From Alphaproteobacteria bacterium (GTDB taxonomy: Bacteria; Pseudomonadota; Alphaproteobacteria; DSM-16000; Inquilinaceae): 64,000 nt of DNA. The notes beneath the pieces are model-generated. The model searched no databases and was not told the origin of the DNA. It saw only the letters and a list, made by a program, of their open reading frames with translations. The stretch covers positions 1 through 64,000 of the forward strand of contig JANQGH010000095.1 of the NCBI GenBank assembly GCA_028277405.1, read 5' to 3'. Both the position numbers and the translations under genes were made by a program. Below are positions 1 to 64,000 of this stretch, in pieces; the first letter of the stretch is position 1; each line of letters begins with the position of its first letter.

Positions 1-1760
1 GCCCATTTCAGGGCCACCACCGCCTGTTTGGGGTCCGTGACCACCGGCGACAGCAGGTGCGGGATGCCGTCATAGATGCTGAGTTCCAGCATCTTCGGAT
101 CGATCATGATCAAGCGGCAATTCTCCGGCGGCAGCCGGTAGAGCAGCGACAGGATCATCGTGTTGATCGCCACCGATTTACCGGAACCCGTGGTGCCGGC
201 CACCAGCAGGTGGGGCATGCGGGCCAGATCAGCGATCACCGGCTGTCCACCGATCTCCTTGCCCAGAACCAGCGTCAGCTTGCCCGAGGCGCGGTCGTAG
301 ACCGGGTTTTCCAGGATCTCGCGCAACAGCACGATCTCACGCGTCGCGTTCGGCATTTCGATGCCGATGACGTTGCGGCCGGGCACCACGGCCACGCGCA
401 CCGAAACCGCGCTCATCGAGCGGGCGATGTCGTCGGCCAGGCCGATGACACGGCTGGATTTGGTGCCGGGCGCGGGCTCAAGCTCAAACAGAGTCACAAC
501 CGGGCCCGGATTAACCCGCACGATGGAGCCGCGAACGCCGAAATCGCCCAGCACACTTTCCAGCATGGCCGCAGTCTCCTGCAGCGCTGCCTCGCTTTGC
601 TGGGCCGGGCGCGTTGCCGGATCGGGCGCGCCCAGGATGTCGAGAGGCGGCAGCTCGTATTCGGCGCTCGGCGCCAACTCCAGACGCGACTGGCGGCTGT
701 CGGTGCGTGGACGGCGCAATGTCGGCGCCGGGCCCGGTGGCGCTTGGACGCGGATCGGCTTGGCGGCGACAGCGGCCGACGCGTTCGGCGGCACGACCTG
801 CGGCTCCGAACCGGACTGGTCGTCGTCGGAAGGCATTTCGATGGGATCGATGCCTTCCGGCTCGGCGCGATCGACCGGCGGCGCCTGCTTGGCGCGCCGG
901 CGCTGAAGCATGCTTTCAGCCCCCCGCGCTGTGAACGCGCCAGCGGCAACCAGTCGTGGCCACAGCCAGGCGGCACCGATCCTGGTGTAGTACCAGCCGA
1001 GCGCCAACAGCCACCAGCCATAGCGGGCGCCCCAGGCAATGCCGGTGCTGCCCTGCCGGACGAGATAAACGATGATGCGCCGCCACTCACCGAGGCCGAG
1101 GCCGAGCGCGATCAGCACGAGGATCAGGGCCGGCACGGCAAGCATTGCCGAGAACCATTGGGGCGAGATCCAACCCCAATAGGGCATGGCCTGTTCGGCC
1201 AGCCAGCCCATCAACATCGCGCCCAAGGCCCCACCGAGACTGAACACACCAATCCAGCTCGACGGCGCAGCAAAGGGCGCAAGCATGGCGGCAGCGACGG
1301 GCGCCGTCAGGGCCAGTCCCGCGACGCGCAGCCAGGCGGGCCCGACCGGTCGAACGCGAAGAAGCCGCCAGCCCCAAACCAGCGGCACCAGGGCGAAGAG
1401 ATAGCCTGCACCGCCCAAGGTCTGGATCAGCAGATCGGCCGGATAAGCACCGAACGCACCCAGCCAGTTCTGGGTGCCTTCAGTGCCGCCGACGCGGTTC
1501 CACGACGGGTCCGTCGAGCTGTAGCTGGCCAAGGCGATGAACAGCAACACTGCCGCCGTCAGCAGCGCCAGCCCGCCAATCTGCTTCGCCCGCTGGCCGA
1601 CAAACAGGGCGACGCTTTCCGGCAGCAGCGAGGAACGAGTCTGGGCCCTAGACCGCGCCGAGGTTGACCGGCCGCGCTGGGGACGCCGTCGTGTCGATTG
1701 CCCGCGCGATGCCTGGCTTCGCGGAAGTCGGCCGGTTGCCGGGGATGCAGCACGCGCCAT
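1..1760 (-). CDS. ftsK: DNA translocase FtsK, N-terminal part (runs off left edge)
   Basis: FtsK couples cell division to chromosome segregation by pumping DNA at the septum and activating XerCD at dif. About 586 codons are visible. The first ~45 residues are Arg/Ser-rich and cytosolic. Four or so membrane spans follow, beginning with the family's characteristic [11 protein letters not shown] stretch just after the first span. A proline/acidic linker leads into the motor. Walker A (GTTGSGKS) lies at about residues 522-529, encoded at 174-197, and the following stretch with [17 protein letters not shown] is typical of FtsK. The rest of the motor and the DNA-reading gamma domain lie outside the window. 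The ATG at 1760 overlaps the stop of the upstream aminotransferase (TGATG), so the two are translationally coupled. Identity is secure. Confidence 0.96.
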
Positions 1761-3019
1761 CACAAACCTCCGGCACGCTCTCGGCGCGCCTCATTGTTGC
1801 TTATGGTCGACAGATCCGCCGCCGCCTTTTCCCGCGATCGGGCCAGAATCGGCGCGGCCCGACCCATCGCCTCGGCGATTGTCGCCGGGTCGTGCACGAC
1901 GGCGATGCGCACATAGCGATCGCCCACCGACCGTCCGTCCGGGCCGGCCTTCGACAGAAAGGCGCCTGGCAGCACCCGAATTCCCGCTTCCCGCCATAGC
2001 GAGGCGGCCGTCTCCACGCCGTCGCCCACGTCGAGCCAAAGAAAGAAGCCCGCCTCGGCCCGCTGATACGGCAGGTGGGGCGCCAACGACGCACAGGCCG
2101 CGTCAAAACGCTGGCGATAGCGGTCGCGAACGCCGGCGACATGCGCGTCATCGTCCCACAGGGCGGCCGCGACCGCTTGAATCGGCAACGGCATGCAGGC
2201 GGCGGAATAGGACCGCAGGCGCCGTTGGGGCTCGATCAATGCGCGATCACCAACAACGAAGCCGGCCCGCAGCCCCGCGGCGTTGGAGCGTTTGGACAGA
2301 GATTGGAACAGCAAAAGACTGGTCAGATCGCCGTCTGCGGCCTCCAACGCCCCGATCGGTTTTCGGTCGCCGTAGATCTCGACGTAGCATTCGTCGACGG
2401 CGAGCACGAAGCCATGCCGCCGGGCAAGGCCGATGAGCCGAACCAGATAATCGCGCGGTAAAATCACGCCCTGAGGGTTGGTCGGACTGCATAAGAAGAA
2501 CAAGGCCGTTCTTGCCAGCAAGCTTGGGTCAAGCGCGTCCAGGTCCGGCAGAAAGCCGGTTTCGGCGCGGCAATCCAGATAGACCGGTTCTGCCCCCGAC
2601 ATGACCGCCGAGCCTTCATAGCCGGCGTAATAGGGGTTGGGCAGACAGACTGCCGGCTGCCGGCCGGCCTTTCTTTCCGGCACCAAGGCCTGGGCCGCCA
2701 GAAACATGCCCTCGCGCGTGCCCGACAGCGGCAAGACCTGATCGGGCGTCAGTCCGTCAGCGACCGCGCCGAAACGGCGCCGCAGCCAACCGAGACAGGC
2801 CTGATTGTGCGCCGGCGTGCCACCGACAGGGGGGTAGCGGTTCCAGTCCGCGCGATGCTCGTCCAGGATGCCGGCGACGAAATCGGGACACGGATCCTGC
2901 GGTTCGCCGACCGACATCGATATCGGATCGCGGTCTTGCGGCGGCTGGATGCCATCAAGCAGCGCGCGCAGACGCGCGAACGGATAGTCCGTCAAACGCT
3001 CCAGCCGCTCCGCCACCAT
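1760..3019 (-). CDS. dapC: PLP-dependent class I/II aminotransferase, probable N-succinyldiaminopimelate aminotransferase
   Basis: This is a fold-type I aminotransferase, most like DapC, which makes N-succinyl-LL-diaminopimelate for lysine and peptidoglycan synthesis. With the start at 3019 it has 419 residues. Visible are the substrate/PLP segments SVGEPQDP (~37-44), LSGTREGMF (~99-106), CSPTNPQG (~177-184), AVDECY (~207-212) and the PLP-binding Lys243 in SLSKRSN. The reading frame stays open upstream to 3271, but [12 protein letters not shown] close after the 3019 ATG is where DapC proteins usually begin. An ATG at 3037 is an alternative, and neither has a strong ribosome binding site. The stop overlaps the ftsK start. 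The pathway assignment rests on family resemblance; another alanine/aspartate-type aminotransferase is possible. Confidence 0.82.
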
Positions 3020-3200
3020 GGATTCCGCACCAACCATCGAATCAAGCGATTCCAACTGCCACCTGTTTCCAAAATACCCGCCAAACGGCCTGGATACAAG
3101 GTATCGCCGAAAACAGAACATTTCTGAATCAATCGCTTGCCAGCAGATACTTAGATCTGATCTTGGCGGGCAGCGCGACAGGAACGTCTGGTGAACGCCA

Positions 3201-3235
3201 AAGAAAAGGCCCCGAACGGCAAGCCATTCGGGGCC
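3201..3235 (-). terminator. Rho-independent terminator of glnK-amtB
   Basis: A perfect 9-bp stem, GGCCCCGAA paired with TTCGGGGCC (3208-3216 and 3227-3235) around a 10-nt loop, is followed on the minus strand by TTTTCTT. It lies about 45 bp after the amtB stop, as expected for the end of a glnK-amtB transcript. Confidence 0.85.
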
Positions 3236-3280
3236 AGAAGATGGGCCCCAGCCGAAGCCAGGACCCGTCATGGGAGCTAG

Positions 3281-4690
3281 CTAGGCGCGCTGGGAGCCCT
3301 GTCCGAATTCCGGATAGGCCTCCATGCCCAGTTCGGCACGATCGAGACCAAGGGCCTCGTCGTCCTCGGAGACGCGCAGCCCGATGATGGCCTTGATGAT
3401 CAGCCACACAATCGCGCTGGTGATCAGGACGAACGCCCCGACGGCCGCGATGCCGACGATCTGCACACCCAGATTGCCGCCGCCGAAGATGCCGACCGCA
3501 AGCGTGCCCCAGATACCCGCCACCAGGTGGGCCGGGATGGCGCCGACAACGTCATCGACCTTCATCCTGTCGATGATGGGCACGGCCAGGACGACCAGCA
3601 CGCCACCGACCGCGCCGATGATGATCGACATGAAGTGGTTCGTCAGATCCGGGCCGGCGGTAATCGAGACCAGACCTGCGATCGCGCCGTTCAGGGCGAA
3701 GGTCAGGTCGATCTTTCGGAACATGATCTGGGTCATGATAATGGCCGCGACCACACCACCGGCGGCAGCCAGATTGGTGTTCACGAACACCCCGGCCATG
3801 GCCACGGCATCGAGTGCCGACCCCAAGGCCAGTTGGGAGCCGCCGTTGAAACCGAACCAGCCAAGCCACAGGATGAACGTGCCGAGCGTGGCGAGCGGCA
3901 GGTTTGCCCCCGGCATCGGGTTGATCGACCCGTCCTTGTTGTACTTGCCGCGGCGCGCGCCGACGATGAAGGCGCCTGTCAACGCCGCCCAGCCGCCGAC
4001 CGAGTGCACGATGGTCGACCCGGCGAAGTCGCTGAAGCCCATCTCGGCGAGCCAGCCGCCGCCCCAGGTCCAGGAGCCCTGGATCGGGTAAATCAGACCG
4101 GTCAGCACAATGATGAAGACCATGAACGGCCAGAAGCGAATGCGCTCGGCAAGCGTGCCGGAAACGATCGACGCCGCGGTCGCGACAAAGACCATCTGGA
4201 AGAACCAGTCCGACATGACCGCGTAGCCGTTGCCGACCACCGCCGCGACCATCTCTTCGGTCGGTTCCTCGGCGCCGAGCAGCGCCAGCTCAGCCTCCGA
4301 CGTGTTGTAGAACAGCGAGAAGCTGCCGATGTAGCCGCTGACGTCCGTGTACATCAGATCGTAGCCGATCAGGTAGTACATGATGCCGGCGATCGAATAG
4401 AGGGTGATGTTCTTCAGGCAGATCGCGGCCGTGTTCTTGGTGCGCACCAGGCCGGATTCCAGCATCGCGAAGCCGGCCGCCATCCACATCACCAGGGCGC
4501 CGGTGATCAGGAACGAAAAGGTGTTGAAAACGAAGGCCGATTCCGCGGGAACGCCCATGGCGGGCGCGGCTTCAACGGTTTCGGCCGCCGCTTCAGCGGC
4601 GGCTTCGCTTTCCTGTGCCAGCGACGGCTCGATCATCGCCAAGCCGACCAGGCCGAGGGCGCCCGTTGCGAGCGCCAATTTCTTCAGCAT
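3281..4690 (-). CDS. amtB: Ammonium transporter AmtB
   Basis: AmtB is a trimeric inner-membrane ammonium channel closed by its PII partner. The protein has 469 residues. An N-terminal signal-like segment ending near SLAQ is followed by an Ala/Glu-rich spacer and about eleven hydrophobic spans. The conserved DFAGSTIVHSVGG motif supplies the first pore histidine, and the second lies in GAIPAHLVAGIWG, matching the twin-His pair of E. coli AmtB. The ATG at 4690 is chosen because GAGG lies 7 bp upstream and the signal segment begins there; the open frame reaches 4834 but would overlap glnK. It is 16 bp downstream of glnK, the usual glnK-amtB operon, and is probably switched on by nitrogen limitation. 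Confidence 0.96.
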   Translation of the reverse strand: MLKKLALATGALGLVGLAMIEPSLAQESEAAAEAAAETVEAAPAMGVPAESAFVFNTFSFLITGALVMWMAAGFAMLESGLVRTKNTAAICLKNITLYSIAGIMYYLIGYDLMYTDVSGYIGSFSLFYNTSEAELALLGAEEPTEEMVAAVVGNGYAVMSDWFFQMVFVATAASIVSGTLAERIRFWPFMVFIIVLTGLIYPIQGSWTWGGGWLAEMGFSDFAGSTIVHSVGGWAALTGAFIVGARRGKYNKDGSINPMPGANLPLATLGTFILWLGWFGFNGGSQLALGSALDAVAMAGVFVNTNLAAAGGVVAAIIMTQIMFRKIDLTFALNGAIAGLVSITAGPDLTNHFMSIIIGAVGGVLVVLAVPIIDRMKVDDVVGAIPAHLVAGIWGTLAVGIFGGGNLGVQIVGIAAVGAFVLITSAIVWLIIKAIIGLRVSEDDEALGLDRAELGMEAYPEFGQGSQRA

Positions 4691-4706
4691 GTCAGTCCTC
4701 ATTTGA

Positions 4707-5048
<342 letters not shown>

Positions 5049-5138
5049 TCAGTCCCCTGATTCAGTCCGAATGACCCGGTTTCTTCATGACCGGGGTGCC
5101 TTGCTGCCGTGGAGATACGGCTTCGACACAAAACCGAC

Positions 5139-5153
5139 TCAAAAACCGTGCCA
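5139..5153 (-). promoter_or_regulatory. Candidate sigma-54 (-24/-12) promoter for glnK-amtB
   Basis: On the minus strand the sequence reads TGGCACGGTTTTTGA, which matches TGGCAC-N5-TTGC except for the last base (A in place of C). Transcription would start near 5128, leaving an ~80-nt leader before the glnK ATG. Nitrogen-regulated sigma-54 promoters are known for glnK-amtB in many proteobacteria. Upstream I see only a possible NtrC half-site (TGCACC at 5161-5166), not a full dyad. Confidence 0.55.
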
Positions 5154-5225
5154 GTTTGGTTGCACCGCGTCATAGGGCTCAAAATCAGGGAAAATCCGTC
5201 CTATCGCGGCCACAGATGCATAATT

Positions 5226-5265
5226 ATTAGGCAAACACGAACTACCGACCAATAATTAGGCAAAC
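5226..5265. repeat. AT-rich direct repeat upstream of ubiH
   Basis: The 11-mer ATTAGGCAAAC occurs at 5226-5236 and again at 5255-5265, start-to-start distance 29 bp, close to three helical turns. Both copies are flanked by TAATTATT- or AATAATT-like sequence, an AT-rich island in otherwise GC-rich DNA. They lie between the divergent glnK and ubiH genes, about 55 bp before the ubiH ATG. This is a candidate operator or promoter element; I do not recognise the regulator. Confidence 0.5.
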
Positions 5266-5319
5266 TAGTGTGCTGTCTTGTCCCTGGACAATCATCTGAT
5301 CGGGTCGGAAAGTCCTCCG

Positions 5320-6597
5320 ATGACTACGACAAGAAGCGCGACGTGCGCGCAAGACGCCTTGGGCCGGAAGGACGGGACGCTCAGTTGCCGCGTTTTGATC
5401 GTCGGCGGCGGGCTTGCCGGCCTGACGCTTGCCGCCAGATTGGGAAAAGCCGGCCTGCCGGTGATCGTCGCTGATCGCGAGAGCAAGAAGGCGCGTGCGG
5501 CCCTGCCGTTCGACGGCAGGACGACGGCGATCTCCTTCGGCTCACAGCAGGTGCTGGATGGCGCAGGCCTTTGGCGGCCCCTGTTGCCGGACGCCGAGCC
5601 CATCTTGGACATCAGGATCGCGGACGACCGCCAGCCCCTGTTCCTGCATTTCGACCATCGCGAGATGGCGTCAGAATCTGATGGGGCACCGTTCGGCCAC
5701 ATCATCGAAAACAGGCTGATCCGCCTGGCGCAGTTCGCCGCGCTCGATGATCTGAAGTCGGTAACCCATCTGGCGCCGGCGACCGTCACGGCGATAGACC
5801 GCACCGACGAGGCCGTCGCGGCGACCTTGGCCGATGGGACACAGATCAAGGCGGAGATCGTCATCGGTGCCGACGGTCGCGGCTCGATGGTGCGCCAGGA
5901 CGCCAGCATCGGCTTTCGCCGCTGGCGCTACAATCAGCACGCCATTGTCTGTACGATCGCGCACGCAAAGCCGCACGCCGGGCTGGCGCTGGAGCACTTC
6001 ATGCCGGAGGGCCCGTTCGCCGTCTTGCCGATGACCGACGCGCCCAAGGCAAAAGGCGCCGGCGTCGATCACCGCTCGTCGATCGTTTGGACCGAACGGC
6101 CCGCGCGCGCGGATTACTTCCTGGGCCTCTCAGTGGCTGACTTCAACAAAGCCCTGAACGAGCGCATGGGCGACTATCTCGGGCGCGTGCGCCTGCTTGG
6201 CGACCGCTTCCGGTATCCCCTCGGCGTCTTGCACGCGCGGCGTTACACGGATATGCGCATGGCGTTGATCGGCGAGGCCGCCCATGCCATTCACCCGATC
6301 GCCGGCCAGGGCCTCAATCTGGGACTGCGCGACGTGGCCTTGCTGTCCGAACTGCTGATCGATCGGGCGCGGCTTGGCCTCGATCTGGGCGATCGTGGTC
6401 TACTAGCGACCTACGAACGGCGCCGGCGGCCGGACAACGCCACCATGCTGGCCACGACCGACCTGCTGAACCGGCTGTTTTCCAATCGGGTTTTGCCGAT
6501 CCGCGCGGCAAGGGGGCTGGGTCTGGAGATGGTCGGCAGGCTGCCGCCACTGAAACGCTTCTTCATGCGCCAGGCCATGGGGCTTGGACTACGGTAA
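5320..6597 (+). CDS. ubiH: FAD-dependent ubiquinone biosynthesis hydroxylase (UbiH/UbiF/VisC/COQ6 family)
   Basis: Members of this family hydroxylate the aromatic ring of ubiquinone intermediates using FAD, NAD(P)H and O2. The 425-residue protein shows the N-terminal dinucleotide motif GGGLAGLTLAARLGKAG after ~27 residues, the mid-protein GADGRGSMVR motif and the family signature GEAAHAIHPIAGQGLNLGLRD near residue 325. The ATG at 5320 has GGAAAG about 10 bp upstream and is preferred to an upstream TTG at 5278. Which ring position it attacks cannot be told from sequence. It is divergent from glnK and converges on the RND pump with only 13 bp between stops. Confidence 0.9.
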   Translation: MTTTRSATCAQDALGRKDGTLSCRVLIVGGGLAGLTLAARLGKAGLPVIVADRESKKARAALPFDGRTTAISFGSQQVLDGAGLWRPLLPDAEPILDIRIADDRQPLFLHFDHREMASESDGAPFGHIIENRLIRLAQFAALDDLKSVTHLAPATVTAIDRTDEAVAATLADGTQIKAEIVIGADGRGSMVRQDASIGFRRWRYNQHAIVCTIAHAKPHAGLALEHFMPEGPFAVLPMTDAPKAKGAGVDHRSSIVWTERPARADYFLGLSVADFNKALNERMGDYLGRVRLLGDRFRYPLGVLHARRYTDMRMALIGEAAHAIHPIAGQGLNLGLRDVALLSELLIDRARLGLDLGDRGLLATYERRRRPDNATMLATTDLLNRLFSNRVLPIRAARGLGLEMVGRLPPLKRFFMRQAMGLGLR

Positions 6598-6610
6598 TCT
6601 GCGCGGCCGA

Positions 6611-9600
6611 TCACTCCGCCGCGTCCGGAACGGTGGCCCGACCGGACGGTTGAGACGCAGACCCGTTTGCCGCCGCCACCTCGGCCTCGAGTCGCCGCGC
6701 TTCGTCGCTGCGGGGCTTTGACAGCCCGGCCAGCAACAGATAGGCGACCGGCGTCACGAACAGCGTGAACAGGGTCGCAAACCCCAGCCCGCCGACGACG
6801 ATCCAGCCCAGCGCCGAGCGCGCTTCCATGCCGGGTCCGCTGGCCAGAACCAGGGGCAAGCCCGCGCAGACCGTGGACAGGGCGGTCATCATGATCGGCC
6901 GGAACCGAATGATGCAGGCCTCTTCGACCGCTTCGCGAACGGATCGGCCCTGGTCGCGCAGTTGCGCGGCGAACTCGACGATCAGGATGCCGTTCTTGGC
7001 CATCAGCCCGACGATCATGACCAGGCCGATTTGGCTGTAGATGTTGATCGAACCGCCGGACAGGGCGATCGCCATCACAGCGGCCCCAAGGCCCAGCGGG
7101 ACGGTCACGATGATGATCAAGGCCGCCACAAAGCTTTCGAACTGGGCGGCCAGCACGAGCAGCACGACCAGCAAGGCGATACCGAAGGTGATCAGCGTGC
7201 CGGAGGCCGTCTGCTCCAGCGCGGCCGCGTCGCCCAACATGAGAACGCCTATGTTCGACGGCAGGACCTCGGCGGCCAGCGCCTCCAGATCCGTTACCGC
7301 CGTCCCGAGATCATAGCCTTCCGCCAAGCTGGCATAGATCGGCACGGCGCGCCGCTGTCCTTCGCGCGGCAACGAGGTCGCGATCGAGGTCTCGACGATG
7401 GTGATCAAGGCAGAGAGCGGCACGACCTGTCCGTCGGACGTCGAAACGTAAAGGTTTTCCAGATCGCTGGGATCGTTCACGGCATCCAGCGGCGCCTCGA
7501 CCCGGATGGGAATGGCAACGTCGCCGTCGTAGACCTCCGCGACCTCTCGCCCGTCAAGCATGGTCAGCATGGCCTGGGCAATGCTGTCGATCGAGACGCC
7601 CAAGGCAGCCGCGGCCTCGCGATCGGCAATGACGTCGTATTGCGGTTGGCTGGCGTCGAAGCCGACCGAAGGCTCGATCAGACCCGGCAGGCGCTCGCGC
7701 ATCTCCTCCACCAGATCGTCTGCGGCATCGGCGATCACGGCGTAGTCGGTTCCCGTCAGGGCGAAGCTAAGGCCCGTACCGCCGCCGCGAATGCCCAGAC
7801 TGTTGGGGCTGCGGATAGCGACGCTGACCGCGGGCAGCGCCAGCAGTTCGGGGATCAGGCCGCGCATGATCTCCTGCTGGCTCACGTCCCGCTCGTCCCA
7901 GGGCGCCAGGGTGACGATCAGAAAACCGCGCGACGATCGGCCGGCGCCGGCAATCGAATAGACATCCGTGGCCAGGCCGGCATCCAACAGCGGGTTCACC
8001 AAGGCTTCCACGTCGCGCATCTGAGCCTCGGTGTATTCGAAGCTGGCGCCGTTCGGCGCCGATACGACGACGAACATGCGGCCCCGATCCTCCGGCGGCA
8101 CCAATTGCTGTGGCAAGCCTTGGAAAATGCCCCAGGCCACGACCGTGAAGCCGATCGCGACCGCCACGACAACCAGGGGCGCCGCCAGACAGGCGCGAAG
8201 GACGAGCCGGTAGAGGCGGGCAATCGGCCGACCGATTGCGCCGAGCGCGCGCGAAAGAAGCGGCGCCGGACGCCCGTCGCTCGTGCCGGCGAGGCGCGAG
8301 GCCATCATCGGGCACAGGGTCAAGGCAACAAAGGACGAGATGACCACGGCAATGGCCAGTACGTAGCCAAACTCGGTGAACAGCGCGCCGGCCGTGCCGG
8401 GCAGAAACGCCAGCGGCACGAAGACCGCCGCCAACGTCGCCGTCGTCGCCAGGACGGCGAAGAAGACCTGTCGCGTGCCCAACACGGCGGCCGCGCGCGG
8501 CCCCATGCCTTGGGCGCGATGCCGTTCGATGCTCTCCAGGACAACAATGGCGTCATCGACGACCATGCCGGTGGCCAAGACCAGGGCGAGCAAGGTCAAG
8601 AGATTGACGGAAAACCCGAGCAGCCAGATTGCCGCGATCGTCCCGACGATTGCGATCGGCACGGTAACGGCGGGGACCAAGGTCGAGGCGGCGGAGCCCA
8701 GGAAAAGAAAGACCACGGCGACGACGATGATCGTGGCGATCATCAGGCTGAACGCCACCTCGCCGATCGCGCCCTCGATGAAGACGGCATCGTCCGCAAG
8801 GTTGGTGATGGTAACGCCGTCCAACTGGTCGTTCAGGTCGGCAATCGCGGCGTTCACGGCATGCGAAATCGCGATCGTGTCGGAGTTTGGCTGGCGGACG
8901 ATGCCGAGACCGATCGAGCGCTGGCCGTTATGGTGCGTCACCGATCCACCGACCTCCGGCCGCAAATGGACCGTGGCGATGTCGGACACCCGCGTCGTGC
9001 CATCGACCCAGAGATCGGCAATCGTATCTTCAGAGGTCGCCGTGGCGTCGGCCCGTACGAGGATCTCGCGATTGGTCGTCACCAGCGTGCCGGCCGGCAG
9101 ATCGACCGCGGCCTGGGCCAGCGCCTGATCGAGCTGAACCAACGAGATGCTGCGGCTGGCCATCGCAACCGGGTCGATGGTGACCGCGAAGACCGGATTG
9201 CGAACGCCGTACGAGGTGACATCGGCAACGCCGTCAACGGCCGCCAGCCGATCGACGATCACGGTGTCCACCAGCCGGCTCAACTGATCGACCGGCAGCG
9301 TGTCGGTGGCGACCGCCAGTCGGATGATCGGGCTGGCGTCGGCGTCGGCCTTGACGACGGTCGGCGCCTCGGCGCCGTCCGGCAGGCGCCGTTCGACCGT
9401 GGAGACCGCGTCGCGTACGTCGCCGGCCACCACTTGCAAATCGGCATCCGGCGAAAACTCGATCGTCACGCGGCTGAAACCGGACGACGAGGACGAGGAT
9501 ATGGATTCGACGCCGGACACGCGCGCGACCGCGCCTTCGATCAGACTGGTGATCTCGGCGTCCACGGTCTCAGGTGCCGCGCCGCTATAGGTCGTCGTGA

Positions 9601-9754
9601 CGCTGACCACCGGCCGGTCGACATCCGGCAGTTCGCGGATCTCGACGCCCATCAAGGCGGCCGCGCCCGCGATCACGATCAACAGGTTCATGACAACAGC
9701 CAGGACCGGCCGCCGCACGCAGAGCGCCGGAAGGTCCCGGACCGAGACGTTCAT
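6611..9754 (-). CDS. RND efflux transporter, inner-membrane pump subunit (AcrB/HAE1-like)
   Basis: This is the proton-driven pump of a tripartite efflux system, 1047 residues, the normal size for the hydrophobe/amphiphile efflux-1 family. Twelve spans flank two large periplasmic loops. The proton-relay aspartates are present in ATGMVVDDAIVVLE (span 4), and the span-10 lysine is in MAKNGILIVEFA. The start codon overlaps the stop of the adaptor gene by 4 bp, so the two are made together. No outer-membrane TolC-like channel and no TetR-type regulator are encoded beside them, so a shared TolC elsewhere is likely. The substrate cannot be inferred; the pump could serve drugs, bile-like detergents or lipids. 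Confidence 0.95.
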   Translation of the reverse strand: MNVSVRDLPALCVRRPVLAVVMNLLIVIAGAAALMGVEIRELPDVDRPVVSVTTTYSGAAPETVDAEITSLIEGAVARVSGVESISSSSSSGFSRVTIEFSPDADLQVVAGDVRDAVSTVERRLPDGAEAPTVVKADADASPIIRLAVATDTLPVDQLSRLVDTVIVDRLAAVDGVADVTSYGVRNPVFAVTIDPVAMASRSISLVQLDQALAQAAVDLPAGTLVTTNREILVRADATATSEDTIADLWVDGTTRVSDIATVHLRPEVGGSVTHHNGQRSIGLGIVRQPNSDTIAISHAVNAAIADLNDQLDGVTITNLADDAVFIEGAIGEVAFSLMIATIIVVAVVFLFLGSAASTLVPAVTVPIAIVGTIAAIWLLGFSVNLLTLLALVLATGMVVDDAIVVLESIERHRAQGMGPRAAAVLGTRQVFFAVLATTATLAAVFVPLAFLPGTAGALFTEFGYVLAIAVVISSFVALTLCPMMASRLAGTSDGRPAPLLSRALGAIGRPIARLYRLVLRACLAAPLVVVAVAIGFTVVAWGIFQGLPQQLVPPEDRGRMFVVVSAPNGASFEYTEAQMRDVEALVNPLLDAGLATDVYSIAGAGRSSRGFLIVTLAPWDERDVSQQEIMRGLIPELLALPAVSVAIRSPNSLGIRGGGTGLSFALTGTDYAVIADAADDLVEEMRERLPGLIEPSVGFDASQPQYDVIADREAAAALGVSIDSIAQAMLTMLDGREVAEVYDGDVAIPIRVEAPLDAVNDPSDLENLYVSTSDGQVVPLSALITIVETSIATSLPREGQRRAVPIYASLAEGYDLGTAVTDLEALAAEVLPSNIGVLMLGDAAALEQTASGTLITFGIALLVVLLVLAAQFESFVAALIIIVTVPLGLGAAVMAIALSGGSINIYSQIGLVMIVGLMAKNGILIVEFAAQLRDQGRSVREAVEEACIIRFRPIMMTALSTVCAGLPLVLASGPGMEARSALGWIVVGGLGFATLFTLFVTPVAYLLLAGLSKPRSDEARRLEAEVAAANGSASQPSGRATVPDAAE

Positions 9755-10860
9755 CCGCCCGCGCCCTCTGATCTCGGGTCAGCACTCGGGCGCGCCGGTC
9801 CGGGTGGCTCCAGCGTCACCTCGCTACTATCCGAGAGCCGTTGGCTGCCGGCGATCACGACCGGATCACCAACGTCCAGGGTCCCGTCGAGCAGCACCAG
9901 ACCGCCGCGCCGCTCAACAATCGTCACGGGCACGCGCAGGGCCCGGTCCTCCTCGACGGTCCAGACATAGGATCCGGCACGATCCCATTGGATGGCGATG
10001 TCCTCAACGGCGGGGTATTCGGCGCCCTCGAAGGCCAGTTCGACGGCAAAGGCGAGCCCGGGCACCAGCCAGCCATCATTGTCGATCTCGGCGCGCACGG
10101 TCAGCGTTCTGCTCGCGGCGTCAAGCCGGCTGTCGAGCGCGGTGATCTCGCCCTCGAACACCTGATCCGGGAACGCCCCGGTGGTCGCGACGATCGGCTG
10201 GCCGATATGGACTTGGCCGGCGAAGCGTTCGGGCACCGTAAAGTCCACGATCAGGGTGGCGCTGTCGTCGATGCGGGTGATCAGCGTGGTGCTGTCCACC
10301 CTGTCTCCCGGCTCAAGGTCGACGATGCCGACCAGACCCATGATCGGCGCGCGGATGGTCCGCCGGTCGAGTTCGAGCTGCGCCCGCGCCAGATCATTCG
10401 TCGCGGTATCGACGGCGGTGGCCGCCTGGTCGCGCGCAACGGTCGACACGGCACCGGTTCCGACGAGCTGACCGTACCGTTCCACGGTCGCCGAGGCGTC
10501 CGCCAACATGATGGACGCCGCCTCGACGGCCAAACGCTCGTCGGCATCGTCCAACTGGACCAGAGGCTGGCCCTCGGTAACGACCTCGCCTGACCGGAAA
10601 TGCACGGCCACGACCTGCCCGGCCACGTCTGGATAGAGGCCGACGGTCTGGCGGGCTTCGGCGGTGCCGACCGCACGCAACCGCTGGCCGCTGACGGCGG
10701 CCACCGCCGGCTCGGTCACGACATAGGCAGCCGTCGACGCGCCACGCCACCGGGCCGCGCTGTCCGACGAGCCGCCAGCCTGGCTGCCGAAGTGCAGCCA
10801 AGCGGCAACCCCGGCCACCGCGAGGGCCGCAACGATCAGAACTTGCTTCCAAATGGCCAT
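9751..10860 (-). CDS. RND efflux periplasmic adaptor subunit (membrane fusion protein)
   Basis: The 369-residue protein bridges the RND pump to an outer-membrane channel. An N-terminal membrane anchor (about residues 7-25) is followed by a barrel-sandwich half with VYPDVAGQV-like sequence (GLYPDVAGQVVAVHFRSG), a helical hairpin (~100-150), the second lipoyl half (RAPIMGLVGIVDLEPGDRV) and a beta-barrel. No lipobox cysteine is seen, so anchoring is by the transmembrane helix. It overlaps the pump gene by 4 bp. The 117-bp gap to thpR contains a TATAGT hexamer on the minus strand that might serve as a -10 box, but I found no convincing -35 partner. Confidence 0.93.
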   Translation of the reverse strand: MAIWKQVLIVAALAVAGVAAWLHFGSQAGGSSDSAARWRGASTAAYVVTEPAVAAVSGQRLRAVGTAEARQTVGLYPDVAGQVVAVHFRSGEVVTEGQPLVQLDDADERLAVEAASIMLADASATVERYGQLVGTGAVSTVARDQAATAVDTATNDLARAQLELDRRTIRAPIMGLVGIVDLEPGDRVDSTTLITRIDDSATLIVDFTVPERFAGQVHIGQPIVATTGAFPDQVFEGEITALDSRLDAASRTLTVRAEIDNDGWLVPGLAFAVELAFEGAEYPAVEDIAIQWDRAGSYVWTVEEDRALRVPVTIVERRGGLVLLDGTLDVGDPVVIAGSQRLSDSSEVTLEPPGPARPSADPRSEGAGG

Positions 10861-10977
10861 CGGCCGCGATCAACAGTCAGAGTTTGAAATGCATGTGACT
10901 ATAACGCAGGAAAATGTGGTTTCCGTCGCGATCACGCAAGACTTGCCGGAATGTGAAGCAGCTGAGCGAGAAACCGA

Positions 10978-11514
10978 TTAGGCCAGGTCGAACCGGGCAA
11001 GCTCGGTATAGACAGAACCTTCGCCGCCGCGCCGGCTTTCCATCAGGGCGAAACCGGCGACGTCGATCGCCTGGCTGCGGAAGAGAGCATGGTCGCCCAG
11101 CCAGCCCGTCAAGCGGTTCGTCGGCGCCTGCTTGGCATAGGCGAGCGTGATGTGGGGCGTGAACTTGCGGCCGTCGGGCGCGAAACCGGAGGCGACGACG
11201 GCCCGATCGACCTTGTCCCGAAGGAACTTGAGCGCGTCCGACCGTTGAACGCCGGCCCACAGCACGGACTTCGTCCGGCCATTGCCGAAACTGCCGACCC
11301 CTTCGAGCTGCAGCGTGAAGCCAGGAGCCGAGATCTGCCCCAATCCCGCTACCAGGTCGCTGATCGCGGGGGGTGACACGTCCCCGATGAAGCGCAGGGT
11401 CAGATGGAGATTATCCTGGGAAACCCAGCGTGCGCCTGGCACACCGCCTTGCAGCAGCGCGAGCATGTGCCGCACGGCTTGCGGAATCTCGATGGCGACA
11501 AACAGCCGATGCAT
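10978..11514 (-). CDS. thpR: RNA 2',3'-cyclic phosphodiesterase ThpR
   Basis: ThpR belongs to the 2H phosphoesterases, which open 2',3'-cyclic phosphates at RNA ends. E. coli ThpR was first noted as a 2'-5' RNA ligase. The 178-residue protein carries both catalytic HxT/Sx motifs: HLTL at 37-40 and HITL at 121-124, the correct spacing for the family. The start lies 7 bp after the stop of the upstream tas gene, suggesting one transcript. Confidence 0.92.
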   Translation of the reverse strand: MHRLFVAIEIPQAVRHMLALLQGGVPGARWVSQDNLHLTLRFIGDVSPPAISDLVAGLGQISAPGFTLQLEGVGSFGNGRTKSVLWAGVQRSDALKFLRDKVDRAVVASGFAPDGRKFTPHITLAYAKQAPTNRLTGWLGDHALFRSQAIDVAGFALMESRRGGEGSVYTELARFDLA

Positions 11515-11521
11515 GGCGCAC

Positions 11522-12559
11522 TCACGGGCACGGGATGGTGTATTCGTGGTGTGCGGCCTCGATTTCGGCCAGCAATTCGTCGCTGAGCGTCACCTCGGCC
11601 GAACCGATATCGATCTTTAGTTGATCCATCGTCGTCGCGCCAATGATGCTGGAGGTCACGAACGGCCGGCTGTTCACGTAGGCAATGGCCATTTGACACG
11701 GGTCGAGCCCGTGGCGTCGGGCGATTTCGAGATAGCACATCACGGCCGGATCCGCATTTGGCGTCGCATAGCGCGACGGGCGCCAATCGAAATCCCGCCG
11801 CGAGCCCTTTGGTACCGCACCATTCAGGTATTTGCCCGACAGCGCTCCGCCGGCCAGCGGGGAATAGGCCAACAAGCCCACCTGTTCGCGCGCCGCGATC
11901 TCGCTCAACCCCACCTCGAAGGCCCGGTTCAGGAGATTATAGGCGTTCTGGATCGATGCGATGCGGGGCAGCCCGGCGCGATCCGCGGCCGCCAGGTAGG
12001 TCATCGTGCCCCAGGCGGATTCGTTGCTGACGCCGACATGGCGCACCTTGCCCTGTTGCACCAATTTGGCCAGTGCCGCCAGCGTCTCCTCGGGGTGGAT
12101 GAAGTCCTCCTCCCCAGCCTCGGCAAAGCCGAGCTGGCCGAACTTGTTCACCGTGCGGTTCGGCCAATGGACCTGGAACAGGTCGATATAGTCGGTCTGC
12201 AGCCGCCTCAGGCTGGCCTCGGCGGCCGCCAGGATGTTCGTCTCGTCAAGCCGCGTGTGACCATCGCGCACCCAGCCCATGTCTCCGGGGCCCGCGATCT
12301 TGGTCGCAAGGACGATACGGTCGCGGTTGCCGCGGGCCTTGAACCAGGTGCCGATGATCGTTTCGGTCGAGCCGTAGGAGTCGGTCGTCGGCGGCACGGC
12401 ATACATCTCTGCCGTGTCGAAGAAGTTGACGCCCTGGCCAACGGCATAGTCCATCTGCTGATGGCCCTCGGCCTCTGTGTTCTGCTGGCCCCAGGTCATG
12501 GTGCCGAGGCAAAGCACGGAGACATCGACATCGGTTCGGCCAAGCCGACGCATTTCCAT
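11522..12559 (-). CDS. tas: Aldo/keto reductase, Tas-like
   Basis: This is an NADP(H)-dependent aldo/keto reductase of 345 residues, essentially the length of E. coli Tas (346), and similar to it throughout. The likeness is clearest in LCLGTMTWGQQNTEAE, DTAEMYAVPP, QVHWPNR, VGVSNES and LGATTMDQL-like (IIGATTMDQL) segments. The catalytic set is Asp/Tyr in NFFDTAEMY, Lys in LATKIAG and His in QVHW. The natural substrate of Tas is not settled. The gene is probably co-transcribed with thpR. Confidence 0.92.
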   Translation of the reverse strand: MEMRRLGRTDVDVSVLCLGTMTWGQQNTEAEGHQQMDYAVGQGVNFFDTAEMYAVPPTTDSYGSTETIIGTWFKARGNRDRIVLATKIAGPGDMGWVRDGHTRLDETNILAAAEASLRRLQTDYIDLFQVHWPNRTVNKFGQLGFAEAGEEDFIHPEETLAALAKLVQQGKVRHVGVSNESAWGTMTYLAAADRAGLPRIASIQNAYNLLNRAFEVGLSEIAAREQVGLLAYSPLAGGALSGKYLNGAVPKGSRRDFDWRPSRYATPNADPAVMCYLEIARRHGLDPCQMAIAYVNSRPFVTSSIIGATTMDQLKIDIGSAEVTLSDELLAEIEAAHHEYTIPCP

Positions 12560-12654
12560 CTTGGGGCATCCTGTCGCTGGGGAAGGCGCAGCCGGAAGAG
12601 GGTTGCGCCCCTAAGACTTTGGGACCCAACAGATTGGATGCGGCCCCGGCGGGA

Positions 12655-13359
12655 TCAACCGCCGGCGCTGGTCTGTCCGTCGATCAGGTCGATCACATAG
12701 GGCAGAAGATTGGCCACGATGACGTCCACGCCCTCGCGGTTCGGATGAATGCCGTCGGGCTGGTTCAGCGCCGGGTCGGCGGCGACGCCCTCCAGGAAGA
12801 ACGGGTAAAGCGGCACGCCATACTCGGCGGCCAGATCAGGAAATATGGTGTCAAACGCCGTTTGGTATTCGGGGCCCCAGCTTGGGCTGGCCCGCATGCC
12901 GGCGAGCAGGGTCGGAATGCCCTCGTCCTGAAGCCGCGCCAGGATGGCCGAGAGGTTCTCGCGCGCGTCCTCGGGGTCAAGACCGCGCAGCATGTCGTTG
13001 GCGCCCAATTCGACCAGCACGGCATCGGGATCGTCTGCCAGCGACCAATCCAAACGTGCGACGCCGCCGGCGGTCGTGTCGCCCGAAACACCCGCATTGA
13101 CGACGGTGACGTCGTAGCCCTCGGCCTGCAAGGCGTCTTCCAGCACCGCCGTAAAGCCGTCATCGGGCGGCAGACCAAAGCCGGCGACCAGGCTGTCGCC
13201 AAGCGCGAGCAGAACCAGCGGTTCCGCGGTCGCCGGGACCGCAACGAGCGCCACGGTGACGGCGGACACTGCGGCCCAGCCATTGACTCCCGAAACTCCG
13301 CGTCCATTTCTGGCTGGCATGCCCGGCCCGCGCCACCGACTGATGTCAGGGAACTTCAT
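12655..13359 (-). CDS. tesA: Secreted arylesterase/lysophospholipase of the SGNH (TesA) family
   Basis: SGNH hydrolases of the TesA type cleave thioesters, aryl esters or lysophospholipids in the periplasm. From 13359 the protein has 234 residues with a hydrophobic signal segment ending near PATAEP. Block I, ALGDSLVAGFGL, holds the nucleophile Ser. Block III is LGANDML and block V is DGIHPN with the catalytic Asp and His. The ATG at 13359 has AGGA 7 bp upstream and lies on the same CATG as the ybbA start. An ATG at 13320 (MPARNGRG) is a possible later start. The tesA/ybbA/ybbP arrangement is also found in E. coli, which supports the name. Confidence 0.88.
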   Translation of the reverse strand: MKFPDISRWRGPGMPARNGRGVSGVNGWAAVSAVTVALVAVPATAEPLVLLALGDSLVAGFGLPPDDGFTAVLEDALQAEGYDVTVVNAGVSGDTTAGGVARLDWSLADDPDAVLVELGANDMLRGLDPEDARENLSAILARLQDEGIPTLLAGMRASPSWGPEYQTAFDTIFPDLAAEYGVPLYPFFLEGVAADPALNQPDGIHPNREGVDVIVANLLPYVIDLIDGQTSAGG

Positions 13360-13360
13360 G
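13357..13360. other. Overlapping divergent start codons (CATG) of tesA and ybbA
   Basis: The palindrome CATG gives an ATG on each strand: 13359-13357 for tesA and 13358-13360 for ybbA. Each has its own plausible Shine-Dalgarno element inside the other gene's reading frame: AGGA 7 bp before tesA and AGGGA about 7 bp before ybbA. There is therefore no non-coding space for promoters, which must lie inside the opposing coding regions unless later starts are used. Confidence 0.65.
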
Positions 13361-14068
13361 GATCGTCCTTCGCCCGCTGCGGTCGTTCTTCGCGATGTGC
13401 ATTTAGAGTTGGACAGCATGGCCGGCCCGGTCAACATCCTGCGCGGCATTAATCTCACGATCGGCAGCGGCGAGGTCGTCAGCATCGTCGGGCCTTCCGG
13501 GTCCGGCAAATCATCCATGATGATGGTGATCGGCGGGCTGGAACGGGCCACGAGCGGCACGGTTTCGGTCTATGGACAAGAGCTGACAGGCCTTTCCGAG
13601 GACGCCTTGGCCCTGTTCCGCCGCGACCAGGTCGGCATCGTCTTTCAAAACTTTCACCTGGTGCCGACCATGTCGGCGCTTGAGAATGTGGCCATTCCGC
13701 TTGAACTGGCGGGCCGGGCCGACGCGTTCGACAAGGCCCGCGAGGGGCTTGAGGCGGTCGGGCTGGGCCATCGGCTGACCCACTATCCGGGCCAGCTGTC
13801 CGGCGGCGAGCAGCAGCGATGCGCGCTTGCCCGGGCGTTTGCGGCCGAGCCGATGTTGGTGCTGGCCGACGAGCCGACCGGCAATCTGGACGGCACCACC
13901 GGCCATCAGATCATCGATTTGATGTTCGACCTGTCTCGGCGACGCGGCGCTACCTTGATGCTGATCACCCATGATCGGGAGTTGGCGGCGCGGTGCGACC
14001 GGATCGTCCGCCTGGAAGACGGCCTGATCGTCGACACCGGCGAGCCTGCCGAGCAAGCGGCGGAATAG
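13358..14068 (+). CDS. ybbA: ABC transporter ATP-binding protein, YbbA/LolD family
   Basis: This ATPase powers a FtsX-type (MacB/LolCDE-like) transporter. The 236 residues include Walker [10 protein letters not shown] (~48-56), the Q-loop in [20 protein letters not shown], the signature [15 protein letters not shown], Walker [12 protein letters not shown] and the switch His in LITHDRE. The sequence closely follows E. coli YbbA. The downstream permease starts 4 bp after this stop. The cargo is not firmly known for YbbAP in any organism; linkage to a TesA-type esterase suggests a role with envelope lipids or esters. Confidence 0.92.
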
Positions 14069-14072
14069 GCCG

Positions 14073-16610
14073 GTGTCGGCGACCAGCGTGCGATGGGGTT
14101 TGGCGGCGCGCTTGGCGCGGCGTGAGCTGCGCGGCGGTCTGCGCGGGTTTTGGATCTTTCTCGGCTGCCTCGTCCTGGGCGTCGCGGCGATCGCCACCGT
14201 GAACTCGCTGGCGAGCGGCGTGCAGTCGAGCCTGCGCGATGACGGCCGGGCCATCCTTGGCGGCGACGTGTCCCTGCGCTTGGTCTTCATTCAGGCGGAT
14301 GAGGCACAGCGCGCGACCCTGGAGTCCCTTGGCGAGGTCTCGGAAATCGTCGAGGCCCGCGCCATGGCGCGCACGATCGACGGCGAAGACAGCAGCCTGG
14401 TCGAGTTGAAGGCGGTCGACGACGTCTATCCGCTCTACGGCGAGATGGATCTGGCCCCGCCTTTGCCGATCGATGAGGCGCTGGGACAGATTGACGGGGT
14501 CTGGGGTGCGGTTGCCGACGAAACCATTCTGACTCGGCATGACCTGTCCGTTGGCGATCGGCTGCGCATCGGCGAGATCGAGATTGATGTTCGGGCGGTG
14601 ATCGAGGAAGAGCCCGACCGCGCGGCCGCCGGCGCCTTTGTGCTTGGACCGCGCCTGATGGTGTCGCGCGGCGCTATCGAGGCCGCCGGCCTTCTGCAGC
14701 CGGGCAGCCTGGTCTATTGGAACTATCGCCTGCGCCTGCCGCCGGATCTGCCCGCCGAAGACGCAATTGCGGCGATACGCGCCGCCCATCCGGAGGCGGG
14801 CTGGAGCATCAGCGATTTCAGCGACGCCGCACCCCAACTGCAAACAATGATCGACCGGCTGGCGCTGTTTCTGACACTGGTTGGGCTCACGGCGCTTCTG
14901 GTCGGTGGCGTGGGCATAGGCAACGCCGTTAAGGCCTTTGTAGACACAAGAATCGCAACGATCGCGACCCTGAAATGCCTCGGCGCCCAAGGCCGGTTGA
15001 TCTTCAGGATCTATTTCATCCAAATCCTGATCCTGGCGGGGCTGGGCATCATCATCGGCTTGATCGTCGGCGCGGTCGTACCGGTCTTGGTCGGCGATCT
15101 TGTGTCCGAGTTGCTGCCGATCTCGGTCAGCATTGGCGTTTACCCCTCGGCCTTGCTGCTGGCGGCGGGGTTCGGTGTGCTGACCACCCTCGCCTTTTCG
15201 ATCTGGCCGATCGCCAAGGCCCGCGACATCCCGGCCGCCAGCCTGTTCCGAAACCTCATCGTGCCGACGGCGGGCTGGCCCCGGCTGCCCTATGTGCTAG
15301 CCACAATCGTGACGACTGTCGCACTCGCGGCACTGGCGATTGGCACCGCCGACCGGCCGGACTTCGCCGCCTGGTTCGTGGCCGGCGCGGTCGTGGTGGT
15401 CCTCGCCTTCCGGCTGGTCGCGATCGCGATCGTGGCGATCGTACGTGTGCTGCCCCGGTCACGGCGTATGGGCGTACGTCTGGCCACATCGAACCTCACC
15501 CGGGCGGGCGCCCCGACTGCGAACCTCGTCCTGTCACTGGGTTTGGGCCTGACGGTCCTGGTCGCGATTTCGCTGATCGAAGGCAATATGAGCCGGCAGG
15601 TCCAGGACCAGATCCCGGACCAGGCGCCCAGCTTCTTCTTTGTAGACATCCAGCCGGACCAGCGCGAACCATTTGAAGCGGCGGCCTACGAACAGGGCGC
15701 CAGCCAGGTCGTCGAGGTGCCCTCGCTGCGCGGCCGGATCGTCGCGGCCAACGGTGTGCCTGCCGCCGCAGCGCTGCAGGACCCGGAGGAAAGCTGGCTG
15801 ATCGAGGGGGATCGGGGGGTCAGCTACGCCACCGAGCCGTCGGACCGCTACACCATCATCGATGGCGAATGGTGGGCGCCGGACTATGCCGGGCCGCCCT
15901 TGATATCGGTGTATCGGGACATCGCCAACGCTTTCGGCCTTGGTGTCGGCGACACACTGACCATCAATGTTCTGGGCCGGGATATCGAGGCAGAGGTCGC
16001 CAATGTCCGCGACATCGATTGGTCGACCATCAACGTCAACTTCACGATGGTGCTGTCGCCGGAACCGCTGGTCAACGCGCCGCATACGCTGATCGCGACC
16101 GTGCGCATTCCGCCGGACCAGGAGACCGGCCTTCAGCGCGCGATCGGCGAGGCGTTCCCGAACGTGACGGCCGTACGTGTCGCCGATGCGCTGGACACGG
16201 TGAACGAGGTTCTGCTTCAAATCGGCACCGCCGTCCGTGCCGTCGCGGCCGTGACGCTGATTGCCGGCACGCTCGTTCTCGGCGGCGCCATCGCGGCCGG
16301 ACATCGTCGCCGGGTCTATGACGCGGTCGTTCTGAAGGTCTTGGGGGCCACGCGCGGCAATGTGATCCGCGCGTTCCTGGTCGAGTACGGCCTGCTGGGA
16401 CTGGTCGCGGCGCTGATCGCCAGCGCGGTAGGCACCATCGCGGCCTGGGCCGTCCTGACGGAGGTTATGAATGTCGACGAGTGGATTTTCCTGCCTCTGT
16501 CGCTGACCGCAACGGCGCTGATCGCCCTTGGCATCACGCTTGCGCTCGGCCTGGCTGGCACCTGGCTGGCCCTGCGGCGGAAGGCCGCCCCCCTGTTGCG
16601 CAACGAATGA
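14073..16610 (+). CDS. ybbP: FtsX-type ABC transporter permease, YbbP family
   Basis: The 845-residue protein has the layout of YbbP: one N-terminal span (~25-45), a large periplasmic domain, then two sets of three to four spans in FtsX-like modules (around residues 265-380 and at the C-terminus ~720-830), with further spans between. FtsX permeases of this type work mechanically rather than by forming a pore. The start is GTG at 14073, 4 bp after ybbA, with only a weak purine stretch before it. It pairs with YbbA as the sole transporter in this locus. Confidence 0.9.
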   Translation: MSATSVRWGLAARLARRELRGGLRGFWIFLGCLVLGVAAIATVNSLASGVQSSLRDDGRAILGGDVSLRLVFIQADEAQRATLESLGEVSEIVEARAMARTIDGEDSSLVELKAVDDVYPLYGEMDLAPPLPIDEALGQIDGVWGAVADETILTRHDLSVGDRLRIGEIEIDVRAVIEEEPDRAAAGAFVLGPRLMVSRGAIEAAGLLQPGSLVYWNYRLRLPPDLPAEDAIAAIRAAHPEAGWSISDFSDAAPQLQTMIDRLALFLTLVGLTALLVGGVGIGNAVKAFVDTRIATIATLKCLGAQGRLIFRIYFIQILILAGLGIIIGLIVGAVVPVLVGDLVSELLPISVSIGVYPSALLLAAGFGVLTTLAFSIWPIAKARDIPAASLFRNLIVPTAGWPRLPYVLATIVTTVALAALAIGTADRPDFAAWFVAGAVVVVLAFRLVAIAIVAIVRVLPRSRRMGVRLATSNLTRAGAPTANLVLSLGLGLTVLVAISLIEGNMSRQVQDQIPDQAPSFFFVDIQPDQREPFEAAAYEQGASQVVEVPSLRGRIVAANGVPAAAALQDPEESWLIEGDRGVSYATEPSDRYTIIDGEWWAPDYAGPPLISVYRDIANAFGLGVGDTLTINVLGRDIEAEVANVRDIDWSTINVNFTMVLSPEPLVNAPHTLIATVRIPPDQETGLQRAIGEAFPNVTAVRVADALDTVNEVLLQIGTAVRAVAAVTLIAGTLVLGGAIAAGHRRRVYDAVVLKVLGATRGNVIRAFLVEYGLLGLVAALIASAVGTIAAWAVLTEVMNVDEWIFLPLSLTATALIALGITLALGLAGTWLALRRKAAPLLRNE

Positions 16611-16674
16611 TGCTGTGACAGCGGAATTGTAAGCAAAATCAGGCGAATTTCAGCGAATCCGGCGCCGAATCCCA

Positions 16675-16703
16675 TTGAACCGGACCGTGATCTTCACGAT
16701 ATT
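16675..16703 (+). promoter_or_regulatory. Candidate sigma-70 promoter for the Bax-inhibitor-1 gene
   Basis: TTGAAC (16675-16680) and GATATT (16698-16703) are separated by exactly 17 bp, each matching four of six consensus bases. The predicted start near 16710 gives a ~35-nt leader ahead of the strong GGAAGGGG ribosome binding site. Confidence 0.45.
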
Positions 16704-16745
16704 GCGTGTCGAGTTTGATGCCACCGGATCGGAAGGGGATTGTCG

Positions 16746-17525
16746 ATGGCCTTGGGTAGACAGAATGGACGCGGCGCGCTGGCTGCACGGCAAGGCTGGC
16801 AGGTGACCGGCAACAGCCAGATCAACACGCGCGACCGGGCGGAGGTCGATGAAGGCCTGCGCCGGTACATGCTGCGCGTCTACAACTATATGGCGCTGGG
16901 CGTTGCCCTGACCGGGTTGATCACCCTGTTCATGGCGAACAACCCGCAGCTTATGTACACCATTGCGGTTGGACCGATTAAGTGGGTCCTGTTCATCGGC
17001 ATCATCGGTCTCGGTTTCCTGGCACCGCGCATCATGCTGACGCGCAGTACGTTCGCGGCCCACGCCTGTTACTGGGCCTACGCGGCGATGTGGGGCCTTC
17101 TCATCTCGCCGATGATCTTCTTCTTCCTGACCCAAGATGGCGGCGCGGCGGACATCGCGCGCGCCTTCTTCATCACCGCCGGCATGTTCGCGGGCATGAG
17201 CCTGTTCGGCTACACGACCAAGCGCGACCTGTCGCCGATGGGCCGGATCTTGATGATGGTCGCCATCGGCCTGCTGCTGGCCGTGGTCGTCAACATCTTC
17301 CTCGGCTCCATGGGCTTCCAGCTTCTGCTGTCGTTCGCGGTGGTCGGCGTGTTCGCGCTCTTGACCGCTTTCGAGACCCAGCAGATTAAGCAAATGTACT
17401 ACGCCGCGTCTGACGGTGACGAAGTCACCCGGATGGCAATCTTCGGCGCCTTCATGCTCTATGGCAGCTTCGTCACCATGTTTATCTGGATCCTCCAGAT
17501 CATGGCGATACTGCGCGGCGAATAG
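16746..17525 (+). CDS. Bax inhibitor-1/YccA family membrane protein
   Basis: Proteins of the BI-1/TMBIM family are seven-span membrane proteins; a bacterial homologue (BsYetJ) is a pH-sensitive calcium leak channel and E. coli YccA modulates FtsH. The 259-residue protein has a hydrophilic start (~40 residues including NTRDRAEVDEGLRRYM) and seven spans. The family's conserved aspartates are suggested by TAFETQQIKQMYYAASDGDE and the loop before the final span. The ATG at 16746 has GGAAGGGG 8 bp upstream; a TTG at 16740 is less likely. It is monocistronic, with its own promoter candidate and a strong terminator. Confidence 0.92.
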   Translation: MALGRQNGRGALAARQGWQVTGNSQINTRDRAEVDEGLRRYMLRVYNYMALGVALTGLITLFMANNPQLMYTIAVGPIKWVLFIGIIGLGFLAPRIMLTRSTFAAHACYWAYAAMWGLLISPMIFFFLTQDGGAADIARAFFITAGMFAGMSLFGYTTKRDLSPMGRILMMVAIGLLLAVVVNIFLGSMGFQLLLSFAVVGVFALLTAFETQQIKQMYYAASDGDEVTRMAIFGAFMLYGSFVTMFIWILQIMAILRGE

Positions 17526-17550
17526 CGACGCCCTTCTCGATCACATCAAG

Positions 17551-17580
17551 CCGCCCGGGATCGACTCCCGGGCGGTTTTT
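17551..17580 (+). terminator. Rho-independent terminator after the BI-1 gene
   Basis: A perfect 10-bp stem (CCGCCCGGGA / TCCCGGGCGG) around a 5-nt loop is followed directly by TTTTT. It lies 25 bp after the stop codon. The reverse strand has no T-run, so it acts one way. Confidence 0.95.
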
Positions 17581-17625
17581 CTATGCCAGGACGCCGTTTG
17601 GATGGCGTGCAGCGTCACAGAATGC

Positions 17626-18150
17626 TCAGTATGGCGTCGCGCCCTGTAGCGCCCACAGATCAATGAAATTCTCCCGGTTCGGCATCTGAACGGCGGGAAG
17701 GCTGTTGGCATCCATTGAGGCGTCCTCTTGGATAACCCCATTGCGGAACAGAATGTAGGCGGTCACAGCGTAGGCCTCGTCATCGCTTAGCGACTTTGGG
17801 GCGTAGAAGGGCATCGCCCGCTGAATGTAGTCAAACAGGGTCGGGGCATAGGGCCAATAGGCGCCGGCCGGCGTGGCGTAATCCGCGCTCGGGCCGACCA
17901 GCGGCATGATCGGGCCTTCAATGCCGGTCTCGCCATGGCAAAAGCCACACTGCGCCTCATAAATCGGCTGCCCCTCCACCGCTGTCCCACTGCCCGGCGG
18001 CAGCCCCTGCCCATCGGGCATCACGGATCGGAAATAGCTTGGTATCTCGTCGTCGCCGACGGGTTGGCCCAGTCCCGGCCCTTCGTCACTGGCCGCTGCA
18101 GGCAGCACCGCACAGAGCGCGGCGATCGCCGCAAGTCTAAGCATAGACAT
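17626..18150 (-). CDS. Periplasmic monoheme cytochrome c, partner of the SoxC-like dehydrogenase
   Basis: A signal peptide (about residues 1-20, ending PAAAS) precedes a class I cytochrome c domain with one heme site, CGFCH, at 68-72. Probable distal Met candidates are in RAMPFYAPKSLSDDEAYAVTAYILF, which is also the typical C-terminal helix. The 174 residues are far shorter than the diheme SoxD of Paracoccus and resemble the small cytochrome of SorAB-type sulfite dehydrogenases. The ATG at 18150 (or 18144) overlaps the 3' end of the soxC-like gene, so the two subunits are coupled. It probably takes electrons from sulfite oxidation and passes them to the respiratory chain. Confidence 0.87.
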   Translation of the reverse strand: MSMLRLAAIAALCAVLPAAASDEGPGLGQPVGDDEIPSYFRSVMPDGQGLPPGSGTAVEGQPIYEAQCGFCHGETGIEGPIMPLVGPSADYATPAGAYWPYAPTLFDYIQRAMPFYAPKSLSDDEAYAVTAYILFRNGVIQEDASMDANSLPAVQMPNRENFIDLWALQGATPY

Positions 18151-19429
18151 TGGCGACGCTGCCGTCGGCGCCGATGCGCCATGACTGGATCGCGTTGTAG
18201 TGATTGCCGCTGGTGGGGGCGTAGCGGCTCTTCCATGCGTTCCGCGTCGGCTGGCGCGCGCCGGTCGCGTCAACCGCGCGGCTCATCAGGACGGTCGGCG
18301 CGCCGTCCCAGTGCCAGGGCAGGGTAAAGCGCGTCATCGCCCGTGGTAGAACGGGCGCGACAAGATCCGCCGCCGCCCAGCTTTGACCGCCGTCGGCCGA
18401 GACCTCGACGGTTTCAATCGCGCCGCTGCCTGACCAGGCGAGTCCGGAAATCTGATAGAGGCCAGGCCCCGACATGGTCATTGTCGCCGACGGATGGGTA
18501 ATCACCGACTTCACACCCATGCCGAAACTGAACGCCAAGACCGTGCCGTCGGACAGCTGTTCCGTGTAATGGCCGGACTCGTCCTTGGTGTAGGCCGGCG
18601 ACTCGGTGAGCCAAAGACTGCTCACCCACTTGATGTTCATGTTGCCCTCGTAGCCCGGCAGCAGAAGGCGCATGGGATAGCCCTGTTCGGGCCGAAGGCG
18701 TTCGCCGTTCTGGTAGAGCGCCAGCATGCCGTCCGTCATGGCCTTCTCCAGCGGGATCGACCGAGCGAGGCTCGGCGCATCATCCCCGGCGGCGACCACC
18801 CATTGTGCGCGCGGGTCGACACCTGCCTCCGCCAAGAGAATGGAAAGCGGGATGCCCGTCCATTCGGCATTGGAGACGAGACCGTGGAGCATGTCGCATC
18901 CGGCCTGCATCGGCTCATCCATCAGGGCATTGAAGAAACTGTTGCCGGCGCACTCGATGAAATGGACGTGCGTCACCATCGGATAGCGCTCCAGCGCGGC
19001 AAGGTCGAACCTTAGCGCACGCTCAACCAGCCCATGGATGAACAGGTTGTGGGCCGCGGGATCAATGTCGGCCCGTCCGCCGTGATGGACTTCGAAGTGC
19101 AGCCCATTGGGGGTGATCGTGCCGCGCAAGTACTGCAGCGGCGTACCGGAGAAGCTGTAGCCCGGCGCAAGATCCTCATAGGGCTTGATCAGGGTCCGCT
19201 TGACGTTTTCTTCATAGATCGCGGGCACACCGTAGCCGCGCACCGGCTCCCCCGCAGACGTGGCCCATTCGGGCACCAAGGGGTCGGCCCTGACCTGGCC
19301 GGCGAGGCTGAAATTGGCGGCGGCCGCACCACCGACAGCCAGACCACTGCCCAAAAGACGCCGTCGGCTCAACAGCCCACCGCCGGCCACCACGGCCGAT
19401 CGGAGCCGATCGTTGAAGCCGTCAGCCAT
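18137..19429 (-). CDS. soxC: SoxC-type molybdenum sulfite dehydrogenase
   Basis: This is a sulfite-oxidase-fold molybdoenzyme exported folded by the Tat system. The 430-residue protein starts with a Tat signal, SRRRLLGSGLAVGG at about 21-34. The Mo-ligating cysteine is Cys160 in HFIECAGNSF, and the substrate-site region includes GYEGNMNIKW. The C-terminal dimerisation domain includes VEVSADGG and RAVDATGARQ. The sequence best fits the sulfane/sulfite dehydrogenase subunit SoxC. Because no soxXYZAB genes are here and the partner is a short cytochrome, free sulfite oxidation is at least as likely as a full Sox pathway. The ATG at 19429 is chosen over an upstream TTG/GTG frame reaching 19492. 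Confidence 0.88.
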   Translation of the reverse strand: MADGFNDRLRSAVVAGGGLLSRRRLLGSGLAVGGAAAANFSLAGQVRADPLVPEWATSAGEPVRGYGVPAIYEENVKRTLIKPYEDLAPGYSFSGTPLQYLRGTITPNGLHFEVHHGGRADIDPAAHNLFIHGLVERALRFDLAALERYPMVTHVHFIECAGNSFFNALMDEPMQAGCDMLHGLVSNAEWTGIPLSILLAEAGVDPRAQWVVAAGDDAPSLARSIPLEKAMTDGMLALYQNGERLRPEQGYPMRLLLPGYEGNMNIKWVSSLWLTESPAYTKDESGHYTEQLSDGTVLAFSFGMGVKSVITHPSATMTMSGPGLYQISGLAWSGSGAIETVEVSADGGQSWAAADLVAPVLPRAMTRFTLPWHWDGAPTVLMSRAVDATGARQPTRNAWKSRYAPTSGNHYNAIQSWRIGADGSVANVYA

Positions 19430-19551
19430 GGCCGACGACACCTTTCTCCCAAGGTTGCTTCCTAGCGCGGCAATCCATCGCACGGCCACCAAGAGGGTTC
19501 CGGCATCCGTCTCACGCCTTGCATGAGTCGAAAGAAATAAGTCTACACTGC

Positions 19552-19571
19552 GAGTGCGTCAGTTTGCACTC
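19552..19571. repeat. Inverted repeat upstream of soxC
   Basis: GAGTGC (19552-19557) and GCACTC (19566-19571) form a 6-bp inverted repeat with an 8-bp spacer about 120 bp before the soxC start and past the 3' end of cobT. It is a possible regulator site; the short arms leave chance as a real alternative. Confidence 0.25.
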
Positions 19572-19623
19572 CAAAGCTCGCGTTGACCCTGCCGTCGACG
19601 TGCTGTCCGATTGCTGCACACCA

Positions 19624-20658
19624 CTAGGTGCTCACCTGCTTGTCCACACCGGCCTCGTCGAACGTCGCCATGTCGGCGTGGCAATCGACGGCGGCGCGGA
19701 CGACGTTAATGGCCAGCGCCGCGCCCGACCCCTCGCCCAGCCGCATGCCCAGATCGAGGATGCCGTGACGGCCGATCCGATCGAGCAATCGGCGATGACC
19801 GGGCTCGGCCGAGACATGGCCGACCAGGCAATGGTCCAGCGCCTTGGGGTCGATGGCCCACAGAACAGCGGCGGCCGCCGAGCAGGCAAAACCGTCCAGC
19901 AGCACGGGCGTTCGGGCCAGTCGCGCCGCGATGATGGCGCCCACGATCGCGGCCAGCTCAAACCCGCCCAGGCAGCGCAGCACATTCAGGGGATCAGCGA
20001 GATGCTTAGCATTGGCCGCCAGCGCGTCGGCCACCGCCTGTTTCTTGGCCGCCAGCCACTCGCCCTCGACGCCCGTTCCGGGGCCAACCCAATCCCCGGG
20101 CTCGCCGCCCAGAAGCGCGCAGCAGAGGGCGGCCGCGCTGGTCGTATTGCCGATGCCCATCTCGCCGAGGCACAGCAGATGCAGGCCTTGGTCGACGCCC
20201 ATCATGCCGTAGGCGATGGCGTGCGCGCAGGCTTGCTCGGACATTGCCGGCCCCTCGGCGATGTTCGCGGTCGGATTGTCCAGGTCGAGCTCGTAGACCC
20301 GAAGGTCGCTGTCCGCGATGTGACAGAGCGCGTTTACCGCCGCGCCACCAGTTTGGAAGTTGGCGACCATCTGCGCCGTAACCTCGACCGGATAGGCCGA
20401 AACGGGGCGGGCGGCGGCGACGCCGTGATTGCCCGCATAGACCGCAACGCGCGGATGCCGGCATTCCGGCGGCGCCTTGCCCTGCCAGCACGCCATCCAA
20501 TAGGCAATCTCCTCCAACTGGCCGAGCGCCCCGCGCGGTTTCGTCAAAAGCCGGTCCCGTTCGCGAACCGCCGTACCCGCCTCCAGATCCGGGCCCGGAA
20601 AGCGGCGGACCATTTCAACGATCTCGGCGAAGGTGATGGCTGGCTGTGGGTCGGTCAT
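19624..20658 (-). CDS. cobT: Nicotinate-nucleotide--dimethylbenzimidazole phosphoribosyltransferase CobT
   Basis: CobT makes alpha-ribazole 5'-phosphate, the lower-ligand building block of cobalamin. The 344 residues match the family length. Seen are DRLLTKPRGALGQLEEIA near residue 35, AGNHGVAA, the strongly conserved GEMGIGNTTSAAAL and the C-terminal EGSGAALA that holds the catalytic Glu. The ATG at 20658 follows no obvious overlap; the long open frame upstream is antisense to cobS. It is divergent from cobS-cobC with ~100 bp between starts, and I found no cobalamin riboswitch there. Confidence 0.96.
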   Translation of the reverse strand: MTDPQPAITFAEIVEMVRRFPGPDLEAGTAVRERDRLLTKPRGALGQLEEIAYWMACWQGKAPPECRHPRVAVYAGNHGVAAARPVSAYPVEVTAQMVANFQTGGAAVNALCHIADSDLRVYELDLDNPTANIAEGPAMSEQACAHAIAYGMMGVDQGLHLLCLGEMGIGNTTSAAALCCALLGGEPGDWVGPGTGVEGEWLAAKKQAVADALAANAKHLADPLNVLRCLGGFELAAIVGAIIAARLARTPVLLDGFACSAAAAVLWAIDPKALDHCLVGHVSAEPGHRRLLDRIGRHGILDLGMRLGEGSGAALAINVVRAAVDCHADMATFDEAGVDKQVST

Positions 20659-20766
20659 GGGCGGATTTACATCGAGTGGACGCGGTCGCGAGTCGGCAGG
20701 TTGGCCCCAGGCTGATAGGCTTTGCCGGTGGCGACAAGATAAACCATCCGATGCGGCGTGTTGACC

Positions 20767-21576
20767 ATGACAAAGGGAGCTCTCAGCCCCATGCCGACCC
20801 CACAGCCACGCTGGCGCGACCGACTGGACGAGATAATCGCGGCAACCATCTTCCTGACCCGCTTGCCGATCCGGTTTCGAAAGCCCTGGCCAGCAGACCT
20901 GAACCGGCGTGCGACCGCGTGGTTTCCCCTGGTCGGCGCCCTGGTCGGCATCGTGGGCGGTCTCGTCTTTGTTGTCGCGCTGGCGCTTGGCATACCGGCC
21001 CTGGCGGCCGCACTGTTGGGCGTTGCGGCCCAAATCCTGCTGACCGGTGGGTTTCATGAAGATGGTCTCGCGGACACCGCCGACGGGTTCGGTGGCGGGA
21101 AGGATGTCGAGACAAAGCTCTCGATCATGCGCGACAGCCGGGTGGGGACCTACGGTGCCCTCGCCCTGCTGATCGCCGTCGGCCTTCGGGTGACCGCCCT
21201 GGCCAGCCTTGCCGGTTTGGGTGCCTGGGGCGCCATCGGTGTCATGCTGGCGGTGGGCGCGGCGTCGCGGGCGCCAGCCGTCGCAATTGCCCATTGGCTG
21301 CCCCCTGCCCGGCCGGACGGCGTATCGGCCGATCATGGTCTGCCGCCCCCATGGGCAGTGGTCACCGCCGGCATTTCCGGGGCAATCGCCCTCGTCGTCC
21401 TGGCAATCTCGGCCGGCTGGACGGCCGGTCTCGTCGCGTTGATCCTTGTGCCGCTTGCGGCCGCCGGCCTCGCCTTTCTGGCCAAATGGCAGATCAAGGG
21501 CCAAACGGGCGACGTTTTGGGCGCCAGTCAGCAGGTTTCGGAGATCGTGGGCTTGCTGGCGGCGGCCAGCCGATGA
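20767..21576 (+). CDS. cobS: Adenosylcobinamide-GDP ribazoletransferase (cobalamin synthase) CobS
   Basis: CobS (CobV) joins alpha-ribazole to adenosylcobinamide-GDP at the inner membrane, the last step of the nucleotide-loop pathway. The protein has ~269 residues, or 261 if it starts at the ATG at 20791. The metal-binding GGFHEDGLADTADGFGGG signature is near residue 95. IMRDSRVGTYG follows, and then at least five hydrophobic spans. The stop overlaps the start of cobC (ATGA). Confidence 0.94.
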   Translation: MTKGALSPMPTPQPRWRDRLDEIIAATIFLTRLPIRFRKPWPADLNRRATAWFPLVGALVGIVGGLVFVVALALGIPALAAALLGVAAQILLTGGFHEDGLADTADGFGGGKDVETKLSIMRDSRVGTYGALALLIAVGLRVTALASLAGLGAWGAIGVMLAVGAASRAPAVAIAHWLPPARPDGVSADHGLPPPWAVVTAGISGAIALVVLAISAGWTAGLVALILVPLAAAGLAFLAKWQIKGQTGDVLGASQQVSEIVGLLAAASR

Positions 21577-22193
21577 GCGCGGTCGTAACACGCTGGTGGT
21601 GGCTGCGACACGCGCCCGTCGCGAACCCGGAGCGAATCTTCTACGGCCAACTCGACTTCGAGGCCGACCTCAGCGACAGCGACCTGATGATGAAGCAGGC
21701 ACAGCGGCTGCCAACCGAGGCCCGCTGGTTTGCCACACCGCTGCGGCGGACGCGGCAGACGGCCGAGGCCCTGCAATCGGCGGCCGGCGTCGAGTGCCCG
21801 ACAGAGTCCGAGCCTGCCCTGATCGAGCAGGATTTCGGCAGTTGGCAAGGTCGCCGAAGCGCAGAGGTTTATGCCGCACTGGGGCGCGATCACCCCATTT
21901 GGGATGCGCCGTCCGCCTTCGCACCGCCCAACGGTGAGAGTTTCGAGGCCATGATGGCGCGGGTCCAGGCGCGCATCATCGAAATGACCGAAGCCCACGC
22001 GGGCCGCGACCTGATTGTGGTCGCGCATGGCGGCACCATTCGCGCCGCGATGGCGCTGGCACTGGGCCTGGACGGCCAAACCGCCTCGACACGCTTGAGC
22101 GTCGACACGCTGTCACTGACACGCCTTGACCACATTGACGATGGACAGTCTCCGGTCTGGTTAGTTGAAGCGTTCAACGTGATACCCACGTAA
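21573..22193 (+). CDS. cobC: Histidine phosphatase family protein, probable alpha-ribazole phosphatase CobC
   Basis: CobC-type phosphatases remove phosphate from alpha-ribazole 5'-phosphate (or adenosylcobalamin phosphate). The 206-residue protein has the phosphohistidine motif WLRHAP near residues 9-14 (RHA where RHG is usual), the ATPLRRTRQTAEAL block, EQDFGSWQG and the second histidine in VVAHGGTIRAAM. Position decides the function: it overlaps cobS by 4 bp and cobT is adjacent. Confidence 0.87.
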   Translation: MSAVVTRWWWLRHAPVANPERIFYGQLDFEADLSDSDLMMKQAQRLPTEARWFATPLRRTRQTAEALQSAAGVECPTESEPALIEQDFGSWQGRRSAEVYAALGRDHPIWDAPSAFAPPNGESFEAMMARVQARIIEMTEAHAGRDLIVVAHGGTIRAAMALALGLDGQTASTRLSVDTLSLTRLDHIDDGQSPVWLVEAFNVIPT

Positions 22194-22246
22194 AGCGAGA
22201 GAACCTGCAAGGCCTCGGCTTCGCCTGGATTGTGAAAGGGGGAAGT

Positions 22247-22885
22247 ATGACGCGTCCAATCTCGGCTCTAAGGTGCCTGCTTGGCGCTGGCATGGTCGTG
22301 CTTTCGGCACCATCTCTTGCCGCCGACGAGACGCCGTTGGCGGAGGCGGCCAACGCGGCGTTGGCAACCGTCTTGGAGGTAGCCGGACCCGAGACGATCG
22401 CGCAATCGCGCGCCGTTCTGATCGCACCGAACGTCGAAAACGTGGCGGTCGATCGCGCCCTTCTGTGCGCCCGCTTGGGCACCGATGCGTGGAGCAATCC
22501 GCTGCTGCTGACTGTCCAAAGCGCGCAAGCCACCGATGCGGCCGACCTGCTGGGCGACGAAATGCTCGTTCTCCTGGCCATGTCTGACACGGGTGTTGCC
22601 GCGTTGACCGACGATGATCCGGCACTCGGCGGCGGCTACGATTTGGCCGTAATCAACCTCTCCGGTGTCACGGTCCCGCGTTTGTCCGGCTTTGACATCA
22701 TTGCCTTCGCGGACGGGCCCGCAGGTGCTGAGGCCGTCCGCCAGGGTGACGTCCTTTTCGTGATCGACGCCATGGGCAACGCCGGTCTCTATGGCGACTA
22801 CTTCGCGGTCGGCGACATTTTGGGCTTGCCGAACCAATTCGCCCTCTTCGCCGACATCGTCGAAAGTCTGCGATCCCCCCATTGA
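22247..22885 (+). CDS. Secreted protein with a divergent SYLF-like domain
   Basis: The 212-residue protein has a signal peptide ending near PSLAADE. The mature part resembles the neighbouring SYLF protein at low level: SRAVLIAPNVEN matches AHAVVIFPNLIR, AWSNPLLLTVQSAQ matches the SWGYPAFYNM region, and DEMLVLLAMSDTGVAALTDDD matches SMIIAVMTEDGLNAIMDSQ. SYLF domains bind phosphoinositides in eukaryotes, but bacterial roles are poorly known. GGGGGAA stands right before the ATG at 22247. It probably arose by duplication and then lost the usual glycine-rich motifs. Confidence 0.7.
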   Translation: MTRPISALRCLLGAGMVVLSAPSLAADETPLAEAANAALATVLEVAGPETIAQSRAVLIAPNVENVAVDRALLCARLGTDAWSNPLLLTVQSAQATDAADLLGDEMLVLLAMSDTGVAALTDDDPALGGGYDLAVINLSGVTVPRLSGFDIIAFADGPAGAEAVRQGDVLFVIDAMGNAGLYGDYFAVGDILGLPNQFALFADIVESLRSPH

Positions 22886-22969
22886 CCCAATGCGGCACAG
22901 CGGTCGCATTTCCGCCTCGACTGACGTGATAGACTGACAGAAGTGATTCGTTTCGTCAGGAGGCCATCG

Positions 22970-23668
22970 ATGCGTCGACGCCATTTCGTTGGGACAGTGG
23001 GCTTGGCTTTGTCTTTCGGCCTGCTTGCCGGTTGCGCCAGCCAATCCAGCGACCAGACCCCTCAGGAACGGCTGGTCAGCCAGTCGGAATCGGCCGCACG
23101 CAGCATGCTCGAAAGCCCGGACTTTACGGTCTTGCCGCTGTACCTGCAGCGCGCGCATGCGGTTGTGATCTTTCCCAACTTGATTCGCGGCGGATTCTTT
23201 ATCGCCGGCGAAGGGGGCGAAGGTGTGCTGGTGGCACGGCGCCAGGACGGGAGTTGGGGCTACCCCGCCTTCTACAACATGATTTCGGGGTCGCTGGGCC
23301 TGCAGGTGGGCGGGCAACTCTCATCCATGATCATCGCGGTGATGACCGAGGATGGCCTCAACGCGATCATGGACAGCCAGTTCACCTTCGGTGCAGATGC
23401 GAACGTCGCCATCGTGACGGTCGGTGCCGGGGTCGACGCCAGAACCGGCCTGAACCAAAATGCCGACATGTATGCGTTCTCGCGCAATCGCGGGCTGTTC
23501 GTCGGCGGTGCCTTGGAAGGATCGGTGCTGCAACCGGTGGAATCGGCGAACCGGGCCTATTACGGCCCGGCGGCGTCCACCTATCAGATCGTGCAGGGCA
23601 ATCTGTTCAACCCCCAGGCCAACGGTTTGCGCGCCGTTCTGCCGCCCCGAGAGGTTGCCGTACGTTAG
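22970..23668 (+). CDS. SYLF-domain (Ysc84-like) lipoprotein
   Basis: The 232-residue protein has a lipoprotein signal with lipobox LLAGC, Cys22. The SYLF/Ysc84 domain spans about residues 60-225: AHAVVIFPNLIRGGFFIAGEGG, GSWGYPAFYNMISGSLGLQVGGQ, the ADANVAIVTVGAGVDA segment and AFSRNRGLFVGGALEGSVL. This domain is widespread in bacterial envelopes and its function is unclear. AGGAGG lies 7 bp before the ATG. It follows the divergent SYLF gene by 84 bp in the same direction. Confidence 0.92.
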   Translation: MRRRHFVGTVGLALSFGLLAGCASQSSDQTPQERLVSQSESAARSMLESPDFTVLPLYLQRAHAVVIFPNLIRGGFFIAGEGGEGVLVARRQDGSWGYPAFYNMISGSLGLQVGGQLSSMIIAVMTEDGLNAIMDSQFTFGADANVAIVTVGAGVDARTGLNQNADMYAFSRNRGLFVGGALEGSVLQPVESANRAYYGPAASTYQIVQGNLFNPQANGLRAVLPPREVAVR

Positions 23669-23686
23669 CGAACGGTTGCGGCCGGT

Positions 23687-25531
23687 CTACTGTTCAAGCC
23701 ACCAGGCCTCCAGCACCGAGCCGTAGATCGGATCGAACGCGGTAACGCGACCGAAATCGCCCCACCAGGCCCAATAGTCCACGTTCAGATAGTAGAGCGG
23801 GATGAAGTAGTTGCCGGCCATCAGCACGCGATCGAGCGCGCGGGCGGCGGCCGTCAGTTCCGCCCGGGTTCTGGCGTTCTGCAGGCTGGTGACCATGGCG
23901 TCGACCGCCGGTTCGTCGACACCGGCATAGTTTCGCGTGCCCGGTATCTCGACATTGTCACTGCCCCAGTAAAGATACTGCTCCGCACCCGGCGACAGGG
24001 TCGTGATCCAGTAATGCAGGATCATGTCATAGTCGTACGTCTCCGTACGTTCGGTGTATTGCGCACTGTCGACCGTGCGTACATTGGCCGTGATGCCTAG
24101 CCGCCGCAGATTGTCGGCATATGCCAGCGCAATGCGCTCGTCGGACGCATTGCGCAACAGAATCTCGAATTCGAACGGCTCGCCGGTCTCCGCATTAACC
24201 ATCGCCCCGTTGCGCACTTCAAAGCCGGCCTCGGTCAACAGCGCGGTCGCGGCGCGCAGATTGGCCCTGATGTTGCCGCTGCCGTCGGTTTCCGGCGGCT
24301 GGTATGGCTCGCCGAAGACCGCTTCCGGCAGGTTATCGCGGTAGGGCCCCAACAGCGCCAGTTCGGCCGGCGTCGGCAAGCCCTCCGGTGCCAGGAAGGA
24401 GTTGGTGAACAGACCGGTGATCCGCTCATACTGGTCGAACAGCAGGTTCCGGTTAACCCATTCGAAGTCGAACATCTGGATGAGGGCCGCGCGAACCAGC
24501 GGGTCGGCGAAGATGTCGCGCCTGGTGTTGAAGACCAGGGCCCGCATCCCGGACGGCCGCCCCTGAGGCAAGGTCGCCAAGGTCGCGCGGCCGTCCTGAG
24601 CAGCGGCGAAATTCTGATAGCCGGTCGCCCAGGTCTCGGCATTGAACTCGCGGCGCAGATTGTATTCGTTGGCCAGAAAGGCCTCGAGCGCGATCGAGCT
24701 ATCACGATAGTAGTCGTAGCGGATGCGATCGAAATTGTACTGGCCGCGCATCACCGGCAGGTCGGCGCCCCACCAATCCGCCACGCGCTCGTAAACGATG
24801 CTGCGTCCTGGATCGATGCTGCCGATCCGATAGGGGCCGGCGCCCAGTGGTGGGTCGAGGCTGATCGCATCGAATGTATTGGCCGTGTAGTAGGCTTCGC
24901 TGATGATCGGCATCTGGGCGATCAGCATCACGGTTTCACGATCGGCTTCGTCGTTGAAGTCGAAGCGCACGCCGTGCTCGCTGATTTGGGCGACATGGGC
25001 GATCTGGGCATAGGCACGCCGGAACCCCGGCAACCCTTGTTCCCGCAGGGTCTCGATCGTGAAGATCACGTCGTCCACGGTTATCGGCGTGCCGTCGTCC
25101 CACACCGCGTCGGGATTGAGTTGAAAGATCGCCCAGCTTCGGTCCTCTGGCACCTCGATGGTTTCCGCGACATAGCCGTACAGGCTGAAGGGTTCGTCCC
25201 AGGTGCGCGCCATCAGTTGGGGAAACAGGTAGGGCCGCGCGCCGGCGGCCGTTCGCCCCAAGATGATGAACGGATTCAAGCTGTCGAACGAACCGACGAC
25301 CGCCTGACGCAGTTCGCCGCCCACCGGCGCATTCGGGTTGGCGTAGTCGAGATGCTCGAAATCGGGCCCGTATTTGGGCATACCCTGCATCGCGATGCCA
25401 TGGCTGACCACGCCTCCGTCCACCTGCGCCTCAGCGGCGTCTGGCGCCAACAGCCCCGCCAACAGGCAGAAGGCTAGCATGAGGCCAACCAACGAACGAC
25501 CGACGGTCGAGTGGTTCCGGTGATCTTTCAT
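23687..25531 (-). CDS. yejA: Periplasmic oligopeptide-binding protein, YejA-like (ABC transporter family 5)
   Basis: This is a large solute-binding protein of the SBP_bac_5 family. It is close to E. coli YejA, which serves an uptake system for peptides such as microcin C. From 25531 it has 614 residues with a signal peptide ending near DAAEAQ. Family segments visible are LDYANPNAPVGGELRQ, DGTPITVDDVIFTIETLREQG, FDRIRYDYYRDSSIALEAF and MFDFEWVNRNLLFDQYERI. No permease or ATPase genes accompany it here, so it either feeds a transporter encoded elsewhere or is an extra binding protein. Confidence 0.9.
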   Translation of the reverse strand: MKDHRNHSTVGRSLVGLMLAFCLLAGLLAPDAAEAQVDGGVVSHGIAMQGMPKYGPDFEHLDYANPNAPVGGELRQAVVGSFDSLNPFIILGRTAAGARPYLFPQLMARTWDEPFSLYGYVAETIEVPEDRSWAIFQLNPDAVWDDGTPITVDDVIFTIETLREQGLPGFRRAYAQIAHVAQISEHGVRFDFNDEADRETVMLIAQMPIISEAYYTANTFDAISLDPPLGAGPYRIGSIDPGRSIVYERVADWWGADLPVMRGQYNFDRIRYDYYRDSSIALEAFLANEYNLRREFNAETWATGYQNFAAAQDGRATLATLPQGRPSGMRALVFNTRRDIFADPLVRAALIQMFDFEWVNRNLLFDQYERITGLFTNSFLAPEGLPTPAELALLGPYRDNLPEAVFGEPYQPPETDGSGNIRANLRAATALLTEAGFEVRNGAMVNAETGEPFEFEILLRNASDERIALAYADNLRRLGITANVRTVDSAQYTERTETYDYDMILHYWITTLSPGAEQYLYWGSDNVEIPGTRNYAGVDEPAVDAMVTSLQNARTRAELTAAARALDRVLMAGNYFIPLYYLNVDYWAWWGDFGRVTAFDPIYGSVLEAWWLEQ

Positions 25532-25674
25532 GACGTATGGGTCCCGGCAGATAGGATGCTGGCTGGGCCGTAGTCTCGTGGCCAAATCGGGCCTTGGCAA
25601 GGCCCCGGTTCAAGTGACAGCCCGAAACGAAGGGATTAGGTTGGGATGATTACCCCGAACCGGATCGGACGGAT

Positions 25675-26202
25675 ATGGATCTTTCACGCATTAAGGTCGG
25701 GGAACACCCGCCGGACGACATCAACGTCATCATCGAAAACCCGCTTGGCGGCGATCCGGTGAAGTACGAGTTGGACAAGGCGACCGGCGCCATGTTCGTC
25801 GACCGGTTCCTGCATACGGCCATGTACTATCCGGGAAACTATGGTTTCATTCCGCACAGCCTTTCCGGCGACGGCGATCCGGTCGATGTGCTGGTGGTTG
25901 GCCGTGTGCCGGTGATGCCTGGCGCCGTCATCCGGTCGCGCCCGGTCGGCGTCATGATTATGGAGGACGAAGCCGGCGACGACGAGAAGATCATCGCCGT
26001 GCCTGTCGACAAGCTTCACCCCTATTACGCCGATATCGCTACCTATCAGGAACTGCCGCCCATCCTGATCGAGCAGATCGGACATTTCTTTACGCACTAT
26101 AAGGATCTGGAGAAGGGCAAATGGTCCAAGGTCTTGAATTGGGGCGGACCGGAGACGGCCAAGGCGAAGATCCGGGAGGGCGTCGCCCGGGCCCAGACAT
26201 GA
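25675..26202 (+). CDS. ppa: Inorganic pyrophosphatase
   Basis: This is the family I soluble pyrophosphatase, which drives biosynthetic reactions by removing pyrophosphate. Its 175 residues are the standard bacterial length. Metal-site motifs are present: the signature DGDPVDVLV (~67-75), KYELDK, YPGNYGFIP and the C-terminal FTHYKDLEKGKW. The gene stands alone, divergent from yejA. Confidence 0.97.
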   Translation: MDLSRIKVGEHPPDDINVIIENPLGGDPVKYELDKATGAMFVDRFLHTAMYYPGNYGFIPHSLSGDGDPVDVLVVGRVPVMPGAVIRSRPVGVMIMEDEAGDDEKIIAVPVDKLHPYYADIATYQELPPILIEQIGHFFTHYKDLEKGKWSKVLNWGGPETAKAKIREGVARAQT

Positions 26203-26300
26203 GGGGTTGCGGCCGCCGCGAACAGCCTGACCCACGTCATTGCCCGGCTGACGGCCGCTCTGACACATAGCCTGGCCTCACAACTCTCCCCGGTTCGCCC

Positions 26301-29018
26301 ATGTCCATTCGCAATCTCGATGCCCTGCTGGCACCGAAATCCGTCGCCCTGATCGGCGGGTCCAGGCGCGAAGGTTCCGTCGGGGACGTCCTTGCCAAGA
26401 ACTTGCTCCATGGCGGCTTCGACGGACCGATCCTGGCGGTACACCCAACCGCGACGTCGCTTCAGTCCACCCTCACCTATAAATCCGTCGCGGATTTGCC
26501 CCTAACGCCGGATCTGGCGGTGATTGCGACGCCGCCGGACTCGGTCGCGGAAATCGTCGAACAGTTGGGACGGCGCGGAACCCGCGCGGCCGTGGTGATT
26601 ACCGCCGGCTTTGGCGAAACGGGTGATGCGGACGGCAAGAAGCGCGGGCAAGAGCGCAAACAGGCCCTGCTGAACGCCGCCAAGCCCAATCTCTTGCGGC
26701 TGTTGGGACCAAACTGTGTCGGCCTGGTGGTACCGCCGATCGGCCTGAATGCCAGCTTTGCCCATCTGCAGCCGCCGGCCGGCGACGTCGCGTTCGTGAC
26801 CCAGTCCGGCGCGGTCGCCACGACCGTCTTGGATTGGGCGGCCCATCGCGGCATCGGCTTTTCCCACGTCATGTCCCTCGGCGACATGGCCGACGTGGAT
26901 TTCGGCGATGCGCTGGATTATCTGGCGGTCGACGGCAAAACCCGCTCGATCCTGCTCTATGTCGAGCACATCACGGACGCGCGGAAGTTTATGTCGGCGG
27001 GCCGTGCCGCCGCACGGGCAAAACCCGTGATCGTCATCAAGACCGGACGGTCGGAAGCCGCGGCCCGCGCCGCGGCCAGCCACACCGGCGCGCTAAGCGG
27101 CGTCGACGCGGTCTACGACGCGGCGTTCCAGCGCGCCGGCATGCTGAGAGTCGACAACCTGACAGAGCTTTTCGACGCCACCGCGACCCTGTCTTCGAAC
27201 ATGCGCATCGCCGGCGACCGGCTGGCCATTCTGACCAATGGCGGCGGCATCGGCGTGCTGGCCACAGATTCCCTCGTTGGCGCCGGCGGCCGTCTGGCCG
27301 AACTCTCCGACGACACGCTGTCGGCGCTGAACGCCGTCTTGCCGGAGACCTGGTCACACGGCAATCCAGTGGACATCATCGGCGATGCCGACGGGGCGCG
27401 GTACGCCGCCGCACTGGCGCCCATGCTTGCCGACCCGGGCAAGGATGCCGTTCTCGTGCTCAATTGCCCGACCGCGGTCGCCGACCCGATCGAGGGTGCT
27501 AAGGCCGTTGTCGAAACACTCGCCCAACGACACCGGACACCGGTGCTGACAAGCTGGCTTGGGGAGGAGGCCGCGGCCGAAGCGCGCGCGCTATTCAACA
27601 GTCAGCGCATTCCGACCTATGAAACGCCGGGCCAAGCGGTCCGCGGCTTCATGCATTTGGTACGCTACCGTCGCAACCAACGGCAGCTGCTGGAAACGCC
27701 GGAAGCCGCAGACGCGTTCTCCGCCGATCGCGCAACGGCACAGTCGATCATTGAAGCCGCCATGGCAGACGGACGCAGCCAGCTTACGGAACCCGAGGCG
27801 AAACAAGTGCTGGAGGCCTACCAGATTCCGGTCGTGCGCACGCTGACCGCCTCGACGGTGGAAGAGGCGGTGTCGGCAGCCGCTGAGCTGGGAACACGCG
27901 TGGCGTTGAAGATCCATTCCCCCGACATCAGCCACAAGTCCGACGTTGGCGGTGTCCTGCTTGACCTTGAAACGCCGGAGGAGGTCGGCGTTGCCGCCAA
28001 GGCCATGCTGGCCCGCATCGGCCGGATAAGACCGGACGCGCGCTTGACGGGCTTCGCCGTTCAGCAGATGGCGGAGATGCCGAAGGCGCACGAGTTGATC
28101 ATGGGGCTGTCGGACGACCCGCTGTTCGGCCCCGTCTTGATGTTCGGCCAGGGCGGCACGGCCGTCGAACTGTTGCGCGACACCGCGATGGCCCTGCCAC
28201 CGCTGACCCTGACCCTGGCCAACGACCTGATGGCACGCACGCGCGTTTGGCAACTGCTGCAAGGTTACCGCGATCGCCCACGGGCCGACATCGACGCGCT
28301 GGCCAACACGTTGATGAAGCTGTCGCACATGGCAATCGATCTCGATCACGTGGCGGAACTCGACATCAACCCCCTGCTGGCCAGCGAACGCGGCGTTCTG
28401 GCGCTCGACGCGCGCATTGCCGTGAAACGCCCGTCGGCGCCGGGCACGAAACGCCTGGCAATCAGGCCGGCACCGACCGAACTAAAGCGAACGATCCGGC
28501 TGAATGATGGCCGGCCGATGATCGTGCGGCCGATCCTGCCGGAGGACGAACCGCAACTGATCGAGATGATCAACCGATCGACCCCCAGCGACATTCGCCT
28601 GCGCTTCTTCACCCCGATGCGCAGCGTGTCCCATGAGATGGCGGCGCGGCTTAGCCAAATCGACTACGACCGAGAAATGGCGCTGGTCGCAACCCATCCC
28701 GACGACGGCCAGGCCGGCGACCAGATCATCCATGGCGTCGTTCACCTGGCGGCGGACCCCGACAATGAGGAGGCGGAGTACGGCGTCATGGTCCGGTCCG
28801 ACCTCACGGGCCAAGGCCTGGGCTATCAGCTCATGGGTGCGATCGTGGACCACGCCAAGAAGCGCGGTCTAAGCCGGGTGGTGGGTGACGTTCTTCGGGA
28901 AAACGCCCGCATGCTTCAAATGGCGTCGGAGTATGGTTTCACCCGACGGCCACACCCGGATGACGACGGCATTGTTCGTGTCACGCTCGATCTGACGGCC
29001 CTTGGCGACGACCGGTGA
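26301..29018 (+). CDS. Acetate-CoA ligase-like protein fused to a GNAT acetyltransferase (Pat/YfiQ type)
   Basis: The 905-residue protein combines an NDP-forming acyl-CoA synthetase-like region with a GNAT domain. This is the layout of the lysine acetyltransferase Pat (PatZ/YfiQ), which acetylates and silences acetyl-CoA synthetase in enterobacteria. In order: a CoA-binding Rossmann domain (LLAPKSVALIGGSRREGSVG at the start), two succinyl-CoA-ligase-like domains (~150-460, with THTGALSGVDA-like SHTGALSGVDAVYDAAF), an ATP-grasp domain (~480-690), and a GNAT domain (~725-905, with the acetyl-CoA loop DLTGQGLGYQLM). In the E. coli enzyme the synthetase part is inactive but binds acetyl-CoA. Whether that holds here cannot be read with certainty. 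Confidence 0.92.
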   Translation: MSIRNLDALLAPKSVALIGGSRREGSVGDVLAKNLLHGGFDGPILAVHPTATSLQSTLTYKSVADLPLTPDLAVIATPPDSVAEIVEQLGRRGTRAAVVITAGFGETGDADGKKRGQERKQALLNAAKPNLLRLLGPNCVGLVVPPIGLNASFAHLQPPAGDVAFVTQSGAVATTVLDWAAHRGIGFSHVMSLGDMADVDFGDALDYLAVDGKTRSILLYVEHITDARKFMSAGRAAARAKPVIVIKTGRSEAAARAAASHTGALSGVDAVYDAAFQRAGMLRVDNLTELFDATATLSSNMRIAGDRLAILTNGGGIGVLATDSLVGAGGRLAELSDDTLSALNAVLPETWSHGNPVDIIGDADGARYAAALAPMLADPGKDAVLVLNCPTAVADPIEGAKAVVETLAQRHRTPVLTSWLGEEAAAEARALFNSQRIPTYETPGQAVRGFMHLVRYRRNQRQLLETPEAADAFSADRATAQSIIEAAMADGRSQLTEPEAKQVLEAYQIPVVRTLTASTVEEAVSAAAELGTRVALKIHSPDISHKSDVGGVLLDLETPEEVGVAAKAMLARIGRIRPDARLTGFAVQQMAEMPKAHELIMGLSDDPLFGPVLMFGQGGTAVELLRDTAMALPPLTLTLANDLMARTRVWQLLQGYRDRPRADIDALANTLMKLSHMAIDLDHVAELDINPLLASERGVLALDARIAVKRPSAPGTKRLAIRPAPTELKRTIRLNDGRPMIVRPILPEDEPQLIEMINRSTPSDIRLRFFTPMRSVSHEMAARLSQIDYDREMALVATHPDDGQAGDQIIHGVVHLAADPDNEEAEYGVMVRSDLTGQGLGYQLMGAIVDHAKKRGLSRVVGDVLRENARMLQMASEYGFTRRPHPDDDGIVRVTLDLTALGDDR

Positions 29019-29037
29019 AGTCCCTAGACTCCCGTCC

Positions 29038-29700
29038 ATGACGTTTCGCGGACGGTCGCAGATCACCGCTCTCCTTTGGGGCCTGGGCTTCTCGCTTGCG
29101 GGCATCGTCTTGGTCTATGGCACGTCGTCGGGGCGATTGCCGCCCACCGCATTTGTCGGCATTGGCGTCGACGAACGGTGGACCGGGCCGCGGGGGGCTT
29201 GGCTGCGGGACGACGCCATGCGGCCATGGCGGTCCCATATTCTTGAGGCATCCTCACGGTTCGACCTTCCGGCCGCCTGGATCGCGGCCGTCATCCGCGT
29301 TGAGAGTTTCGGCCTGACCCATTGGGACGGCGAGTTGGTGGTGAGTGAGGCCGGCGCGGTCGGCCTTATGCAGGTCTTGCCGGACACTTACGAGGTTCTT
29401 CGGGCAAGACACGATCTCGGTCCAGACCCCCACGAGCCACGCGACAACATCCTGGCCGGCACTGCGTATTTGCGCCTGCTCTACGAGATCTATGGTTTCC
29501 CTGGCTTCTTGGGCGCGTACAACGCCGGGCCCGGTCGCTATGGCGCACACCTCTTCCATGGCGGCGAGTTGCCGGGGCAGACCGCCGCCTACATGGAGAG
29601 GATTCTGCCGCACATCGAGGGCATCTATCCCGACGGCGAAAACCAGCCACGGGAACCCGACCGCGAGGCCTACGAGCGGCTGGTGGCGTCAGCGCTTTAG
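29038..29700 (+). CDS. Lytic transglycosylase, SLT (Slt70-like) domain
   Basis: The protein cleaves peptidoglycan between MurNAc and GlcNAc. With the ATG at 29038 it has 220 residues: an N-terminal membrane anchor (~9-27), a linker, then an SLT domain (~65-200). The catalytic glutamate is in AVIRVESFG. The family blocks AVGLMQVLPDTY, DNILAGTAYLRLLYE and LGAYNAGPGRY are all present. The start has only a weak ribosome binding site. The stop lies within 4 bp of the convergent LysR stop. Confidence 0.92.
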   Translation: MTFRGRSQITALLWGLGFSLAGIVLVYGTSSGRLPPTAFVGIGVDERWTGPRGAWLRDDAMRPWRSHILEASSRFDLPAAWIAAVIRVESFGLTHWDGELVVSEAGAVGLMQVLPDTYEVLRARHDLGPDPHEPRDNILAGTAYLRLLYEIYGFPGFLGAYNAGPGRYGAHLFHGGELPGQTAAYMERILPHIEGIYPDGENQPREPDREAYERLVASAL

Positions 29701-30629
29701 TCGCGCGCTGTCATCAGCGTTTCGTCGCGGGCCGCTTCGTCCTGCAGCCAGCCAACCAACCGCTCGATCTTGGTCGATCGTTCCAGGTCCGCTGGCGCGA
29801 TCACGTGTAGGTGCAGATCCGACGGCAGAACTTCGTCGAACGCCCTGACCAGTGTGCCACGGCGCAGATCCTCCGCAACAAGCGTGGTTCGAACCAACGC
29901 AAGGCCCTCGCCACGGCGACAGGCGTCGAGCATCGCCTCGAAACCGTCATCGATTCTTATCAAGGTCAACCGCTCGAGTTCGATCCCTGCTGGCGATGTG
30001 TCCATGCCCAGCTGTTCGATCCAGCGCGACCAGTCGAGCCTTGTATGGCGATCGCCCTTATGGGTCAAAAGCGGCGCTGCAAGCAGAGCGTCGGTTTGCG
30101 GCAGTTGCCCCAGCAGCGACGGGCTGCAGACCACGAATTCATCCTCGTGCAGAAGCCGAAGCGAGTACTCACCGCGACGACCGCATCCGGGGGCCAGGGC
30201 GGCGTCAATGCCGTCGGAAAAGCTCGGCCGTCGGTACTCCGTTACGACCCTGATCTCGAGATCGGCATAACGGTTCCGAAATCTTTGCAGGCGCGGCATC
30301 AGCCAGAGCGCCGCAAGCTCCGGCGGCACGGAAACCGTCAATCGCCGGTCGGCATCGCTGGCTAGCGCGTCGGCGGCCGTCTTCGCCAACAAATCGAAGG
30401 CGTCCCTGGTGCCGTCCAGCATCTGCCGACCGACCGCCGTTAAAGCCATGCGCCGTCCCTCACGCACGAACAAGGGCTGGCCCAGCCATTCCTCCAGCTG
30501 CTTCACCTGATGGCTGACCGCTGTCTGGGTGACGTGAAGTTCTTCGGCGGCACGCGTGAAGTTCTTGTGCCGCGCTGCTGCTTCAAAAGTGCGTAATGCC
30601 CCCAGCGGCGGCAAGCGGCGCCTAATCAT
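29697..30629 (-). CDS. LysR-family transcriptional regulator (GcvA-like)
   Basis: The 310-residue regulator has the LysR winged helix at residues 6-65 (LGALRTFEAAARHKNFTRAAEELHVTQTAVSHQVKQLE) and a substrate-binding domain from ~93. It belongs with GcvA-type regulators by its opening PPLGALRTFEAAARH. It is divergent from a DUF1127 gene, a pairing I recall as recurrent in alphaproteobacteria. The start codon falls inside a perfect 9-bp inverted repeat (30623-30647), which suggests autorepression. The effector is unknown. Confidence 0.93.
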   Translation of the reverse strand: MIRRRLPPLGALRTFEAAARHKNFTRAAEELHVTQTAVSHQVKQLEEWLGQPLFVREGRRMALTAVGRQMLDGTRDAFDLLAKTAADALASDADRRLTVSVPPELAALWLMPRLQRFRNRYADLEIRVVTEYRRPSFSDGIDAALAPGCGRRGEYSLRLLHEDEFVVCSPSLLGQLPQTDALLAAPLLTHKGDRHTRLDWSRWIEQLGMDTSPAGIELERLTLIRIDDGFEAMLDACRRGEGLALVRTTLVAEDLRRGTLVRAFDEVLPSDLHLHVIAPADLERSTKIERLVGWLQDEAARDETLMTARD

Positions 30630-30647
30630 GAATCCCTCTCATGATTA
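30623..30647. promoter_or_regulatory. Candidate LysR operator overlapping the LysR start codon
   Basis: TAATCATGA (30623-30631) and TCATGATTA (30639-30647) form a perfect 9-bp inverted repeat with a 7-bp spacer. The dyad with T and A at the ends fits the interrupted T-N11-A pattern of LysR sites. The left arm contains the LysR ATG (30629-30627). It also sits ~70 bp upstream of the divergent DUF1127 gene, so one site could control both. Confidence 0.6.
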
Positions 30648-30675
30648 CCGTGAGATGCTTCCATTGGTCTCGTCA

Positions 30676-30703
30676 TTCGAACCCCAGGATACTGGGCTTC
30701 GAA
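30676..30703. repeat. Inverted repeat / leader hairpin before the DUF1127 gene
   Basis: TTCGAACCCCAG (30676-30687) and CTGGGCTTCGAA (30692-30703) pair at 11 of 12 positions around GATA. The repeat ends 7 bp before the GGGAG ribosome binding site at 30711. In RNA it would be a stable hairpin near the start codon; in DNA it could be a second regulator site. Confidence 0.5.
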
Positions 30704-30717
30704 TAGAAACGGGAGTC

Positions 30718-30879
30718 ATGAATATGGGCGTGACCATGAGGGACATTCGTCGTTGGATAGCCGAGCGCTCGACCAGCCAGCGTGCGCGCCGCAGCATCCT
30801 GGAACGGCGGCGGTTGCGACGGGATGTCGGGTTGCGTCCCGAGTCCCGGACGGCGAGATGGTACGATTTCGGCCGCTAG
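30718..30879 (+). CDS. Small arginine-rich protein, DUF1127-like
   Basis: The protein has 53 residues (51 if the ATG at 30724, better spaced from GGGAG, is used). It is very basic: WIAERSTSQRARRSILERRRLRRDVGLRPE. The WI...RRxL...L.DVGL pattern resembles the DUF1127 (YjiS) family, in which RRELxxLDDRxLRDIGL is typical. Some alphaproteobacterial members affect RNA turnover or phosphate and carbon metabolism. It is divergent from the LysR gene and converges on phoB with only 6 bp between stops. Confidence 0.65.
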   Translation: MNMGVTMRDIRRWIAERSTSQRARRSILERRRLRRDVGLRPESRTARWYDFGR

Positions 30880-30885
30880 AAGGCC

Positions 30886-31590
30886 TTAGGCGGCGGTCGC
30901 GTCGAGGGCGTAGCCGGCCGAGCGTACCGTGCGGATCACATCCTGCTCGGTCTCGCCGTTCAAGGCTTTGCGCAGCCGGCGAATGTGCACGTCCACGGTG
31001 CGCGGTTCGACATAGACGTCGTGACCCCAGACCGTGTCCAAAAGCTGCTCGCGGCTGAACACCCGGCCCGGATACTGCATGAAGTGCCGCAACAGCCGGA
31101 ACTCGGTCGGCCCGAGATGAATGTTGCGGTCGCCGCGACGCACCCTGTGGGCGGCCAGATCCATGACGATATCGGCCATCTGCAGAACCTCGGACGCCGA
31201 GGCCGGCGCGGTCCGGCGCAGAACCGCACGCATCCGCGCCAGCAACTCGTTGATCGAGAACGGCTTGGTGACGTAGTCGTCGGCACCGGCGTTCAGGCCC
31301 CTGATGCGGTCGCCTTCTTCGCCGCGCGCGGTCAGCATGATGATCGGGATGTCGCGGCTGGCGTCGGTCCGGCGCAACTGCCGGCAGATATCGATGCCCG
31401 ACCGGTTGGGCAGCATCCAGTCCAGCAAGATCAGATCGGGATGCTGTTCGGCGGCCAGCATCACCCCCTCATCGCCTTCGAAGGCGGCGACGACGCGATA
31501 GTTCTCTTTTTCGAGATTGTAAGTCAGCAACGTTACGAGATCGACTTCGTCCTCGATCACGAGGATCAGCGGACCACCGCTACCACGCAT
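30886..31590 (-). CDS. phoB: Phosphate regulon response regulator PhoB
   Basis: PhoB activates phosphate-starvation genes by binding Pho boxes. The 234-residue protein has a receiver domain with the acidic pair in VIEDE, the phospho-acceptor Asp57 in LILLDWMLP, Thr in IIMLTARGEE and Lys in VTKPFS. An OmpR-type winged helix covers ~140-230, with GPTEFRLLRHFMQYPGRVFSREQLL and RTVDVHIRRLRKAL. The ATG at 31590 is preferred to an open frame reaching 31797, which would run into phoU. It is the last gene of the phoR-pst-phoU-phoB run. Confidence 0.96.
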   Translation of the reverse strand: MRGSGGPLILVIEDEVDLVTLLTYNLEKENYRVVAAFEGDEGVMLAAEQHPDLILLDWMLPNRSGIDICRQLRRTDASRDIPIIMLTARGEEGDRIRGLNAGADDYVTKPFSINELLARMRAVLRRTAPASASEVLQMADIVMDLAAHRVRRGDRNIHLGPTEFRLLRHFMQYPGRVFSREQLLDTVWGHDVYVEPRTVDVHIRRLRKALNGETEQDVIRTVRSAGYALDATAA

Positions 31591-31616
31591 GACGGCTTGC
31601 TCCTGCACCGTTGTTT

Positions 31617-32348
31617 CTAGTCTTCCTGATCGTCGACCGTGTCGGGCGTGACCACGGCGAAGCTCGATGAATCGCCCTTTGGCCGGGGCTCGATCAACGG
31701 TTTGCCTTCGATCAGGAAATGGATGGTCTCTGCCACGTTGGTCGCGTGATCCCCCATCCGCTCGATGTTTTTGGCGATGAACAGAAGATGCGTGCACGGC
31801 GTGATGTTGCGTGGGTCTTCCATCATGTAGGTCAGCGTCTCGCGAAACAGGCTGGTGTAGAGGTCGTCGACCTCTTCATCCTGGGACCACGCGGCCAGCG
31901 CCCGGTCGAGGTCGCGGTCGGCGTAGGCGTCCAGCACCTCTTTGATGATCTCCTGCACCAGCCGCCCCATGCGCGGAATGGTGTGTACCGGGCGAACGAC
32001 CGGTACCTGCGCCAGGGCAATCGCCCGCTTGGCGACGTTGGCCGCATAATCGCCGATCCGCTCCAGATCCGACGCGATCTTCAGGGCGGAGACGATCTCG
32101 CGCAGATCCTGGGCCAGAGGCTGGCGCAGGGCCAGCATGCGAATGGCGTCGTTGTCGATTTCGTTCTCGTACTCATCCAACTGCGAGTCGGCCTGAACGA
32201 CCCGGCTGGCAAGCCCGGAATCGCGTCGCATGACGCTGTGGATAGCGGATTCAAGCTGCCGTTCGGCGAGCCCCCCCATCTGCGCGATCGTGCGCTTCAG
32301 GAGATCCAGTTCCTGATCGAATGACTTGACGATGTGCTCGGTTGCCAT
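31617..32348 (-). CDS. phoU: Phosphate signalling protein PhoU
   Basis: PhoU links the Pst transporter to PhoR and silences signalling when phosphate is plentiful. The 243 residues form two copies of a three-helix PhoU repeat. Each copy has the metal-binding acidic/Asn pattern: IASDLERIGDYAANVAKRA near residue 90 and IAKNIERMGDHATNVAETIHFL near 195. It lies 43 bp after pstB and 26 bp before phoB. Confidence 0.97.
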   Translation of the reverse strand: MATEHIVKSFDQELDLLKRTIAQMGGLAERQLESAIHSVMRRDSGLASRVVQADSQLDEYENEIDNDAIRMLALRQPLAQDLREIVSALKIASDLERIGDYAANVAKRAIALAQVPVVRPVHTIPRMGRLVQEIIKEVLDAYADRDLDRALAAWSQDEEVDDLYTSLFRETLTYMMEDPRNITPCTHLLFIAKNIERMGDHATNVAETIHFLIEGKPLIEPRPKGDSSSFAVVTPDTVDDQED

Positions 32349-32391
32349 TGTCTGACCTTATTGTAAGCCTTGCCGTCGGCCGGCCGATCGC

Positions 32392-33216
32392 TCAGCCGTA
32401 CCGCCCGGTAATGTAGCCTTGCGTCCGTTCGTCTTGGGGGTTGGTGAAGATCTCCTGGGTTTCCTTGTGTTCCACCAGGTCGCCCAAATGGAAAAAGGCC
32501 GTCTTCTGGCTCACGCGCGCGGCCTGCTGCATGTTGTGGGTGACGATGACGATCGTGTAGTTGACGCGCAATTCGTCGATCAGCTCTTCGATATGGGCGG
32601 TGGCGATGGGGTCCAGCGCCGAACACGGCTCATCCATCAAGATCACCTCGGGGCTGACTGCGACGGCCCGGGCGATACACAGGCGTTGCTGCTGGCCGCC
32701 GGAAAGGCCCGTGCCCGGCTCCGACAGCCTGTCCTTCACCTCTTCCCAAAGACCCGCCCGCTCAAGGCTGCTTTGGACGATGCCATCCAGCTCCTCCTTG
32801 CCGCCGGCGAGCCCATGGATACGCGGGCCGTAGGCGATGTTGTCATAGATCGACTTTGGAAACGGATTGGGCTTTTGGAACACCATGCCGACGCGCGCGC
32901 GCAGCTGAACGACATCCAACGCCTTGTCATAGATGTTGCCGCCGTCCAGCGTCATTTCACCGGTGACCTTGCAGCCCTCGATGGTGTCGTTCATCCGGTT
33001 CAGGCAGCGCAGAAAAGTCGACTTGCCGCAGCCGGACGGACCGATCAGCGCCAGCACCTCGTGTTGAAGAATGTCCACGTCGATGCCATGCAAGGCGCGC
33101 TTGGCGCCGTAATGCACCTCAACACCGCGTGAGGTCATCTTGGCCCGCGCCTCGCTCTCGGCCTGGGGCGGGGGGCTCACACTCGGTTCACTCGCTATTT
33201 CGCTGGTCATGCTCAT
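32392..33216 (-). CDS. pstB: Phosphate ABC transporter ATP-binding protein PstB
   Basis: The 274-residue ATPase powers high-affinity phosphate import. Walker A is GPSGCGKST (59-67), the signature is LSGGQQQR (171-178), Walker B is [13 protein letters not shown] and the switch His is in [10 protein letters not shown]. The PstB-typical [25 protein letters not shown] is intact. The first ~25 residues are a Pro/Ser/Glu-rich extension, so a start at the nearby in-frame ATG (33210) changes little. It begins 3 bp after pstA ends. Confidence 0.97.
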
Positions 33217-33219
33217 CGG

Positions 33220-34884
33220 TCACCACCGCCTTTCAAAGCGCTTGCGCAGCCATACCGCCAGCGCGTTCATGCAAATCAGAAACACCAACAGCGTCATGAT
33301 CGCCAACGACGTCTTGGCAACGAAGCCACGTTCGGGCGCGTCGGACCAGATATAGATCTGCACCGGCAGCACCGTCGCGGGGCTGGTCAATCCTTCCGGC
33401 GTGGAGGTGATAAACGCCACCATGCCGACCATCAAGAGCGGGGCGGTCTCGCCCAGCGCCTGGGCCATGCCGATGATCGTGCCGGTCAGAATGCCGGGCA
33501 TCGCCAACGGCAGCACGTGATGGGTCACGGTCTGCAGCCTCGACGCGCCCATGCCCAGCGCCGCCTCGCGGATCGATGGCGGCACTGCCTTCAGCGCCGC
33601 ACGCGATGCGATGATGATGGTCGGCAAGGTCATCAGCGCCAGCACCATGCCGCCCACCAGCGGTGCCGAACGCGGCAGACCGAAGAACTGGATGAAAACC
33701 GCCAAGCCCAACAGGCCGAAGACGATCGACGGCACGGCCGCGAGGTTGTTGATGTTAACCTCGATCAAGTCGGTCAACCGGTTCTTGGGCGCGAACTCCT
33801 CAAGGTAGATCGCCGCGGACACGCCGATCGGGAAGCTGAGCAGCAGGGTTACCACCAGCGTGTAGAACGAACCGACAAGGGCGCCCCAAATGCCCGCGAG
33901 TTCCGGCTGGCGACTGTCCGCCGCGGTAAAGAACTGCGTGTTGAAGCGCGACGTAACCAGGCCGGCCTCTTCCAGGCCATCGAAGTAAGCGATCTGCGCG
34001 TCATTGACCCGGCGCTGGTCCTCGGGCAGGTCGCGATCGACAAAGTTTTTCGCCAGTTGATCGAACTCGTCGGATAACGGCACCTCCAGTGAAACGGAGC
34101 TGCCAATCAGGCCGGGGTCGGCCAGGATCATCTGGCGCAGCTCGAAGCCGGCACCTGGACTGATGATGGCGCGGAGATCGCGGCGTGCGCGCCCTTCGAC
34201 CTCGGGAAACAGCCGATACAGCGCATCGTTGGCGAGCGACTGGAAGTTGGATTGATTGACAACTTCGTAAAACGGCAGGTTGACCGCTATGTCGAGGACC
34301 GGCCGGCCGTCCTGGACGACGATAACATCGTCGTCACGCAAGCGATCGATGGCCGACATCTGGTCATCGGTCAGCCTGCGATCCGCTTCGGGCGTCGAGC
34401 GGCTGATCTCGCCATTGACGTAGGCCTGGGCCTCGTCGGTCAGTTGCAACGTGACGTCGATCCGCTCACCGCCGAGAACGGAGACATCCTCCAAAACGCG
34501 CTCGCTGATCACGCCGGCCGCATCGAACGGCATGATCGACATGATTTGGCGCTGGGCCTGGAAATCGCCGACGGCCTCGGGAAACAGCGACAGGATTTCC
34601 CGCTCGACGAACTGCATGTAGTTGTGATCGGCCGAGGCGACGAGCGGCTCGGGCGGTATTTCGATCTGCAACGTCAGATAGTTCTGGGTCAGGGCCGGGA
34701 TCGCCCGGCTGCCGATGCTGATCAGCAGAATGGCCAGCATGCCGAGGCCCAGACAGATCGCGCCGATGCCGTAATACTTGAACCGCCGCTCGGCAGCGTA
34801 GCGCCGCCTCAGGCGACGCTGCGCATCTTCGGAGGTGTGGTGGCCGATCTTTACGGCCATCGCGTCGTGGGTCAGATCAGTCAT
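33220..34884 (-). CDS. pstA: Phosphate ABC transporter permease PstA, long form
   Basis: PstA forms the membrane channel with PstC. At 554 residues it is almost twice the E. coli protein (296). A cytosolic start and one span (~37-60) are followed by a ~230-residue periplasmic insertion before the usual five permease spans from ~320. The coupling motif SRAALKAVPPSIREAALGMGASRLQT faces PstB. Long PstA proteins with this extra N-terminal domain (DUF3333) are usual in alphaproteobacteria. The stop overlaps no gene, but the start overlaps pstC by 8 bp. Confidence 0.95.
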   Translation of the reverse strand: MTDLTHDAMAVKIGHHTSEDAQRRLRRRYAAERRFKYYGIGAICLGLGMLAILLISIGSRAIPALTQNYLTLQIEIPPEPLVASADHNYMQFVEREILSLFPEAVGDFQAQRQIMSIMPFDAAGVISERVLEDVSVLGGERIDVTLQLTDEAQAYVNGEISRSTPEADRRLTDDQMSAIDRLRDDDVIVVQDGRPVLDIAVNLPFYEVVNQSNFQSLANDALYRLFPEVEGRARRDLRAIISPGAGFELRQMILADPGLIGSSVSLEVPLSDEFDQLAKNFVDRDLPEDQRRVNDAQIAYFDGLEEAGLVTSRFNTQFFTAADSRQPELAGIWGALVGSFYTLVVTLLLSFPIGVSAAIYLEEFAPKNRLTDLIEVNINNLAAVPSIVFGLLGLAVFIQFFGLPRSAPLVGGMVLALMTLPTIIIASRAALKAVPPSIREAALGMGASRLQTVTHHVLPLAMPGILTGTIIGMAQALGETAPLLMVGMVAFITSTPEGLTSPATVLPVQIYIWSDAPERGFVAKTSLAIMTLLVFLICMNALAVWLRKRFERRW

Positions 34885-36340
34885 ATTTTTCCCGATACTT
34901 CTTCACGACGCGCAGCGCGATCACGTTTAGACAGAGGGTGACGACGAACAGCATCAGACCCAGGGCAAAGGCGGACAGTGTCTTGGCACTGTCGAATTCC
35001 TGGTCGCCGACGAGAAGCGTGGCGATCTGAACGGTCACGGTGGTGACCGCAGCGAACGGGTTGACTGTCAGATTGGCTGCAAGCCCGGCCGCCATGACGA
35101 CGATCATGGTTTCGCCGATGGCGCGGCTGACCGCCAGCAGGCAGGCGCCGACGATGCCCGGCAAGGCCGCCGGCAAGATCACCTGCCGGATGGTCTCCGA
35201 CTTCGTCGCGCCCAATGCGGCTGACCCGTCACGCAGACTTTGCGGCACCGCATTGATGACATCGTCCGACAGCGATGAGATGAACGGCACGATCATGATG
35301 CCCATGACGACGCCAGCGGCCAGCGCGCTGTTCGCCGAGACGTTCAGACCCACGGCCGCCCCGAGATCGCGAATGAACGGCGCCACCGTCAAGATGGCGA
35401 AGAACCCGTAGACGACGGTCGGAATGCCAGCGAGGATCTCAAGAACCGGCTTCACGCTGGCCCGCACCCGCGGCGGCGCGTAGTCCGACAGATAGATCGC
35501 ACTCATCAGACCTACCGGCACGGCGACCAGCATGGCAATGGCGGCGATCAACAGCGTGCCGACGAACAGGGGGATGGCACCGAACGCACCGGAAGATCCA
35601 ACCTGATCGGCGCGGATGGCGATCTGAGGACTCCACTGGGTGCCGAACAGGAACTCCCAGATCGGCACGATGCCGAAGAAACGCGCGCTTTCGAACAGCA
35701 GCGAAAGAACGATGCCGAGCGTGGTCAGGATGGCGATCGTCGAACAGATGATCAGAAAGACGTTGATGATCGATTCAACGCGGTTGCGGGCGCGGAAATG
35801 CGGCGCCAGACGCCGCCGCGCCGTGTAGAGCCCCGCGCAGGCCAACCCAAGCCCAATGACAAGCAAGCCCCAGCTGGAGAGTTCGCCGAGACTGTTCATG
35901 TGCTCGGCAGGGCCGACCAGAATGCCCGCCACCGTCGGCGAAACAAAGCTGGAGCCGGCGGCGACGTTGACGATGTTGACCATCAGCAGTTCGACCTGCG
36001 GGCCGGTCAGCCCATCGGTGCCGCTCGCCGCGATGGCCTCCGCCTCCGCGGCGAACAGGTCGGCCGGCAGCATTTCCTGCGCCCAGGCGGTTACCGTCTC
36101 GGGCGGAATGGCCGATAGCACCATGTTATCGCGGACAATGGGTGCGATGGACAGCCAGACAAGAACCAGGATCAGCCCGGGCACGGCCGCCCAGATGGCG
36201 ACATACATGCCGTAATAGCTGGGCACCGAATGCAGGCTGGCCGCCCTGCCGTCCGCCGACGCAACGGCACGGCTCCGCCCGAGATAGTAGCCCGCGAGTC
36301 CGAGAATCAGCAGGGCAACGATTAGCACCCAGGTTTGCAT
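34877..36340 (-). CDS. pstC: Phosphate ABC transporter permease PstC, long form
   Basis: The 487-residue partner of PstA also exceeds the E. coli length (319). Two N-terminal spans (~3-20 and ~45-70) and a short periplasmic segment precede a third span (~155-175) and then the six-span permease core. The EAA-like loop reads INAVPQSLRDGSAALGATKSETI. AGAGG-like AGAGG lies 6 bp before the ATG. Its 3' end overlaps pstA by 8 bp. A strong stem-loop separates it from pstS. Confidence 0.95.
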   Translation of the reverse strand: MQTWVLIVALLILGLAGYYLGRSRAVASADGRAASLHSVPSYYGMYVAIWAAVPGLILVLVWLSIAPIVRDNMVLSAIPPETVTAWAQEMLPADLFAAEAEAIAASGTDGLTGPQVELLMVNIVNVAAGSSFVSPTVAGILVGPAEHMNSLGELSSWGLLVIGLGLACAGLYTARRRLAPHFRARNRVESIINVFLIICSTIAILTTLGIVLSLLFESARFFGIVPIWEFLFGTQWSPQIAIRADQVGSSGAFGAIPLFVGTLLIAAIAMLVAVPVGLMSAIYLSDYAPPRVRASVKPVLEILAGIPTVVYGFFAILTVAPFIRDLGAAVGLNVSANSALAAGVVMGIMIVPFISSLSDDVINAVPQSLRDGSAALGATKSETIRQVILPAALPGIVGACLLAVSRAIGETMIVVMAAGLAANLTVNPFAAVTTVTVQIATLLVGDQEFDSAKTLSAFALGLMLFVVTLCLNVIALRVVKKYREKYD

Positions 36341-36417
36341 CGCTGACCTCTGTTATCGCCCGGATGCAACGCCCCGGGCCTTTGTTGGCTCAAGCTGACC
36401 ACTTGAGTTCGAAAATC

Positions 36418-36448
36418 GGGGGAGGCGCGGCTTGTCCACGCCTCCCCC
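36418..36448 (-). terminator. Intercistronic stem-loop between pstS and pstC (partial terminator or processing site)
   Basis: GGGGGAGGCG (36418-36427) pairs perfectly with CGCCTCCCCC (36439-36448), loop 11 nt. On the minus strand it is followed by GATTTTC. It lies ~20 bp after the pstS stop and ~80 bp before pstC. Such hairpins often let a binding protein be made in excess over its permease. Confidence 0.7.
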
Positions 36449-36466
36449 TCAAACCGGTTTCCGCAA

Positions 36467-37510
36467 TCAGCTGCTCGGCTCGAACGGCGCGAGGTTGTTG
36501 ACGTTGGACCGCATGACCGACCGCTCGTCTTCCGTCAGGGGAATCAGGCCGACCTCGACCAGATAGCCTTCGTCGCCGAGCGACCGGTCGCTGGTGTATT
36601 CGGCGATGAACTCGCGCATGCCGGGGATCACGCCGACATGCTGGTCCTTGACGTAGACGAACAGCGAGCGGGAGACGCCGTACTCGCCCGAAGCGATGTT
36701 CTCGAACGTCGGCTCGACACCGTTCACCGTGGCGCCCTGGATAACGTCGCTGTTCTCCTCCAGGAAGGAGAAGCCAAAGATGCCGATCGCCTCAGGCGTC
36801 GACTGCAGGCGCTGGACGATCAGGTTGTCGTTCTCGCCGGCCTCGACGAACAGGCCGTCCTCGCGCAGGGTCGCGCAGACGGAGTCAAACCGATCCTCAT
36901 CGGTGTCTTCCAGCGCGGCGATGGCGGGGAAGTCCTCGCACGCCTCCTCCATGACCAGCTCGACGAAGGCGTCGCGGGTGCCGGACGTCGGCGGCGGGCC
37001 GAGCACCAGGATTTCCTGCTCCGGCAGTGACGGATCGATGTCCGACCACATGATGTAGGGGTTCGACACGATCTCGCCGTTGACCTCGACCTCGGCGGCA
37101 AGGGCGTTGAAGATCTGGTCCTTGGTCAGGGCCAGCGCCGGCGATTGGCGCGAGTTGGCCAGCACGATGCCGTCAAAGCCGATCATCATCTCGGTGATGT
37201 CGCCGACGCCATTTTCCTGGCAGCTGACGAATTCCGATTCACGCATCGGGCGCGACGCGCCGGTGAAGTCGGGCGTGGCTTCGCCGACGCCCTCGCAGAA
37301 CAGGCGCATGCCGCCGCCCGTGCCGGTCGACTCGATGATCGGGGCCGGGAAGTTGGTCGATTGAGAGAAACGCTCGATCACCACCGAGGTGAACGGAAAC
37401 ACGGTAGAGGACCCGACGATCCGGATCTCATCGCGCTGAGCAAACGCATTCGAACTGACGGCCAGCGCCGCGAAACCGGCGACCGTCGCGAGGGCAATGG
37501 ACTTCTTCAT
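36467..37510 (-). CDS. pstS: Phosphate-binding protein PstS
   Basis: The 347-residue periplasmic receptor delivers phosphate to PstCAB. A signal peptide ends at NAFAQ (~24). Binding-site segments include IVGSSTVFPF, ESTGTGGGMRLFC, DFTGASRPM and the TSGTRDAF loop. It has an internal segment with spaced cysteines (CEGVGE, CQEN, CEDF, CATL) not found in E. coli PstS. The overall pattern is closer to the SphX/PstS type of alphaproteobacteria. GGAGG stands 6 bp before the ATG. It is the first gene after the Pho box. Confidence 0.95.
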   Translation of the reverse strand: MKKSIALATVAGFAALAVSSNAFAQRDEIRIVGSSTVFPFTSVVIERFSQSTNFPAPIIESTGTGGGMRLFCEGVGEATPDFTGASRPMRESEFVSCQENGVGDITEMMIGFDGIVLANSRQSPALALTKDQIFNALAAEVEVNGEIVSNPYIMWSDIDPSLPEQEILVLGPPPTSGTRDAFVELVMEEACEDFPAIAALEDTDEDRFDSVCATLREDGLFVEAGENDNLIVQRLQSTPEAIGIFGFSFLEENSDVIQGATVNGVEPTFENIASGEYGVSRSLFVYVKDQHVGVIPGMREFIAEYTSDRSLGDEGYLVEVGLIPLTEDERSVMRSNVNNLAPFEPSS

Positions 37511-37632
37511 TGAAGACCTCCGCTATGGGAAAGGCGTGGCGCGATCCTCCGGGGGGCAGGTATCGCAGTCTGTGGACGACCCCGGACCGAATTCCGGCGT
37601 CGGGGTCGGACCGTAATCCGCAACGGCGATCA

Positions 37633-37665
37633 ATTTACGACAGTTTGATTACGCTTTTTTTACAG
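37633..37665 (-). promoter_or_regulatory. Pho box: three 11-bp PhoB repeats upstream of pstS
   Basis: On the minus strand three consecutive 11-mers read CTGTAAAAAAA, GCGTAATCAAA and CTGTCGTAAAT, following the PhoB unit CTGTCAT plus an A/T-rich tetramer. The first unit includes the phoR stop codon (37662-37660). The box lies ~120 bp before the pstS ATG. PhoB binding to tandem 11-bp direct repeats is well established. Confidence 0.75.
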
Positions 37666-39111
37666 CGCGGCCGACTGTTGCGGCGGCGCGGCCGAGCCCT
37701 TTGCCGAGGCCGCGATCGGCAGGTAAACCGTGAACGTGCTGCCCTCGCCCAAGGTGCTTTCAACAGCAAAGCGGCCCCGGTGCCGGCTGACGATGTGCTT
37801 GACGATCGCAAGACCAAGGCCCGTGCCGCCCAGCGACCGGCTGCGCGCGGGATCGACCCGGAAAAAGCGTTCGGTCAGGCGCGGAATATGGTCCTTCTCG
37901 ATGCCTTGGCCCCGATCGGCGACGGAAATCGCCAAAGTCCGCCGGCGGCCGGTCCGCTCGACCCTGGCTGCGACCGTGATCTCGGTATCCTCTCGGCCGT
38001 ATTTGAGCGCGTTGTCGAGCAGGTTCTGAAACACCTGCGCCAGTTGATCGGCATCGCCGTATACGGTCGGCAAGGTGTCCGGCACGTGAAACCGAATCGG
38101 CATCTTCCGTTCGCGGGCCGTCAGCTCCAGGCCGTCGATAACCCCTTTGATCACCGGGACCAGCGAGATCGGCTCCACCGGTGGCGTGTGTTCGTCTTGC
38201 TCAATGCGCGACAAGGACATCAGGTCGCTGACCAGCCTGGTCATGCGATGGGCTTGCTCATCCATGATGCCGAGGAACCGGTCGCGGGCCTCCGCATCCT
38301 CGCGCGCCGGCCCGCGCAGCGTCTCGATAAAGCCGACCAGCGCGGAAAGAGGCGTGCGCAGTTCGTGGCTGGCATTGGCGACAAAGTCGGCGCGCAGCTG
38401 CTCGGACCGCTTCAGGCTCGTGATGTCGTGAAAGGTGACGACCGCCGCGGGGCCGGCTTCCGCCAACTCGCCCTGCCCGGTGTCGGTACCGGGCTCGCGC
38501 AGCGGCACGATCCGGACCTCAAAAGCCTGCTCGACGGGGACCGGCTGCGTAATCTCCAGCGACCGCGGGCGACCATCGGCCAGCGTCGCGTCCAGTGACG
38601 CCAGAACGTCGGGATGGCGCAGCATGACCGACACGTCGCGGCCATCCGGCGCCTCGCCGAAGAGCTGAACCGAGCTTTCGTTGGCGCGCGCGACGGTGCG
38701 ATTGCCGTTGACAATGAGCAGTGGATCGTCGAGCGCGTCGATCACCTGATTCAGGTTCGAAAGGCCCCGTTCCAGCCGGCCTTCCCGCTGCAGCCAGGAC
38801 CGCCGCAGCCGGACGATCTCACCCAACAGGTTGCGGCCGGCCTCGCTGCCCAGTTTTGGCTGACGCGGTTCGTTCGCTGCGGGCGGGGGTGTACTGTTCA
38901 GAAGCTGAAGGTACCGGCGCAGGCTCGACGCGTCTCGATAGTAGATCAGCGTCAAGGCACCAACCGCGCAAACGACGACGAGCCCCGCCGCCGCCGCCGA
39001 CCCCTGGTCCAGCCCGGCCCAGATCGCCAGGCCGGCAAGCACCAACAGCCCCGGCAGGGAAAAGAGGATCGTCAGTCCGATCCAGCGACCGATGGAGAAG
39101 CTCGAGGGCAT
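37660..39111 (-). CDS. phoR: Phosphate regulon sensor histidine kinase PhoR
   Basis: PhoR phosphorylates PhoB when phosphate is scarce. Its 483 residues comprise two N-terminal spans (~12-58), a linker, a PAS domain (~118-235, LDDPLLIVNGNRTVARANES), the dimerisation/phosphotransfer helix with His249 in ASHELRTPLS, and the ATPase with NLLDNALKYG (N box), DRGQGIEKDHIPRLTERFFRVD and GGTGLGLAIVKHIV. The stop codon lies inside the Pho box of pstS. A single Pho-like unit (39194-39204) lies upstream of the start. Confidence 0.95.
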   Translation of the reverse strand: MPSSFSIGRWIGLTILFSLPGLLVLAGLAIWAGLDQGSAAAAGLVVVCAVGALTLIYYRDASSLRRYLQLLNSTPPPAANEPRQPKLGSEAGRNLLGEIVRLRRSWLQREGRLERGLSNLNQVIDALDDPLLIVNGNRTVARANESSVQLFGEAPDGRDVSVMLRHPDVLASLDATLADGRPRSLEITQPVPVEQAFEVRIVPLREPGTDTGQGELAEAGPAAVVTFHDITSLKRSEQLRADFVANASHELRTPLSALVGFIETLRGPAREDAEARDRFLGIMDEQAHRMTRLVSDLMSLSRIEQDEHTPPVEPISLVPVIKGVIDGLELTARERKMPIRFHVPDTLPTVYGDADQLAQVFQNLLDNALKYGREDTEITVAARVERTGRRRTLAISVADRGQGIEKDHIPRLTERFFRVDPARSRSLGGTGLGLAIVKHIVSRHRGRFAVESTLGEGSTFTVYLPIAASAKGSAAPPQQSAAL

Positions 39112-39193
39112 TTCGGGGGTGTCACCCTCAAAAAGTCTACCTTTGTCTATGGTGATGCAGGTTGACGCCAGGGCGAGGGACAGACAACCGCAT

Positions 39194-39204
39194 TTTTATG
39201 ACAA
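39194..39204 (-). promoter_or_regulatory. Possible single Pho-box unit upstream of phoR
   Basis: The minus strand reads TTGTCATAAAA, matching six of the seven bases of CTGTCAT plus the A-rich tail. The next 11-mers match poorly, so this is at best a half-site; it might allow weak PhoB autoregulation. Confidence 0.3.
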
Positions 39205-39222
39205 TTCGCCATATCGATCCGG

Positions 39223-41490
39223 TCAGTTCTGGCGAGCCACGGCGTCGCGGGCTGCCAACGCCGCCGCCGTAACCAACTCGTTCACGGTTGCGCCCATCTG
39301 AACGATTTGCACGGGCTTGGCAAGACCAATCAGCAGCGGCCCCATCAGGCTGGCACCACCCATCTTCTGCAGCATCTTGGCCCCGATGTTGGCGGCATGC
39401 AGCGCCGGCATCACCAGCACGTTGGCCGGCCCGGTCAAGCGGCAGAACGGGTAAAGCCGCTGCATCAGATCGTAGTCCAGCGCGACCTCGGCCGACATTT
39501 CTCCGTCATATTCAAAGTCTTGGCCCCGCTCATCCATCAATGCGACCGCGTCGCGCACATGCTGGGCGCGCTCTCGCATCGGCTGGCCGAAATTCGAGAA
39601 GGACAAAAACGCCACCCTCGGCTCGACACCCATTTGGCGCGCCTTGGCGGCACATTGTATGGCGATGTCGACCAGTTGATCGGGTTCCGGACGTTCATGC
39701 ACGGTCGTGTCGGCGATGAATACCGTCCGGCCCCGCGCCACGAGTATGGACAGGCCGAAAACGATGTGATCCGGCAAGGGCCCCATGACACGGCTGACGT
39801 CTTGGAACGACACGGCAAAGCTGCGTGTCAGTCCGGTGACCATGGCATCTGCGTCGCCCAGGGCAACCATGCAGGCGGCAAAGACATTACGGTTCTGGTT
39901 GACCATCCGCTGCGCGTCGCGCTGCAGGACACCTCTGCGCTGCAGCCGGCTGTACACCAGGTCGCGGTACTTCTCATTGTGCCGGCTCAAGGCGGCGTTG
40001 TGGATCTCGACCGGGCGGACGCCGTGCAGACCCAATCGTGCCATCGTCTCCTTCACCCGTTCCTCGCGGCCGATCAGGATCGGCTCGCCGTAGCCGGCAT
40101 TGCGATAGGCCAGGGCCGCACGGATCGTGCGCTCCTCCTCGCCTTCCGCGAAGACCACCCGCTGCGGCGACGACCGCACCTTCTCGAAGATCAACTGCAT
40201 GCTGTCGACCGTCGGGTCCAGGCGGGACCGCAACGTCTGGCGATAGGTCTCCATATCGGCGATCGGGCGGCGGGCGACGCCACTGTCCATCGCGGCCTTG
40301 GCAACCGCCGGCGGCACCGCGCCGATCAGACGCGGGTCGAACGGCACGGGGATCAGATACTCCGGCCCGTAGCGCAGCCGCCGTCCCGCGTAGGCCTGGT
40401 CGACCTCGTCGGGCACGTCTTCCCGTGCCAACTCGGCCAGTGCCTCGGCCGCTGCGATCTTCATGTCTTCGTTGATGGTGCTGGCATGAACGTCCAGCGC
40501 ACCCCGGAAGATGTAGGGAAAGCCGAGGACGTTGTTGACCTGATTGTGGAAGTCCGACCGGCCGGTGGCGATGATCGCGTCGGAACGAATCTCTTTCACC
40601 TCGTCCGGCAGAATCTCAGGATCCGGGTTGGCGAGCGCGAAGATGATGGGCTGGTCGGCCATGGACTTGACCATCGCCTTGGTCAGCGCGCCCGCAACCG
40701 AAACGCCGATGAAGACATCCGCGCCGTCGACCGCCTCGGCAAGGGTCCGCGCCTCGGTTTCGACCGCGTGGGCGGCCTTCCATTGGTTCATGCCCTGCTC
40801 GCGCCCCTGGAAGACCACGCCCTTGCTGTCGCAGAGAATGACCTGGTCCGCCGGCAGGCCCATCGACTTGAACAGCTCCACCGACGCGATGGCGGCTGCA
40901 CCAGCGCCATTGATCACCATGCGAATGTCGTCGATCGAACGGCCGGTGAGATCCAGCGCGTTGATCAGACCGGCGGCCGCGATGATGGCGGTGCCGTGCT
41001 GATCGTCGTGAAAGACCGGGATGTCGAGCAGCTCGCGCAGGCGCGCCTCGATGATGAAGCAGTCCGGCGCCTTGATATCTTCCAGGTTGATGCCGCCGAA
41101 GCTGGGGCCGAGATAGCGCACGCAATTGACGAAGGCGTCGACATCATGGGTGTCGACCTCGAGATCGATGCCGTCCACGTCGGCGAACCGCTTGAACAGG
41201 ACGGCCTTGCCCTCCATGACCGGTTTGGAGGCCAGCGCGCCCAAATCGCCCAGGCCCAAGACGGCGGAGCCGTTGGAGATCACGGCGACCACATTGCCCT
41301 TGGCGGTGAAATCGTAGGCGGTGGCGGGATCGTCGCAAATGCGCAAGCACGGGGCCGCCACGCCGGGGGAATAGGCCAGCGCCAGGTCCCGCTGTGTGGT
41401 CAGCGGCTTGGTCGGCGCGATTTCCAGCTTCCCGGGGCGGCCTGCGGCGTGCAGGGCCAAGGCCTCTTTCTCTAGCGATCTGCCGGGCAT
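39223..41490 (-). CDS. maeB: NADP-dependent malic enzyme with C-terminal phosphotransacetylase-like domain
   Basis: The enzyme decarboxylates malate to pyruvate, supplying NADPH and gluconeogenic carbon. The 755-residue form starting at ATG 41490 has a malic enzyme half (~1-425) with the substrate loop [13 protein letters not shown], the metal-site motif [12 protein letters not shown] and the nucleotide fold [12 protein letters not shown] phosphotransacetylase-like half (~430-755), with [19 protein letters not shown], is thought to be regulatory in this family. GGAGG lies ~11 bp before this ATG; a TTG at 41523 is an alternative. Confidence 0.95.
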
Positions 41491-41645
41491 GGTGGCCTGC
41501 GCCTCCGTTTGGTTTGTGGCCAAACAGTGGGCACCAGCGTGTGCGGGAGGTCAAGCCCGGCCCTGTCGCACCGCCCCGGCGACCGCTGGACAGGCATCGC
41601 GGGTTGGCATATCTGTCCCCCGCCGAAACAGGAAAGGTGTCTGCC

Positions 41646-42413
41646 TTGCGAGCGAATCGAGTGCGCGAAACCTGGAAAGCCGGCATGCCGGTCGTCAGTG
41701 GCTGGTTGTCCATCGGCAACAGCTACAGCGCGGAGGCCGCCGGACATGGAGGCTATCACTGCGTCACAGTCGACCTGCAACACGGCATGATCGATCTGCA
41801 GACCGCCATCTTTATGTTGCAAGCCATATCCGCGACGCCGGCCACGCCTATGATCCGCGTGCCGTCCTTGGAACCCGCCCTGATCATGAAGGTGCTGGAT
41901 GCCGGGGCCTACGGTGTTATCTGCCCTATGGTCGATACGGCGGAGGAGGCCGCTTCGTTCGTGGCCGCGACGCGGTATCCGCCGGACGGTTCGCGCAGCT
42001 TCGGCCCCAGCCGCGGCCTGCTCTATGGCGGCGCGGACTATTTCGACCACGCCAACGAGACGATCGTCCGACTGGCCATGATCGAGACGCTGAACGGCCT
42101 GGAAAACGTCGAGGCGATCTGCCAGGTCGACGGCTTGGACGGCGTCTTCATCGGACCCAATGATTTGGGCCTGGCGCTGGGCCGAGGCCACGCGGCGGAT
42201 CCGACCCATCCGGACGTTCTTCAGGCCATCACACGGATACTGGTTGCCGCGAAGGGCCACGGCAGGCATGCCGGCATCTTCTGCCCGTCCGGCCAGGTGG
42301 CCCAGCGCAGGATCGACGATGGCTTCGACTTCGTCGTACCGAACTCCGACATGAACCTGCTGCGCAAGGCCATCGCGCAAGAACTCGCCGATATCGAAAT
42401 CGCGGAGGGCTGA
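41646..42413 (+). CDS. HpcH/HpaI-family class II aldolase
   Basis: The 255-residue protein is a metal-dependent pyruvate-type aldolase or lyase of the HpcH/HpaI family. The catalytic His is in VDLQHGMID. The metal ligands are Glu in LAMIETLNGLENV and Asp downstream. The family segment DGVFIGPNDLGLALG is present. No ATG fits the usual N-terminus; the TTG at 41646, with AGGAAAGG about 10 bp upstream, gives the expected start LRANRVRETWKAG. An ATG at 41694 would cut off conserved residues. The substrate (hydroxy-keto acid, macrophomate- or citramalyl-like) cannot be named. Confidence 0.86.
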   Translation: MRANRVRETWKAGMPVVSGWLSIGNSYSAEAAGHGGYHCVTVDLQHGMIDLQTAIFMLQAISATPATPMIRVPSLEPALIMKVLDAGAYGVICPMVDTAEEAASFVAATRYPPDGSRSFGPSRGLLYGGADYFDHANETIVRLAMIETLNGLENVEAICQVDGLDGVFIGPNDLGLALGRGHAADPTHPDVLQAITRILVAAKGHGRHAGIFCPSGQVAQRRIDDGFDFVVPNSDMNLLRKAIAQELADIEIAEG

Positions 42414-42529
42414 TCGCGGATGTAGCCACCTGCGCTGCTAAGTGGCGGGGCAGGTCATACGGGTGCAGCGTCTTCGCACCCCACCGGCTATGATCGCGAC
42501 CACGAACAACCGCCGGATGGGACCTTGTC

Positions 42530-42832
42530 ATGCTGTGCTCCGTTATCGTTCGACGCCTGAAAGAGGGTGCGACCTATGAGGACTTCCGAGAAGCCTGGGC
42601 GCCCGACACCGGCTTTGGCGTTCCCGTCAGGGTCATGAACGCGCGATCACTGGACGATGATGCGGAAATCATCTCCGTCGGCCTGGTCGACCTGCCGAAA
42701 GACCGGCTTCCGGAAATGCTGGACCATGTCGCCGCCAGCGAGGCCAAGCGGCACGACAGGATCGCCCATGTGATCGAAAAAACCGTTCACAGGGGCATCT
42801 ACGAAATCGTCGACGACAACGACCTGTCGTAA
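42530..42832 (+). CDS. Conserved hypothetical protein, small (100 aa)
   Basis: I do not recognise a characterised family. The alternation of strands and helices (CSVIVRRLKEG, TYEDFREAW, DDDAEIISVGLVDL, HDRIAHVIEKT) resembles a ferredoxin-like dimeric alpha/beta barrel (ABM-like). The pattern VRRLKxGxTYEDFRxAW followed by GFGVP looks conserved. It has no signal peptide or cysteine cluster. It ends 12 bp before lpxB in the same direction, so it may share its transcript. Confidence 0.75.
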   Translation: MLCSVIVRRLKEGATYEDFREAWAPDTGFGVPVRVMNARSLDDDAEIISVGLVDLPKDRLPEMLDHVAASEAKRHDRIAHVIEKTVHRGIYEIVDDNDLS

Positions 42833-42844
42833 CCGGCGGCACGG

Positions 42845-44041
42845 ATGTCCGCCCAAGCCAAAACCATCTTCCTGATCGCCGGCGAGGTTTCCGGCGACCT
42901 GATCGGTGGGCGCCTGATGACGGCCTTGGATCAGGAAGGCGACTTTCGATTCGTCGGGGTCGGCGGCGAAACCATGACCGCGCGCGGGCTATCCAGCCTG
43001 TTTCCGGCCGACGACCTCGCCCTCATGGGCCTGACCGAGCTCCTGCCTCATCTGCCGAAGCTGATGCGCCGGATCAATGAGGCGGCGGAGGCTGTGGCCA
43101 GGGAGAAGCCGGCGATCCTGGTCTGCATCGATGCCAGCGCCTTTTGCCAACGGCTGGTGCGTCGTTTGCGCAAGCGCAAGATCTCCGTGCCCATCGTGCA
43201 GATCAAGGCGCCGTCGGCCTGGGCCTATTGGCCATGGCGCGCCAAGGCCCTGCGGCGCTCGGTCGACCGGGTCTTGGTCATCCTGCCCTTCGAGCCGGCC
43301 TTTTTTGCCGGTTATGGCGTCGACGCGCGCTTCATCGGGCATCCGTCGCTTGAGTCCCGCATCGAACATGGTGACGGCCCCGGCTTCCGGGCACGCCATG
43401 GGTTGTCAGCCGAACAGCCGGTGCTGCTGGTGTTGCCGGGCAGTCGACGGAACGAGGTGTCGAGGCTGCTGCCCCTTTTTGAGGCGGCCCTTGCGACAAT
43501 CGTGGGGCGGGTTCCGGACCTGGCCATTGTCGTGCCGACCGTTCAATCGGTCGCGGCGACCGTGAAAGAGGCGACCGCCGACTGGCCTTGGCCGGTGGTC
43601 GTGATCGAGGGCAGCGCTGAGCGGTACGATGCCTTTGCAGCCGGCAACGCGGCGCTCGCGGCCTCCGGCACCGTCGCCGTGGAACTGGCTATCGCGGGCG
43701 TGCCAACGGTGATCGGCTATCGCCTCAACGCCCTCAGCGCGTTTCTGGCGCGGCGCTTCCTCAACATCGACTACGTGTCGATCCCCAACCTCGTCCTCGA
43801 CCGGCCGCTCATTCCGGAACTGCTGCAGCAGGACTGCACGCCCGACAAGCTGGCCGCCGCGATCGTCCCGCTGCTTACCGACGAGGTGGCGGCCCAGGAA
43901 CAGCGTCAAGGGCTGGCTGAGGCAGTGGCGTTGCTGACGCCGCCGGAAGGCCGGCCGTCGGACAGCGCGGCTAGCGAGATCCTTCGGCTGCTCGGTTCGC
44001 CTCGCGCTGTCGATCGGTCCAGTCGGCAACCTGACGGCTGA
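42845..44041 (+). CDS. lpxB: Lipid-A-disaccharide synthase LpxB
   Basis: LpxB joins UDP-diacylglucosamine to lipid X to give the lipid A disaccharide. The 398 residues match the family. N-terminal IAGEVSGDLIGGRLM, VGVGGETM, and the active-site Asp in VCIDASAF are seen; IDAPDF is more usual, so two residues after the Asp differ. APSAWAYWPWRAKALRR, VLPGSRRNEV, AASGTVAVELAIAGVPTVIGYR and DYVSIPNLVLDR follow. The usual partner genes lpxA, fabZ and lpxI are not adjacent. The last 71 bp overlap the convergent oxidoreductase gene. Confidence 0.94.
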   Translation: MSAQAKTIFLIAGEVSGDLIGGRLMTALDQEGDFRFVGVGGETMTARGLSSLFPADDLALMGLTELLPHLPKLMRRINEAAEAVAREKPAILVCIDASAFCQRLVRRLRKRKISVPIVQIKAPSAWAYWPWRAKALRRSVDRVLVILPFEPAFFAGYGVDARFIGHPSLESRIEHGDGPGFRARHGLSAEQPVLLVLPGSRRNEVSRLLPLFEAALATIVGRVPDLAIVVPTVQSVAATVKEATADWPWPVVVIEGSAERYDAFAAGNAALAASGTVAVELAIAGVPTVIGYRLNALSAFLARRFLNIDYVSIPNLVLDRPLIPELLQQDCTPDKLAAAIVPLLTDEVAAQEQRQGLAEAVALLTPPEGRPSDSAASEILRLLGSPRAVDRSSRQPDG

Positions 44042-44948
44042 TCTTGAGCGCGGCCGCCAACGCCTCGCGGCCGTCATGCCCACTGACCTTGGGCATACCG
44101 CCGGACGTTACCGTCTCGACGAAGCTGGCGACCTCGAGATTGAGCGGGTCGCCACTCTCGAACGTCTCTTCTTCCTGGGAAAGCTCTGGTTGACCGTCGG
44201 CGTTCATGGTCTTGCGAATGGTCGACACCTTGGCATCGTTCAGATCGGCGACGATGTAGGCGTCCGCCTGAAAGATCCGCATGGATCGGTGCGTCTTCCA
44301 ACTGACGCGGCTGGCGGTGAACGACGCGACGCAGCCGTTCGCAAACCGGATGCGCGCACTGGCGATGTCATCCTCGTTGCTGAGCACGGGGACGCCGACC
44401 GCGTCGGTCCATTCAATTGGGGCCTTCACCAGCGACAGCACCAGATCGATGTCGTGGATCATCATGTCCAGAATGACGTTGACGTCGGTGCCGCGGCCGC
44501 GAAATGGCGAGATGCGCTGGCACTCGATGAAGCCCGGCCGTTTGACCTGGCCCTCCAGCGCGGCGACCGCCGGGTTGAAGCGCTCCAGATGCCCCACTTG
44601 AAGAACCACGCCCTTCTCCCGGGCCAGTTCGATCAGCCGGTCGGCCTGATCCAGAGAGCTGCAGAGCGGCTTCTCGACCAGCACATGGACGCCGGCTTTC
44701 ATGAAATCGCTCGCGACACTGAAATGCGCGGCCGTCGGCGTGGCCACGCTGACAGCGTCGACCCGGCCAATAAGGTCATGGTGATCCGTCACCGCCTCAC
44801 AGCCCAACTCGCCGGCCAGGCGGTCGGCATTGGCCTGGTCAACGTCGCAGACCGCAACCAGATTGGCGGATGGCAGGCCCGCATATTTGCGCGCGTGATG
44901 GCTGCCGAAATAGCCGGCGCCGATCACGGCTGTCTTCAGTTCAGACAT
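43971..44948 (-). CDS. Gfo/Idh/MocA-family oxidoreductase, possible UDP-GlcNAc 3-dehydrogenase (GnnA-like)
   Basis: The 325-residue NAD(P)-dependent dehydrogenase opens with the Rossmann motif IGAGYFGSHHARKYAGL and has the family's EKPLCSS motif (Lys ~92) and GHLERFNPAV. In many alphaproteobacteria a member of this family beside lpx genes is GnnA. GnnA with the aminotransferase GnnB makes UDP-2,3-diamino-GlcN, leading to lipid A with amide-linked chains. Here it is convergent with lpxB rather than in its operon, and no gnnB-like gene is in the window, so the role is an inference. The ATG at 44948 fits the usual MSELKTAVIG start. Confidence 0.82.
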   Translation of the reverse strand: MSELKTAVIGAGYFGSHHARKYAGLPSANLVAVCDVDQANADRLAGELGCEAVTDHHDLIGRVDAVSVATPTAAHFSVASDFMKAGVHVLVEKPLCSSLDQADRLIELAREKGVVLQVGHLERFNPAVAALEGQVKRPGFIECQRISPFRGRGTDVNVILDMMIHDIDLVLSLVKAPIEWTDAVGVPVLSNEDDIASARIRFANGCVASFTASRVSWKTHRSMRIFQADAYIVADLNDAKVSTIRKTMNADGQPELSQEEETFESGDPLNLEVASFVETVTSGGMPKVSGHDGREALAAALKISRQVADWTDRQREANRAAEGSR

Positions 44949-45052
44949 GGATGCGGGCATCCTCCATGGACAGGCTCGGCGCGGTTCATCGACACCCCTC
45001 AAAGAGCGACGATCCGTTTAGGCGGTCTATCATGACAACGTCAACCATACCA

Positions 45053-46105
45053 TCAAGCGGCCCCAGCGCTGCTGCCCGTCGCAAGCGCCGCTCCACCGCG
45101 ATCACCTAGAACGGTGGACAATGCCCGCCAGACTTCCGCCTCGTCGAGTTGGGCCATGGTTGCAGAAGGCCGGTCCTTGTGCCGGCGGTCGGCCATTGGC
45201 CCGGTTCGGGCAGGCGACACGACATGGGCCTGATTACGGCCGACCGTGCCGGTCAGCAGCGGGCTGGTCGGCCCGTAAAGGGTCACGCACGGCGTACCGA
45301 ACGCGGCAGCCAGATGGGCGAAGCCGGTATCGACGGCAACGACGCCCGTCGCGCGCGCCAAGGTTCCGGCGATCACCGGCAGATCAAGCGGCGGCAACAG
45401 GGCAGCGTTGTCGAACCCGTCCGCGATCGCCGCGGCCCGGGCCACCTCTTCAGCACCAAGCGCGGGAAGCGCGACGGTGAGGCCCGCATCCCCGGCCCGC
45501 TTGAGCAAGCCACGCCAGCGATCGACCGGCCATTGCTTGCTGACCCATTGGGTGCCGTGCAGCGCGACCAGATAGTCGCCGTCCAAGGCGCTGGGCGGCA
45601 GTCGATCCCGGTCCATACCATAGTCCGGGTCGCCCGACGGTATGGGGTAGTCGAGGGCGCCAGCGAACAGGCGGCGCAGCCGATCGATGGCGTGGAGATC
45701 CGTCGGCACACGGTGGCGATGGCCGTAGGCCAGGGCCGCCGGCTTTTCCCGGATGGACGCGGCGTCGAGCCCGTGGCGAGACCCGCGCGCCAGACGCGCG
45801 ATCGCCGCGCTTTTCATCAAACCCTGGGCATCCAGAACCACATCGTGGTGCGTCCGGTTCAACTCACCTCTGAACCGCCTCAGGGCGCCGCTGGCAAGGC
45901 CCGCCAGTGGGCGTTTGCGCCACCGCCGAAAGCCGACCGGTATGACCCGATGGACCGCCGGATGCCATGCCGGCAGCGCGGCGAAGGCCTCCTCGACCAC
46001 CCAGTCGACGTCAAGTTCGCGGACCGCGTCGGCGGCATCCGTCAGCGCCGGCAAGGTATGGACGATGTCGCCAATCGACGAGGTCTTGATCAGCAACAGC
46101 TTCAT
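45053..46105 (-). CDS. waaC: Lipopolysaccharide heptosyltransferase I (WaaC)
   Basis: WaaC adds the first heptose to Kdo of the LPS inner core. The 350-residue glycosyltransferase family 9 protein starts LLIKTSSIGDIVHTLPAL, the WaaC hallmark. In the C-terminal half, LHGTQWVSKQWP, TGVVAVDTGFAHLAAAFGTPCVTLYGPT holds the sugar-nucleotide site. The ATG at 46105 overlaps the waaF stop by 4 bp. HldE, encoded 2.5 kb away, makes the ADP-heptose donor. Confidence 0.93.
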   Translation of the reverse strand: MKLLLIKTSSIGDIVHTLPALTDAADAVRELDVDWVVEEAFAALPAWHPAVHRVIPVGFRRWRKRPLAGLASGALRRFRGELNRTHHDVVLDAQGLMKSAAIARLARGSRHGLDAASIREKPAALAYGHRHRVPTDLHAIDRLRRLFAGALDYPIPSGDPDYGMDRDRLPPSALDGDYLVALHGTQWVSKQWPVDRWRGLLKRAGDAGLTVALPALGAEEVARAAAIADGFDNAALLPPLDLPVIAGTLARATGVVAVDTGFAHLAAAFGTPCVTLYGPTSPLLTGTVGRNQAHVVSPARTGPMADRRHKDRPSATMAQLDEAEVWRALSTVLGDRGGAALATGSSAGAA

Positions 46106-47142
46106 GCGCGTTCCAGCGCCTGAAACACCTGGTCGGGCATCAGCTTGTTGAGGCAGTCCAGGTGGCCCAGCGGGCATTCCCGCTTGAAGCAAGGCTGGCA
46201 GGGCAGATCGAGCGACAGGATTTGGGCCTTGTCGGACAGCGGCGGCGTTCGGGCGGCACTTGAGCTGCCGAAGAGCGCGATTTGAGGCCGGCCCAGGGCC
46301 GCCGCCACATGCATCAGGCCGCTGTCGTTGCTGACGACGACGCGTGCACAGGCGAGCAGGGAAACGGCCTCGACCAGGCTGGTTCGGCCGATCAGGTTGG
46401 TCACATTGGCGCTGTCACCGAGATCGGACATGATCGCGTCGGCTATCGGGTGATCGTTGGGGCCGCCGATCAACCAGACCGTCCAGCCATGGGCAGTTGC
46501 CTGCTTGGCGAAGGCAGCGGCGTGGCGCGCGGGCCAGCGTTTTGCTGACCCATACTCGGCGCCGGGGCAGAGCGCAACGACGCGATCCAACGGGCCGGTG
46601 AGGTCGAGATGGTCAAGCGCAGCCTTGCTGTCGGCCGGATCGACCTTCAGCGCCGGGGCGACCACCTCGGGCAGGGGCTCACCGGCATCGCCCGCCAGCG
46701 CCACGAACTTGTCGACGGTGCGTGGCAGCGCTTGCTTGTCGAGCCGTCGCGGATGGGTCAGCAGGCGTATCCTCGCCTCGCCCCAATAGCCGATACGCTC
46801 CGGAATGCCGGCGAAATAGGGCACCAGCGCCGACTTCCAGGATCGCGGCAGCACGATCGCGGTGCCATAGCCCGCGTCGCGCAGTGCGCGCCCCATGTTA
46901 CGCCGCGCGCCGAGGCCCAGTGCGCCATGCCCAAGCCTCAGGCCAATGCTGGCCCGAACCTCCGGCATGAAGCCCAGCAGCGGCCGGGTTGCGTCCGGCG
47001 CCACGACATCGATGGCGCGGTTCGGCCAACGGCGCTTCAGCGCATGGAACAGGCTTTGCGCCATGACCATGTCGCCGACCCACGCCGGCCCGATGACGAG
47101 AATGTCCGATGGGCGCTCGTTGAGTGAGTTGTCCACAAGCAC
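46102..47142 (-). CDS. waaF: Lipopolysaccharide heptosyltransferase II (WaaF)
   Basis: WaaF adds the second heptose. The 346-residue family 9 transferase has ILVIGPAWVGDMVMAQSLF, PRSWKSALVPYFAGIPERIGY, ALCPGAEYGSAKRWP and NDSGLMHVAAALGRPQIALFGSS. The C-terminal CQPCFKRECPLGHLDCL cysteine cluster is typical of WaaF. No ATG suits the N-terminus; GTG at 47142 or 47136 is used, without a clear ribosome binding site. It overlaps waaC by 4 bp. Confidence 0.93.
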   Translation of the reverse strand: MLVDNSLNERPSDILVIGPAWVGDMVMAQSLFHALKRRWPNRAIDVVAPDATRPLLGFMPEVRASIGLRLGHGALGLGARRNMGRALRDAGYGTAIVLPRSWKSALVPYFAGIPERIGYWGEARIRLLTHPRRLDKQALPRTVDKFVALAGDAGEPLPEVVAPALKVDPADSKAALDHLDLTGPLDRVVALCPGAEYGSAKRWPARHAAAFAKQATAHGWTVWLIGGPNDHPIADAIMSDLGDSANVTNLIGRTSLVEAVSLLACARVVVSNDSGLMHVAAALGRPQIALFGSSSAARTPPLSDKAQILSLDLPCQPCFKRECPLGHLDCLNKLMPDQVFQALERA

Positions 47143-47211
47143 GGCTGTTAGTGGGTGCCGATCACGTCGCGGCTGCCCTGCGATGTAGTCAGGAATACGG
47201 GGTGGTCGGGG

Positions 47212-48015
47212 TTATCGCGTCGGATCGTATCGATTGATGTAGCGTTCCAGATCGCCGGCGAAGGCCCGGCTGTCGACGGCGATGTTATAGGGTCGCGGAC
47301 CAAAATAGATCGCCGAATTGACCGCGACAATCTCATAACCACCATCCCGCTCGATGAACAAGGGCGAACCGCTGTCGCCGGGGACGATATCGCACATATG
47401 GCGGATAATGTTGAGATCGGTATAGCCGGTGATCTCACAGCCCATATGCGCCGTCAGCTGGTCTTCGTAATCGCCGCTATAGCCCGCCTGGTTGATATCG
47501 TCCCAGCCGCGCGCGGCCGCCAGGTTCAACTCACCCTCGGTCACTGTGTGGACGTCGAAGTAGTTGGCCTCACCACCGATCGGCTGATCCAACAAGACGA
47601 AGGCATAGTCGCGACCGTTGTCCATCGTCGCGCCATCGCGCCGGTCGGCATCGTAGCCCGGCGGAATCCAGAACGAGACGATTTCAGCCTCGGCGCTGGC
47701 CCCCTCCTTATGGTGACCGGCGCGAAAACCGGACGGCATTTCGAACAGCGGCGCCGTCCCTTCCATGTTGCGGTAAAAGCAGTGAGCGGCCGTCAGGACC
47801 ACGCGCTGGCTGACCAGCGCGCCGGAACAGTGACTGCCGCTGTCGAACACCAGTTTTCCGACGGCCGACCATGGCATGTCGGCCGGCGTCACGAACACAC
47901 GGTCGTCGCGGCCGAAAAACAGCCGCGCATCCTCTTGCGCCGTCGCGCTGCCGGCCCCGATGCTCATGGCGATCGCGAGGGGAACGGCGGATATGGTTCG
48001 GGTCACGGTATGCAT
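47212..48015 (-). CDS. Secreted trypsin-like serine protease
   Basis: The 267-residue protein has a signal peptide ending near GSATAQ (~27) and a chymotrypsin-fold S1 domain. The triad is His78 in VVLTAAHCF, Asp136 in NGRDYAFVLLD and Ser215 in VPGDSGSPLF. Cysteines around His (Cys63/Cys79) and near Ser (Cys193/Cys208) could form disulfides. It resembles glutamyl-endopeptidase-like bacterial S1 proteases. It sits 69 bp upstream of waaF on the same strand. No inhibitor or propeptide is obvious. Confidence 0.88.
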   Translation of the reverse strand: MHTVTRTISAVPLAIAMSIGAGSATAQEDARLFFGRDDRVFVTPADMPWSAVGKLVFDSGSHCSGALVSQRVVLTAAHCFYRNMEGTAPLFEMPSGFRAGHHKEGASAEAEIVSFWIPPGYDADRRDGATMDNGRDYAFVLLDQPIGGEANYFDVHTVTEGELNLAAARGWDDINQAGYSGDYEDQLTAHMGCEITGYTDLNIIRHMCDIVPGDSGSPLFIERDGGYEIVAVNSAIYFGPRPYNIAVDSRAFAGDLERYINRYDPTR

Positions 48016-48119
48016 GACCAATCCAATGTGCGTGCGGAATCGGGCCGTGGCAAGGTAAGCGAGGGGCTTCGGTCGCCTTGTTCTTGGCGGATTGACGGAT
48101 TGTTGATACGCTCAGAAAA

Positions 48120-48134
48120 GAACAAACAAGGAAC
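48120..48134 (+). promoter_or_regulatory. LexA (SOS) box in front of mmcB
   Basis: GAACAAACAAGGAAC is an exact GAAC-N7-GAAC, the direct-repeat SOS box of alphaproteobacteria (GTTC-N7-GTTC on the other strand). It ends 5 bp before the mmcB ATG and includes its AAGGAA ribosome binding site. MmcB of Caulobacter is reported to be LexA-regulated. Confidence 0.8.
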
Positions 48135-48139
48135 TTCCA

Positions 48140-48601
48140 ATGCAACCGGCCGATACGAAGGTTGAGAGCCCACGCTCCCGACCCGACACGACCGCTGCCG
48201 TAACGCGGGGAACGCGACGCTTTTTCGCCCTGTCGGGCCACGCGACCGTGACCGAACTGTCGTTGAAGGGCGGACGGCGCGCCGACATCATGGCGATCGA
48301 TCCGAAGGGCGCGGTCACCATCGTCGAAGTAAAGTCATCGATCGAGGATTTCCGTGCCGACGGCAAGTGGTTCGACTACGGGCCCTATTGCGACCATTTC
48401 TACTTTGCCGTCGCGGCCGATTTCCCCGCCGACCTGATCCCCGACCATTGCGGGCTGATCATCGCGGATGCGTATGAAGCGGTGATCGAGCGGGAGCCGG
48501 AGCCGACGCCCCTGAACGCGGCCCGGCGCAAGGCGGTCCTGTTGCGCTTTGCCCAAGCCACGGCCGGCAAGCTATGGCGGCTGGAGGACCCTCAGATCTG
48601 A
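48140..48601 (+). CDS. mmcB: MmcB-family DNA repair protein
   Basis: MmcB is a small PD-(D/E)XK-type protein needed for resistance to mitomycin C in Caulobacter. The 153-residue protein shows the nuclease-like core RRADIMAID followed by VTIVEVKSSIEDFRAD, giving the D...E-x-K pattern, and then WFDYGPYCDHFYFAV. It is preceded by an exact SOS box. It converges on hldE with 16 bp between stops. Confidence 0.9.
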   Translation: MQPADTKVESPRSRPDTTAAVTRGTRRFFALSGHATVTELSLKGGRRADIMAIDPKGAVTIVEVKSSIEDFRADGKWFDYGPYCDHFYFAVAADFPADLIPDHCGLIIADAYEAVIEREPEPTPLNAARRKAVLLRFAQATAGKLWRLEDPQI

Positions 48602-48617
48602 TCGCCAGCGGCGTGCG

Positions 48618-50078
48618 TCATCCTCGCGACCGGCTGATCAGGCCTGTGGTGCTGTGACCCTCGGCCAAGGGAACCAGAACGACCTCGCCGCCCCAGCCTT
48701 TGACCTCCACGGCGCCGACGACCTGATCCACCGTATAGTCCGCGCCCTTGATCAAGACATCCGGGCGGACCGCCTCGATCAGCGACAGCGGCGTATCCTC
48801 ATCGAACACCACCACAAGGTCGACGCTTTCGAGCGCCGCCAGGACGGAAGAACGCGCGCCTTCCGCCTGAACCGGCCGGTCGGCACCCTTCAGACGCGCC
48901 ACCGAGGCATCGGAGTTCAAGCCGACGACCAGGCGGTCGCAGGCCGCCCTTGCCTGGTTCAGCAGTTGGATGTGGCCGGGGTGGAGCAGGTCGAAGCAGC
49001 CATTCGTAAAGCCGATGCGCCGGCCACGCGCGCGCCAGCCCTCGATACGACTGGCCAGTGCCTCTAACGAGACGATCTTCGCCTCACCCTCGGCCCAGGC
49101 ATCGAGGTTCATGGCGTGATAGAGATCGTCGCGGCTGACCGTCGCCGTCCCCGGCTTGGCAACGACCAGGCCGCCGGCCAGGTTCGCCAAGCGCGCACCC
49201 GCGGCAAGGTCGGCGCCCGCGCCTAACGCCAGCCCCAGCACCGCGACAACCGTGTCGCCGGCGCCGGAAACGTCGAAAACTTCCTGCGCCTGGGTGTCCA
49301 GCAAACCCGGTTCCGCATCGGCACCGGACAGAACCAGCATGCCCTTGGCACCGCGCGTCGCGACCATGGCCTCGATGCCGCTTTGCCACAAAACGGCCTC
49401 CGCCGCCCCGTGCACCTCGGCGTCGGAACCGGTTGCCATGCCCGAAGCCTCGGCTAATTCCTTCTGGTTCGGCGTCACGACCGAGGCGCCGCGATACCGC
49501 GCATAGTCCCTACCCTTGGGATCGACAATGATGGGTTTGGCCAGTGCTTTGGCGGCCGCAATTGCCGCGCGCACGACTGCATCGGTGAGAACGCCCTTGC
49601 CGTAGTCCGAGAGGATCACGGCGTCGCAGTTCGCCATGGCCGCTTCGATCCGGCCGATCAATCGTCTCTCGATCTCGGGGGTCGGCGGTACGACCCTCTC
49701 CTGATCGGCCCGCAACAACTGCTGGCCGCCCGCGATGTAGCGGGTCTTCACCGTGGTTCGCCGGCCCGGCTCGACCAAGAGACTGTCGCCCTCCGTCAGG
49801 ACGGTGACGAGCGCGCTGAGCTCTCGGCCGGCGTCGTCATCACCGATCAGCGCGATCAGATCGACGGCCACGTCCAGGGCGGCGAGATTGGCAGCGACGT
49901 TGCCGGCCGCGCCGGGCATGGGCACTTCACGGTCAACCCGGACGACCGGGATCGGCGCCTCCTGCGAGATCCGCTCAACCGCGCCGTAGTAGAACCGGTC
50001 AAGCATCAAATCGCCGATGCACAAGACCCGGACGGGCGGCAGATCCTCAAGCAAGGCACGATCGGAAGAGGCGATCAT
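48618..50078 (-). CDS. hldE: Bifunctional heptose-7-phosphate kinase / heptose-1-phosphate adenylyltransferase HldE
   Basis: HldE performs two steps toward ADP-heptose for LPS. The N-terminal ribokinase-like half (~1-325) has GAAGNVAANLAAL and the catalytic VSGAGDTVVAVLGLALGAG. The C-terminal nucleotidyltransferase half (~345-486) starts FTNGCFDLLHPGHIQLL with the HxGH motif, then VGLNSDASVARLKG and DVLIKGADY. Its 486 residues are the normal fused length. It works with WaaC and WaaF encoded nearby, although mmcB and the protease interrupt the group. Confidence 0.96.
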   Translation of the reverse strand: MIASSDRALLEDLPPVRVLCIGDLMLDRFYYGAVERISQEAPIPVVRVDREVPMPGAAGNVAANLAALDVAVDLIALIGDDDAGRELSALVTVLTEGDSLLVEPGRRTTVKTRYIAGGQQLLRADQERVVPPTPEIERRLIGRIEAAMANCDAVILSDYGKGVLTDAVVRAAIAAAKALAKPIIVDPKGRDYARYRGASVVTPNQKELAEASGMATGSDAEVHGAAEAVLWQSGIEAMVATRGAKGMLVLSGADAEPGLLDTQAQEVFDVSGAGDTVVAVLGLALGAGADLAAGARLANLAGGLVVAKPGTATVSRDDLYHAMNLDAWAEGEAKIVSLEALASRIEGWRARGRRIGFTNGCFDLLHPGHIQLLNQARAACDRLVVGLNSDASVARLKGADRPVQAEGARSSVLAALESVDLVVVFDEDTPLSLIEAVRPDVLIKGADYTVDQVVGAVEVKGWGGEVVLVPLAEGHSTTGLISRSRG

Positions 50079-50157
50079 CGGGCGGGTCCGGCGGACAGCG
50101 GAGGCTGCCCCGAGCCTTATCGCAAGCCGGGCACCAGGTCCAGAACGGGATGGTTGC

Positions 50158-50736
50158 CTAGAAGCGGGGCGCGTGCTTGCTGAGAATCCGCTGCAGCGTG
50201 CGCCGATGCATCTTCAGCCGGCGCGCGGTCTCCGAGACATTGCGATCGCATTGCTCGAAGACACGCAAGATATGTTCCCAACGAACGCGATCGGCCGACA
50301 TCGGGTTTTCCGGCGGCGGCGGCAAGGGCCGGTCGGACTGGGCCAAAAGGGCCGATTCGATCTGATCGGCATCCGCCGGCTTGGCGAGGAAGTCGACCGC
50401 ACCCGCCTTCACGGCCGCGACGGCCGAGGCGATGTTGCCATAGCCGGTCAGTACGATGATCCGCGCCTCGGGCCGCGTGCTGCGCAGGGCCGGCACGATC
50501 TCCATGCCATTGCCGTCCTCAAGCCGAAGATCGACCACGGCAAAGGCAGGCGCCAACTGCCTGGCATAATCCATGCCTTCGGCGACAGACGGCGCCAGGA
50601 CGGGCTGGAAGCCGCGCCGCTCCATCGCGCGGGCAAGCCGGTTGCGGAACGGTCCGTCATCATCCACGATCAACAGGGAACGGGGCGCGCCGCGAACCGG
50701 AAGCGGGCGCTCAATCGTTTGCATCGAAACGGCCAT
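50158..50736 (-). CDS. regA: Redox response regulator RegA/ActR/PrrA
   Basis: RegA is the global redox regulator of photosynthesis, carbon and nitrogen fixation and respiration in alphaproteobacteria. The 192-residue protein has a receiver with LLIVDDD and phospho-acceptor Asp69 in FAVVDLRLEDGNG, then a proline hinge (PLPPPPENP). The Fis-like helix-turn-helix SETARRLKMHRRTLQRILSKHAPR is nearly invariant in this family. The start overlaps the end of regB by 26 bp, or by 14 if the ATG at 50724 is used. Confidence 0.95.
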   Translation of the reverse strand: MAVSMQTIERPLPVRGAPRSLLIVDDDGPFRNRLARAMERRGFQPVLAPSVAEGMDYARQLAPAFAVVDLRLEDGNGMEIVPALRSTRPEARIIVLTGYGNIASAVAAVKAGAVDFLAKPADADQIESALLAQSDRPLPPPPENPMSADRVRWEHILRVFEQCDRNVSETARRLKMHRRTLQRILSKHAPRF

Positions 50737-52057
50737 CGACCTCTCCTTGGACTAATTCTAATGTAGGACGTGGCCAGGTCACGACAACCTCCGCCCCTCT
50801 TCGGCCGTTGGCAAATCTAAGGGTCGCGCCATCGCGTTCCAGGAAGGCCGCGGCGATGAAGATGCCCAGGCCCATATGGCCGTGTCGGCCTCGACTGCGG
50901 CCCGAGACATAGGGCTCGCCGAGCCGGCTTAGCACTGGTGTCGGAAAGCCCGGCCCGTCGTCGACGACATGGATCATGACGACTTCGTCGTCCCACGACA
51001 CATCGACATGCACGTCCCGGCGCGCAAACTGCAGCGCGTTTTGAAGTATGTTCCCCAGCCCGTGCAACCGCTCCGGCGTACGCCAGACTTGTGGGCTCGG
51101 CCCTTCCCCGTGGGCGTCGACCTCAAGGGCAACCCGTCCCGTCTCGTGTGGTTGAGCCGCCAGGGCGATTAGGGTCGGCAGATCGACACGCGAGTAAGGC
51201 TCGCCGGCATCGGCTTCCGGATGACGGGTCAGCTCCGACAGGATGGTGCGGCAACGCTCGCTTTCGCTGGCCAAAAGATCGATGTCCTCCGCCAGCGGGC
51301 TGTCGGTCGGTAGATCCTTTTGCAGTTCCTTCGCGACCAGCGCGATGGTCGACAGCGGCGTACCCAGCTCATGGGCAGCGGCGGCGGCAAGCGCACCGAG
51401 CGCGGACAATCGCTGTGCCCTCGCCAGTGCGGCCTGGCTGGCGGCATAGGCCTCGTCCAGTCGCCGGCCCTCGGCAGACACACGCCAGACATAGCCCGCA
51501 ATAAAGAGAGCCGCCAGCGTCAGGGCCGCCCAGACGCCGACGCGGAACATCAAGGTGGTCGTGACGCCCGGCGTTGCCTGGCCCCCCTCAATGGGTGCCG
51601 GCAACGGCAGATGGACCAGGGCCAGCAGCGCCAGGACCGCCAGGACCAGGACCGTCAGCGGCACCACATTTTTGCGCCGCAAAATCGTTGCACCGGCCGT
51701 CAGGGGTGCGAGCAGCAGAACCGAAAACGGATTGCCCAGCCCGCCCGTCAGGTAGAGCAAGGCGCCGAGCTGCAGGACGTCGTAGGCGAGGTAGAGCATG
51801 GCGTCGCGCTCGCCCAGCCGCACACGCCACCGCCTCTGAAACATGGCGGCACCGTTGACCAGGACCGAGACACCGATGATGGCCAGCGCGGGCACCAGAG
51901 GCAGGTCGTAGTCGAACCCGACATAGACCGCCAGCACGGCCACCAATTGACCGACGATCGCCACCCAGCGGATCAGCATCAGCGTCCGCAGGCTGATGCG
52001 TCCACGCCGCGAAATCGGTGCTGTTGGCAACGTGCTGGGAACGGTGACGTCGGTCAT
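50711..52057 (-). CDS. regB: Redox sensor histidine kinase RegB/ActS/PrrB
   Basis: RegB phosphorylates RegA under reducing conditions. The 448-residue kinase has six spans (~28-190). The quinone-sensing loop GGLGNPF is at 105-111, the phospho-acceptor is His229 in AAAAHELGTPLSTIA, and the redox-active Cys269 is in ESERCRTIL, all hallmarks of functional RegB. The ATPase shows NILQNALQFA, DDGPGFP and GHMGLGIFIAAAFLE. No senC lies between regB and regA. A 16-bp perfect palindrome lies ~50 bp upstream of the start. Confidence 0.95.
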   Translation of the reverse strand: MTDVTVPSTLPTAPISRRGRISLRTLMLIRWVAIVGQLVAVLAVYVGFDYDLPLVPALAIIGVSVLVNGAAMFQRRWRVRLGERDAMLYLAYDVLQLGALLYLTGGLGNPFSVLLLAPLTAGATILRRKNVVPLTVLVLAVLALLALVHLPLPAPIEGGQATPGVTTTLMFRVGVWAALTLAALFIAGYVWRVSAEGRRLDEAYAASQAALARAQRLSALGALAAAAAHELGTPLSTIALVAKELQKDLPTDSPLAEDIDLLASESERCRTILSELTRHPEADAGEPYSRVDLPTLIALAAQPHETGRVALEVDAHGEGPSPQVWRTPERLHGLGNILQNALQFARRDVHVDVSWDDEVVMIHVVDDGPGFPTPVLSRLGEPYVSGRSRGRHGHMGLGIFIAAAFLERDGATLRFANGRRGAEVVVTWPRPTLELVQGEVDGRFDAND

Positions 52058-52105
52058 GCCCGGCCTGTCTATACTTTCACATCCGGCGCAACCCGAGCCG
52101 TTCGC

Positions 52106-52121
52106 CCGGTCGATCGACCGG
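52106..52121. repeat. Perfect 16-bp palindrome upstream of regB
   Basis: CCGGTCGATCGACCGG is a full palindrome without spacer in the 84-bp gap between the SDR stop and the regB start. No T-run follows it on either strand, so it is not a standard terminator. It may be an operator for regB. Confidence 0.45.
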
Positions 52122-52141
52122 TGACAGGGAGCGCGACGGAG

Positions 52142-52888
52142 TCAAATGCAGCGTCCGCCGTCGATTTCCAGCGCCACCCCGGTCAGGAACGACCCCTCAT
52201 CCGACGCCAGATACAAGGCCGCGTTGGCCACATCGTCGGGCGTGCTCATCCGTCCGAGCGGTATCGTCGCCATGAACTGGGCCAGGCGCTCCGGGCTGTC
52301 ATCGCCCAGGAATGTAGAGGTAAGGCCCGTCTTGCCCAGTACCGGGCACAGCGCGTTGACCCTGATCTTCCACTCCGCGAACTCCAACGCCATCGACTTC
52401 GTCGCGGTGACCACGGCCCCTTTGGACGCGTTGTACCAGGTCAAACCCGGACGGGGGCGCAGGGCGGCGGTCGACGCGGTGTTGATGATCGAACCCCCAC
52501 CGCGTTTCGCGATCCTGGGCGCGGCATACCGACAGGCAAGAAACACGGCCTTCACGTTGACCGCGAAAACACGGTCGAATTCCTCGTCCGTAACCTCCAA
52601 CATGGGTTTGTTGGCATAGGTATAGCCGGCATTGTTGACCAGGATGTCGATGCCGCCGAACGCATCGACCGTCTGGTCGATCATCGACCTGGCCTGGTCA
52701 GCGTCCGAGACATCCGCCTCAATGGCCACGCCACCGACGGTCTCGGCGACCTCTTCGGCGGCCCCTAGGTTCAGGTCGACGACGGCCACCTTGGCGCGCT
52801 CGGCGGCGAAGTGGCGGGCGATGCCCTCGCCGAAGCCGGAGCCGGCGCCGGTGATCAGGGCGACCTTGCCGTTCAACCTGCCGCTCAC
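52142..52888 (-). CDS. Short-chain dehydrogenase/reductase (SDR)
   Basis: A classical SDR of 248 residues. The cofactor motif GAGSGFGEG is near residues 14-22, Asp in VVDLN suggests NAD preference, NNAGYTY is at ~85-91, and the catalytic Ser/Tyr/Lys appear in NTAST and YNASK. C-terminal GVALEIDGGRCI is typical. Its start overlaps the MAPEG stop by 4 bp, so it closes an ALDH-MAPEG-SDR unit. The substrate is probably an alcohol or 3-hydroxy compound, not identified. Confidence 0.92.
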   Translation of the reverse strand: MSGRLNGKVALITGAGSGFGEGIARHFAAERAKVAVVDLNLGAAEEVAETVGGVAIEADVSDADQARSMIDQTVDAFGGIDILVNNAGYTYANKPMLEVTDEEFDRVFAVNVKAVFLACRYAAPRIAKRGGGSIINTASTAALRPRPGLTWYNASKGAVVTATKSMALEFAEWKIRVNALCPVLGKTGLTSTFLGDDSPERLAQFMATIPLGRMSTPDDVANAALYLASDEGSFLTGVALEIDGGRCI

Positions 52889-53286
52889 GACAGGCCACCG
52901 ATCAGGGCCAGGACGCTGGTCGCGCCCAGGGTGATCCAGGTGAACAGGGCGCCGACCGCGCGGCCCAATGGCTGATCGGTCTCGGTCTGGACCAGCATGC
53001 CATAGACATGGGCCAAGCGCCCGACCACGAGGATGATCCCCAGCACGTGGACAACCCAGGCGGCATAGCCCGTCGAGGCCACGATCAGCAGCATCAGCAG
53101 ACAGATCGGCACATATTCCATGGCATTTGCCTGGGTGCGGATCGCGCGCCGTAAATCGTCGCTTTCGGCGTCTCCGAACAAGGCCTTATGCTTGGCGCGC
53201 AGGCGCGTAACGTTGATGCTGACGGCCAGCGCCAGCAGGCCGAGAAGGCCGCCATAGATCGCGACCGCAGACAGACTGCCCAACAT
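52885..53286 (-). CDS. MAPEG-family membrane protein
   Basis: The 133-residue protein has four hydrophobic spans and the MAPEG signature RAIRTQANAMEYVPICLLML at ~48-67, with the conserved Asn/Glu pair; VGRLAHVYGM follows in span 3. Bacterial MAPEG proteins may have glutathione-dependent activity. It overlaps the SDR gene by 4 bp and follows the aldehyde dehydrogenase by 18 bp. Confidence 0.9.
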   Translation of the reverse strand: MLGSLSAVAIYGGLLGLLALAVSINVTRLRAKHKALFGDAESDDLRRAIRTQANAMEYVPICLLMLLIVASTGYAAWVVHVLGIILVVGRLAHVYGMLVQTETDQPLGRAVGALFTWITLGATSVLALIGGLS

Positions 53287-53304
53287 TGCCCCGCTCCCCT
53301 TTTC

Positions 53305-54756
53305 CTAGTCGTGTTTGATGGCGATGGTTTTCAGGGTCGAGAAGTGATTGAGCGCCTCGAACCCCTTCTCCCGGCCGAAGCCGCTTTTGCCGACACCGCC
53401 GAATGGCAATTCGACACCGCCGCCGGCGCCGTAATTGTTGACGAAGACTTGGCCGGCCCGGACACGCCGTGCCACGCGCAACTGCCGGGCACCGTCCTGA
53501 GTCCAGACACCGGCCACCAGGCCAAAGGGTGTGGCGTTCGCCAGCCGAATGGCTTCGGCCTCGTCGTCGAACCGCAGGACGGACAGGACGGGCCCAAACA
53601 CCTCCTCCTGCGCAAGCGGGTGCTCGACCGGCACCTGATCGATCAGGGTCGGCGGCACATAGTGTCCGCCGTCCGGCAGAGCGTCGGCCAACCGCCCCTG
53701 AGCCAAGATCGGCAGACCATCTTCCCTGGCGCGATCCAAGAAGCCGTCGACCCGCTGCTTCTGCTTGGCGTTGATCAACGGCCCGCAGTCGGGGTCCGAG
53801 GCCGAGGGACCCGTGATGAGCGCACGAAAGCGTTCAGCCAGTGTGTCCAGCAACCGATCGGCGATGCCGGATTGAACCAGCATGCGGCTGCCGGCCGAAC
53901 AGGTTTGCCCGGCGTTTTGGACGATCGCGGCAACGAGGAACGGGATGGCCGCGTCGAGATCGGCGTCGTCGAACACGATCTGCGGTGACTTGCCGCCCAG
54001 TTCCATCGTGACGGGATGGTTGTGCCTGGCGGCGGCGGCCTGGACCGAAGCGCCCGTCGCGGGCGAACCGGTGAAGCTGATGTGATCGATACCCGGATGC
54101 GACGCCAGCGCGGCGCCGGCCTCCGACCCAAGCCCGGTCACGACGTTGACGACGCCGGGTAGAAATCCGGCCTCCAGCGCAAGGTCCGCAAGCGCCAAAG
54201 GCACCTGACAGGCATCCTCCGCCGGCTTCAGGACACAGGCATTGCCGGCGGCAAGACCACCGCCGATGGTCCTGCCGAACACTTGGGCGGGATAGTTCCA
54301 AGGGATGATATGACCGGTGACGCCGTAGGGCTCTCGCACGGTCAGGACGGTGAAGCCGGGCTTGTAGGGCAACGTCTCGCCGTGATGCTTGTCGATGGCG
54401 CCGCCATAGAACTCGAAATAGCGGGCACAGGCGGCGATGTCCGCCCGCGCCTGGGCCAGCGGCTTGCCCGTGTCACGCGCCTCCAGCTGGTACAGCCGCT
54501 CGGCATCGCGCTCGATCAGGCGCCCAAGTCGGCTAAGCAAGCGCCCGCGTTCGACCGGATCGCCCTCGCCCCAGCCGCCATCGAAGGCGTTGCGCGCTGC
54601 CACGACCGCCGCATCGATGTCAGCCGCGTCACCCCGGCCGATGACTGCGAACACCTCTCCGGTCGACGGATCGACCACGTCCAATGTGCCGCCATCGGTC
54701 GGCCGCCGCCATTCGCCGCCGATCATCAGTTGGCCGGTTGCCGTCACACTGTCCAC
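53305..54756 (-). CDS. NAD(P)-dependent aldehyde dehydrogenase
   Basis: The 483-residue enzyme is an ALDH-superfamily member close to betaine- or aminobutyraldehyde-type dehydrogenases. The catalytic Cys286 is in NAGQTCSAGSR and Glu252 is in MELGGKSPQIVF. The cofactor loop FTGSPATG (~228-235) and PWNYPAQVF are present. The start is GTG at 54756, with AGGTGAG a few bases upstream, because the family's LMIGGEW follows at the right distance. The substrate is unknown; the phytanoyl-CoA dioxygenase-like gene upstream could supply an aldehyde. Confidence 0.93.
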   Translation of the reverse strand: MDSVTATGQLMIGGEWRRPTDGGTLDVVDPSTGEVFAVIGRGDAADIDAAVVAARNAFDGGWGEGDPVERGRLLSRLGRLIERDAERLYQLEARDTGKPLAQARADIAACARYFEFYGGAIDKHHGETLPYKPGFTVLTVREPYGVTGHIIPWNYPAQVFGRTIGGGLAAGNACVLKPAEDACQVPLALADLALEAGFLPGVVNVVTGLGSEAGAALASHPGIDHISFTGSPATGASVQAAAARHNHPVTMELGGKSPQIVFDDADLDAAIPFLVAAIVQNAGQTCSAGSRMLVQSGIADRLLDTLAERFRALITGPSASDPDCGPLINAKQKQRVDGFLDRAREDGLPILAQGRLADALPDGGHYVPPTLIDQVPVEHPLAQEEVFGPVLSVLRFDDEAEAIRLANATPFGLVAGVWTQDGARQLRVARRVRAGQVFVNNYGAGGGVELPFGGVGKSGFGREKGFEALNHFSTLKTIAIKHD

Positions 54757-54830
54757 TGGGCTCACCTTTTGCAGTTGTCCTGACTCTAGTTCGGATGTCG
54801 GCGATAGGAAACCGAGGCGCTCCAGGCACG

Positions 54831-55667
54831 TCAGAAACCGCGCACGGGCATGTCCGGGGCACGCTGCAGCCAATTGTCCAGGGGATAGGTGGCGGTGTCG
54901 TCGATCGCGTGCACGGCATAGGCGTGGCGCGACAGATCGGAGAGGTTGGCGCGGCTGCGGTGCGGCAACAGGCCGTGCAGCACCACCAACGTGCCCTTGG
55001 GCGCCTCCAAAGGGACATAGCCGTCGGTCGGAAGGGCGTCGGAGTCCAAAGTGTCCGTTGCGACACCGCCCGCGCCGTCGCGCCGGAACAGGGATTTCAG
55101 CCCCAGCCTGTGGCCACCCGGCAGCGCCTCCAGACAGCCATTGTCAATGGTGGCGTCCTGCAGCGCGAACCAGAAGCCAACCACGCTGATCGGGTCGGTG
55201 TAGAGGAAGGTGGCATCCTGGTGGGCGACCACTTCGCCGCCGATGCGCGGCTGTTTGAAGATGTACATCGACTGAATGAGGCGCGGCTCGGCCAGCCCGA
55301 TCTCGGCCGCGATGTCCGCCAGTCGGGGGTCGCGCGAAAAGCTCTCGAACGCTGGGTCGAGATCGTGCAAGGCATGGCCGATCTTGTTGATGGCCAACTG
55401 CTTCTCGACGGCTGGGCGGCCTTCCGCGTCGAAGGCACCCTCTTCGAAGAAGAACCGGATCTTGTCGCCGGAGGTCAGGAAGTAGTCGTCGGTCGTGCGT
55501 TCCTGATCCGTGGTGCTGAATACCGACTGCACGCTGGCGGGATCAAACCCATCGATCAGCTCGGCGGCGCGGGCCATGAGCCGGTCGCACGCGGCCGGGT
55601 CGGCAAACCCTTCAAGCTTCAGATACCCGTCGCGCCGAAAGTCCCGGACTTGCTCACCCGTCAGCAT
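54831..55667 (-). CDS. Phytanoyl-CoA dioxygenase (PhyH) family protein
   Basis: This is a Fe(II)/2-oxoglutarate-dependent dioxygenase of 278 residues. The iron-binding facial triad is His149 and Asp151 in VVAHQDATF and His236 in HGLLPHRSRANLS. The likely 2-oxoglutarate contact is Arg247 in SRHAYAVH. GCLEALPGGHRLG is a family landmark. It lies upstream of the aldehyde dehydrogenase (74 bp) and downstream of an AraC regulator, so hydroxylation followed by aldehyde oxidation is a reasonable guess. Confidence 0.92.
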   Translation of the reverse strand: MLTGEQVRDFRRDGYLKLEGFADPAACDRLMARAAELIDGFDPASVQSVFSTTDQERTTDDYFLTSGDKIRFFFEEGAFDAEGRPAVEKQLAINKIGHALHDLDPAFESFSRDPRLADIAAEIGLAEPRLIQSMYIFKQPRIGGEVVAHQDATFLYTDPISVVGFWFALQDATIDNGCLEALPGGHRLGLKSLFRRDGAGGVATDTLDSDALPTDGYVPLEAPKGTLVVLHGLLPHRSRANLSDLSRHAYAVHAIDDTATYPLDNWLQRAPDMPVRGF

Positions 55668-55795
55668 GTCTTGCTTTCCCTCTCCTGCCTCGACGCCGTG
55701 TCAAGGATATCCGATCTCATTGGCCGCAGCGCAAGGCCGGAAGAGGAAAGTTCCCGCCGCCAACCGGCGGCGGTGTGATCAGCTACCGCTGCCGC

Positions 55796-56629
55796 TTATC
55801 GCTCAACCGGTACCCAAACCTCGACCTCGCCGTCGCCCGTGTGCGGGTCGAAGCGATCGTCATAGAGTTCGAAGTTCGGCGCATCGAGCGCGGTCAGGCC
55901 GGCCTCAGACAGTGCCTTGTTCCAAATCGTGTAGGCAGTTCGGCGCATGGTCGAGATGTTGCCCGTGTGGGTGAAAACGGCATAGCGCTGGGGCGCCACG
56001 CGGACCCGCGCGAATTCGTCAGGCAGGTCCTCGAAGTCTCGAACCTGGACGCCCGTGACATATTCGAAGTTTCCGGCGCCGTCACCATTCCAACTGACCC
56101 CGTAGGTCTTGGCACCGATCTGGCCCGGCAGATTGCCGATGTAGGGCCCGAACTTGCGCCACTGCTGGGGAATGCCTTGATTGGTTTCAAAGCGATACCG
56201 TTCGCTAAGGCCCGCGATCAGTATCTCGCCACCGTCCTCGAAGCGCGGCGGGGCGAGGTCGATGATCAGGTCTTCGTCCATGTTTATCGGCTCCATCAGG
56301 TCAAGATTGTCGACATGCCGCTGTTCGCGGACCGCCTCGGGCGTCAGCCCGAACTGTCGGCGAAAGGCGCGGCTGAATGCCTCGTGGGAGCCATAGCCGG
56401 CGTCGAATGCGACCGAGAGAACGCTGGGCGCGCCGGCCGCAAGCTGACGGGCAGCCTCCGACAGACGACGCGCCCGGGCATAGCGCATGACCGATTGCCC
56501 GGTCGCGATCTCGAAAGCGCGCGACATGTGAAACCGGGACACGCCGACACGATCGGCGATCGGTTCAAGGCCAGGCGGATCCGACCCGTCGATTTCGATC
56601 GCCCAAAGGACTCTGTGCACCAGTGACAT
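55796..56629 (-). CDS. AraC-family regulator with GyrI-like effector domain
   Basis: The 277-residue regulator has a double helix-turn-helix at the N-terminus (~10-105, LEPIADRVGVSRFHMSRAFEIATGQS and VAFDAGYGSHEAFSRAFRRQFGLTPEAVR). The C-terminal GyrI/BmrR-like small-molecule-binding domain covers ~120-277 with VTGVQVRDF and VFTHTGNISTMRRTAYTIW. This Rob/TetD-like order usually goes with response to lipophilic compounds. The ATG at 56629 is preferred; the frame is open to 56758. It may control the PhyH-ALDH-MAPEG-SDR genes downstream. Confidence 0.9.
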   Translation of the reverse strand: MSLVHRVLWAIEIDGSDPPGLEPIADRVGVSRFHMSRAFEIATGQSVMRYARARRLSEAARQLAAGAPSVLSVAFDAGYGSHEAFSRAFRRQFGLTPEAVREQRHVDNLDLMEPINMDEDLIIDLAPPRFEDGGEILIAGLSERYRFETNQGIPQQWRKFGPYIGNLPGQIGAKTYGVSWNGDGAGNFEYVTGVQVRDFEDLPDEFARVRVAPQRYAVFTHTGNISTMRRTAYTIWNKALSEAGLTALDAPNFELYDDRFDPHTGDGEVEVWVPVER

Positions 56630-56787
56630 GAGACATCCCAAAACGAGGTATCGGCAGAATGTGACGGGCCCACAGGCAACGCGCTTGATCGAACGTGCTG
56701 CACCCACCAGCGCTAGCAAACACCGGATAGCACGCATTAGGATCGGGTCGCATACCACGCAAAACCGCTATCCAGGGTCAACCAGCC

Positions 56788-57387
56788 ATGACAGACCAGC
56801 CGTCCGATCCAGTTGCCCCGGGGCCGCTGCCGCTAGAAGACTGGGACCCCTCGCTGTCCTTTGTCATCAACGACATGAAAGGGGCGCCGATCAATGTCCA
56901 TAAGCTGATGGCGCATCACCCCGATCTGCTGAAGGCCTGGTGGAACTTTCGCAACTATTCGGTCCGGGGCGGCGATTTGGGCCGCCGCAAGGGCGAGCTG
57001 GTGATCCTACGCGTCGCGATCCTGCTGCGGGCCTGGTACGAATGGGCGTCGCATGTCGAACGCGCATTAGCGTGCGGCCTCGACCGCGAAGAGATTGAAC
57101 GGGTGAAGCGAGGACCCGATGCACCCGGCTGGGACCCGAGCGAGGCCCTGCTGCTGACCGCCGTGGACGAACTGGTCGCCAATCACGGCCTGTCGCGCGA
57201 GACCGAGGCCGGCCTGCGCCAGCATTACACCGTCCAGCAGATCATGGATATCATGGCCATTCACGGCATGTACGTCATTCTCGGCTGCATGATCAACACA
57301 TGGGGGTTGGAGCTTGACGCCGATGCCGCGGCAAACCTGCCCGACGACGTGACGAGGGCGGCGTTCGAAGCCGAGTTTCCGCGCTGA
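56788..57387 (+). CDS. Carboxymuconolactone decarboxylase (AhpD-like) family protein
   Basis: The 199-residue all-helical protein has the CMD core ~50-165: GELVILRVAILLRAWYEWASHVERALACGLDREEIERVK, then LLTAVDELVANHGLS and a C-terminal IMAIHGMYVILGCMIN. The AhpD CxxC redox pair is replaced by Y-E-W-A-S-H, so it is not a peroxidase reductase; members of this type are often called gamma-carboxymuconolactone decarboxylase-like. It is divergent from the AraC gene. Confidence 0.88.
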   Translation: MTDQPSDPVAPGPLPLEDWDPSLSFVINDMKGAPINVHKLMAHHPDLLKAWWNFRNYSVRGGDLGRRKGELVILRVAILLRAWYEWASHVERALACGLDREEIERVKRGPDAPGWDPSEALLLTAVDELVANHGLSRETEAGLRQHYTVQQIMDIMAIHGMYVILGCMINTWGLELDADAAANLPDDVTRAAFEAEFPR

Positions 57388-57465
57388 CCCCGGAGAGGAG
57401 CGATGCTCGCGACGTCATTCAAAGCTGCGAGATCACCGGATTTCGAGGCCGATTTCCCTTCAAAT

Positions 57466-57494
57466 TTGCCCTTCGATTACCATATCGAAATAAT
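57466..57494 (+). promoter_or_regulatory. Candidate sigma-70 promoter upstream of the PAP2 gene
   Basis: TTGCCC (57466-57471) and AATAAT (57489-57494) are 17 bp apart and match four and five of six consensus bases. CGAT and ATCG within the spacer form a short dyad. The region is AT-rich compared with its surroundings. Confidence 0.5.
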
Positions 57495-57536
57495 AGCACA
57501 TTGATAGTCATATTGGTTTATCTGGGGAGTGTTGGA

Positions 57537-57734
57537 ATGTCTTCTGACCGTTTGTCAGCTCGCAATTTGAACCGCGCGAACGCGAAGTGCGCGCCTTCCA
57601 ATGGCGACGATCTGGGCAGCGGCGCGGACCGTCATCAGCGAGACCCGAGCATGATTGGTCTGGCGACGTTTGGCTGCTGGCCATGTTATTGGCCGGAATG
57701 GCCGGGAAGCTTCAAGAGGGCGGGTCGGCGATAG
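57537..57734 (+). CDS. Possible small leader ORF (65 aa), uncertain
   Basis: An ATG preceded by GGGAG at good spacing opens a 65-codon frame right after the promoter candidate. The product is hydrophilic at first (SSDRLSARNLNRANAKC) and ends with a Trp/Cys-rich GCWPCYWPEWPGSF. I know no relative. It may be a leader peptide for the phosphatase or a chance ORF. Confidence 0.3.
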   Translation: MSSDRLSARNLNRANAKCAPSNGDDLGSGADRHQRDPSMIGLATFGCWPCYWPEWPGSFKRAGRR

Positions 57735-57780
57735 TCGCCGGCGCCCCGTGCGTTGGCTCAGCTGGGTTTTTATTGATGCG

Positions 57781-57803
57781 TCTGCCGATGCGCAGTCGGC
57801 AGA
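57781..57803 (+). repeat. Hairpin before the PAP2 ribosome binding site
   Basis: TCTGCCGA (57781-57788) and TCGGCAGA (57796-57803) form a perfect 8-bp stem with a 7-nt loop, ending ~12 bp before AAGGAGG. It could affect translation of the phosphatase. Confidence 0.45.
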
Positions 57804-57831
57804 GCCATTCATCAAGGAGGACACGGGCGAC

Positions 57832-58524
57832 ATGACACGTCGAAACATCCCTCTGCTCGCATGCCTGATCGTTTTCACGATCGGCGCAGCCGGTGCAACC
57901 CATGCGCAGGAGCATGACGCCCCGGTCTATCTGCCCGCCGGCAGCATCGACGCTGCGGCCTTGATCGGGCCACCGCCCGAGGTCGGGTCCCAAGCGCTCG
58001 ATCAGCAAATGGCCATCGTGCTCTGGCTGCAGGAAACACGCACGCCCGAACAGGTCGCATTCGTCGAGGAAACGCTGGATCAAAGCCGGTTCATTCCGCT
58101 GCTGGCAGACGATGCCATGCTGAGTGTCGACGGCATCGAGTTGGACCGGATGATCGAGGATGTGATCGATCAGGTGCGCACCGACTATGACGCCTTGAAG
58201 GAGGTGTTCGACCTACCGCGACCGTTCCAAATCAACGACGCCGTCATACCCGTTGGGGATGCGCGGCCGGTCGCGTCCTACCCCAGCGGCCACGCGATCC
58301 GTGCCACGGTCTACGCACGGGTGCTGGCGGAGATCTTTCCGGCCAGCGAGGCCGACCTCATGGACCTGGCCACCCGGATTTCGCATGGTCGGGTGATCGC
58401 CGGCGTTCACTACCCGATCGACGTCGTTTCTGGTCAGGAGCTGGGCAATGCCTATGCCGACATCATCGTCGCCCAGCCGACTTTCGCCGACGCGGTCGAG
58501 CGCATCCAGGGCGATCAGCCCTGA
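57832..58524 (+). CDS. Secreted PAP2-family (class A-like) acid phosphatase
   Basis: The 230-residue protein has a signal peptide ending near THAQE (~26). The PAP2 phosphatase motif is complete: K-x6-RP in KEVFDLPRPF, PSGH in SYPSGHAIRAT and R-x5-H-x3-D in GRVIAGVHYPID. This is the non-specific acid phosphatase arrangement acting on organic phosphates in the periplasm. The ATG at 57832 follows AAGGAGG at ~11 bp. No Pho box was found before it. Confidence 0.92.
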   Translation: MTRRNIPLLACLIVFTIGAAGATHAQEHDAPVYLPAGSIDAAALIGPPPEVGSQALDQQMAIVLWLQETRTPEQVAFVEETLDQSRFIPLLADDAMLSVDGIELDRMIEDVIDQVRTDYDALKEVFDLPRPFQINDAVIPVGDARPVASYPSGHAIRATVYARVLAEIFPASEADLMDLATRISHGRVIAGVHYPIDVVSGQELGNAYADIIVAQPTFADAVERIQGDQP

Positions 58525-58636
58525 TCCGACGGCCGTGCGAGCCGCCGTCAGCGGCCGGCTTTGACGTTCCGCTCATGATCTGTTCACACCGCATGCGCAA
58601 ACTCAACGGCGACTGGCAAAGTCAGGAGTTTGCGAA

Positions 58637-58906
58637 ATGTTTGGAAAGATTAGGTATTTTCGAGGGGTCAACAGATGCATTGCCGAGATCGGTGTCGATC
58701 GCGGCCGCGTGCATCCTGCGTTCCGCAGAGAGATCAAGAATGTCGGCTATTGGTACAAGAACACGCCGGAGGAATGTGCCACCGCCATGCTTTACCACAT
58801 GGCGGTAAGCAACCGACCGGAGGGCTATGACGTCGTCTTGTCGGACTGGATCGATCGCGGGCTGGTGCGCCGCAATGTCTTGCAGTCGATCGTCCACAAT
58901 GCCTAA
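58637..58906 (+). CDS. Small hypothetical protein (89 aa)
   Basis: I do not recognise a family. AGGAG stands ~9 bp before the ATG, and codon use matches real genes of the region. The sequence is soluble and mixed-charge (RYFRGVNRCIAEIGVDRGRV, then EECATAMLYHMAVSN and DVVLSDWIDRGLVRRNVLQSIV). The C-terminal half could be a pair of helices. It lies alone between the phosphatase and a DUF1127 gene on the other strand. Confidence 0.65.
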   Translation: MFGKIRYFRGVNRCIAEIGVDRGRVHPAFRREIKNVGYWYKNTPEECATAMLYHMAVSNRPEGYDVVLSDWIDRGLVRRNVLQSIVHNA

Positions 58907-58943
58907 CGGCCTGCGACGCGCCTAGCCACCTTGCCGCGCATTG

Positions 58944-59177
58944 TCAGCGGCCGTAGACCGCCTTCCGGGCGACGGCGGGAATGTCGACCCGAAACATGCC
59001 GAGCTCTGCCAGCGCTCGGTCGGAAAGCTGGTTTAGCTCATCAACCATCCGGCCATAGCGGCGGCGCTTCTCTAGCCAGGCTGAGCGCTTGTTGAACAGC
59101 GCCACAATCCAAGCCACGGGGTCAAAGCGAGACGCCGAGGCGGGCGCCTGCATCAAGTGTGCGTTGAGGGTGGCCAT
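58944..59177 (-). CDS. DUF1127-domain small protein
   Basis: The 77-residue protein ends with a DUF1127 domain: KRRRYGRMVDELNQLSDRALAELGMFRVDIPAVARKAVYGR in form (~37-77). AGGAGG sits 5 bp before the ATG. Its C-terminus AVYGR is shared with the next DUF1127 gene 190 bp away. Alphaproteobacterial members influence sRNA/mRNA turnover and stress or phosphate metabolism. Confidence 0.88.
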   Translation of the reverse strand: MATLNAHLMQAPASASRFDPVAWIVALFNKRSAWLEKRRRYGRMVDELNQLSDRALAELGMFRVDIPAVARKAVYGR

Positions 59178-59322
59178 TGAGGCCTCCTTTCAAAGCGGGT
59201 TGAAATCCGGGGGTCCATAAGATCGCCGAGGCCGGCGTCATCGCCGCTGCACGTCAGTTCGTTTGCCACGACCGCTAAGGCCGCTCTGTCGCGAGAGGCC
59301 CATGCGGCCAAGATGTGCAGCC

Positions 59323-59356
59323 GTCCCCCAGTCAGGTTAACACCAGACTGGGGGAC
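59323..59356. repeat. Perfect 11-bp inverted repeat between the two DUF1127 genes
   Basis: GTCCCCCAGTC (59323-59333) and GACTGGGGGAC (59346-59356) enclose a 12-nt loop. It begins 12 bp after the stop of the 59369-59539 gene. No T-run follows on the minus strand, so it may be a Rho-assisted terminator or an mRNA 3'-end stabiliser. Confidence 0.65.
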
Positions 59357-59368
59357 TAGCAGGCTGAT

Positions 59369-59539
59369 TCAGCGGCCGTACACGGCCTCGTGGGCGACCG
59401 CACGAATGTTGTTTCTAGACACCCCGATGTCGGAGAGGCGGAAGTCGGACAACCGGCTCAACTCGGCCACCGTCTGGTTGTAACGGCGGCGTTTTTCGTG
59501 AGCCGATTCACCCTTCGAATGTGTGCTGTCAGTCGTCAT
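59369..59539 (-). CDS. DUF1127-domain small protein (second copy)
   Basis: The 56-residue protein is little more than the DUF1127 domain: RRRYNQTVAELSRLSDFRLSDIGVSRNNIRAVAHEAVYGR in form (~17-56). GGAG lies 6 bp before the ATG at 59539. The shared tail AVYGR and alignment with the 58944-59177 product show local duplication. The longer copy has a 20-residue extra N-terminal segment. Confidence 0.88.
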   Translation of the reverse strand: MTTDSTHSKGESAHEKRRRYNQTVAELSRLSDFRLSDIGVSRNNIRAVAHEAVYGR

Positions 59540-59664
59540 CTCAAACTCCAATATCAATCGATCAAAATCTGCAAGCGGCGCTGAATATGGACGCCGCCGA
59601 GCGCATTATTACTCCACTCTACAAGTGGTCACCTCATGGGCCCGGCGCAAGTGGAATCGGACTC

Positions 59665-59868
59665 TCAGATCGCTGTTAACGCTTGGATCTTGGGCCTGTG
59701 TACTGACGCGATCGAACGCGACGAGACAACCTTGTGCAGGGCCCGTGGCACGCGGCCGGCAGCCGCCGCGACGATGTCGGCGCCCGGGTCGGCGAAAACC
59801 TCGCAGATCTTGGCACCGATACCGCTTGACGCCATCGTCACCAGCGCCTTGCGGCGGCCGAGGGAAAA
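59665..59868 (-). pseudogene. Remnant of a FabG-like SDR gene (5' end only)
   Basis: The minus strand reads FSLGRRKALVTMASSGIG then AKICEVFADPGADIV, clearly the first ~35 residues of a FabG-like reductase (normally TGASSGIG). The cofactor Gly is Met, similarity ends after about residue 40, and a TGA lies directly upstream. Removing one base there would restore a GTG-started MFSLGRR opening. The rest of the gene is gone. The 393-bp stretch 59540-59932 holds nothing else I can support. Confidence 0.6.
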
Positions 59869-59932
59869 TCACCTCGTCCAGTCCGCCACGTTCGCTTGGC
59901 CTCTCCCCCGATAGCTTCTTTCGCCGACGGCG

Positions 59933-61186
59933 TCAGGCAATCGGGCGATCGTGCCGCGGCAACAGAAGGGCGCAAACCGTGGCGATCAATCCGCCCAGGC
60001 CGAGCAGTGCAAAGGCCCAGCCCCAGCCGCTGGCGCCTGGCGACAAATCCAGAACCAGGCCGAACGAGGCCGGGGCGACCGCGCCCAGTCCGATACCCAG
60101 GATCGACCGCACACCCAGCGCCCGGCCCAACCGGTCGGCCGGCACGCTCTCCGTCATCGCCGTCGACAGGACGCCGGAATCGCCGACCGAGGTGAATCCA
60201 TAGAGCGTTGCGAAGGCCAACAGCAGGATCGGCGCCCAGCCGCCAGCCCAACCGAAGCTGAACGAGCAGATGGCCCCCAGCGCCGCCATGACGATCAGGA
60301 CCGCGCGCCGGCCGACAAGGTCCGAGGCCCGCCCCATCGAAAACGAGGCGACGAATCCCGACAGGTGCAGCGCGATCGCGATCGCAATGCCCAAGCCGAC
60401 CCCGCCAAGACCGATCCCTCCGGCGCTGAAATGGCCGTGCAGCGAGATGGTCAGGAACGCCGGCACCCAGGTCCAGACGCCAAACAGCTCCCAGCAATGA
60501 CCCATGTAACCGACGGTCAGCAAGACCGAGCGCCGGTCTTTCAACAAAGAGAACTTGCCCGCCATCGCCCCTGCGGTCGCCACCACCCGATCGCGCAAAC
60601 CGTGAACGGCGCCGGCGCCGAAAAGGGCGCCAAGCACCGTTGCCGCGGCCGAGACGACCAGCGCAGCCTCATAGCCGACCGTGGCCGTGATCCCTGCGCC
60701 CAGCGCAATGGACAGAACGTAGCCGGCGGACATGCCGCCGACGACCCAGCCGACACCGGCGCCCCGTTTTTCCGGCGGCAGGTTTCGGGCGACCAGCATG
60801 ATCGCCGGCGTGTATGTGCCCCCCTGGGTCAAACCAACGATGGTCAGCAGAACGAGGGCCGCTTCGTACGATCGCGCAAACAGGGCGAAGGCAAGGGCAG
60901 CCGTGGCGGAAAGCCAGTTGAACCAAGCAAAGATGCGTTTTGGTCCCAGCCGGTCGGAAATCCACGACGTGACCAGCAACGAAACCGCGAACCCGGCGGA
61001 GAAACCGGTCTGAACCAGCCCCGCCTGGGCACCCGTCATGTCCCACGCGACCACCAGGGTGGCCAGGCAGGCCGGGTAGGTCATGAAGATCGCCGTCATG
61101 AACAGGCGGCTGGCAAACAGCAGCGGGATCGACATCGACCGGTTTTCCGCAGGGGCGGCGGGTCTGGTCTCGGCTAAGTCATTCAC
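59933..61186 (-). CDS. MFS transporter
   Basis: The 417-residue protein has twelve hydrophobic spans in two halves. The loop 2-3 motif is SDRLGPKRIF, and the equivalent in the second half is GRASDLVGRRAVL. The EKRGAGVGWVVGGMSAGY stretch in span 5 resembles the motif of drug/anion exporters. No partner gene indicates the substrate. The stop lies next to the SDR remnant. Confidence 0.9.
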   Translation of the reverse strand: MNDLAETRPAAPAENRSMSIPLLFASRLFMTAIFMTYPACLATLVVAWDMTGAQAGLVQTGFSAGFAVSLLVTSWISDRLGPKRIFAWFNWLSATAALAFALFARSYEAALVLLTIVGLTQGGTYTPAIMLVARNLPPEKRGAGVGWVVGGMSAGYVLSIALGAGITATVGYEAALVVSAAATVLGALFGAGAVHGLRDRVVATAGAMAGKFSLLKDRRSVLLTVGYMGHCWELFGVWTWVPAFLTISLHGHFSAGGIGLGGVGLGIAIAIALHLSGFVASFSMGRASDLVGRRAVLIVMAALGAICSFSFGWAGGWAPILLLAFATLYGFTSVGDSGVLSTAMTESVPADRLGRALGVRSILGIGLGAVAPASFGLVLDLSPGASGWGWAFALLGLGGLIATVCALLLPRHDRPIA

Positions 61187-61289
61187 TCAAGCACACATTG
61201 ATGCAGGAAGCCGCGGGCGGCGGAGCGACTGTAGTGGTCGGGTCTCGATGATAATGGACCGGATTCGGTGGCCGGGCAAAACGAGACGG

Positions 61290-63497
61290 TTATCGAGTGT
61301 CCGTACTTGCCGGCGCGACCTCCGCCTCCGAAGTTGCGGCGGCCGCCGCCGATGCGGCAACGGATTGCGGATCGGGGTTGGACGCGACGACCTCGACCTT
61401 GCGCCGGGCCAAATGAATGCCCTCGGCCGCGAACGCGGCCTGCAGCCGATGATAGATCTCGCGCCGCAGGGTGAATTGCTGGCGCGGCTTTGACTTGAAC
61501 TTGACGCGAATGACCAGCGCGCTGTCGTCGTCGATCATGAACACGCCCTGGCTTTTCAGCGGCTCGATGAATTTCGGCCCGTGTTCGGGATTTTCCATCA
61601 GTTCCGCCCCGATGCGCTTGACCAGCTTCTTGACCTTGTTGGGATCGGTATCCGGCTCCAACCGGAAATTCATCTTGTAGATGACCCAGTCACGGCTGTG
61701 ATTGGTGACGTTTTTCAGCTCGCCGAACGGGATCGTGACGATCGCGCCGCGATGGTGGCGCAGGCGCAGCGACCGGATCGATATGCCCTCGACCTCGCCG
61801 CGCAGATCCCTGTCCAGCTCGATGTATTCGCCGACCCGAAAGGCATCGTCGATCAGGAAGAAGGCGCCGGAGAAGATGTCGCGCACCAGCGTCTGCGCGC
61901 CAAAGCCGATGGCGATGCCGACAATGCCGGCCGAGGCCAAGAGCGGCCCGATGTTCAGACCCGCCGCGGACAGGGTGATCATGATGGTCGCGATCACCAG
62001 CACCACGAGGGCCGTGTTGCGCAGCAGCGGCAGCAGCGTATCGCGTCGCGTCGCCTCGACCGCCTCTTCGTCTGGATCCTCCGCATCGCCGCGCGACGTC
62101 CGATCGTCGATGCTCAGCGCCTCGCACAGGAACAGCCACAGGATGCGCACGATCAGCAAGGTCAGCGCAATCTCGAAAACGGCCCGCGCCCACAGGGCCC
62201 CATCGGGCGCCAAGGCAAAGGCGATGGCGTCAAAGCCCCACAGGCCAGCCGCGACCAGAATAGCGGCGATGCCAAGCACCATTCGCCAGCCCCGCACCAT
62301 AACCGCCTTCAGCCGCGCTGCCTTGGTCGAGCGGGCGAAAAGCCAACCAGCAATCTCGGCCCCCAGCCGATCCAGCACGGGCAATACCAGCAGCACCACA
62401 AGCGTACCCAATGGCCCGACCAGATGGGCTCGCCCGGTCTCCAGCCAAAGGGCGCCCCAATAGATGTAGGCCCAGACGATGTAGGCGGTCAGCAGAATGG
62501 GCGCGGCGGCGGCCACGGCACTGACCTCCATCGAACGGCGATCGAACAGGGCGGCTGCTGTCCCCCTGATGCGTCCCCAGTTGCGAATGATCGCAAGGAC
62601 CAAGAGCACGGCGATCGCGGTACCCGCCAGAAACACCGCGACCATCGCCGGCGGGAAGCCAAGCCCCAGCGTCGGCGACATTCCCGCGAGCGTCCAGCCG
62701 GCGGCACCGATGATGGCGGTGCGGCGGATCAGCGCCAGAACGGCCTTCGCGTCGTCATCTGCCAGCGGGGCGATGCGGATGGATGGTGCGTCCGCCGCGA
62801 ACAGACGGCGGGCGACGAGGATGACAAGCCATGCGTTCGACACGCCGGACTGCCAGATCCATACCCAATCGACCAGCGGCCCCAAGGGCTGGCGAAGGGC
62901 CCAACCGGCCGCCCCCGTGGCAATGACGAAGGCGACCAGAGGCACCATGTCCAGCGCCGTCAGGACGATCGTGCGCACCAGCCGTTCGCGATACCCGGCC
63001 TCATCGGCCATCATGAGCCAGCGCCGCCATCGCCCGATCACCAGCGCGACGATCAGCCCGGCGCCGATACCGGCCACAGCGAGCCCGAGCGCGGCAAGCA
63101 CCATGCCGCCCGAGCCGTTGGCCGCGAGCGCCATGCGCGCCGCGATCTGCTCGCGCCGGTCGCCGAGATTGGACAGGGCATCGGCCCACCGGGTCACGCG
63201 TTCGCCGATGGTCGTCGCCATCGCCGAAAGACGGTTGTCGATGTCCGCGATCAGGCTGCTGCCTTGACCATCCGTCTCCGCCTCGGCGCCCGCGAACAGT
63301 TCCTGGCGCAGCAGGGCCCGTATCTCGCCGTCGCTGCGCGTGGCCAGCCAGGCATCGATCTCGTCCACCGTCAAATCGGTCGGCAGTTCCTCCCCTGCCG
63401 ACTCCACCGATCCTCCGCTGACAAAAGGCGCCTGAGCCTGCGCGGTGCCGAAGACAAGCAGGGCCAGCAAAAAGCAAAGAAGACGCAGCGGGTTCAC
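61290..63497 (-). CDS. Large mechanosensitive ion channel (MscS family)
   Basis: The 735-residue protein is an extended MscS-type channel. GTG at 63497 begins a signal peptide (ending ~AQAQA, 22). A ~130-residue periplasmic region is followed by ten or eleven spans and the MscS core. The pore helix is in LLASAGIVGIAIGFGAQTLVRDIFSG, then the beta domain FRVGEYIEL...GEVEGISIRSLRLRHHRGAIVTIPFGELKNVTNHSRDW in form and an alpha/beta C-terminal domain. A ~30-residue Ala/Ser/Glu tail ends it. It probably relieves hypo-osmotic stress. Confidence 0.93.
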   Translation of the reverse strand: MNPLRLLCFLLALLVFGTAQAQAPFVSGGSVESAGEELPTDLTVDEIDAWLATRSDGEIRALLRQELFAGAEAETDGQGSSLIADIDNRLSAMATTIGERVTRWADALSNLGDRREQIAARMALAANGSGGMVLAALGLAVAGIGAGLIVALVIGRWRRWLMMADEAGYRERLVRTIVLTALDMVPLVAFVIATGAAGWALRQPLGPLVDWVWIWQSGVSNAWLVILVARRLFAADAPSIRIAPLADDDAKAVLALIRRTAIIGAAGWTLAGMSPTLGLGFPPAMVAVFLAGTAIAVLLVLAIIRNWGRIRGTAAALFDRRSMEVSAVAAAAPILLTAYIVWAYIYWGALWLETGRAHLVGPLGTLVVLLVLPVLDRLGAEIAGWLFARSTKAARLKAVMVRGWRMVLGIAAILVAAGLWGFDAIAFALAPDGALWARAVFEIALTLLIVRILWLFLCEALSIDDRTSRGDAEDPDEEAVEATRRDTLLPLLRNTALVVLVIATIMITLSAAGLNIGPLLASAGIVGIAIGFGAQTLVRDIFSGAFFLIDDAFRVGEYIELDRDLRGEVEGISIRSLRLRHHRGAIVTIPFGELKNVTNHSRDWVIYKMNFRLEPDTDPNKVKKLVKRIGAELMENPEHGPKFIEPLKSQGVFMIDDDSALVIRVKFKSKPRQQFTLRREIYHRLQAAFAAEGIHLARRKVEVVASNPDPQSVAASAAAAATSEAEVAPASTDTR

Positions 63498-63685
63498 GTG
63501 GGCGGGTTCCCCGGGGGTAGAGGTGTTCGGCACGTATATCTCGCAACCCAGTAAGCATGACTGAGCGCCCGCCGACAAGCGATCGGCTTCACCTGCTTGG
63601 ATGCTTCTTGGGTCTCAAACGTTACCGTCTGCCGCAAACCTTGTGCGCCCTGGCGACTTGCCACCGGTGCCCGTCGCACACGCGC

Positions 63686-64000
63686 CTACCGAAGCACCTT
63701 GATCAGATGCAGCGTTAGATTGTCGTCCAGCCGAACGTTGTCGCCCTCGCTCAGATAGCGGTTCTTGTAGGTAACGCCCCGTCCGTCGGGAACATAGCCA
63801 CGCAGCGCATACAGCCGCTGTGCCGCGTTGTAGCCCGGATGCAGGCCAACCGCGATGCCTACTTGGCACGCCATCTCCGACGCCTTTTCTTCGGCCCGGT
63901 CGAGCAGCCTTGTGCCGATGCCCCTGCGCTGAAACATGGCAGCACGTTCAAGTCGACAATTTCCGGGACACCAAGCTCTCGGAAATGGGCATAGGCGGGT
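63686..64000 (-). pseudogene. GNAT acetyltransferase, frameshifted and cut by the right edge
   Basis: The C-terminal part (63937-63686) has the GNAT acetyl-CoA loop FQRRGIGTRLL, AEEKASEMACQVGIAVGL and a C-terminus PDGRGVTYKNRYL, typical of a small acetyltransferase. Continuing upstream, the matching sequence AYAHFRELGVPEIVDLNVLP is in another frame; one base is missing near 63936 (CTGCCATGTTTCAG). Either the gene is broken or the sequence has an error. An internal ATG at 63937 would give only 83 residues. Function of the substrate domain is unknown. Confidence 0.7.

Follow-up and report, generated by a model that had tools for sequence, protein, structure and literature searches.

Results

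The sequence GAACAAACAAGGAAC, which stands just upstream of the mmcB start codon, is very likely a LexA operator that keeps mmcB repressed. We hold this view because boxes of this type with an A/T-rich centre are enriched in the genome, because related boxes are found at its lexA and recA genes, and because the box is conserved at the mmcB starts of relatives; the same class of box also precedes other repair genes. We infer LexA binding and the induction of mmcB from the DNA. The window, by which we mean the whole stretch of 64,000 nucleotides that was analysed, comes from an alphaproteobacterium of the family Inquilinaceae, and the features around mmcB are collected in Table 1.

Table 1. Features at the mmcB start region and their positions in the window.
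Feature	Position	Strand	Remarks
Trypsin-like serine protease, divergent neighbour	47212-48021	-	PF00089, E = 7.3e-13
Predicted -35, TTGGCG	48084-48089	+	relative L055 has the block TCTTGGCGG in this position; CTTGGC in L049 and six g2 genomes
Predicted -10, TACGCT	48107-48112	+	17 bp after the -35; TTGATANGCT conserved with L055; g2 has TAGGAT in this frame
Putative LexA operator (SOS box), GAACAAACAAGGAAC	48120-48134	+	exact GAAC-N7-GAAC; predicted +1/+2 to about +16
Shine-Dalgarno sequence AAGGA, part of the operator	48128-48132	+	7 nt to the ATG, normal spacing
mmcB, MmcB-like DNA repair protein, 153 aa	48140-48601	+	PF06319 profile match

The mmcB gene and its probable operator

The reading frame behind the box matches the Pfam MmcB-like profile with an E value of 6.8e-51 and 172.3 bits, against a curated cut-off of 22. 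Its ATG is the earliest ATG, GTG or TTG 3' of the in-frame stop, and the later candidate starts (GTG and TTG) fall within the conserved domain; thus, the start codon is secure. A scan of the genome contigs with the MmcB protein gave one distant match only, and the mmcB relatives used below were gathered by family searches instead. We do not claim LexA control for the divergent serine protease gene.

The first-pass annotation had described a perfect GAAC-N7-GAAC that ends 5 bp before the mmcB ATG and contains its Shine-Dalgarno bases. Both statements are correct: the box lies exactly there, separated from the ATG by the five bases TTCCA, and AAGGA falls within it. The box has the form of an alphaproteobacterial LexA operator, a GAAC-N7-GAAC direct repeat (GTTC-N7-GTTC on the other strand) with a spacing of 7, and it is placed at a promoter of a damage-response gene, in a start region with conserved -35 and -10 blocks. 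A second, identical copy is present in the same genome (G000 C28:1934-1948). The annotation also spoke of a fusion of the box to the ribosome binding site. The overlap is real, but it deserves less weight than it was given; it is largely a by-product of the box, because many boxes in this lineage have GGAAC as their 3' half and the box lies a few bases from the ATG.

The predicted promoter and transcription start

The window and relative L055 share three conserved blocks, TCTTGGCGG, TTGATANGCT and GAACNAANNANGAACTTCCA. Six genomes of the sister genus g2, together with L049, have CTTGGC and TAGGAT or TAGTCT in nearly the same frame as the -35 and -10 of the window. Transcription is predicted to start near 48119 (about 48118-48120), roughly where the box begins, and this conserved arrangement fits the earlier proposal that the operator blocks the transcript start region. 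The leader would then be about 20 nt long and consist mostly of operator. Thus, of the suggestion that the mRNA is near-leaderless, the short leader is retained, whereas a leaderless message is not expected here, as the Shine-Dalgarno sequence has normal spacing.

A generic sigma-70 scan found no promoter in this region, and the -10 TACGCT is weak by the E. coli consensus. A second -35-like element, TTGACG at 48092-48097, is close to the -35 consensus and might place the start a few bases away. It is conceivable, if unlikely, that the box is a true LexA site but that transcription starts further upstream, for example from promoter parts such as TTGACG or TTGATA; LexA would then act as a roadblock and the leader would exceed 25-30 nt. 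The near-consensus TTGACG speaks for this arrangement, but the frame that the relatives have in common is TTGGCG/TANGCT, not TTGACG. We rejected the promoter built on TTGACG because this element is not shared with the relatives.

SOS boxes elsewhere in the genome

The first-pass annotation had proposed that the genome be scanned for the box and the downstream genes be listed. The outcome depended on how the box was defined. The bare GAAC-N7-GAAC motif occurs 4 times in the window against 1.82 expected, which is not significant (10 of 100 shuffles reach 4), and 211 times in the 6.2 Mb genome against 167 for reversed-pattern controls, which is near chance. In contrast, the A/T-centred form GAACAWANNNNGAAC occurs 13 times in the genome compared with 2 for the reversed control, and the genes behind it include repair genes. 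Across 17 genomes of the family, the A/T-centred box gave many matches and its controls almost none. The regulon was listed from pattern searches, which for the bare motif cover part of the matches.

The near-chance counts of the bare motif, in the window and in the genome, are what would be expected if the GAAC repeat were an accident of the A-rich Shine-Dalgarno region AACAAGGAAC to which LexA does not bind. We regard such an accident as very improbable in view of the position of the box, its A/T centre, its spacing specificity and its recurrence at mmcB starts in distant families. In addition, the 15-mer recurs elsewhere in this genome, in a promoter with two divergent boxes.

A different box at lexA and recA had been named in advance as evidence against LexA control of mmcB. 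We found the same box class at both genes: lexA (TIGR00498, 169 bits) has an exact GAAC-N7-GAAC box, GAACTTTATGGGAAC, upstream, and recA has a box with one mismatch, GAACAAAACAAGTAC, at -111. Within the family, half of the 16 lexA genes read carry the exact box. The genes behind A/T-centred boxes include dinB (NF003015), nrdJ (TIGR02504) and a DNA-glycosylase-like gene, as well as a PA0069-type radical SAM gene and two recombinase loci. Some of the 13 boxes adjoin genes that have no obvious role in repair (an Fe-alcohol dehydrogenase, a glyoxalase and the region upstream of mraZ), and so not every A/T-centred box need be active.

Several of these loci merit separate description. SOS-type boxes precede two similar pairs of a small ORF and a site-specific serine recombinase (L006 and L037; G000 C4:656-670 and C69:112495-112509), which are probably integrated elements under damage control. 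Another box (L039; G000 C79:45103-45117) precedes an mraZ-like ORF and, behind it, an rsmH-like ORF, both identified by eye; with this pair the division and cell-wall cluster begins. At G000 C28:1934-1977 (L033 1472-1515), two divergent SOS boxes stand 14 bp apart, one of them letter-identical to the mmcB box, and a relative has a counterpart of this arrangement (L222; G001 C1:558376-558419). The short membrane-protein ORF behind the double boxes, of 43 aa in G000 (with SEFLTLVLFFGIVYTGALLAHGYGL) and 32 aa in the relative (with TLTLLFGICYGLAVFGYAWGL), is a candidate SidA-like SOS division inhibitor.

Conservation of the box at mmcB

We collected the start regions of 118 mmcB genes from the class and searched 140 bp around each start for the box in either orientation. 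The exact box was present in 11 of them, compared with 0-2 for each of eleven letter permutations; neither the adjoining 160 bp upstream nor the coding region of these genes had a match. The spacing was specific too: N7 gave the 11 matches, N6 and N8 gave 3 each, and other spacings gave 0-1. In genus g5, GAAC-N8-GAAC takes the place of the N7 form at the mmcB start region and spans an ATG (L045 and L046).

With a weight matrix built from the lexA, recA and other boxes of the family and a threshold of at least 10 bits, about 36 of the 118 mmcB genes matched, compared with 0.35 expected from shuffles. The operator in the window received the top score, which is slightly favoured because the training set includes the same 15-mer once, from contig C28. 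SOS control of mmcB appears to be patchy across the class, because about 70% of its mmcB genes have no recognisable box.

Box geometry in relatives

In the sister genus g2, the order of elements is TAGGAT, 8-9 nt, ATG and GAACAAAGAAGCAAC, which places a one-mismatch box within codons 2-6 of mmcB. These codons read GAA CAA AGA AGC AAC in 6 of 6 genomes, while the rest of the g2 mmcB genes use AGA for 0 of 99 arginines and CAA for 0 of 32 glutamines. This codon choice suggests a constraint on the DNA, with the caveats that A-rich early codons are also favoured for translation and that identity among the six genomes is 92-96% in this region. A TIGR03916 DNA modification/repair radical SAM gene of g2 likewise has the GAAC-N7-CAAC variant directly next to its ATG, and so LexA can probably use this variant. 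A large SOS-box-like set abutting start codons is formed in g2 genomes by GAACATATCATGAAC (on the other strand GTTCATGATATGTTCC, abutting an ATG), with about 25 copies in G001 that stand before unlike ORFs in the copies read; examples are L219 at about 1001, L220 (minus strand) and L221 at about 771.

In g2, L049 and L055, the -10 read from the sequence lies just 5-9 nt before the mmcB start codon. Thus, the leaderless-looking architecture would belong to these relatives and not to the window. Other geometries also occur. In family f46, all three genomes sampled (L111, L129 and L141) are boxed, and the box occupies the spacer that separates TTGAA from the -10, at a distance of 11 bp from the ATG; in L084 the box is 3' of the -10, as in the window; and in L160 the mmcB ATG lies within the box. 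From these arrangements, the operator seems to keep its place at the promoter, and it is the start codon that shifts.

Discussion

We propose the following model for the regulation of mmcB. RNA polymerase would recognise TTGGCG-N17-TACGCT as promoter and initiate at about 48118-48120. LexA on 48120-48134, where it covers the start point and the bases that follow, would prevent initiation or the escape of polymerase from the promoter. When DNA is damaged, RecA would trigger the self-cleavage of LexA and the operator would clear. An mRNA with a short leader would follow, in which the first 15 or so bases are operator sequence, and AAGGA within this operator-derived leader would serve as the Shine-Dalgarno sequence. 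MmcB would then be induced after DNA damage.

That the operator acts mainly on translation, with LexA secondary and a GGAAC/UUCC leader segment that folds and modulates ribosome access, is hardly credible. The Shine-Dalgarno sequence is predicted to lie in a 3-bp GGA/UCC hairpin, but the predicted fold is no better than those of shuffles (z = -0.84), and most of the boxed relatives lack a conserved UUCC partner. We rejected the hairpin as a translational switch.

LexA repression of mmcB has already been reported in Caulobacter, and our finding is very likely a further case of an SOS-controlled mmcB. The nuclease activity of MmcB and its part in mitomycin C resistance are known from Caulobacter only. 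PMC9578287 describes Caulobacter MmcB as a PD-(D/E)XK nuclease that protects from mitomycin C, lists the LexA box as GTTCN7GTTC and, citing da Rocha (2008) and Lopes-Kulishev (2015), gives mmcB as SOS-regulated, in agreement with the background offered by the first-pass annotation. The window resembles the Caulobacter crescentus LexA regulon in the direct repeat (here as its reverse complement), in the mmcB family and in the SOS regulation of mmcB there. In the window, the box overlaps the Shine-Dalgarno sequence; the contrast we draw is with the spacer position in family f46, not with Caulobacter's own site.

Leaderless mRNAs are common in alphaproteobacteria, with 375 in C. crescentus (PMC4117421). 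The very short distance from the -10 to the start in the relatives' mmcB genes is like that of such messages, whereas the ATG in the window is Shine-Dalgarno-led and lies about 20 nt 3' of the predicted start. We tentatively suggest, giving the idea slightly less than an even chance, that the operator is anchored at about +1 and the start codon moves around it: here the operator comes first and provides the Shine-Dalgarno sequence for the ATG behind it, and in the sister genus the ATG comes first, the message has no leader and residues 2-6 (MEQRSN) are encoded by the operator. If this is true, leadered and leaderless initiation have been switched under a fixed repressor site.

SOS control of mmcB is indicated beyond Caulobacter, with a box-like site at about 30% of the sampled mmcB genes of the class. 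These genes form a natural series of operator geometries, in the spacer, at +1 with the Shine-Dalgarno sequence and inside the first codons. This series lets one ask how repressor sites and translation starts co-evolve where leaderless mRNAs are tolerated.
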